Below are positions 1 through 21,382 of a stretch of DNA of 21,382 nucleotides, in pieces. The position numbers were made by a program, and so were the translations under genes. Where the stretch lies: IMG/VR virus record IMGVR_UViG_3300009436_002330, positions 1 through 21,382 of that record, one strand, 5' to 3'. The DNA is from a virus. The notes below the pieces were generated by a model. It was given only the letters and a program-made list of their open reading frames with translations. It did not search any database and was not told the origin of the DNA. Position 1 is the stretch's first letter. The number at the start of each line of letters is the position of its first letter.

Positions 1-23
1 AACTTCATTACTTTTAAATACAT

Positions 24-53
24 AAAAAAAGGGAACCATTACGATTCCCTTTT
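24..53 (-). terminator. Intrinsic terminator of the tmRNA unit
   Basis: On the minus strand AAAAGGGAA and TTCCCTTTT can form a 9-bp stem with a 9-nt loop, followed by a run of U. It begins immediately after the tmRNA discriminator base and would end the transcript carrying the basic protein and the tmRNA. Confidence 0.85.
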
Positions 54-54
54 G

Positions 55-453
55 TGGAGGTGGCGGGTGTCGAACCCGCGTCTTGTTCGTCTCACCCATA
101 AAGGACTACACGTTTAGAACAGTATTTTCTAATACTTCGAAATAGAAAGTTATTTAGAGGAAACTAACATCCTCGGTCCAATCCTTATTTAAAGAGACGA
201 CCTTACACCTCTAACACTTTTAAGTGGTGTCACACTTTAAGGACTTCTGTTCCAAGGTATATGTCCACCGACCCGTTGTTAACACTAACTTAGTTATGCG
301 TTAACTGCGACATTATCAGATACAAGACCTAATACTGCCATTTCACTATAAACGTTGCCGTCTGAAAATTTCCATCATGGATTAAAGTCATAGATGAAGT
401 TTGACTACGTGCCCCGTACGATTGACAACGCCAATCAATGCCAACTCACCCCC
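55..453 (-). ncRNA. ssrA: One-piece transfer-messenger RNA (tmRNA)
   Basis: tmRNA rescues stalled ribosomes: its tRNA-like half enters the A site and its internal reading frame adds a degradation tag. The 5' heptamer GGGGGTG (453-447) pairs with CACCTCC near the 3' end to make a 7-bp acceptor stem with one G-U pair. The T arm is GCGGG-TTCGACA-CCCGC, followed by the acceptor strand and discriminator A at 55. CCA is not encoded. The resume codon is GGC (359-357), preceded by CAGAC with the conserved A at -4. The tag frame runs to TAA at 296-294 and gives 21 residues, beginning GNVYSEMAVL and ending DNVAVNA. GTTAAC repeats at 278-283 and 300-305 form a helix around the stop codon, as in helix 5 of known tmRNAs. 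The 5' end lies 2 nt after the stop of the preceding ORF, so it is probably cut from a longer transcript. Boundaries come from pairing and should be good to a few nt. Confidence 0.95.
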
Positions 454-455
454 AT

Positions 456-722
456 TTATTTTTTGTTGTGATGTTGTCTTCCACTACCACTCACATAAGG
501 TTCTCCACCATCAGTTCTTGGTTTTGGTTTTCTTTTTGGTCTTGGTTTCCTTTTTTTCTTAGGTTCTTCATTAAGGATTGGTTTTTTCATATCCTCTGTT
601 ACCTTAGGTTTAGGTTTTCTTTTATTCCTTGGTTTTCTTTTCTTTTTAGTTGGTTCGGGGATTACAATAACCTCTGCCTTAACACCAAATAGTCTTTTAA
701 AGAATGCGATGATTTTTTTCAT
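456..722 (-). CDS. Lys/Pro-rich basic protein, 88 aa, function unknown
   Basis: I do not recognise a family. The ATG at 722 is chosen because it lies about 11 nt after the expected transcription start of the promoter at 740-770; the longer frame to 770 would overlap that promoter and the end of the glycosyltransferase. The N terminus, MKKIIAFFKRLFG, is a short basic amphipathic segment. The rest is extremely basic and contains an imperfect duplication, KKKRKPRNKRKPKPK and KKKRKPRPKRKPKPR, separated by a short acidic linker. Such tails commonly bind nucleic acid non-specifically (AT-hook or histone H1-like), but no canonical AT-hook is present. The stop codon is 2 nt from the tmRNA 5' end, so the two are almost certainly co-transcribed. 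Low complexity makes functional transfer unsafe. Confidence 0.7.
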   Translation of the reverse strand: MKKIIAFFKRLFGVKAEVIVIPEPTKKKRKPRNKRKPKPKVTEDMKKPILNEEPKKKRKPRPKRKPKPRTDGGEPYVSGSGRQHHNKK

Positions 723-739
723 AATAATTGTTTTATACT

Positions 740-770
740 CTAATATACACATAAAGGAATGAAAAGTCAA
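740..770 (-). promoter_or_regulatory. Host-type promoter for basic protein and tmRNA
   Basis: On the minus strand TTGACTTTT (from 770) is followed, 20 nt after its TTG, by TATATTAG (747-740), one mismatch from the Bacteroidetes -7 element TANNTTTG. The same TTG-N20 spacing occurs before the Clp gene and the tRNA genes. Expected start of transcription is near 733. Confidence 0.6.
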
Positions 771-1432
771 ACTTTAAGAGGTAAATACTTCTCGTAGAGT
801 GCCTCAAAGAATAATTTACTCTTTTTCCATTTTTTATCTACCTCTCCAATTGAAAGGTGGTATAGTTTTATTTTAGTTGTCACCCCAATTTTTATACCTT
901 CCATGTAATTTAACAAACATATAGGTAAATCGTAGAAGTGAAAACCGTCGAAATCTACATTGAAAAGATGTTTAATCCTTCTCTTATGTACCATCATAAA
1001 TAGTCCATCGATTACCACAACCTCTTTTAAGTCATCACCAAACGACGGTGAATACTTAGATATGTACCTTTTACCACGATTAATGTGTCCAACTTGTCCT
1101 TGCATAGAGTCCTTATCGTTCCACCACATACCACTTATCAAATTGTCCGTACCCGCTAAACCGATTATCCCGTATTCAGGATTACGATCGAACAGTTTAA
1201 TTATTTTGGGAGTTAAGTTCTTAGTTTCAAACTCAAGATCATCATGAATGAAAACAACAATGTCATTCTCAGATTCTTCTATCCCTTGGTTGTAAACTTC
1301 GGTTAATGATTTATCACCATTATTCTCTACAAAGATATATTGGTTTTTTGGATGGGAAAAGAATTTCCTGACGTGGTCAACGTAATCTTGGTTTATTGAT
1401 CTTGTTGAACAAACAACTGTAATTGTATTCAT
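767..1432 (-). CDS. Glycosyltransferase family 2-like protein (StrF-type)
   Basis: A 221-residue putative GT-A-fold glycosyltransferase. It would transfer a sugar from a nucleotide donor, perhaps to phage DNA, virion protein or host surface glycan; the acceptor cannot be told. The opening MNTITVVCSTRS is the first beta strand of the nucleotide-binding fold. IVVFIHDDLEF at about residues 58-68 supplies the DXD-like metal-binding acidic pair. GIIGLAGTDN at about 88-97 and VVVIDGLFMMVHKR at about 141-154 resemble the 'Glyco_tranf_2_5' (StrF-like) family. The ATG at 1432 is preferred because the upstream extension overlaps the 58-aa gene and adds a hydrophobic stretch unlike the family. It follows three tiny genes on the same strand. 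Family assignment is good; the substrate is unknown. Confidence 0.8.
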   Translation of the reverse strand: MNTITVVCSTRSINQDYVDHVRKFFSHPKNQYIFVENNGDKSLTEVYNQGIEESENDIVVFIHDDLEFETKNLTPKIIKLFDRNPEYGIIGLAGTDNLISGMWWNDKDSMQGQVGHINRGKRYISKYSPSFGDDLKEVVVIDGLFMMVHKRRIKHLFNVDFDGFHFYDLPICLLNYMEGIKIGVTTKIKLYHLSIGEVDKKWKKSKLFFEALYEKYLPLKV

Positions 1433-1473
1433 ACAAATTAATATACGAAAAATAAAAACATAATAAAAGGTTA

Positions 1474-1650
1474 TTAGAGTAATCTCTCCTGAACAATTTG
1501 ATAAAAACACGACTCATACCTTTCCAACATATTAGTTGGTGTGGGTTTGGTGGGTAGGTTGGACACACGATCTCGTAATTCATTGAGCATGTCTAATTCG
1601 TGAGCCCTATGTAATAATTCTTCTAACTGTTCACTATTTGTGCTTCCCAT
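1474..1650 (-). CDS. Small helical protein, 58 aa, unknown
   Basis: An ATG frame of 58 residues starting MGSTNSEQLEELL and ending YQIVQERLL. Its first 17 nt overlap the end of the upstream 52-aa gene in another frame, a compact arrangement typical of co-translated phage genes. The composition (charged, leucine-rich heptad-like N-terminal half, Pro-rich linker NLPTKPTPTN, helical C terminus) suggests a small helical or coiled-coil adaptor. No family recognised. A competing frame over 1377-1583 has an odd Cys/Tyr-rich composition and would overlap the glycosyltransferase start, so this frame is preferred. Confidence 0.6.
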   Translation of the reverse strand: MGSTNSEQLEELLHRAHELDMLNELRDRVSNLPTKPTPTNMLERYESCFYQIVQERLL

Positions 1651-1792
1651 CTTGGATCATGTCAAGTTGTTGTTGTAATTTCTGAATACGTAGTTTAGAA
1701 TCTTGAGTCTTATCACTCTTTAATTTAAGTATTTCAGATGTAAGGTGTTTTTTGCGTAGTCCCATTATTTCTTTTCTATTTATAAGTCCCAT
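1634..1792 (-). CDS. Small coiled-coil protein, 52 aa, unknown
   Basis: A 52-residue frame starting MGLINRKEIMGLRKK and ending QLDMIQDGKHK. The middle is highly charged and helical, with heptad-like Leu/Ile spacing, so a short coiled coil is likely. An alternative start is Met10. It ends inside the following 58-aa gene (17-nt overlap), which supports both as translated genes of one minus-strand unit. Expression probably reads through from the tRNA promoter, because no separate convincing promoter was found. No homologue recognised. Confidence 0.55.
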   Translation of the reverse strand: MGLINRKEIMGLRKKHLTSEILKLKSDKTQDSKLRIQKLQQQLDMIQDGKHK

Positions 1793-1817
1793 AAAAATAA
1801 ATATAACTTTAGTATAT

Positions 1818-1937
1818 TTTGGTGTTAAAGGTTTTTATCTTTTTTCATTTGATACACTAAGTATCCGTTCCATAATGTCACGACTACTGATGCCAAAATC
1901 CAATCTGTTATACTCATCTCTCTTTGGTGTTAAAGGT
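1818..1937. repeat. 15-bp direct repeat flanking the 30-aa gene
   Basis: TTTGGTGTTAAAGGT occurs identically at 1818-1832 and 1923-1937, 105 bp apart. Read on the minus strand, the first copy begins at the discriminator base of the CAT tRNA and the second contains the stop codon of the 30-aa gene. The pair therefore brackets the microprotein gene and abuts a tRNA 3' end. Confidence 0.8.
1825..1917 (-). CDS. Single-span membrane microprotein, 30 aa
   Basis: A 30-residue frame: MSITDWILASVVVTLWNGYL followed by VYQMKKDKNL. Residues 5-23 make one hydrophobic segment followed by a basic tail, the usual signature of a small N-out/C-in membrane protein. It lies 19 nt downstream of the CAT tRNA and ends inside a 15-bp direct repeat whose other copy directly follows that tRNA. 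Very short frames arise by chance, but the clean membrane segment and the compact strand context argue for a real gene. Confidence 0.45.
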   Translation of the reverse strand: MSITDWILASVVVTLWNGYLVYQMKKDKNL

Positions 1938-2010
1938 GGACCTTGATGGACTCGAACCATCGACCTATCCGTTATGAGCGGAGTGCTCTAACCAACTGAG
2001 CTAAAAGTCC
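1937..2010 (-). tRNA. tRNA with anticodon CAT (Met, or Ile2 if modified)
   Basis: A cloverleaf can be drawn: acceptor GGACTTT/AAGGTCC, D stem GCTC/GAGC, anticodon loop CTCATAA, T arm GATGG-TTCGAGT-CCATC. The first pair of the anticodon stem is a C/T mismatch. Position 1-72 is paired, which argues against an initiator. CAT could read AUG or, with lysidine at C34, AUA; the sequence alone cannot decide. A tRNA for AUA would fit an AT-rich phage. CCA is not fully encoded. Confidence 0.93.
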
Positions 2011-2015
2011 ATTTG

Positions 2016-2089
2016 TGAACCCGGTAGGATTCGAACCTACGACCGTCTCCTTAGAAGGGAGATGCTCTATCCAGCTGAGCTACGAGTCC
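2016..2089 (-). tRNA. tRNA-Arg (TCT)
   Basis: Acceptor GGACTCG pairs with CGGGTTC, with two G-U pairs. The D stem is GCTC/GAGC, the anticodon stem TCTCC/GGAGA with loop CTTCTAA (anticodon TCT), and the T arm GTAGG-TTCGAAT-CCTAC. It reads AGA/AGG; AGA is the main Arg codon in the phage genes here. No CCA is encoded. It sits 5 nt from each neighbouring tRNA, so the three form one processed transcript. Confidence 0.95.
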
Positions 2090-2094
2090 ATATG

Positions 2095-2180
2095 TACCGA
2101 AGAACGGAATCGAACCGTCACGAACATTACTGTTCAAGGGATTTTAAGTCCCTCGTGTCTACCAATTCCACCACTTCGGC
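2095..2180 (-). tRNA. tRNA-Leu (TAA)
   Basis: Acceptor GCCGAAG pairs with CTTCGGT (terminal G-U). The anticodon stem AGGGA/TCCCT encloses loop CTTAAAA with anticodon TAA. A long class II variable arm is present, and the T arm is GACGG-TTCGATT-CCGTT. It reads UUA, a very common Leu codon in the window. It is the first gene of the minus-strand unit and CCA is not encoded. Confidence 0.95.
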
Positions 2181-2186
2181 ATGATG

Positions 2187-2217
2187 TAAATGTAAGAACG
2201 AATATTAATAAAATCAA
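2187..2217 (-). promoter_or_regulatory. Host-type promoter of the tRNA operon
   Basis: On the minus strand TTG (2217-2215), a 20-nt spacer and TACATTTA (2194-2187) match the TTG-N20-TANNTTTR pattern. It lies just downstream of a terminator and directly upstream of tRNA-Leu, where an operon promoter is expected. Confidence 0.55.
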
Positions 2218-2233
2218 CCCCCTACCCCATATA

Positions 2234-2264
2234 AAACAAAAAAACCCCACATTTCTGCGGGGTT
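2234..2264 (-). terminator. Intrinsic terminator after the 115-aa gene
   Basis: On the minus strand AACCCC, a 10-nt loop and GGGGTT are followed by a run of seven T. It lies 27 nt after the stop of the 115-aa gene and separates it from the tRNA operon. Confidence 0.8.
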
Positions 2265-2291
2265 ACTATCATTCTTTAACTTTATTTATGA

Positions 2292-2639
2292 CTAATCAGT
2301 CAATAGTTGTTTATCTGTTATTGAGAATAACTGTCCTGATGTTTTTACGGGTTCACACCCATCCTTATCGATCTTAGTTAACCTATTCTCGAACTTATCA
2401 AACCTACTGTCAATATGACGATAGATATCTTCGACTTCTTTATTTAAGTCTCTTGTTATACCATCCATCCTAAGATGGAATTCTGCACGGTCACTTTCTA
2501 AATTTAATTGTGTTCCATTTATAACTTCCTCGAAGTTATTGGAACGTTGTTTTACCTTAAATATACCTACTATAACATACCCTAAACCGAGCACACCAAT
2601 TGATGTAAACATACCCAAAATGAATTCTAAATTTTCCAT
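2292..2639 (-). CDS. Membrane-anchored coiled-coil protein, 115 aa
   Basis: Residues about 5-28 form one hydrophobic segment (FILGMFTSIGVLGLGYVIVG). A charged helical domain to about residue 92 follows, with heptad-like spacing and the segment DIYRHIDSRFDKFENRL, then a Ser/Thr-rich tail. This is the topology of an inner-membrane spanin (Rz-like) and of many other small phage membrane proteins. It lies back to back with the putative holin and endolysin, which makes a lysis role plausible, but no Rz-specific motif or nested outer-membrane lipoprotein was seen. A TTGACA-N16-TATAAA sequence (2669-2642) ends only 2 nt before the ATG, so a start at Met10 is possible. Confidence 0.8.
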   Translation of the reverse strand: MENLEFILGMFTSIGVLGLGYVIVGIFKVKQRSNNFEEVINGTQLNLESDRAEFHLRMDGITRDLNKEVEDIYRHIDSRFDKFENRLTKIDKDGCEPVKTSGQLFSITDKQLLTD

Positions 2640-2742
2640 AATTTATAGTTTTAATTTAATTTATGTCAAAGAACGATAGTATATATAAGTATAAACAAAA
2701 AAATTGATATAGTCAATCCTATGATATTTCAAAATCTTACGA

Positions 2743-2754
2743 TATTTATTAGTA
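2743..2754 (+). promoter_or_regulatory. Candidate phage late promoter for the lysis genes
   Basis: TATTTATTAGTA, 34 nt before the putative holin ATG, matches the TATTTATWA motif found ahead of several plus-strand phage genes. No host-type -33/-7 pair was evident for this gene. The rest of the 148-bp divergent spacer (2640-2787) is A/T-rich with nothing else recognisable. Confidence 0.4.
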
Positions 2755-2787
2755 AGTAAAAATAAAATTAATTAAAATTTAAAAGTT

Positions 2788-3033
2788 ATGGCATTCAAAG
2801 ACATTTTTAAAGATGAGAATAATATCAACGAAAAGTCGGTGGTTGGTTTCGCATCATTTGCAATCATGGTAATATTTGCAGTTGCAGATTTATTGACGGG
2901 GTACTTTGGTAAGGACCTTGTTATAAACGAATTTATTTATAATTCGTTCGTTGTTATTACTCTTGGATCTTTCGGTATTGCTGAGGTAGGTAAAATCTTT
3001 GGGAAAAAAGGTGGAGAACAAGGAGAACAATAA
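2788..3033 (+). CDS. Putative holin, 81 aa
   Basis: A small protein with two predicted membrane helices at about residues 19-40 (VGFASFAIMVIFAVADLLTG) and 48-66. They are joined by a short charged loop, with an acidic/amphipathic N terminus and a basic, Gly-rich C terminus (KIFGKKGGEQGEQ). Size, helix number and position 25 nt upstream of the endolysin fit a class II-type holin, which forms the inner-membrane hole that releases the endolysin. Holins are too diverse for a firm family call from sequence, so the assignment rests mainly on topology and context. A TATTTATTA motif precedes it and no Shine-Dalgarno sequence is visible. Confidence 0.7.
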   Translation: MAFKDIFKDENNINEKSVVGFASFAIMVIFAVADLLTGYFGKDLVINEFIYNSFVVITLGSFGIAEVGKIFGKKGGEQGEQ

Positions 3034-3058
3034 ATTTAAGGTATAATAATTAAAGAAC

Positions 3059-3940
3059 ATGTTATTAAAAAATGGAACACGAGGGAATGAAGTTAAAGAC
3101 CTACAAGAATACTTGGGTATACATGCAGATGGGGTCTTTGGTAAAGGAACTGAGGGATCTGTTAGAAAATGGCAGTCTGATAATGGTTTGGACTCTGACG
3201 GTATTGTCGGTCCTGCCACTTGGGATGCTATGGGTTTGGCTACTACTGACAATTCGGAGAAGGTATTCACAACAGAAAACGGATTAATAATTAATAGACA
3301 TCATTTACCTGTGGGTCAATATAAAACGGGACCAACAAATAAGGAGTATGTATTCATACATCACACTGCGGGTTGGAATAACCCATATAACTGTATTGAT
3401 TCTTGGGGTCGAGACAATAGAGGTGCGGTGGCTACTGAATTCGTATTAGGTGGACAATCCGTTAAAGGGAATGACAACAAATACGATGGTGAAGTTGTAC
3501 AATCATTTCCTGAGGGGTCATATGGTTGGCACTTAGGTAAAAATGGATCACAGTACATGCACGAACATTCAGTTGCTATCGAAACATGTAACTTTGGATA
3601 CGTAAAGAATGGTAAAACATACGCAGGAACAAGAGTTGCTGATGATCAAATAGTTACGTTATCACAACCATTTAGAGGTTATAAGGATTGGCATAGATAT
3701 TCTGACAAACAAATTGAGTCACTACATAAATGGATTCTTTGGGTATCAGAAAGAGACAGTATTGATGTACGTAAAGGTTTACCTGATCTTATTCGTAAGA
3801 TAGGTGTATCAGCATTTGAATTTCAAGATGATGCTTATTACGGAAGAGTCAAAGGACTATGGACACATACCAATACACGTAAAGATAAATCCGATATGTT
3901 TCCACAACAGGAACTTATTGATATGTTATTAAGTCTATAA
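3059..3940 (+). CDS. Endolysin: PG-binding domain plus N-acetylmuramoyl-L-alanine amidase
   Basis: A 293-residue two-domain lysin. Residues about 3-58 are a PG_binding_1 domain (repeats NGTRGNEVKDLQEYLG and DGVFGKGTEGSVRKWQ, closing DGIVGPATWDAMG). Residues about 95-290 resemble a zinc-dependent Amidase_2/PGRP domain that cleaves the amide bond between muramic acid and the stem peptide. HHTAG (101-105) supplies the first zinc His. H270 and D279 in the C-terminal WTHTNTRKDKSDMFP are the likely second and third ligands. There is no signal peptide, so release through the upstream holin is expected. The adjacent terminator ends the unit. The domain calls are strong; the ligand assignment is by motif. 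Confidence 0.92.
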   Translation: MLLKNGTRGNEVKDLQEYLGIHADGVFGKGTEGSVRKWQSDNGLDSDGIVGPATWDAMGLATTDNSEKVFTTENGLIINRHHLPVGQYKTGPTNKEYVFIHHTAGWNNPYNCIDSWGRDNRGAVATEFVLGGQSVKGNDNKYDGEVVQSFPEGSYGWHLGKNGSQYMHEHSVAIETCNFGYVKNGKTYAGTRVADDQIVTLSQPFRGYKDWHRYSDKQIESLHKWILWVSERDSIDVRKGLPDLIRKIGVSAFEFQDDAYYGRVKGLWTHTNTRKDKSDMFPQQELIDMLLSL

Positions 3941-4045
3941 AAAATAAAACCCCAACAAGGTTGCTGGGGTTTTTGGTCTACAGTGGTTTCAACACCACCG
4001 ATATTAACGTGAAAAACGAAAAGGTGTATCGGCAAAGATAACCTT
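3940..4045 (-). ncRNA. Candidate small RNA between endolysin and Clp gene
   Basis: The convergent spacer holds a host-type promoter and terminator with no plausible gene between them. TTGACTTTTT begins at 4081 and a -7-like TATTTATA (4058-4051) or TATATTTA (4060-4053) follows. Predicted transcription from about 4045 runs roughly 100 nt to the bidirectional terminator. The transcript could form CCGATA/TATCGG, then GTGGT-GTTGAA-ACCAC, then the terminator hairpin. The 3' half is antisense to nothing, but the RNA lies just past the endolysin 3' end. A frame overlapping it lacks coding character. No known RNA family recognised. Confidence 0.4.
3946..3974. terminator. Bidirectional intrinsic terminator
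   Basis: AAAACCCCA (3946-3954) and TGGGGTTTT (3965-3973) pair around a 10-nt loop. T-rich stretches follow on both strands (TTTT on plus; ATTTTTT on minus). On plus it ends the endolysin transcript; on minus it would end the candidate small RNA. Confidence 0.85.
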
Positions 4046-4050
4046 GAATG

Positions 4051-4081
4051 TATAAATATATATAAAAACCGAAAAAGTCAA
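4051..4081 (-). promoter_or_regulatory. Host-type promoter of the candidate small RNA
   Basis: TTGACTTTTT at the upstream edge is shared with the Clp promoter. The -7 element is TATTTATA after 20 nt or TATATTTA after 18 nt. It points into the endolysin/Clp spacer, away from the Clp gene. Confidence 0.45.
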
Positions 4082-4089
4082 GTTTTTAA

Positions 4090-6105
4090 CTAAATAAGGG
4101 GGGTATTTTTTAGAATTTCTAAATTACCCTCTTTTATTTTTAATATAATACCCATCTCTTTCGTGATATCACCCGTTAAGATATTATCACTAATGAAATC
4201 TTCACACAGATTCTGAATAATTCGCTTTATAGGTCTTGCACCATACTCTTCCTCAGAATTACGTTTTATTATCTCATCAACGACTGTTTTATGAAAAGTA
4301 ATTTCATAGTTACTTTCCGTAAGTCTTTCACTTAAAATATTTAATTCAATCTGAACAATTTTCTTTAGTGATTTATTATCTAATTTGTCAAAAACAATTA
4401 CATCATCAATTCTATTTAGGAATTCAGGGGTAAATTGATTCTTTAATGACTTTCTAATAATTGAATCTTTAATCTTTTCGTTATTACTATCATCACTAAA
4501 TCCAATTCCACCACCAAATTCAGAAACTTTCTTAGCACCTATATTAGATGTCATGATTATTAATGTGTTCGTGAAATTAATTTTTCTACCAAACGAATCT
4601 GTTAGGTGACCTTCATCCAATATCTGTAGTAATAGGTTAAAGACATCCTTATGACCTTTTTCTATCTCATCAAATAAGACAACAGAAAATGGGTTGTTCT
4701 TAATCTTCTCAGTAAGTTGTCCACCTTCATCAAATCCAACATAACCAGGAGGGGACCCAATAAGTTTAGAAACGTTGTGTTTCTCCATAAACTCACTCAT
4801 ATCCACCCTAACAATTTTATCAGGATCACCAAATAAGGTTTTAGCTAATGTTTTTGCTAAGTGTGTTTTACCAACACCTGTTGATCCTAAAAACATAAAT
4901 GACCCAATTGGTTTGTTAGAACCTCTAACACCAACACGGTTCCGTCTAATTGATTTGGAGATGATCTCAACCGCATTATCCTGACCTATAACATTCTTAG
5001 ATATTGTCTTTTCTAATGATAGAAGGTTCTTAGTCTCTTTTGTGTCAAGTTTAGTGATTGGGACACCCGTCATCTCGGTTATGATATTATATACATCATC
5101 AATAATAACGGGTTTCTTATTTAACTTTTGTTCAACACTCCACTTTTTCTTTTCTGACTCTAATTTCTTAATGACCTTTTTCTCATTATCTCTTAGTTCC
5201 GCCGCTTTCTCATAATCTTGATTCCTAACCATTTCTTGTTTATCCAACTTAATTAGATCTGATTGGTTTCTCAGTTTTTCGATAATAGCGGGAATTTTCA
5301 CATTAATTTTCTTTTCAGAACCTAATTCATCAAGAATATCTATTGCCTTATCGGGGAACTGTTTATCGGTAATGTATCTTTTAGATAAACTAACGATTGT
5401 TTCAATGACATTATCTTGGTATTCGACCATGTGATAATCCTCATAAGAATCTTTTAGGTTTTTTAGAATATCTATTGTTTCATCTGTAGTTGGTTCAGTT
5501 AGGACGATCTTTTGAAATCGTCTAACCAACGCACTATCTTTTTCAATATTCTTCTTGTATTCGTCGAATGTGGTTGCTCCGATACATTGTATTTCTCCCC
5601 TCGCTAATGCAGGTTTAAGGATATTTGCGGCGTCCATTGATCCTGATGCGTTTCCCGCACCGACCATTGTATGAATTTCATCTATGAATACAATTACATT
5701 TGGTGCATCTTGTAATTCATTTAATATTGCCTTAATTCTTTCCTCGAACTGACCTCGGTACTTAGTTCCCGCAACTAATGATGTTAAATCAAGGGACATT
5801 ATACGTTTATCTATTAGATTAGTCGGACATGATCCATCATTAATCATAAGTGCGAGTTTTTCTACTAACGCAGATTTACCAACCCCCGCATCTCCAACAA
5901 TAATGGTATTATTCTTCTTTTTCCTTGAGAGAATTTGAGCAATACGTCTAACTTCTTTATCACGACCGATTATTGGATCGATTAAACCTTGTTCAGCAAG
6001 TTTAATTAAATCTCTTGAAAAATTATCTAAAATTGGGGTTGAACTCCCTTTCTTTCCTTTACGTTGTTGTTGAGGTGCTCCCTCTTCAAAAAATTCTACA
6101 GACAT
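4090..6105 (-). CDS. ClpC/ClpA-like AAA+ unfoldase lacking the N domain
   Basis: A 671-residue Hsp100 protein that unfolds proteins by ATP-driven threading. AAA-1 has Walker A GDAGVGKS (71-78), Walker B VIVFIDE (137-143), GATT (177-180) and Arg finger region LVRRFQ (193-198). A short middle region (about 280-325) contains a UVR-like segment NQDYEKAAELRDNEKK, as in ClpC, rather than ClpB's long M domain. AAA-2 has Walker A GSTGVGKT (407-414), pore loop GYVGF (454-458), Walker B VVLFDE (475-480) and sensor region EFLNRIDD. GGGIGF (531-536) sits where ClpC/ClpA carry the VGF/IGL loop that docks on ClpP. The roughly 150-residue N domain that binds substrates and adaptors is replaced by about 25 polar residues. 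No clpP is present here, so it would use host ClpP. Divergent from Hsp20. Confidence 0.93.
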   Translation of the reverse strand: MSVEFFEEGAPQQQRKGKKGSSTPILDNFSRDLIKLAEQGLIDPIIGRDKEVRRIAQILSRKKKNNTIIVGDAGVGKSALVEKLALMINDGSCPTNLIDKRIMSLDLTSLVAGTKYRGQFEERIKAILNELQDAPNVIVFIDEIHTMVGAGNASGSMDAANILKPALARGEIQCIGATTFDEYKKNIEKDSALVRRFQKIVLTEPTTDETIDILKNLKDSYEDYHMVEYQDNVIETIVSLSKRYITDKQFPDKAIDILDELGSEKKINVKIPAIIEKLRNQSDLIKLDKQEMVRNQDYEKAAELRDNEKKVIKKLESEKKKWSVEQKLNKKPVIIDDVYNIITEMTGVPITKLDTKETKNLLSLEKTISKNVIGQDNAVEIISKSIRRNRVGVRGSNKPIGSFMFLGSTGVGKTHLAKTLAKTLFGDPDKIVRVDMSEFMEKHNVSKLIGSPPGYVGFDEGGQLTEKIKNNPFSVVLFDEIEKGHKDVFNLLLQILDEGHLTDSFGRKINFTNTLIIMTSNIGAKKVSEFGGGIGFSDDSNNEKIKDSIIRKSLKNQFTPEFLNRIDDVIVFDKLDNKSLKKIVQIELNILSERLTESNYEITFHKTVVDEIIKRNSEEEYGARPIKRIIQNLCEDFISDNILTGDITKEMGIILKIKEGNLEILKNTPLI

Positions 6106-6123
6106 ATATTATAAGGTTTTGTA

Positions 6124-6154
6124 TAAACATAACGAAAATCATACAAAAAGTCAA
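6124..6154 (-). promoter_or_regulatory. Host-type promoter of the Clp gene
   Basis: TTGACTTTTT (from 6154), 20 nt after TTG, then TATGTTTA (6131-6124), one mismatch from TANNTTTG. The expected start is near 6117, about 12 nt before the ATG. Confidence 0.6.
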
Positions 6155-6278
6155 ATCTATTTTAAAAAGACATTTAGTCATGATTTTTTATAATATACCG
6201 ACAAAAAGTCATATATCACGAAATGGTACTCATATTGTAATAAGAGAATTGATAATAAATAAAAAAAAACGTAAAATT

Positions 6279-6650
6279 ATGTTAGTATTTAAAAATGACC
6301 CATTTTTTAAAATGGTAGATAACTTCTTCGACATTGCTGAAGAAAATGAAACACATGGTCAGGTTATGTGGAATCAAACTTATGATGACAATCAACATTT
6401 AGTTGAATTTATTGTACCTGGTTTGAGTAAATCAGATATATCAATAGTTGTGGAGGAAAACCAACTAAAAATTTCACATGAAAAGACGGAAGAGACCTCA
6501 AAGTACGTTAATTCATTTGGTAGGGTATTTGATTTACCCGAAAATGTAGACGATAAGAAGATAACCGCTAAGGTTGAAGATGGTGTTTTACGGGTGTTAC
6601 TACCAAAAACCAAGAAGAAAAAGTCACAAAGAACAATTTCAGTTAATTAA
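6279..6650 (+). CDS. Small heat-shock protein, Hsp20/alpha-crystallin family
   Basis: A 123-residue ATP-independent holdase that binds unfolding proteins. The alpha-crystallin domain spans about residues 30-115: HLVEFIVPGLSKSDISIVV (beta strands 3-4), NQLKISHEK, FGRVFDLPENVDDKKITAKV and the hallmark DGVLRVLLPK. The C-terminal tail is basic (KTKKKKSQRTISVN) with an I-S-V tail near the usual I-X-I/V position. The ATG at 6279 is chosen because an upstream frame would run into the Clp gene and adds sequence unlike the family. Hsp20 genes are common in T4-like phages, where they are thought to protect phage proteins during infection. It is divergent from the Clp unfoldase, a natural functional pair. 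A hairpin follows. Confidence 0.93.
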   Translation: MLVFKNDPFFKMVDNFFDIAEENETHGQVMWNQTYDDNQHLVEFIVPGLSKSDISIVVEENQLKISHEKTEETSKYVNSFGRVFDLPENVDDKKITAKVEDGVLRVLLPKTKKKKSQRTISVN

Positions 6651-6675
6651 GATAGCCCCCGTAAGGGGGTTTATC
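6651..6675 (+). terminator. Hairpin terminator after Hsp20
   Basis: GATAGCCCCC-GTAA-GGGGGTTTATC forms a GC-rich stem with a tetraloop and one bulge. The 3' T-run is short, so termination may be partial. Confidence 0.65.
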
Positions 6676-6685
6676 ATTTCTTAGA

Positions 6686-6696
6686 TATTTATAATA
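6686..6696 (+). promoter_or_regulatory. Candidate late promoter for the KTSC/NTase unit
   Basis: TATTTATAATA lies between the Hsp20 terminator and the KTSC gene, 62 nt before its ATG. It matches the motif ahead of other plus-strand phage genes. Confidence 0.4.
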
Positions 6697-6758
6697 TACA
6701 TCAGACTGACTTGATTAAATCGTGATAAATTGTTATATTAAATTAAAATACAAAAATT

Positions 6759-7001
6759 ATGGCAATACTATCAGAAAAAATCAACGGTAAAGAGATTTTA
6801 ATTGAAATCGATTCATCTAATTTAAAGTCTGCATCTTACAATACGGAAGGTGGAACATTAGTCGTCACGTTTAAAAGTGGTGGAAGTTATGAGTATTATA
6901 AAGTCCCGTGGGAAGCGTTTACCAAATTAAGACTCGCAGAATCACAGGGTAGGTTTTTCAATCTTAGTATTGCAAAGACTTATGAGTTTAAGAAATTATA
7001 A
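6759..7001 (+). CDS. KTSC-domain protein, 80 aa
   Basis: The whole protein is one KTSC domain: SSNLKSASYNTEGGTLVVTF, then GGSYEYYKVP, then the terminal AESQGRFFNLSIAKTYEF. It matches the family pattern of a Ser/Tyr-rich strand, a G-x-x-Y-x-Y-x-x-VP motif and a closing G-x-(Y/F)-FN-x-x-I-x-x-x-Y segment. KTSC domains are found alone or fused to lysyl-tRNA synthetase and phage proteins; their biochemical role is not settled. Its stop codon overlaps the next ATG (TAATG), so translation of the two is probably coupled. Confidence 0.85.
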   Translation: MAILSEKINGKEILIEIDSSNLKSASYNTEGGTLVVTFKSGGSYEYYKVPWEAFTKLRLAESQGRFFNLSIAKTYEFKKL

Positions 7002-7768
7002 TGAAAAACATTCAATTAGTTGATGAGTTAATCGAAGAGATTGGCAACAATCAAGATATTGTTAAATCATTTGAAATAAGAGATGCACTGTCCACCGACA
7101 TATTCGGAGAAAAGGATGGTGAATTTTTTATGCTTGATGAGATCAAAAAAAGATTAATGGTCGTTACTGAAGAATTCATGAATTTTATTGACATTGACTT
7201 CTTTGTACATGACATTATATTAACTGGTTCGTTGGCTAACTACAATTGGTCCAAGTTCTCAGACGTTGATTTACACATTCTAATTGATTATAACGAAACA
7301 GAGTACAACCTCGACTTATTAAAGAAATTCTTTGATAGTAAGAGAAGTTTGTGGAATAAACAACATGAGATATTAATAAAAGGGTTCGACTGTGAGATAT
7401 ATGTACAGGATGTTAATGAAAAACATTTAGCGTCGGGTATCTATTCTGTCTTAAATGATGAATGGGTGGTTACCCCTGAACGTACAATCCAATCAATTGA
7501 TAAAGAATTGATTATTAAAAAGTCGGAGGTATTTGAGGATTTAATCGATGGTATTAAATCATCTTTTGAGAAAGGAGATGACGTTTCTGAAGATATATCT
7601 AAGGTTAAAAAGAAATTAAAATCATTTAGACAGTGTGGTTTGGACAAAGGTGGTGAATACTCATATGAGAATTTGGCCTTCAAACTTTTAAGGAGAAATG
7701 GTTATATAGGGGAGTTGTTGGGAATCCAAACTAAACTCACCGATAAGAAATTATCCATAGAACAATAG
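7001..7768 (+). CDS. Nucleotidyltransferase-like protein, 255 aa
   Basis: Residues about 70-140 form a DNA polymerase beta-type nucleotidyltransferase core. LTGSLANYNW holds the Gly-Ser signature (G76-S77), KFSDVDLHILID carries the D-X-D metal pair (D88, D90), and CEIYVQD near 131-137 supplies the likely third acid. Such proteins transfer a nucleotide or nucleotide-derived group to RNA, protein or a small molecule. The N-terminal 65 and C-terminal 110 residues are charged and helical with no recognised domain. All three expected acidic positions appear present, so it may be active. It overlaps the KTSC gene by one base. The substrate is unknown; toxin-like (MNT/AbiEii) or packaging-associated roles cannot be distinguished. 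Confidence 0.8.
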   Translation: MKNIQLVDELIEEIGNNQDIVKSFEIRDALSTDIFGEKDGEFFMLDEIKKRLMVVTEEFMNFIDIDFFVHDIILTGSLANYNWSKFSDVDLHILIDYNETEYNLDLLKKFFDSKRSLWNKQHEILIKGFDCEIYVQDVNEKHLASGIYSVLNDEWVVTPERTIQSIDKELIIKKSEVFEDLIDGIKSSFEKGDDVSEDISKVKKKLKSFRQCGLDKGGEYSYENLAFKLLRRNGYIGELLGIQTKLTDKKLSIEQ

Positions 7769-7796
7769 AAAACTAAATATTTTTCCTGTTATTGTT

Positions 7797-7808
7797 GTAT
7801 TTATAATA
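7797..7808 (+). promoter_or_regulatory. Candidate late promoter before the 352-aa gene
   Basis: GTATTTATAATA, 30 nt before the ATG of a probable structural gene, is one of the best matches to the recurring late motif. Confidence 0.45.
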
Positions 7809-7838
7809 AAAGAATAAGTTAAAATCAAATATATTAAT

Positions 7839-8897
7839 ATGTCAAAACTTAGACCATTGGGTAGTGAAAAATTACCTGTAGATGAAAAATTAAAAAGGAT
7901 TATGGAAATTGCCAACTATGGTAGAACCCCTAAGTCCACAATTAACGAAAACAAATCACACAAAAAAGTGGAATTCCTTATGGAATCTACCAACGGTATG
8001 TATGGTATTGTTAAAGAAGGATCTTCGTACTATGTACAAAAAGGTATTAACGAATCATCCCTTGATTATATCGGTGGTATGTTCATGAAAGATAAAAATA
8101 GGTTTTCGTCTTATTCAACAGCATTAAAACGATTAGAACTTATAAGTGGTCAAGAAACACTTAATGAAGCAAAAAAATACGTATTAAAATCTAAAGGTGG
8201 TGAATCATCAGCACCTGTTGAAGATATTCCCGCTGAACCAGTTGCTGCAGAACCAGAGATGGATGCGCCAATTGATGATGCACCTGTTGAAGGACCCGAA
8301 ATTGATTCTGTAGATGGTGACGAACCAATTGAAGATTTACCAACTGACGATTTAGAAGATGAAGGTAAAGATGGTAAGAAATCTGATTACATGGAAGAGG
8401 TTCAAAAGTTCTCAGGGAAATTAGGTCAAGCATTAAGAGATGTTAAAGACAACATGGAAAGTGATGACATCAAGTATGTTATTAATATGGTTCTTTCTGC
8501 TGTCGATTTAGAAGCATTGGACGAAGATGATAGAGAAGATATTGCTGAAAAGTTTGAATCGAAAGATGATGAAGACTTTGTTGATAATTTTGACGAAGAT
8601 GGTGAACCAATTGATGGTGAGTCAGATGATGAATTTGAAGATGAAGAAATTCCTTCAGATGAAGATACTGAACTTGATGAAGTTATGGATAAACTTGAAA
8701 GTTTTATCGATACCGACACAATTGTTGATGAAGATGAGATTGAAGAAGGTGGTGACATAGACATTAGTCAATTTAATGATCTTGGAATGGCAGAAACTGT
8801 TTCTGATGTAGATGAGGACGTTGAACTTGATTTGGATGAACTTAAAGGTGAAATTAACAAACATGTTGATGCAACTTTGAGTAAATACTTTAAGTAG
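7839..8897 (+). CDS. Acidic protein, 352 aa, probable head/prohead component
   Basis: I do not recognise a family. Residues 1-115 are mixed and probably folded (SSYYVQKGINESSLDYIGGM, then YSTALKRLELISG). Residues about 125-180 are a Pro/Asp/Glu-rich linker. About 180-235 form a helical segment (YMEEVQKFSGKLGQALRDV). The C-terminal third is dominated by Asp and Glu, ending in the helix DLDELKGEINKHVDATLSKYFK. LNE-A at residues 108-111 resembles the (I/L)-X-E cleavage site of the T4-like prohead protease. Highly acidic, protease-site-bearing proteins near the portal are often prohead core or internal head proteins, which is my tentative suggestion. It heads a tightly packed run of four genes before the terminase. 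Confidence 0.85.
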   Translation: MSKLRPLGSEKLPVDEKLKRIMEIANYGRTPKSTINENKSHKKVEFLMESTNGMYGIVKEGSSYYVQKGINESSLDYIGGMFMKDKNRFSSYSTALKRLELISGQETLNEAKKYVLKSKGGESSAPVEDIPAEPVAAEPEMDAPIDDAPVEGPEIDSVDGDEPIEDLPTDDLEDEGKDGKKSDYMEEVQKFSGKLGQALRDVKDNMESDDIKYVINMVLSAVDLEALDEDDREDIAEKFESKDDEDFVDNFDEDGEPIDGESDDEFEDEEIPSDEDTELDEVMDKLESFIDTDTIVDEDEIEEGGDIDISQFNDLGMAETVSDVDEDVELDLDELKGEINKHVDATLSKYFK

Positions 8898-8899
8898 AT

Positions 8900-9304
8900 A
8901 TGAGATTAATCTATATCAATGAAATTGGAGCTGACTATAAAGGTCAGAAACAATATGAATTCATTTTCAGTAGTCAAACAGAATTTGATATAGAGGAATG
9001 GTACCATGTACCGGCATCAACATACCCCGAATCACTTTCACCCGATTTAGAATATGTGGATTCTGTTGGAGTGTTGAAGAACACCGACATTAACCTCGAC
9101 CTTATACAAAAATCCGATTACTTCGGTATTATAGATTCTGTAGATGGTGTTGTATCCTTAGGGTGGGAAAAGTTTGATTATGAGAGTGAGTTTGAACGTC
9201 TCACTTTTTCTTTTGGTGAGAAATTTGAAAAAGTGGCCAAGAAATTAGACGGACGTGGATACAAACTTATAAAAGAAGATTTAAAATTTAAAATGGGGAT
9301 ATGA
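8900..9304 (+). CDS. Conserved-looking phage protein, 134 aa, unknown
   Basis: An acidic, aromatic-rich globular protein, beginning MRLIYINEIGADYKGQKQYE and ending KLIKEDLKFKMGI. No transmembrane segment, signal peptide or catalytic motif is visible. Alternating hydrophobic/charged stretches (YEFIFSSQTEFDIEEWYHVP) suggest a beta-rich N-terminal half, and a helical pair lies near the end. It starts 2 nt after the previous stop and its TGA overlaps the next ATG (ATGA), so it is translationally coupled in the pre-terminase unit. Position suggests a structural or packaging accessory role; nothing in the sequence proves it. Confidence 0.85.
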   Translation: MRLIYINEIGADYKGQKQYEFIFSSQTEFDIEEWYHVPASTYPESLSPDLEYVDSVGVLKNTDINLDLIQKSDYFGIIDSVDGVVSLGWEKFDYESEFERLTFSFGEKFEKVAKKLDGRGYKLIKEDLKFKMGI

Positions 9305-9879
9305 AAAGACCAGAATTAGTAAAAAAACTTATGAATGAAGGTTTAAGTGAGAAATTACTTTCAAACCTAACAGATAAACAACTAAAAGATCTATCTGAGA
9401 GAGTTTTATCGGAAGCGACTTATGAGGTATCCGCAGATAAGGTAGACTCAATAAAAGGTAAAGTAGGTGATAAAGATGTAATCAAAGTTTCTGAAGAGGA
9501 TGAATTAGAAGTTTCTGAGGAAGACACTCAAGAAGGAGAAGTTGACGAAGTAAACGAATGGGTTGAAGGTTTAGTTAAATCTAACTACCACCCTGAAGTA
9601 ACAACAAAGAAAGAGATGTATGAAATGATTGGTGCATTATCCGATAGTGCAGATGCATTAGGAGACGCTAATAGAATGTTTAGTGTTGATGAACAATCAC
9701 CTCAACCATCTGAACCTGATACGGATGCTCCTGTAAGGGAGAAACCAACAACAAAACCAGGTAAACCAAAAAGAGAAAATCCGTTTGAACCAAAACATAA
9801 ACCAAAACCTAAAGCGGTGTTACCAAAACAACTAAGTTTTGCATCATTAGGTATTGAATTAAAACAAGCGGCGGAATGA
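9301..9879 (+). CDS. Acidic/basic bipartite protein, 192 aa, possible core protein
   Basis: The N-terminal 40 residues are helical and contain VLSE-A (35-39), resembling a prohead-protease site. Residues about 60-85 are acidic and almost identical to part of the scaffold protein encoded at 17252-18544 (VSEEDELEV-S/P-EE-D/E-TQEGEVDE). The C terminus is Pro/Lys-rich (KPTTKPGKPKRENPFEPKHK) and ends LSFASLGIELKQAAE. The gene overlaps both neighbours by 4 nt (ATGA), so it is translated with them. The scaffold-like segment and protease-like site make a prohead core or internal protein plausible. No family recognised. Confidence 0.85.
   Translation: MKRPELVKKLMNEGLSEKLLSNLTDKQLKDLSERVLSEATYEVSADKVDSIKGKVGDKDVIKVSEEDELEVSEEDTQEGEVDEVNEWVEGLVKSNYHPEVTTKKEMYEMIGALSDSADALGDANRMFSVDEQSPQPSEPDTDAPVREKPTTKPGKPKRENPFEPKHKPKPKAVLPKQLSFASLGIELKQAAE
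9487..9550 (+). repeat. 64-bp duplicated segment, copy A
   Basis: This segment, coding the acidic stretch of the 192-aa protein, matches 17996-18059 at 62 of 64 positions, in the same orientation and reading frame. Flanking bases diverge sharply on both sides. The two differences change Ser to Pro and Asp to Glu. Confidence 0.95.
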
Positions 9880-11195
9880 TTAGTAAAAAATCACTTTTAG
9901 AAACAATTAAAAACATTAAGGAAATGCCAGTAGATTATGGTGACAACCCTGAAAGAATAGAACCAGGTCTTGAGGATAAACTTTCAACACAAGACACACC
10001 TTATAAAGATAACCCTGCGTTTCCACAAGATACCCCTGATGGGTTACCATCTAATTGGGAAGAGTTATTGGCGTCTAAGAGATTTAAAGACGTTGTGGAG
10101 AAGGTAAAACGATATACGGGAACCGAAGGTAATGTTACCGATCAAGGTACATTCATGTCTCTTGTAGGTACTATGCAACAAATGTTAAATAGTGTTTTAC
10201 AGTTCGAATCAGAACACAAAGAATACTTAGAAAATTTAGCGGTAGAATTAGTCAAGAAAGAAATGGCACTACCTGAAGGATCATTACAATTTGATGCTAA
10301 GTTAGTTGGTATGGGTGAAATTTCACCTGAAGGTTTCCAACAACAAGGTGAAGAACCAAGTGAAGAAGAAGTACAACAACAATTTGGTGTTGATGCTGAA
10401 GAAGCTGAAGATGATGTGGAAGATTTTATCGACGCATTTGAACAGTTTGATCAAGAGACGGCTAAAAGAAGATTTATAAATGCATTAATTCAAGGGTCAT
10501 CTAAAAAAGGACATTACATGTTTGAATTAGTTGCAACAGAATTAGAAGAAAAAAACCCTAACATCCTTACTCAGTACGGTATATTAATGTCAGTAAATGA
10601 TCTTATGTATTGGATATTACCTGATGGTGTTGTACAACAAGGTATGGAAGGTGGAAGTTTTGCGGGTAAAGAAGAGGTTGATACTGAAACAGATCCTCCA
10701 ACAGTTAGAGCAACTGCAGTATTCTTTCCAGCATTAATTCACGAACTCATTAAAGGTGTTATGGAAGTTATGGGAACTAAAGGTTTACCTGACGATCCTC
10801 GTGCCGCTGAAATGGTTATGAATTCAACAGATACATTACCATCAGAGATATGGGATTTAAGATTAGGTCCTGTTATTTGGGAAAAATTTAGAGAGTCTTA
10901 TCCTGAAAAAATTATGGGTGAGGAATTGAAACACATTCAAAATTACTTATTCTCAAGATTCTCATCTTTAGATAATGATGAATTTTTTAAAGTTTCAAGA
11001 GAAATACTGAAAGGAAGTACCTTAGGTAAAGAAATTATAAGTAATATGGTTGATCAGATTATTCAGGATTTACAGAGTGAAGATTATGAAGAGGACCAAT
11101 ATAATAGAGAATATGGAGACGATGATGATGATGATGGACTCGGAGGATTCTTAGGGTCATTAGGGATTACATTTTCTCCTGAAGACGATAATTAA
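9876..11195 (+). CDS. Putative structural protein upstream of terminase, 439 aa
   Basis: An acidic, mostly helical protein that I cannot assign to a characterised family. Residues 1-60 are extended and Pro-rich. A helical block (about 60-135) contains TFMSLVGTMQQMLNSVLQFE. A Gln/Glu-rich acidic linker lies at about 150-190. A probable folded core (195-400) contains RRFINALIQGSSKKGHYMFE and ILMSVNDLMYWILPDG. The tail has six consecutive Asp (YGDDDDDDGLGG) before a final segment ending in EDDN. Its position directly before the large terminase, with a terminator after it, fits a late virion or assembly protein. It is much longer than T4 gp16 and shows no small-terminase motif, so that identity is not claimed. 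The start overlaps the preceding stop (ATGA). Confidence 0.85.
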   Translation: MISKKSLLETIKNIKEMPVDYGDNPERIEPGLEDKLSTQDTPYKDNPAFPQDTPDGLPSNWEELLASKRFKDVVEKVKRYTGTEGNVTDQGTFMSLVGTMQQMLNSVLQFESEHKEYLENLAVELVKKEMALPEGSLQFDAKLVGMGEISPEGFQQQGEEPSEEEVQQQFGVDAEEAEDDVEDFIDAFEQFDQETAKRRFINALIQGSSKKGHYMFELVATELEEKNPNILTQYGILMSVNDLMYWILPDGVVQQGMEGGSFAGKEEVDTETDPPTVRATAVFFPALIHELIKGVMEVMGTKGLPDDPRAAEMVMNSTDTLPSEIWDLRLGPVIWEKFRESYPEKIMGEELKHIQNYLFSRFSSLDNDEFFKVSREILKGSTLGKEIISNMVDQIIQDLQSEDYEEDQYNREYGDDDDDDGLGGFLGSLGITFSPEDDN

Positions 11196-11212
11196 ATAAC
11201 ACAAATTATAAG

Positions 11213-11238
11213 AAAGTGGTCAATAGACCACTTTTTTT
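11213..11238 (+). terminator. Intrinsic terminator before the terminase gene
   Basis: AAAGTGGTC-AATA-GACCACTTT is a perfect 9-bp hairpin followed by four more T. It ends the pre-terminase unit and overlaps an in-frame upstream GTG, which argues that the terminase starts later, at 11252. Confidence 0.85.
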
Positions 11239-11248
11239 GTATTTATTG
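11239..11248 (+). promoter_or_regulatory. TATTTATT motif before terminase
   Basis: GTATTTATTG lies between the terminator and the terminase ATG, only 3 nt from the ATG. It matches the recurring late motif, but if it is a -10 element the transcript would be nearly leaderless. The role is uncertain. Confidence 0.3.
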
Positions 11249-11251
11249 GAT

Positions 11252-13033
11252 ATGGATAAACAGAAACTCATACAGTTAAAAGAATATGCTAAGATCATGA
11301 AGGACACTCCTTATGCTCTTAAAACATATTTACAGACATTTGACAATACTCAAAAGAGATATGTACCATTAGAGTTATTCCCCGATCAAATTGAACTTAT
11401 ACATGATTACGATAATTATAACGAAAACATTACACGTAAGTACAGACAAGCGGGTGTATCTACAGTAACCGCGGCTTGGTTATCTAAAAGAATCCAAACC
11501 GCAAAACCAACTAACCCCGAGAGAATTCTAATTATTGCCAACAAACGTGATACTGCGATTGAGATGGCTAATAAGGTTCGTGGTTTTTTAGATCAATGGC
11601 CCGAATGGATGAATGTTGGATTTTCACCTGATAAAAACTCAGAGAGTCGTTTTAGAATGAATAACGGATGTGAAGTTAAAGCGGTTGCAACCTCAGCGGA
11701 TGCACTTCGTGGATACACACCTACCGTGTTGATATTTGATGAAGCCGCGTATATTGATGCTGGTGAAGATTTTTGGGGTGCGTGTATGGCATCGTTGTCT
11801 ACGGGTGGTAAGGTTATACTTATTTCAACACCTAACGGTTATGATCCAATATATTATGGAGTATACGACCAAGCACTAAGAAAAATGAATGATTTTAAAA
11901 TTACCGATTTAAGGTGGTTTAAAGATCCTCGTTATGCTGGTGACCTTAAATGGTTAAAGGTGGATGATATCATACATTACATGTTAAATAGAGAGCAATA
12001 TGTTGATGAGGATATCACACTTAATGAAGGTTGGGATCGATACGAAGAATTACATGAATTAGGTTACAAACCCTATTCTCATTGGTTTGAGAATATGGCA
12101 AAGAAATTTAAGTACGATAAGAGAAAAATTGCACAGGAATTAGAATGTGATTTCTTAGGTTCGGGTGATGGTGTTATATCAAATACTATACAAGAGAAGA
12201 TTAGGAAAACAATGATTACCGAACCAATTGAAAAATATATGCAAGGAACATTGTGGGTTTGGAAAGAACCTGTAATGGGACATCGTTATATTATGGGTGT
12301 TGACGTTTCTCGTGGTGATAGTGCTGATGCATCTTCAATATGTATTATTGATTTTGATGAGGGTGAACAAGTATTAGAATATGTTGGTATGATACCACCT
12401 GATGATTTAGCGTCTATTGTTTATAAATGGGGAACACTATATAATGCATTCGTAGCAACTGATATAACAGGTGGTATGGGTATTGCAACATCTCGTAAAT
12501 TACAGGAGTTAGGTTACAAAGACCAATACGTTGATGGTGTTAACTCACAAAACAAGTGGGAATACAATAAAAAGGCACAAGAAAAGATACCTGGTATCAG
12601 TTTTAATAATAAGAGAACTCAAATTGTTGCAAGTTTTGAAGAAAACTTAAGACATGGTTTTAAAGTAAAATCATCTCGTCTATTAAATGAATTGAATACA
12701 TTTGTTTATGTTAATGGTAGACCTGACCACATGAAAGGTGCACATGACGATGCAATTATGGCAATGTCAATTGCAATGTATGTTGGAGATATTTGTTTTA
12801 CACAGTTAAAACGTAACGACACCGCAAACAAAGCAATGTTAGATTCGTGGGTATTTAGTGAAAGAACTTATGATACTCAAAAGTCGTTTTACTCCTACGG
12901 TACTGCGTTTGATGCGATTGGTTCTATGAGTACTGACCCGTCACCATACCCGATAGGACAGAAAGATGCGAGTAAGGAACAGTACATGGAACATAATTGG
13001 TTATTTGGTAAATCAACATATAGATCAAGATAA
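11252..13033 (+). CDS. 17: Terminase large subunit (gp17-like)
   Basis: A 593-residue DNA-packaging motor with ATPase and headful nuclease domains. The N-terminal ATPase carries a variant Walker A, KYRQAGVSTV (63-72), where the usual GK(S/T) lysine is missing and the conserved RQ is kept, as in several terminases. Walker B is VLIFDEAA (159-166, D163 and E164), followed by the coupling motif ISTPNGY (191-197). The C-terminal RNase H-like nuclease has acids at D351 (MGVDVSRGD), D404 (ATDITGG) and D499/D500 (HDDAIMAMS). The ATG at 11252 is preferred over an upstream GTG that lies inside the terminator hairpin. In T4, genes 18 and 19 follow gene 17; here the portal follows directly. Confidence 0.97.
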   Translation: MDKQKLIQLKEYAKIMKDTPYALKTYLQTFDNTQKRYVPLELFPDQIELIHDYDNYNENITRKYRQAGVSTVTAAWLSKRIQTAKPTNPERILIIANKRDTAIEMANKVRGFLDQWPEWMNVGFSPDKNSESRFRMNNGCEVKAVATSADALRGYTPTVLIFDEAAYIDAGEDFWGACMASLSTGGKVILISTPNGYDPIYYGVYDQALRKMNDFKITDLRWFKDPRYAGDLKWLKVDDIIHYMLNREQYVDEDITLNEGWDRYEELHELGYKPYSHWFENMAKKFKYDKRKIAQELECDFLGSGDGVISNTIQEKIRKTMITEPIEKYMQGTLWVWKEPVMGHRYIMGVDVSRGDSADASSICIIDFDEGEQVLEYVGMIPPDDLASIVYKWGTLYNAFVATDITGGMGIATSRKLQELGYKDQYVDGVNSQNKWEYNKKAQEKIPGISFNNKRTQIVASFEENLRHGFKVKSSRLLNELNTFVYVNGRPDHMKGAHDDAIMAMSIAMYVGDICFTQLKRNDTANKAMLDSWVFSERTYDTQKSFYSYGTAFDAIGSMSTDPSPYPIGQKDASKEQYMEHNWLFGKSTYRSR

Positions 13034-13085
13034 CTTTATTTACTAATATATTTTCCTTATATTATAAAGTATAATATTTATTAAT

Positions 13086-14924
13086 ATGGCAAACAAAAAC
13101 TTAACAGTTTATCAAAGGTTAACAAAGGTGTTCGGATTTCAAAATGATGTCCCTAATCCACCGCAATATCGTTTCGACAAAGATACTCTGTTAAAAACAG
13201 ACAGTAAAGAGGACTACGAAAGAGAGTTACTCCAAGCAAAACAATCGACATACGTTGCCGACAAGTGGGCCAAGATGGACCAATCACTATATAACCAATC
13301 GGTTTATTACGAACCAAATAGATTGGCCGCATATTATGATTACGAATCAATGGAGTTCACACCTGAGATATCTGCATCGTTAGATATCTATTCTGAAGAG
13401 TCAACAACCCTTTCAGAAAAAGGAGAAATTCTAACAATATACTCCGAATCAAAAAGAGTAAGTAACATCTTAGAAGACTTATTTAAAAACGTACTCGACA
13501 TTAACACAAACTTACAGATGTGGTGTAGAGGAGTTGCCAAGTACGGTGACAACTTTGTATATCTAAAGATTGACCCGTCAAAAGGAATAGTTGGATGTCA
13601 ACAGTTACCTAACATTGAAATTGAAAGACATGAAGGTGCTGCGTCTCACGTACACAAAGCCGAGACACCTGTAAACATGAAAACACGTGAATTACGTTTT
13701 GCATGGAAAAATAAGGATATGGAATTCCAAGCATGGGAAGTTGCACATTTCAGATTATTAGGTGATGATAGGAAGTTACCATATGGTACGTCAATGTTGG
13801 ATAAGGTAAGACGTATATGGAAACAACTACTTCTTGCAGAAGATGCAATGTTAATCTATAGAACTTCAAGAGCACCCGAAAGAAGAGTGTTTAAAGTGTT
13901 CGTGGGTAACATGGACGATAAGGATATTGAAGCATATGTACAACGTGTTGCAAACAAATTCAAAAGAGATCAAGTAGTTGATCCTGCGAATGGACAAGTT
14001 GATATGAGATACAACCAAATGGCGGTAGATCAAGATTATTTTATACCTGTAAGGGATCCATCACAAACAAACCCAATTGAAACATTACCAGGAGCACAGA
14101 ACTTAGGTGAGATTGCGGATATTGAGTACATTCAAAAGAAATTATTAGCGGCACTAAGAATACCAAAGGCGTTCTTAGGGTTTGAGGAAATTGTTGGTGA
14201 TGGTAAAACATTAGCATTAATGGACATACGTTTTGCAAGGACGATTAATAGAATACAGAAGTCACTTGTTCAAGAGTTAAATAAAATTGCATTAGTACAT
14301 TTATATCTTTTAGGTTTAGAAGATGAACTTACTAATTTTACATTATCATTAACTAATCCATCCGCACAATCTGATTTATTAAGGATTGAACAATGGAAAG
14401 AGAAGATTACGTTATACAAAGATGCTACTTCCGATCAATCTCAGATTGGTATCCAACCAGTGTCACACACATGGGGTAAGAAGAATATTCTTGGTATGAG
14501 TGATAATGACGTTGTACTTGATTTACAACAACAAAGACTTGAAAGAGCACTTGGTGCTGAATTAGGTATCACACAAAACATTATCAAGAGAACTGGTGTG
14601 TTTGATGAGGTAGATAAGAAGTACGGTATCCCTGAAAAGGATAGACAAGCAATGGACGCTTCAATGACACCTGAGACTGGTGGTGGAGATGATATGGGTG
14701 GAGCTCCTCCTATGGGTGGTGCAGACGCACCTCCAATGGATGATGCACCATTAAGTGAAGACAAGAAAAAAAGTAAATCTAAATTAACGGAAAGTAAGAA
14801 ATCTAAAATATTGGGTATGTTAGGTGATGAAACAAAAGATTTTGATGATCTTTTTGATCTCGATAAGGCTCAACGCAATATTTATGAAGTAGAGAATAAA
14901 CTCAAAGACATATTAAAAGAATAA
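13086..14924 (+). CDS. 20: Portal vertex protein (gp20-like)
   Basis: A 612-residue protein that forms the dodecameric portal through which DNA is packaged and on which the prohead initiates. The T4-type portal signature is seen in YESMEFTPEISASLDIYSEE (about 81-100), the wing/stem region with WCRGVAKYGDNFVYLKID, the segment AEDAMLIYRTSRAPERRVFK and the C-terminal clip/crown region ending in a helical segment. A low-complexity Gly/Pro/Asp insert (about 541-568) precedes a Lys-rich tail with LTE-S, a possible prohead-protease site. It starts 52 nt after terminase behind an A/T-rich leader with no Shine-Dalgarno sequence. A TATTTATTA sits 2 nt before the ATG; it may be coincidental. Confidence 0.96.
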   Translation: MANKNLTVYQRLTKVFGFQNDVPNPPQYRFDKDTLLKTDSKEDYERELLQAKQSTYVADKWAKMDQSLYNQSVYYEPNRLAAYYDYESMEFTPEISASLDIYSEESTTLSEKGEILTIYSESKRVSNILEDLFKNVLDINTNLQMWCRGVAKYGDNFVYLKIDPSKGIVGCQQLPNIEIERHEGAASHVHKAETPVNMKTRELRFAWKNKDMEFQAWEVAHFRLLGDDRKLPYGTSMLDKVRRIWKQLLLAEDAMLIYRTSRAPERRVFKVFVGNMDDKDIEAYVQRVANKFKRDQVVDPANGQVDMRYNQMAVDQDYFIPVRDPSQTNPIETLPGAQNLGEIADIEYIQKKLLAALRIPKAFLGFEEIVGDGKTLALMDIRFARTINRIQKSLVQELNKIALVHLYLLGLEDELTNFTLSLTNPSAQSDLLRIEQWKEKITLYKDATSDQSQIGIQPVSHTWGKKNILGMSDNDVVLDLQQQRLERALGAELGITQNIIKRTGVFDEVDKKYGIPEKDRQAMDASMTPETGGGDDMGGAPPMGGADAPPMDDAPLSEDKKKSKSKLTESKKSKILGMLGDETKDFDDLFDLDKAQRNIYEVENKLKDILKE

Positions 14925-14926
14925 TT

Positions 14927-15658
14927 ATGGCAACATTTGGACATATAAAAAACAAAGTTCTAAACAAACTATCTAACTCTTATGGTAAGGGTGAATTTAA
15001 AACTAACCTGAAGGAACACTTCAAACCAATAATGGAGAATGACATTTTAAAAGAAATGTACTCCCTTTATGAGGAATTAGAAACAAAAACGTTTGACGAT
15101 AAAGAAACTGCACAGTTATATGTGGAAGAACTATCTAAAGTTTTAAAAGAAAGACATTCTGAGGTAAGTACTGTACTTAACCAAATGAACGAATCATTAA
15201 CTGATACTAACGTTGAATCAAATAAGTTGTATGAGTCTTTAGATAGACTTTCAACAGAAGATAAGTTAGGTAATATTTCTGAAAAGGTAATCGCTAAGAA
15301 ATTCTTAGTTGAACATTTAACTACAAGTAAAGTGTCGAATACACTAAAAGTAGAAACAGGGGTAAATGAAAGTTTACTAAACTCTGTATTGACAAATAAC
15401 TTCAACATTAGTTTTGATAAAACATTAAGTGAAGAAGATAAAACTAAATTAAAAGGTATACTCTCAATAACTAATGAGGACTTAAATACTAAATTTGGTG
15501 AATTAAAAGAATCAATAAACGGTACTTTAGATTCCTTAGTTGAGTCGGACAATGAATTTACATCTAAGTCTGATGAGGTAAAAAAGGAAATAAACGAAAT
15601 GACACAAACGAAATACAACTTATATCGTTTAGAAGAATTATTAGAGAACTTAAAATAG
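14927..15658 (+). CDS. Helical protein in the gp67/gp68 position, 243 aa
   Basis: A strongly helical, charged protein starting MATFGHIKNKVLNKLSNSYG and ending RLEELLENLK. It has heptad-like Leu/Ile spacing throughout, no cysteine and no membrane segment. It begins 2 nt after the portal stop, so it is co-translated with it. In T4 this slot holds the small prohead core genes 67 and 68. The composition and position suggest a core or portal-associated assembly protein, but I see no sequence signature linking it to gp67/68. The large minus-strand frame antisense to it is a shadow. Confidence 0.85.
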   Translation: MATFGHIKNKVLNKLSNSYGKGEFKTNLKEHFKPIMENDILKEMYSLYEELETKTFDDKETAQLYVEELSKVLKERHSEVSTVLNQMNESLTDTNVESNKLYESLDRLSTEDKLGNISEKVIAKKFLVEHLTTSKVSNTLKVETGVNESLLNSVLTNNFNISFDKTLSEEDKTKLKGILSITNEDLNTKFGELKESINGTLDSLVESDNEFTSKSDEVKKEINEMTQTKYNLYRLEELLENLK

Positions 15659-15690
15659 ATTTCCTTGACGGTTGCTACCTTAGAGGTGTA

Positions 15691-15734
15691 AACCTTCACT
15701 TTTGAAATATCATAATCAATCGTGGAGGTTTTTT
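15691..15734 (+). terminator. Probable terminator after the 243-aa gene
   Basis: AACCTTCAC (15691-15699) pairs with GTGGAGGTT (15722-15730), with one G-U pair and a 22-nt loop, and is followed by TTTT. The large loop lowers confidence. It separates the portal unit from the inverted bS21 gene. Confidence 0.55.
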
Positions 15735-15921
15735 ATTGCTCCTTATCTTTTATTTTTTGAATATACACCGCCTTTTGTTTTTGTAATCTTTTACTGACTG
15801 AAGGTTTCGTGTGTTGTTTCCTATCTCTAAGTGATTTTAACTGTTTCACATTCTTTATTTTACGACGTAATTTCTTGATCGCTTGATCGATGTTGTTATT
15901 CTTTACTTTTATTATTAGCAT
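15733..15921 (-). CDS. rpsU: Small ribosomal subunit protein bS21
   Basis: A 62-residue complete bS21: the N-terminal strand MLIIKVKNNNIDQAIKKLRR, a basic middle KIKNVKQLKSLRDRKQHTKP, and the C-terminal helix SVSKRLQKQKAVYIQKIKD. The motif TKPS and the end KAVYIQKIKD resemble Bacteroidetes bS21, including the Tyr (residue 53) near the C terminus. bS21 sits on the platform of the 30S subunit near the 16S 3' end. In Flavobacterium ribosomes, bS21 with bS18 and bS6 hides the anti-Shine-Dalgarno tail. A phage copy could replace the host protein and alter mRNA choice. It lies inverted within the head cluster, between a terminator and its own promoter. Identity is by sequence; the effect on translation is inferred. 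Confidence 0.93.
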   Translation of the reverse strand: MLIIKVKNNNIDQAIKKLRRKIKNVKQLKSLRDRKQHTKPSVSKRLQKQKAVYIQKIKDKEQ

Positions 15922-15936
15922 AATTTGATATATACA

Positions 15937-15967
15937 TAAATATAATGAAAAAATTTGTTATTACGAA
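15937..15967 (-). promoter_or_regulatory. Possible host-type promoter of bS21
   Basis: On the minus strand TATATTTA (15944-15937) lies 20 nt after TTC (15967-15965), giving the TTG-N20-TANNTTTA architecture with one -33 mismatch. The expected start is about 9 nt before the ATG. A TATTTATG late-like motif overlaps it, so timing is ambiguous. Confidence 0.4.
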
Positions 15968-16017
15968 TTTAAATGTGTATATTTTAGTAACACCATAAAT
16001 AAGAATAAACATGTTAA

Positions 16018-16443
16018 ATGAAATTAGGAAGATTTATTCCTTTAGGTACTTACAAAGATGTTAAAATTGGATACGGAACTATAAATCACAAAGATTTAAA
16101 GACTATATATTTAAAATTAAATTCTTGGCTCGAACCTGATGAGGAATGTACGGATTACGACTCAGTGGTTAGGTCATCAAGAAATGACATAAAAAGATTA
16201 ATAAGTGGATTGAATAGTGATTCATTCCGACCACAGTCTATTGTCGATTTAGACATTAGAACTAAAGGTATTAAAAAAGAAAAGAGATCGTTTATGAATT
16301 TAGAATGTACGTTATACGTTCTAAAGGACTTATCAATTAAAAGTGACGATCTTAAATTGTATATGAAATCACTTATGGTTGGTATAATCGATGAGTGTTT
16401 AAATAACGATTTATTGTATAATTTTCACAAAAATAAAAAATAA
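16018..16443 (+). CDS. Phage protein before the prohead protease, 141 aa, unknown
   Basis: A basic protein starting MKLGRFIPLGTYKDVKIGYG and ending LLYNFHKNKK. The N-terminal half appears beta-rich and contains DEECTDYDS; the C-terminal half is helical (LKDLSIKSDDLKLYMKSLMV). No transmembrane segment or catalytic motif was seen. The start at 16018 is supported by the upstream A/T-rich leader; an out-of-frame ATG lies 7 nt before. It lies between the inverted bS21 gene and the prohead protease and is followed by a separate late-type motif. Its position suggests an assembly role, but the family is not recognised. Confidence 0.75.
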   Translation: MKLGRFIPLGTYKDVKIGYGTINHKDLKTIYLKLNSWLEPDEECTDYDSVVRSSRNDIKRLISGLNSDSFRPQSIVDLDIRTKGIKKEKRSFMNLECTLYVLKDLSIKSDDLKLYMKSLMVGIIDECLNNDLLYNFHKNKK

Positions 16444-16456
16444 CTTCGATACCGAT

Positions 16457-16465
16457 GTATTTATA
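16457..16465 (+). promoter_or_regulatory. Candidate late promoter of the prohead protease
   Basis: GTATTTATA, 19 nt before the protease ATG, is a strong match to the recurring late motif and spaced plausibly for a -10 element. Confidence 0.5.
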
Positions 16466-16484
16466 GTAATAAAACTATTCATAC

Positions 16485-17168
16485 ATGAAAGTATTAGGTC
16501 CAAAAGAAACAGGTACAGGAATCCTCATCGAATACGATGCGGGTTTTGTGTCTCCTGATGAAAATAAAACAGTAATAACAGAAATGAAGGGTGTTGACTT
16601 CTCAGAAGACATTATTCTTTATGCTGTTCTACAAAAATACGACACTCCAAATAAAAACGGTAGAATATATCCTGAGAAACTTCTCAAACGAGAAATGGAT
16701 AAATATAAGACCGTTATCGAGAAAGGGAGTGCATTAAATGAGTTAAATCACCCATCATCTTCACTTATAGATTTAGATAGAGTATCACACACGATCACCG
16801 AGACTTGGTGGGACGGTAAGATACTTATGGGAAAAATTAAACTACTTCTTTCACCTGGATGGAAAAAATCAGGTATTGTAAGTACTAAGGGTGACCAAGC
16901 CGCAATGTTACTTATGAATGGAGTGACATTGGGAATATCTTCAAGAGGTGTTGGATCATTAAAATCAGAAAAAGGACAGAATATTGTACAGGAGGATTTC
17001 GAATTAGTGTGTTTTGACTTAGTGTCATCACCATCGACACCTGGTGCATATGTTTTTAACGATCCTTCAGATAGAGAAAAATATGCTGAGAGTATAGAGG
17101 AAAAACCAATAGTAGATGATAGAATGTCGAGGTTAATGGGTAAGATGGATACGTTTTTAAATAAATAA
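16485..17168 (+). CDS. 21: Prohead core protein protease (gp21-like)
   Basis: A 227-residue serine protease of the T4 gp21 (peptidase U9/S78-related) family, which cleaves the scaffold and capsid proteins during prohead maturation. The core contains YDTPNKNGRIYP (52-63), then ELNHPSS with the catalytic His (H89), then the nucleophile segment GISSRGVGS with Ser152/153, and CFDLVSSPSTPGAY with Asp178 and the conserved PS-TPGA closing motif. The length matches the family. The gene follows a TATTTATA motif and precedes the scaffold, as in T4. The capsid protein downstream has an N-terminal LINE site fitting this protease. Confidence 0.95.
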   Translation: MKVLGPKETGTGILIEYDAGFVSPDENKTVITEMKGVDFSEDIILYAVLQKYDTPNKNGRIYPEKLLKREMDKYKTVIEKGSALNELNHPSSSLIDLDRVSHTITETWWDGKILMGKIKLLLSPGWKKSGIVSTKGDQAAMLLMNGVTLGISSRGVGSLKSEKGQNIVQEDFELVCFDLVSSPSTPGAYVFNDPSDREKYAESIEEKPIVDDRMSRLMGKMDTFLNK

Positions 17169-17222
17169 TTCAATTTATTATTGATCAGAACACCATAAAA
17201 GTAATTTTTTCTTAAATAACAA

Positions 17223-17234
17223 GTATTTATTAAT
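17223..17234 (+). promoter_or_regulatory. Candidate late promoter of the scaffold/capsid unit
   Basis: GTATTTATTAAT, 17 nt before the scaffold ATG. The capsid gene downstream lacks its own motif, so this is probably its promoter too. Confidence 0.5.
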
Positions 17235-17251
17235 AAATAAAAAAACAACAA

Positions 17252-18544
17252 ATGAGTAAAAAATCCATTTTAGAACAAGCATTGCTTCAAGTACAAGATC
17301 TTGAAGAGGCAGTTAAAGCGAACGCAAAAGGTATACTTGCTTCAACCATGAAGGAAGAACTAAACGAATTGCTAAAAGAATCAATGGAAGAAGAAGAGTC
17401 AGATGAAAGTCTGAGTCTTGATAAAGAAGACGAACAAGGTATACCTGAAGTAGCTGCAGAACAATTTGACAGTGAAGATGAGGAAAACGATGACGAAACT
17501 TCGATAAACGACGAGCCAGCGGACGACGAAGATCCTGATTTAGAGGATGAAGTTGTAGATGACGAATTAGACACTGAGGATGAATTAGATTCTGAAGTGG
17601 ATGATGTGTTTGATGCAATTGATTCTGAAGAAGAAGATGATCAAGACGTTCTTGATATGACCGACGCATCTGACGAAGAAGTTCTTAAGGTATTCAAATC
17701 AATGAAACCTGAGGATGGAATAGTAGTTAAGAGAGACGGTGATAACGTTGAGCTTGAAGATGGTGACGACGAATACATTATCAAATTAGACGATGAAGTA
17801 TCTGACGAAGTTGCTGATGAAGATCTTGCTGAAGAAGAAGATTGTACCGAAGGGTGTGATGATTCTGAAATCAAAGAAGATGTTTCTGAAGAAGACGACG
17901 TTGTATATGAAATTGACTTAGATGAAAGTGATGACGAAGTTGCTGAAGAAGAAGTTTCTGAAGAAGTTTCTGAAGAAAGCCTTGATGAAGAAGAAGTTTC
18001 TGAAGAGGATGAATTAGAAGTTCCTGAGGAAGAAACTCAAGAAGGAGAAGTTGACGAAGCGGCAAGAACAAAATCTAACGTACACGGAGACAAAGGTGGA
18101 GCTAACAGAGCGGGTATTAAGTCTAAGACAAAATACAAGGCTGGTTCAACCATCAACGAAGAAGTTAAGACTTTGAGAAAACAAAACGGCGAATATAAAA
18201 AGGCGTTAGTTCTATTCAAAGACAAACTTAATGAGGTCGCTGTGTTTAATGCTAATTTAGCATACTCAACAAGATTGTTCACTGAACATTCAACTACTCG
18301 TAATGAGAAATTAAATATTTTGAAGAGATTCGATACTGTTGGAACTTTAACAGAATCTAAATCAACCTATAAAACAATTAAGGGTGAGTTAGAGTCGTCT
18401 AAGAACGTAACAGAATCAGTGGTAAACAAGATCACTTCAAATAATCCGACAACGTCTTCATCTCAAGATGTACTTTCAGAGTCAAAAGCGTATGAAAGTC
18501 CACAATTCTCGAGAATGAAAGAATTAATGTCAAAAATAAAATAA
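17252..18544 (+). CDS. 22: Prohead scaffold (core) protein, gp22-like
   Basis: A 430-residue protein placed between the prohead protease and the capsid protein, the T4 gp22 position. Residues 1-45 are helical. About 46-270 are dominated by Asp and Glu, with repeated VSEE units. The C-terminal third (about 290-430) is helical and basic-to-neutral (LRKQNGEYKKALVLFKDKLN, then FNANLAYSTRLFTEH), as in gp22 C-terminal cores. LSE-S and INE-E resemble prohead-protease sites. The acidic region is longer than in T4 gp22 (269 aa in total), which fits the family's variable length. A 64-bp part (17996-18059) duplicates a piece of the 192-aa gene. It probably forms the removable internal scaffold. Confidence 0.9.
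   Translation: MSKKSILEQALLQVQDLEEAVKANAKGILASTMKEELNELLKESMEEEESDESLSLDKEDEQGIPEVAAEQFDSEDEENDDETSINDEPADDEDPDLEDEVVDDELDTEDELDSEVDDVFDAIDSEEEDDQDVLDMTDASDEEVLKVFKSMKPEDGIVVKRDGDNVELEDGDDEYIIKLDDEVSDEVADEDLAEEEDCTEGCDDSEIKEDVSEEDDVVYEIDLDESDDEVAEEEVSEEVSEESLDEEEVSEEDELEVPEEETQEGEVDEAARTKSNVHGDKGGANRAGIKSKTKYKAGSTINEEVKTLRKQNGEYKKALVLFKDKLNEVAVFNANLAYSTRLFTEHSTTRNEKLNILKRFDTVGTLTESKSTYKTIKGELESSKNVTESVVNKITSNNPTTSSSQDVLSESKAYESPQFSRMKELMSKIK
17996..18059 (+). repeat. 64-bp duplicated segment, copy B
   Basis: It matches 9487-9550 at 62 of 64 positions in the same frame. It lies at the end of the acidic VSEE-rich region of the scaffold, so the scaffold is the more likely source and the 192-aa gene the recipient; this direction is inferred. 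Confidence 0.95.
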
Positions 18545-18572
18545 TAAATTAAACAAAAAAACAAATTTTAAA

Positions 18573-20315
18573 ATGGGAGCATTATTAGAATCAGGTATGG
18601 TTGGTAACATTGGGTTAAAACACCTAAGAGTTATCAAGGAAGATACCATCAAAAAATGGGATGACTTAGGATTTTTAGAAAGTCTTGAAGGTCACCAAAA
18701 AGATAACATCGCTCAGTTATATGAAAACCAAGCGTCTTATTTAATAAACGAAGCTGCTGTATCAGATGCATCAGGTTCATTCGAAACAGTTGTTTTTCCA
18801 ATTATTCGTAGAGTATTCTCTAAGTTATTGGCTAACGATATCGTTTCTGTACAAGCTATGAACTTACCAATTGGTAAATTGTTCTACTTTGTACCTAACA
18901 TCTCTGACAGACAGAGTGCTGCACATGACGGTGCTGGTTTTGAAGCTGGAGCTCACAGAGCACCATTCAGATCACCAGGACAAACTGTTAACGGAGCTGA
19001 TCAAGGAAGAAATCTTTATGATAGATTCTACGAAGAAGGTGACGGAGCTGAAGAAGGTCTATTTGACTACTCTAAAGGTAAAGTTGTTGCTGGTGTTGCT
19101 AACTGTTTAGGTGGTGTAACATTTGCTGACGGAGTTGCAACAACTGCTGATGAAGTAATTGCGGCAAACGCAGTTGTATCTAACGTAGTAATCGCTGTTG
19201 GTGGATTTTCAAACGCAGGAGCTGGTAAATTAGCGGGACCTACAGGAAACGTTATGGATACTGAAGAATTTTTAGCTTCTTTAGAAGTTTCTTTTGATGG
19301 TAAATCAAAAGGAATCAACATTGTAACTCAGAAATACGGAAGTGGTATTGTTGATTACGGTAAGAAATCAGCTGGAGCAACAGGTCTATTTAATGACATT
19401 TGTGATGAGAATGGTATCATTTTCATTCAAGTTGATTTAGAAACTTACGGATCAACAGGATTTGTATCTTATGATGACGCCGCTAACGGTGCTGATGGAG
19501 TTGACAAAGCTGAGTTCACTGTATCATACAGAACTTACGAATCATTAGAATTCGAAGACGAAATCGGAGAAGTATCTTTCGATTTAGAGTCAGTTACTGT
19601 ATCTGTAACGGAGAGAAAATTAAGAGCTAGCTGGTCTCCAGAATTAGCACAAGATGTATCTGCTTTCCATAATATCGACGCTGAGGCTGAGTTAACAGCA
19701 TTGTTATCTGAGCAAATTGCAGCTGAGGTTGATAGAGAGATCTTAAGAGACTTAAGAAAAGGAGCAGCTTGGAACCTTAAATGGGATTACAATGAGTGGA
19801 AATATGGTGGAAACGGAAACGCAACACTACAAGGATACACTCAAAAGGATTGGAACCAAACGTTAATTACTAAAATTAACCAATTATCGGCTCAAATCCA
19901 TAAAACAACACTTAGAGGTGGTGCTAACTGGATCGTAGTTTCTTCAGAAGTTTCTGCAGTATTCGATGATTTAGAGTACTTCCACGTATCTAACGCAGGT
20001 GCTGAACAAGATCAATACAATATGGGTATTGAAAAAGTTGGTACTTTAGCTGGACGTTACCAAGTGTTTAGAGATCCTTATTTCCCAGCTGGGAAAATCT
20101 TAGTAGGACATAAAGGAAAATCGTTATTAGATGCTGGATATATCTACGCACCTTACGTACCTTTACAATTAACACCTACAATGTATAACCCGTTCAACTT
20201 TACTCCGATAAAGGGTATCATGACGAGATATGCTAAGAAGATGGTTAATAACCGTTACTTTGGTGTAATCAACGTAGCTGGTTTACAAACTTTCAGTTTG
20301 GATACTTTAAGATAA
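18573..20315 (+). CDS. 23: Major capsid protein (gp23-like)
   Basis: A 580-residue T4-type (HK97-fold) capsid protein. FPIIRRVFSKLLANDIVSVQ and PIGKLFYFVP mark the N-arm and start of the fold; SVTVSVTERKLRASWSPELAQD, DREILRDLRKGA and TPTMYNPFNFTPIKGIMTRY are classic gp23 segments. LINE-AAVSD at residues 57-64 fits prohead-protease cleavage after Glu60 (T4 cleaves after residue 65), giving a mature chain near 520 residues. It is longer than T4 gp23 (521); the extra residues appear mainly in a Gly/Ala/Val-rich insertion at about 170-230. It follows the scaffold by 28 nt and is closed by a strong terminator. It shares codon style with the rest of the cluster. Confidence 0.98.
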   Translation: MGALLESGMVGNIGLKHLRVIKEDTIKKWDDLGFLESLEGHQKDNIAQLYENQASYLINEAAVSDASGSFETVVFPIIRRVFSKLLANDIVSVQAMNLPIGKLFYFVPNISDRQSAAHDGAGFEAGAHRAPFRSPGQTVNGADQGRNLYDRFYEEGDGAEEGLFDYSKGKVVAGVANCLGGVTFADGVATTADEVIAANAVVSNVVIAVGGFSNAGAGKLAGPTGNVMDTEEFLASLEVSFDGKSKGINIVTQKYGSGIVDYGKKSAGATGLFNDICDENGIIFIQVDLETYGSTGFVSYDDAANGADGVDKAEFTVSYRTYESLEFEDEIGEVSFDLESVTVSVTERKLRASWSPELAQDVSAFHNIDAEAELTALLSEQIAAEVDREILRDLRKGAAWNLKWDYNEWKYGGNGNATLQGYTQKDWNQTLITKINQLSAQIHKTTLRGGANWIVVSSEVSAVFDDLEYFHVSNAGAEQDQYNMGIEKVGTLAGRYQVFRDPYFPAGKILVGHKGKSLLDAGYIYAPYVPLQLTPTMYNPFNFTPIKGIMTRYAKKMVNNRYFGVINVAGLQTFSLDTLR

Positions 20316-20337
20316 TCTTTACGGATTTATTAATACT

Positions 20338-20369
20338 AAAAGGGGGGGACATTGTCTTCCCTTTTTTTT
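20338..20369 (+). terminator. Strong terminator after the capsid gene
   Basis: AAAAGGGGGGGAC and GTCTTCCCTTTT pair (with G-U pairs and one bulged G) around a short loop, followed by further T. It ends the late head unit. Confidence 0.85.
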
Positions 20370-20396
20370 ATGCTTTATTTTCTGTATATTCTAACT

Positions 20397-20837
20397 ATGG
20401 ATTGGACAGACTATTTTATCAATATTGCAGAACAAGTAAAGGAGAAGTCTAAGGACATTAATACCAAAATTGGTACAGTTATAGTCGGAAAAGATAAAGA
20501 GATCCTTAGTACGGGTTATAATTCATTTCCTCGTGGTTTAAATGACGAATTAGATGAGAGACAAGAACGACCTGAGAAATACTTTTGGTTTGAACACTCT
20601 GAGAGGAATGCAATCTACAATGCAGCACGTATTGGTGTATCTTTAAAAGAATCTACCGCATATCTAACCTCAGGATTACCCTGTATGGATTGTGCAAGGG
20701 GATTAGTACAATCGGGGGTTGTAAAAATAGTATGTAAAGAAGTGTGTACTACTAAAAATCAAGGAAAGTGGGAAGAACAACAAAAACGTTCTTTACTTAT
20801 GCTTTCTGAGTGTGGGGTAGTAGTCGAGTTTTATTAA
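20397..20837 (+). CDS. cd: dCMP/deoxycytidylate deaminase
   Basis: A 146-residue zinc-dependent deaminase that converts dCMP to dUMP, feeding dTMP synthesis in an AT-rich phage. Zinc and catalytic residues are in FEHSERNAI (H67, E69; HSE replaces the usual HAE) and LPCMDCARG (C96, C99). The core fold begins DINTKIGTVIVGKDK and GYNSFPRG. The ATG at 20397 is chosen because the upstream extension is hydrophobic, crosses the capsid terminator and does not match the family. The T4 homologue is gene cd. Its last 41 nt overlap the 3' end of the convergent cupin-like gene. No clear promoter was seen. Confidence 0.95.
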   Translation: MDWTDYFINIAEQVKEKSKDINTKIGTVIVGKDKEILSTGYNSFPRGLNDELDERQERPEKYFWFEHSERNAIYNAARIGVSLKESTAYLTSGLPCMDCARGLVQSGVVKIVCKEVCTTKNQGKWEEQQKRSLLMLSECGVVVEFY

Positions 20838-21105
20838 GTTTCTTAACTCTGACTTTTAAATCGTCAGTACCCTTAATAATACGATGATATTCACCTTCAG
20901 GTATAAATACCTTTAGACCTTCATGTATATTAATGGGAAGTTTATCATCCATTTGAAATTTCCAATCACTATCGTGTAAAAACGTTATTTCCCTATCTTC
21001 ATTATCGAAGTGCCATTTTAATTCAGTCTTTTTAGTTGTTTGTGGGAATACCCTAACACTGTGGTCAGAGCTCACGATTTCACGGAATGGGAATTTGTCT
21101 TTCAT
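20797..21105 (-). CDS. Cupin-like small protein, 102 aa
   Basis: A likely beta-rich single-domain protein: FPFREIVSSDHSVRVFPQ, then ELKWHFDNEDREITFLHDSD, then GLKVFIPEGEYHRIIKGTDD. The H-x-D-x-E-D-x-E and P-x-G-x-x-H spacing resembles the two cupin motifs, and the first motif retains His and acidic positions that could bind metal. A catalytic role is unproven. Its ATG overlaps the stop of the upstream gene (TAATG), so they form one minus-strand unit. Its 3' end runs 41 nt into the dCMP deaminase gene on the other strand. Confidence 0.75.
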   Translation of the reverse strand: MKDKFPFREIVSSDHSVRVFPQTTKKTELKWHFDNEDREITFLHDSDWKFQMDDKLPINIHEGLKVFIPEGEYHRIIKGTDDLKVRVKKLNKTRLLPHTQKA

Positions 21106-21382
21106 TAAGATGATTTATTTGTAAAAATTTTTATTACTGATCTATAAAAATCGACATCGTCATTTTGTAATTGACCATAGACTTTCGGGGTTAACATTAA
21201 TATCATTCCACCCGACATATACTCTTCGAATGTACTTGCGGTTTCACCCTCCATATAACAGATAGTTGCGTACATAGTAAAACTATCAGATTCTAAACGA
21301 GAATTATCTGTTGATTCTTTATAAGAATAATGACCATCTTCATCACGGTCACTTAATTCCTCAAAATCATCTATATAGTAAT
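21105..21382 (-). CDS. Partial gene, 5' end outside the window
   Basis: An open minus-strand frame runs from the window edge to TAA at 21107-21105, giving at least 91 C-terminal residues with no visible start. The visible part is acidic at first (DDFEELSDRDEDGHYSYKES), then has TFEEYMSGGMILMLTPKVYG, and ends with YRSVIKIFTNKSS. Its stop overlaps the next ATG, so it is co-translated with the cupin-like gene. I do not recognise a family. The coding-like composition over the full length supports a real gene. Confidence 0.7.
   Translation of the reverse strand, partial: YYIDDFEELSDRDEDGHYSYKESTDNSRLESDSFTMYATICYMEGETASTFEEYMSGGMILMLTPKVYGQLQNDDVDFYRSVIKIFTNKSS

Follow-up and report, generated by a model that had tools for sequence, protein, structure and literature searches.

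A genuine, well-formed one-piece tmRNA gene lies at positions 52–453 (minus strand) of a 21,382-nucleotide stretch of viral DNA (IMG/VR record IMGVR_UViG_3300009436_002330, positions 1–21,382; hereafter the window). Its tag is unlike any Bacteroidota tag sampled and belongs to a phage tag family that, as judged from sequence comparison, is under constraint at the peptide level. The tag family occurs together with the gene of a ClpC-like unfoldase, which suggests, rather than proves, a phage-own tag-and-destroy pair. The initial annotation had laid its weight on the AVNA ending of the tag. That emphasis was not upheld: the ending is a lineage quirk within a family mostly ending in -VA. The interpretation, which is partly supported, moves instead to the tag of the whole family and to the unfoldase found with it.

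A cmscan search gave a full-length match to Rfam RF00023 at 52–453 on the minus strand, with a score of 73 bits against a gathering cut-off of 47 (E = 6.3e-27). The one-piece tmRNA claimed earlier at 55–453 was thus confirmed, the covariance model spanning 52–453; ARAGORN run on the window did not call a tmRNA at this position. The T arm and the 3′ acceptor strand occupy 56–79 (minus), and pairing with 453–447 yields the acceptor stem GGGGGTG/CACCTCC. This stem contains the G3–U70 wobble, the alanine identity pair, which is kept in all 24 sequences of an alignment of relatives. Of the 44 pairs predicted from the same alignment, 29 show one or more compensatory changes. The tmRNA also scored above the cut-off in 12 relatives that were found via the terminase and the neighbouring glycosyltransferase. 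A P5-type stem around the stop codon, GUUAACGC/GUGUUAAC (278–305, minus; fold z −2.8), is retained in the relatives although its sequence differs. The gene therefore shows the resume codon, the open tag frame and the stop within a stem that characterize RF00023. Position 55 is the discriminator base, and positions 52–54 read CAA at the place of an encoded CCA. The 3′ end is ACAA instead of ACCA, so CCA is not encoded here; several relatives have ACCA and others ACTA.

The tag frame runs through 294–359 (minus), from the resume codon GGC at 359–357 to the stop codon TAA at 296–294, as read from the Rfam alignment and the translation. It encodes 21 residues, GNVYSEMAVLGLVSDNVAVNA. The covariance model placed the resume codon in the frame proposed by the initial annotation, and the claimed 21-residue tag with its non-LAA end was recovered. 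The frame is conserved in relatives. Among 22 distinct relatives, pN/pS was 0.61 in the tag frame, as compared with 0.83 and 1.07 in the two alternatives; the latter hold 50 and 27 stops, and the tag frame is free of internal stops. The lowest pN/pS and the lack of internal stops support the assigned frame.

The AVNA ending is not an assembly error, because it is also present in a second assembly, IMGVR_UViG_3300009441_000008, in which the tmRNA is 99.75% identical. The ending is rare, being confined to the window and this one other IMG/VR record. ssrA tags read by ClpXP have a C-terminal Ala–Ala, whereas the window tag ends in NA and its family mostly in VA. Host tmRNAs with the same ending were sought among 32 Bacteroidota genomes and none was found: 31 tags, 9–10 residues long, end in AA (mostly LAA or MAA), and the 32nd was a bad ARAGORN call, a mis-parse. 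A search of 395 Bacteroidota genomes at 21 residues also came back empty but, having no positive control, is left out of account. Compared with the tmRNA at L242:11835–12236, the window gene is a mosaic, with 78% identity in the 5′ domain, 65% in the tag and 94% in the 3′ domain; its 5′ half looks either swapped or fast-evolving.

These features bear on the origin of the ending. In the window sublineage, the stem around the stop codon has been remodelled into the two arms given above, and the arm codons spell V–N–A. Since these codons sit in the rebuilt stem, the ending of four residues may have come about as a side effect of an RNA change. We consider it an even chance that AVNA arose merely through RNA restructuring or recombination in the sublineage and carries no meaning at the protein level, a reading compatible with the others discussed below. 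The V–N–A coding of the stem, the mosaic structure relative to L242 and the restriction of the ending to one further record all point this way. Against it, the terminal Ala and the VAV core are kept, indicating that the peptide is not wholly free to drift.

The window tag falls within a phage family of approximately 50 distinct tags of 20–22 residues, which was assembled from DNA-pattern scans, a Clp scan and profile searches. Its members follow the pattern GN(V/T)xxK(M/L)xxxGL...VA or, more broadly, G(N/D/E)(V/T/I)xxx(M/L)xxx(G)(L)xxx...VxVA; one family tag reads GNVLDKMATIGLIREEAAVVA. The constrained positions are G1, GL at 11–12 and the terminal Ala. A tally of 48 GL-containing tags gave a final Ala in 47 and a final Ser in one; the penultimate residue is Val in 38, Ala in three, Gly in three, and Thr, Asn, Lys or Glu in one each. 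The tags of an additional sublineage end in KVAA or NVAA. The other tmRNA-bearing viral contigs retrieved by a T-arm scan encode tags that mostly end in AA and have no GL core. Another unusual viral tag, EADEILARLGFQEAALVA, was observed in L088 and L107, on contigs without the Clp of the tag family. Named phages searched at the DNA level gave T-arm matches only, with no cultured relative bearing a family tag among them. In LR756508, a huge phage with a distant Clp and a tmRNA match, simple parsing gave no readable tag.

The initial annotation had proposed that tagged proteins might be redirected to another unfoldase, and the window itself supplies a concrete candidate that co-occurs with the tag family. 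The gene at 4090–6105 (minus) encodes a 671-residue double-AAA protein, identified as ClpC-like by domain matches, a structure-database match, a tree and sequence motifs. Its closest PDB protein is ClpC. Both AAA domains carry Walker motifs and pore loops, the M region is short and of the UVR type, and the ClpP-binding (I/L/V)G(F/L) loop is present as IGF. The N-terminal adaptor-binding domain is absent, the D1 region starting at about residue 25; bacterial homologues mostly have some 120–190 extra residues upstream. We therefore class the protein as ClpC-like and not as a full ClpC. By sequence, the unfoldase is apparently intact and has its ClpP loop. ClpB gave the top NCBIfam score, and this identity was rejected on the short UVR-type M region and the IGF loop, since in ClpB the M domain is long and a ClpP loop is missing. 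None of the NCBIfam models for ClpA, ClpB and ClpX reached its cut-off with the window protein.

The same architecture is seen in the relatives. The Clps of the clade measure approximately 665–735 residues in the frames read, as compared with mostly 810–850 for bacterial ClpC. The Walker and pore-loop motifs are preserved apart from conservative substitutions, and the ClpP-docking loop (I/V/L)GF occurs in 42 of 43 readable sequences, G041 (ISF) being the exception. The tree places all 26 of its tag-family Clps in a single clade (support 100/100), which groups with Bacteroidota ClpC at moderate support (91/83). In G033 (C1:16074–18066), clp is split over two frames covering residues 1–225 and 230–671, through either a frameshift or an assembly error.

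The virus is a T4-like phage, probably of Bacteroidota. We infer the host from the grouping of the Clp, from terminase and capsid matches that include, among named phages, Flavobacterium phage immuto, and from the lack of Shine–Dalgarno-like motifs (0 of 16 genes). Placement of the phage and of its relatives relied on the T4-type large terminase (11216–13033, plus). A glycosyltransferase gene (PF13712; 767–1432, minus) is the upstream neighbour of the tmRNA here and in several related sublineages. Genes for tRNA-Met, tRNA-Arg and tRNA-Leu were located at 1935–2180 (minus) by ARAGORN and Rfam scans, and a gene of the cytidine/dCMP deaminase family lies toward the right end (20352–20837, plus).

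The association of tag and unfoldase was assessed in the T-arm scan, which was not selected for the tag family. The family tag and the Clp (identity of at least 57%) occurred together in 11 of 11 phages, and no close Clp homologue was found in the 38 tmRNA phages with other tags, two of which had distant homologues. Fisher's test yields p = 3e-11, a value that overstates independence, as the carriers form one clade. Clp was found in 61 of the 73 phage records searched; the 12 misses are contigs that end too early, or relatives for which no tmRNA was found either. At each of 22 distinct loci, the two genes share a strand and Clp comes first, 2.1–6.5 kb upstream of the tmRNA. The reverse test, run on 80 viral loci with this Clp, placed a tmRNA within 10 kb and on the same strand in 31, one of these being truncated by the end of its contig. 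At least seven more Clp loci, on long contigs of one sublineage, have the tmRNA on the same strand approximately 14–25 kb away, as computed from contig coordinates, and the rule that the tmRNA always lies within 6.5 kb of Clp was dropped for this reason. Most of the remaining Clp loci without a tmRNA are explained by contig ends. An apparent lack of tmRNA in G002, G004 and G026 was rejected, their contigs stopping short of where it would lie. Three long Clp-bearing contigs (G545, G553 and G558) gave no convincing match to the tmRNA model. The outgroup G034 (48% in terminase) has neither Clp nor tmRNA between terminase and glycosyltransferase. By terminase, every carrier falls within a single clade (identity of at least 59%), so the association largely reflects shared descent and the counts are not independent events.

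Accessory genes accompany the pair in some relatives. A ClpP gene is present in six tag-family records (G041, G042, G046, G066, G082 and G089; L314–L319), the best match being NCBIfam NF011091, below its cut-off as checked for G041. G041 thus encodes its own ClpP beside a ClpC with the ISF loop. A seventh ClpP was detected in G035, where neither tmRNA nor Clp was found. SmpB was found in G092 alone (G092:C1:618–1052, L406); the gene adjoins the tmRNA in convergent orientation, with an HNH-like ORF in between. The window holds neither a ClpP nor an SmpB gene; with the tmRNA lying 52 bases from its start, one flank of the gene is outside the window. In G041 (L404:8295–11747), seven tandem leucine-rich-like ORFs, starting with MEKETLKKI... 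or MKKETLKKI..., lie between tmRNA and clp.

With these results in hand, we propose the following mechanism. Ribosomes stalling during infection would receive the phage tmRNA, predicted from its sequence to be functional in these T4-like phages, and would add the lineage-specific tag of 20–22 residues. The tmRNA would be charged by the host AlaRS and loaded with SmpB borrowed from the host, or with the phage's own in the one relative encoding it. The tag would serve as a substrate signal for the phage ClpC without N domain. Because this protein has no adaptor domain, recognition is proposed to proceed perhaps through the GL core and the small hydrophobic end; we identified no adaptor or tag-binding site for the tag. 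The phage ClpC would then dock on host ClpP, or on phage ClpP in some relatives, and degrade the tagged protein. That phage trans-translation feeds its own ClpC in this manner is our best explanation as a whole, held at a little below an even chance. The stronger version is more doubtful. It envisages a private degradation channel, in which the phage's own tag with its GL core and -VA end is read by its own adaptor-domain-free ClpC, largely orthogonal to host ssrA/ClpXP, and which is completed by phage ClpP or SmpB in some phages. Host ClpXP would read the phage tag poorly, because it prefers Ala-Ala-COO− and its KM goes up when the two C-terminal residues are altered; for E. coli ClpXP, replacement of the penultimate Ala increases KM and hardly affects Vmax (PMC7652416).

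The main rival is that the tmRNA does nothing but free ribosomes late in infection, the tagged proteins passing to host ClpXP, ClpCP and Lon. The tag would then have drifted, and Clp and Hsp20 would be a separate chaperone or disaggregase that merely shares the accessory region. We regard this combined reading as a serious possibility, though on balance not a probable one. The Hsp20 gene (PF00011; 6279–6650, plus) diverges from its neighbour clp, both here and in many relatives (including L404, L405 and L519–L559), and such a conserved pair fits a chaperone role that does not involve the tmRNA, which speaks against a dedicated tag–unfoldase pair. So does the VAA ending of several tags, which host ClpXP may read. 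The 14–25 kb separation in one sublineage, the three long Clp contigs in which no tmRNA was detected, and the occurrence of tmRNAs in phages for which no pairing with ClpC has been reported (PMC9004378, PMC7162821) also favour rescue. It is less easily reconciled with a tag whose length and sequence have been kept among deeply diverged phages, or with the absence of the tag-family Clp from phages whose tmRNAs carry other tags. Moreover, the ClpP loop is kept, which a pure disaggregase would not need, and ClpP itself is encoded by some tag-family relatives.

E. coli does degrade -VA endings, LVA among them. It is quite unlikely that the tag was selected as a poor substrate of host ClpXP so that truncated proteins of the phage, or the host's ssrA traffic as a whole, would be spared: most tags do end other than in Ala–Ala and penultimate changes raise the ClpXP KM in E. 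coli (PMC7652416), but small hydrophobic -VA ends are not clearly protective, VAA occurs in several lineages, a polar penultimate Asn, Lys, Glu or Thr is limited to single tags, and a phage-borne unfoldase, sometimes with ClpP, argues against mere protection.

In its overall plan, G3–U70 pair and stop-codon stem, the window gene resembles the bacterial one-piece tmRNA of the Bacteroidota type (RF00023), and it shares its G-type resume codon with part of the Bacteroidota. The tags differ, the phage one having 20–22 residues, a GL core and a -VA end, and the host one 9–10 residues and mostly LAA or MAA. Phage-encoded ssrA is likewise known from mycobacteriophages Bxz1 and Wildcat, Bacillus phage G, Melnitz, flavophage Calle and huge phages (PMC4131195, PMC9004378, PMC8776804, PMC7162821); the Melnitz tmRNA is two-piece, unlike that of the window. 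Ten phages with tmRNA have been listed (PMC4131195), and tmRNA was reported in 402 of 18,146 genomes (PMC9004378) and in Calle (PMC8776804); huge phages carry both tmRNA and SmpB (PMC7162821). The phage unfoldase shares with Bacteroidota ClpC the two AAA rings, the UVR-type M domain, the DFGxGVGF ClpP loop and a neighbouring tree position, and differs in having no N domain and approximately 670 instead of 850 residues. The jumbo phage AP-J-162 is similar in combining tmRNA, several Clp genes and Hsp20, but its Clp set includes ClpX, and neither linkage nor a tag family has been described (PMC11242549). Our literature search, with subscription journals largely outside its reach, found neither a phage tmRNA paired with a ClpC unfoldase nor a tag family tied to phage ClpC.

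On the question of why phages carry tmRNAs, this lineage offers a tag that is conserved as a peptide, is unlike the host-type tags sampled and travels with a specific unfoldase gene. It raises the testable question of whether a virus brings both a tag and the machine reading that tag. If this is true, the tag and its ClpC would constitute a new orthogonal degron–unfoldase tool, and GL-tag tmRNAs would be a marker for the phage clade.

Follow-up and report, generated by a model that had tools for sequence, protein, structure and literature searches.

The window, by which we mean the whole stretch of DNA that was analysed, is a 21.4-kb IMG/VR fragment of a T4-like myovirus. It carries terminase, portal, prohead protease and major capsid protein genes, and a clpC-like gene lies on the strand opposite to these head genes (Table 1). 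Between clpC and the head-gene cluster an Hsp20 gene adjoins clpC in divergent orientation, an arrangement found in 57 of 80 viral loci, and most relatives keep the order hsp20-KTSC-nucleotidyltransferase-like-terminase-portal. The nucleotidyltransferase-like protein (window 7001-7768; PHROG 36119, weak PF01909) is encoded near clpC in nearly all relatives. Three clustered tRNA genes (Met, Arg, Leu) occupy positions 1935-2180 of the minus strand. The head-gene cluster also encodes two very acidic low-complexity proteins (17252-18544 and 7839-8897), one of which directly precedes the capsid gene, the position expected of a scaffold core. No ClpP gene was found in the 21-kb window.

Table 1. Coordinates in the window of the clpC-like gene, its segments and the neighbouring genes
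Feature	Position	Strand
clpC-like gene, 671 aa, ATG start, natural ΔN ClpC	4090..6105	-
D2 AAA+ core, residues 398-568; Walker A GSTGVGKT, Walker B VVLFDEIEK, pore loop GYVG	4402..4914	-
ClpP-docking loop region, residues 520-538; IGF at nt 4498-4506	4492..4548	-
ClpC-type M-domain coiled coil, residues 273-328, UVR motif	5122..5289	-
N-terminal tail replacing the N domain, residues 1-22 (MSVEFFEEGAPQQQRKGKKGSS)	6040..6105	-
Hsp20/alpha-crystallin gene, divergent from clpC; start codon inferred	6279..6650	+
Terminase	11216-13033	
Portal	13086-14924	
T4-gp21-like prohead protease	16485-17168	
Major capsid protein	18573-20315	

A ClpC without an N domain

Pfam matches on the 671-residue open reading frame comprised AAA (68-202), AAA_lid_9 (207-306), UVR (287-310), AAA_2 (398-568) and ClpB_D2-small (575-650). 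The Walker A and B pairs of both AAA+ modules, the pore loops, the arginine fingers and sensor 2 were intact and conserved in the alignment, in agreement with an earlier note on this DNA that described a ClpC-like protein with intact Walker motifs in both modules. The best match among solved structures was S. aureus ClpC from its residue 152, i.e. from the linker that follows the N domain, and the match to the best PHROG (4871) did not begin until position 161 of its 764-position profile. An AF2 model had a mean pLDDT of 79, and its top Foldseek matches were ClpC-ClpP and MecA/ClpC/ClpP structures. The protein shares 52-54% identity with Bacteroidota ClpC and groups in the tree with ClpC, not with ClpA or ClpB. 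The alignment also ruled out identity as ClpB, since neither the long M-domain of ClpB nor its missing docking loop was matched, and as ClpA, which has no M-domain. Although ClpB gave the top NCBIfam score, every match was below the curated cut-off and no assignment was made; PADLOC matches to defence-system AAA ATPases were taken as generic AAA+ similarity. A ClpE-type zinc finger was not found in the N-terminal tail, which contains no cysteines.

The M-domain is of the short ClpC type. Its span between anchors is 77 residues, as compared to 78 in ClpC, 139 in ClpB and 21 in ClpA. Tyr298 is found at the position of Phe436 in S. aureus ClpC, a position occupied by an aromatic residue in all 94 viral sequences, and the Arg/Asp pair at the M-domain tip (R443/D444 in S. 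aureus) is conserved.

For the docking loop, viral relatives were aligned with 30 Bacteroidota ClpC, other ClpC, E. coli ClpA and several ClpB sequences. The IGF tripeptide (residues 534-536) shares its column with VGF or IGF in Bacteroidota ClpC, VGF in Firmicutes ClpC and IGL in E. coli ClpA, whereas E. coli ClpB and the other ClpB proteins have a deletion there. The comparison with ClpA, ClpC and ClpB that the earlier note had proposed as a check thus places IGF in the docking loop, and the statement that ClpB-type proteins lack this loop was found to be correct. The motif is [VIML]GF in 94/94 viral relatives (VGF 82, IGF 8, MGF 3, LGF 1) and [VIM]GF in 30/30 Bacteroidota ClpC, so its presence is not due to chance. 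In the AF2 model residues 532-538 form a disordered loop between two D2 helices. The same element in S. aureus ClpC, AGF 671-673, docks in the H-site of ClpP, and its mutation abolishes binding (PMC12521514).

The absence of the adaptor-binding N domain, also claimed in the earlier note, was confirmed. No Pfam match to Clp_N was obtained in the open reading frame or in 17 contigs of relatives, and numerous stops close the reading frame ahead of the ATG. The N domain was therefore not lost from view by choice of a wrong start codon, and a split N-domain gene was ruled out on the same evidence. All 94 viral relatives examined have this architecture. Bacteroidota ClpC, the nearest cellular kin of the viral proteins, retain the N domain, with 182-247 residues aligned where the phage tail stands, and among the matches listed for 198 Bacteroidota genomes every full-strength ClpC has an open frame of at least 832 aa. 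The dN/dS of the phage ClpC is about 0.02-0.08, which indicates strong purifying selection and hence a maintained architecture rather than decay.

Counted from Met to LDNF, the viral tails measure 25 or 26 residues (94 sequences). They start with M-[SAP]-[VI]-[DE]-[FY]; positions 1-9 are well conserved in 44 distinct viral tails and are followed by a variable linker. Residues 1-19 of the phage ClpC are predicted to be disordered in the AF2 model. Since the N domain of ClpC is the site for adaptors, pArg and toxic peptides (PMC12583610), the phage protein, judged from its sequence, is a ClpC that has lost the site for adaptors, pArg-marked clients and toxic peptides together with part of the resting-state lock. 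Published work places binding of these ligands on the N domain, and it is thus plausible that the phage ClpC ignores host adaptors.

ClpP of the related phages

A PF00574 search of the relatives' ClpC contigs detected ClpP on all six contigs of at least 170 kb and on none of the 11 shorter ones. Both phage ClpP and N-less ClpC were present on 13 contigs, including 7/7 of at least 240 kb, the latter having been selected by either gene. On some ClpP contigs of 200-233 kb ClpC is absent, possibly because these contigs are incomplete. In the phage genomes clpC and clpP are widely separated. Neither a second Clp ATPase nor a phage ClpS adaptor was found on the 13 two-gene contigs; ClpC is their only AAA_2 protein and therefore the one Clp ATPase identified on them with which the phage ClpP could pair.

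A contig with a 99%-identical ClpC (L004, among the closest relatives of the window) was from the same sample as ClpP contig L188. The latter shares synteny in the clpP region with L183, which belongs to a 176-kb contig that also carries N-less ClpC. No single contig links the 99%-like ClpC with ClpP, and we infer that clpP is present in the genome of the window's own virus. On L188 (clpP at 10001-10675) and L183, clpP is preceded by a gene for an SbcC/SMC-like ATPase and followed by conserved genes including those of a DUF6576 protein and a sigma-70-family factor.

The phage ClpP belongs to PF00574 (E 9e-56), and the Ser-His-Asp triad is intact in all 86 sequences collected (L083-L088 and L183-L262). 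The docking pocket is altered. Tyr62 (E. coli mature numbering; Tyr63 in S. aureus) is replaced by His in 86/86 phage ClpP and is Tyr in 30/30 Bacteroidota ClpP, and Tyr60 (E. coli numbering) is Thr in all phage sequences. Thr60/His62 also occurs in ClpP of huge phage LR745206; Tyr62 is kept in ClpP of LR756502, LR756504 and two Lak phages. Lak phages L352 and L354 (MK250020, MK250016) possess ClpP, and no ClpC-like ATPase was found in them, with weak AAA matches in one. The conserved tyrosine is an H-pocket residue controlling the N-terminal gate of ClpP, and changing it to Ala opens the pore (PMC8182300). In the phage enzyme the pocket change could weaken rather than tune docking. An AF2 model of phage ClpP (pLDDT 36) was discarded.

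Ancestry and related phage systems

The phage ClpC proteins group in a single clade (SH-aLRT 100) that neighbours Bacteroidota ClpC, with a less resolved position in a wider tree, and the phage ClpP proteins form one clade (support 100) nested within Bacteroidota ClpP. This fits an old acquisition of both genes from Bacteroidota-like hosts, a reading that calls for caution as both phage branches are long. The virus that carries the N-less ClpC is a large virus of Bacteroidota-type bacteria.

N-less ClpC-like proteins with a GF loop are also encoded in four huge-phage records (LR756502, LR745206, LR756504, LR756508), three of which have ClpP. These four proteins are on separate branches of the ClpC tree, where N-domain loss would need four changes. 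Since one common phage origin stays compatible in the AU test (p 0.4 and 0.25), we do not claim independent losses in several huge phages. ClpA-like proteins of Salicola phage SCTP-2, Sinorhizobium phage Phosso and LR756501 have a full-length N-terminal extension. Records labelled 'phage' of Listeria, Staphylococcus, Enterococcus and fecal origin were excluded as phage evidence because many resemble bacterial chromosome fragments; the ClpC/ClpB/ClpE-like genes in OR84xxxx and MT83xxxx (Listeria/Staphylococcus/Enterococcus phage, 'Bacteriophage sp.') look like bacterial contamination.

The two AAA+ modules, the short UVR M-domain and the PhiGF loop are common to the phage protein and bacterial ClpC of Bacteroidota and Firmicutes, such as S. 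aureus and B. subtilis; in the phage protein a conserved 9-residue N-terminal peptide stands in place of the N domain. The engineered ΔN ClpC of S. aureus (PMC12583610) is truncated at the same point, within the linker that precedes D1, and likewise keeps the M-domain aromatic. Unlike that construct, the phage form is natural, conserved across many viruses and accompanied by its own ClpP.

Moraphages (PMC12619734), whose hosts are Bacteroidota, are likewise large, aquatic and T4-like; a 'ClpA' VOG is near-core in them and some have Hsp20, and the part of their account used here describes neither N-domain loss nor ClpP. Lys-tRNA ligase, near-core in moraphages, is absent from 13/13 contigs in our set, and moraphage membership is not claimed. 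Small phage proteins that redirect host Clp proteases are known. SPO1 Gp53 (PMC6873191) likewise represents phage control of ClpCP proteolysis; it is adaptor-like and acts on host ClpC, whereas the phage of the window supplies the unfoldase itself. In jumbo-phage surveys single clp genes appear, with ClpP and ClpA mentioned separately, and we found no description of a phage pair of N-less ClpC and ClpP, or of phage N-domain loss, in our searches of open-access papers.

Role of the phage ClpC and ClpP

The properties of S. aureus ΔN ClpC allow predictions for the phage enzyme. Removal of the N domain destabilised the resting state, raised ATPase activity with ClpP and allowed binding to ClpP without MecA (PMC12583610). 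The truncated protein formed ClpL-like ring dimers and stacked into rods via M-domain contacts, and there was no degradation unless Phe436 was changed; the ΔN F436A variant degraded GFP-ssrA well (PMC12583610). In combination with the conserved Tyr298 and Arg/Asp pair of the phage ClpC, this behaviour predicts adaptor-free docking, with restraint by the M-domain still possible. Since the aromatic residue is kept, full de-repression is not assured, and proteolysis by the phage ClpC may need a further trigger.

We consider it likely that the product of the clpC-like gene is the unfoldase of an adaptor-blind ClpCP protease borne by the phage; the virus thus probably comes with a complete protease of its own that is beyond the reach of host control proteins. 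The ClpC hexamer would need no host adaptor for docking, and its GF loops would dock mainly on the phage ClpP, the product of a second gene far off in the genome, with its triad intact and its pocket changed (Tyr62 to His, Tyr60 to Thr). Substrates would enter directly by the D1 pore and be threaded into the phage ClpP. The M-domain contacts could still restrain the protease, and N-domain ligands would not be sensed. The neighbouring Hsp20 could hold substrates, which is a guess. A more far-reaching version, which we regard as possible but doubtful, is a private, unlocked viral ClpCP from which both locks have been removed, namely the N domain that maintains the ClpC resting state and the gate tyrosine of ClpP. 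Such an enzyme would be orthogonal to the adaptors and possibly also to the Clp ATPases of the host, and would serve to remodel the host proteome or to eliminate defence proteins.

The earlier note had instead suggested hijacking of host ClpP, i.e. a phage unfoldase that docks on the host peptidase and redirects host proteolysis while bypassing host adaptors. The GF loop is identical in type to that of Bacteroidota ClpC, host ClpP was present in 61/61 Bacteroidota genomes searched, and the window itself is without ClpP, all of which would suit this explanation. However, the long contigs of relatives all carry a phage ClpP with an intact triad, so that hijacking is not needed, and the remodelling of its docking pocket at a conserved tyrosine points to a phage-phage pair. 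Hijacking is therefore no longer the leading idea and appears unlikely as the main function, although the phage ClpC may dock on host ClpP in addition to its own partner.

The divergent Hsp20 gene by the head-gene cluster and the ring dimers of ΔN ClpC would be consistent with a stand-alone, ClpP-independent role as chaperone or disaggregase, in which ClpC and Hsp20 together act on proteins of the phage or the host, like ClpL or ClpB with small heat-shock proteins. The docking tripeptide would then be free to decay, yet it is kept in all 94 viral relatives, and ClpP is co-encoded; we rate this explanation slightly below hijacking. It is very improbable that the phage ClpP acts alone, as a head-maturation protease or open-gate peptidase to which ClpC is unrelated. 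Its best PHROG is a head maturation protease family, and the pore opening seen when the gate tyrosine is changed to Ala (PMC8182300) would agree with such a role, but the window already has a prohead protease of the T4-gp21 type and the tree places the phage ClpP inside true Bacteroidota ClpP.

What distinguishes these large phages is that their naturally N-less ClpC is accompanied by a phage ClpP with an altered pocket. If the adaptor-blind ClpCP reading is correct, evolution has truncated ClpC just where biochemists truncated the S. aureus protein, and the conserved pair would be a ready-made test of the role of the N domain as well as an adaptor-free degradation machine. The invariant Tyr-to-His replacement in the ClpP pocket raises the question whether the phage pair is orthogonal to that of the host.

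Follow-up and report, generated by a model that had tools for sequence, protein, structure and literature searches.

We found that the window, a 21,382-base fragment of a virus from IMG/VR, encodes a ribosomal protein bS21, and with moderate confidence we regard it as a functional phage bS21 that is fixed in one T4-like clade probably infecting Bacteroidetes and that works by the mechanism proposed below. What phages gain from bS21, the commonest ribosomal protein encoded by viruses, is unproven. The rpsU-like gene (15733..15921, minus strand) opens with ATG and specifies 62 amino acids. In a Pfam profile search, its product matched PF01165 (Ribosomal_S21) with an E of 3e-11 and a score of 43.3 bits, where the cut-off is 27, and residues 4-53 of the protein spanned positions 2-52 of the 55 in the profile. 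The product also matched PHROG 21469, 'ribosomal protein S21' (E 1e-6), and the top PDB match was bS21 of Flavobacterium johnsoniae (7jil chain z), with an alignment that covers residues 1-60 and has an E of 7e-11. The product is near certainly bS21, and the preliminary description had correctly called it full-length and of Bacteroidetes type. Judging from the Bacteroidetes-type bS21, the SD-less genes and a cultured Flavobacterium relative described below, the host of the virus is probably a member of the Bacteroidetes.

The bS21 gene lies reversed between two hypothetical genes, hypA and CN, in a T4-like head cluster with the order TerL, gp20, hypA, bS21, CN, gp21, gp22, gp23. The genes flanking it (11216-20315, with TerL, Portal_T4, Peptidase_S77 and Gp23 among them) are all on the plus strand; the preliminary description had noted that bS21 runs opposite to its surroundings. 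They comprise the terminase large subunit TerL (11216..13033; PF03237, phrog_2), whose conserved start is probably 11252 according to aligned starts, the gp20 portal (13086..14924; PF07230), the conserved hypothetical hypA (14927..15658), which is convergent with bS21, the conserved hypothetical CN of 141 aa (16018..16443), which is divergent from bS21 and was found in 57 viral contigs, the gp21 prohead protease (16485..17168; PF03420), an acidic protein at the gp22 position (17252..18544) and the gp23 major capsid protein (18573..20315; PF07068). The protein at the gp22 position had no Pfam match; it is conserved between gp21 and gp23 and is a probable scaffold. A divergent intergenic region of 96 bp (15922..16017) separates bS21 from CN. 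The predicted structure of CN was confident (pLDDT 87), and its comparison with the PDB returned nothing at E below 0.001. The fold search gave a single match, to one uncharacterised phage protein, and no match to a protein of known function. T4 gp68, which has an equal position and an equal length of 141 aa, was considered as a homologue of CN and dropped after a profile comparison gave nothing.

Elsewhere in the window, a gene at 4090-6105 (minus strand) encodes a Clp-family double AAA+ ATPase of 671 aa without an N domain, in which an IGF loop, where ClpP docks in ClpA and ClpC, was seen by eye after MTSNIG. A protease directed against host bS21 might be brought in by phages of this sort, as McNutt et al. 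speculated (PMC9976891). An Hsp20 small heat-shock protein gene adjoins the Clp gene (6015-6650, plus strand); its listed TTG start overlaps the Clp start, and the true start is probably downstream. Three consecutive tRNA genes, Met(cat), Arg(tct) and Leu(taa), occupy 1935-2180 on the minus strand.

Relatives were gathered by three scans of viral contigs, one of the relatives being a contig of 287 kb. A divergent bS21 stood beside CN in 54 of the 55 contigs that reached past the 5' side of CN (57 contigs carried CN in all). Every TerL contig of sufficient length contained bS21, and there was no untruncated TerL contig without it. The lone exception was L132, in which 85 bases separate hypA and CN (L132:4915-5001), bS21 is missing there, and no PF01165 match occurs anywhere in the 11-kb record. 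If CN is the partner gene described by Chen et al., which is missing in two bS21-less outgroups of their study, then CN and bS21 are not obligate partners, because L132 retains the one without the other. The portal (gp20) gene of the same contig (L132:1101-4151) is 1016 aa long owing to an in-frame insert, which resembles an intein bearing an HNH endonuclease (S-ISSESMIYTLDGF ... FSHN-T). In other related phages, bS21 was found on the strand of the head genes (L018 and L165) or at a different location (L016), and the reversed orientation is therefore a property of this clade and not of phage bS21 generally.

The phage copies were compared with bacterial rpsU from genomes of the order to which a Maribacter hit (G001) belongs, 137 of 148 of which had a match. 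A tree was built from 35 phage copies and 67 bacterial ones on 64 columns; its inner branching order is weak, and one branch, with support of 100/86, splits the phage copies from those of the hosts. The closest sampled host bS21 was about 58% identical to the phage copy. The dN/dS values between the window bS21 and its relatives were 0.09-0.34, an estimate underlain by few changes, and indicated purifying selection. bS21 thus belongs to the head cluster as a conserved gene passed on vertically, and it is fixed in this clade.

We further examined the residues that face the ribosome. Tyr54 stacks on A1534 of the anti-Shine-Dalgarno (anti-SD) tail, and the N-terminal part of bS21 faces the mRNA (PMC9723584). 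The window bS21 has Tyr at aligned position 54, as do 31 of 35 phage and 61 of 67 host copies, and the position is aromatic in 34 of the 35 phage copies. Compared to the F. johnsoniae-like sequence, phage bS21 differs at positions 5, 8, 10, 14, 23, 24, 27 and 28. The changes include P to K or E at 5, a usual deletion at 10, F to V or I at 23, D to R or K at 24, G to K at 27 and T to Q at 28. The mean net charge of phage bS21 was +14.3 (+17 in the window) versus +10.6 in the hosts. Since it is the mRNA-side loop that is changed and Tyr54 is kept, the anti-SD tail should remain hidden on ribosomes that have taken up the phage protein. A change in SD-based mRNA selection is not predicted for that reason, and selectivity, if there is any, would have to arise where the N-terminal helix and loop have changed, in line with the proposal of Chen et al. 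(PMC9723584).

The start regions were then compared by RNAduplex energy between the 25 bases 5' of each start codon and the 16S tail UCACCUCCUUUCU. The bS21 start region of the window (15922..15946, minus strand) has no Shine-Dalgarno (SD) sequence, its best pairing being +0.8 kcal/mol, and the extended SD of autoregulated Bacteroidia rpsU (pairing stronger than -13 kcal/mol) was not found there. None of the 29 distinct phage bS21 starts reached even -8 kcal/mol. Of the 68 distinct host rpsU starts, 20 were at -13 kcal/mol or stronger, in a set that was clearly two-humped, and a very strong SD was also missing from the other 48. The remaining head genes were likewise devoid of an SD. Among 165 genes (those of the window and of 160 kb of one relative), 4 reached -8 kcal/mol versus 15 in mock regions. 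Starts at -6 kcal/mol or stronger numbered 9 of 20 in the T4 control, 1 of 22 in Flavobacterium phage immuto and 1 of 21 in the window. Nearly all genes of these phages lack an SD, and the SD-less bS21 start may thus be the phage default and not an adaptation. Because it has no SD, phage bS21 falls outside the SD-dependent feedback of rpsU, and by its sequence the gene should escape feedback by host bS21. The preliminary description had suggested that exchange for a phage copy could change mRNA selection. A switch driven by SD pairing through an exposed anti-SD tail is disfavoured by the retention of Tyr54 and by phage genes almost entirely without strong SDs, which weakens that part of the suggestion.

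The preliminary description had also assigned bS21 its own promoter. A generic sigma-70 scan gave promoters no more often than chance, and the claim is made plausible by the phage-wide motif TATTTAT, which lies 21-23 nt before many bS21 starts. On the strand of bS21 it occurred in 21 of 29 distinct phage upstream regions versus 2.7 expected in shuffles, and at fixed distances before TerL, gp20, gp21 and gp22 it occurred in 19-27 of 24-28 distinct upstream regions each (1.3-2.9 expected in shuffles), these counts coming from homologous and hence non-independent upstream regions. Within 35 bases of the start it preceded 47 of 165 phage genes, where the expectation was 6.5 and its reverse complement preceded 11. 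It was not found before hypA, CN or gp23 in the distinct upstream regions of relatives, and some freshwater-type relatives have no TATTTAT before bS21. In the window, the candidate late-promoter element for bS21 is TATATTTAT (15936..15944, minus strand; core TATTTAT), and a block upstream of it, AACAAATTTTTT (15948..15959, minus strand), was seen by eye to be conserved in most relatives. The T4-type late promoter TATAAATA was not enriched. A search of the window alone for the 10-mer GTATTTATAG, allowing one mismatch, gave no enrichment over shuffles, and our case for the motif is therefore built on gene-anchored positions. We infer from these positions that TATTTAT is a candidate late promoter.

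At the other end of the gene, a terminator-like hairpin with a U run (15690..15735, plus strand; -14.3 kcal/mol, z -4.5) marks the end of the gp20-hypA unit and sits between the convergent stops of hypA and bS21. A GACCAC hairpin with a T run, kept in relatives, was also seen at about 11200-11251, directly before TATTTAT and the TerL start, such that a candidate promoter comes immediately after a terminator and leaves room for hardly any leader. In 160 kb of the 287-kb relative (L213-L220), start-proximal TATTTAT was frequent in some of the 20-kb blocks, and the last block (L220) had none; the blocks rich in it held structural genes and a protein family beginning MKI.ITE.QL.

Together, these features fit a mechanism in which the phage protein likely replaces host bS21, a reading based on sequence. 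bS21 would be transcribed late, alongside the head genes, with a TATTTAT-type motif of its own as promoter, and its SD-less mRNA would be translated by ordinary bS21-containing ribosomes. Many rpsU genes of Flavobacteriales hosts have, in contrast, a strong SD and would work best on bS21-lacking ribosomes: in F. johnsoniae, rpsU has an extended SD, and ribosomes lacking bS21 translate it best (McNutt et al. 2023, PMC9976891). By its homology and its retained C-terminal residues, phage bS21 would bind the 30S platform in the place of host bS21. With Tyr54 kept, the anti-SD tail would stay hidden, and SD-less mRNAs of phage and host would remain translatable. The hidden tail would also keep the SD-bearing host rpsU repressed, which would make the replacement self-reinforcing. 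Phage mRNAs may in addition be favoured by the N-terminal helix and loop, which are changed and more basic, as has been hypothesised in print. That the phage actually exploits the host feedback, its SD-less bS21 holding the SD-dependent host rpsU off so that takeover of the ribosomes locks itself, would be a tentative extension of this scheme, and one we think rather unlikely.

The phage copy could instead do no more than replenish an initiation protein that is limiting and only loosely bound, which would keep many ribosomes active late in infection without favouring phage mRNAs. In Flavobacterium, bS21 has a part in initiation on SD-less mRNAs (PMC9976891), the Tyr54 side is conserved and expression is late in related phages (PMC9723584), all of which would suit a role in supply. 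Such a role by itself leaves unexplained the consistent divergence of the N-terminal helix and loop from those of every sampled host (positions 23, 24, 27 and 28), and why the phage copies stay a separate group and were not re-acquired from hosts; we consider it possible, if on the doubtful side. Ribosomes carrying phage bS21 might also translate host mRNAs poorly and so throttle the synthesis of host or defence proteins. Mizuno et al. (2019) showed incorporation of a pelagiphage bS21 into 70S ribosomes of E. coli, which had about 5% activity when assayed in an E. coli-based system (PMC6375957). That assay used a mismatched host, however, and since phage starts resemble the SD-less host ones, a block of translation in general would affect late phage proteins too, at the time of greatest need for them, which makes a shut-off of this kind quite improbable. 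A role outside the ribosome, with the basic protein for example binding nucleic acid in the head or virion, or serving as a packaged effector there, would agree with the site inside the head cluster and with the possible packaging of bS21 suggested by Chen et al. (PMC9723584), but the family score above cut-off, the conserved ribosome-facing residues including Tyr54, and the related phages whose bS21 lies outside such clusters or on the same strand leave it very little credence. The preliminary description likened the gene to a moron. Such a reading, with an rpsU taken recently from a host, dispensable to the phage and flanked by a promoter and terminator of its own, fits the opposite strand and the intergenic regions on both sides, but we reject it as scarcely credible, given the fixed synteny, the separate grouping from hosts, the purifying selection and an identity of at most about 58% to any sampled host copy.

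The reading we prefer, a functional bS21 that takes the place of the host protein, was compared with the closest known systems. Chen et al. (2022) described 47 phage genomes with a reverse-strand bS21 between two hypothetical families, within the region of TerL, portal, prohead protease and MCP, in phages of Bacteroidetes hosts (PMC9723584). Their bS21 retained Tyr54 or another aromatic residue, had diverged at N-terminal positions and was expressed late, and they hypothesised that it substitutes for host bS21 to favour phage transcripts. The window shares with their clades a-e the reversed bS21 between conserved hypothetical genes in the TerL-portal-protease-MCP region, and with their phages Tyr54, N-terminal divergence, a Clp gene in the genome, an opposite-strand partner gene beside bS21 and a bS21 of Bacteroidetes type. 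Their genomes are from freshwater and the complete ones measure 293-331 kb, whereas ours is a 21-kb fragment. The arrangement, the Bacteroidetes type, the retained Tyr54 and the exchange hypothesis are therefore already known from that study; the preliminary description's proposal of an exchange, on which McNutt et al. had also speculated (PMC9976891), is plausible and was made there first. F. johnsoniae bS21 (7JIL) agrees with the phage protein in family, in type, over the 60 aligned residues and in the C-terminal Tyr54 region. Unlike F. johnsoniae rpsU, the phage gene does not have the extended SD that drives autoregulation, and its product is more basic, one residue shorter near position 10, and has IKNVKQ in place of the loop FDKTGT. 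The bS21 of pelagiphage HTVC008M is likewise encoded by a phage, a large myovirus, but is of alphaproteobacterial type with a host to match; its entry into E. coli ribosomes was shown by experiment, while our case is drawn from sequence. The study that showed this also reported purifying selection (PMC6375957). A search for a cultured close relative with bS21 found none. The nearest cultured Bacteroidetes relative found was immuto (Immutovirus, MW353176), whose head-gene order is alike and whose gp23 and gp20 are about 40% and 38% identical to those of the window in the aligned parts; no bS21 was found in its whole 160-kb genome, and no reversed gene lies between its gp20 and gp21.

Our additions to this picture are small and two in number, the phage bS21 starts without an SD and the TATTTAT motif common to bS21 and capsid genes. 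Host rpsU often has an exceptionally strong SD, whereas phage bS21 is always without one. With this contrast it can be tested simply whether phages circumvent or exploit such ribosomes, a well-documented case in bacteria of specialisation by the loss of one protein.
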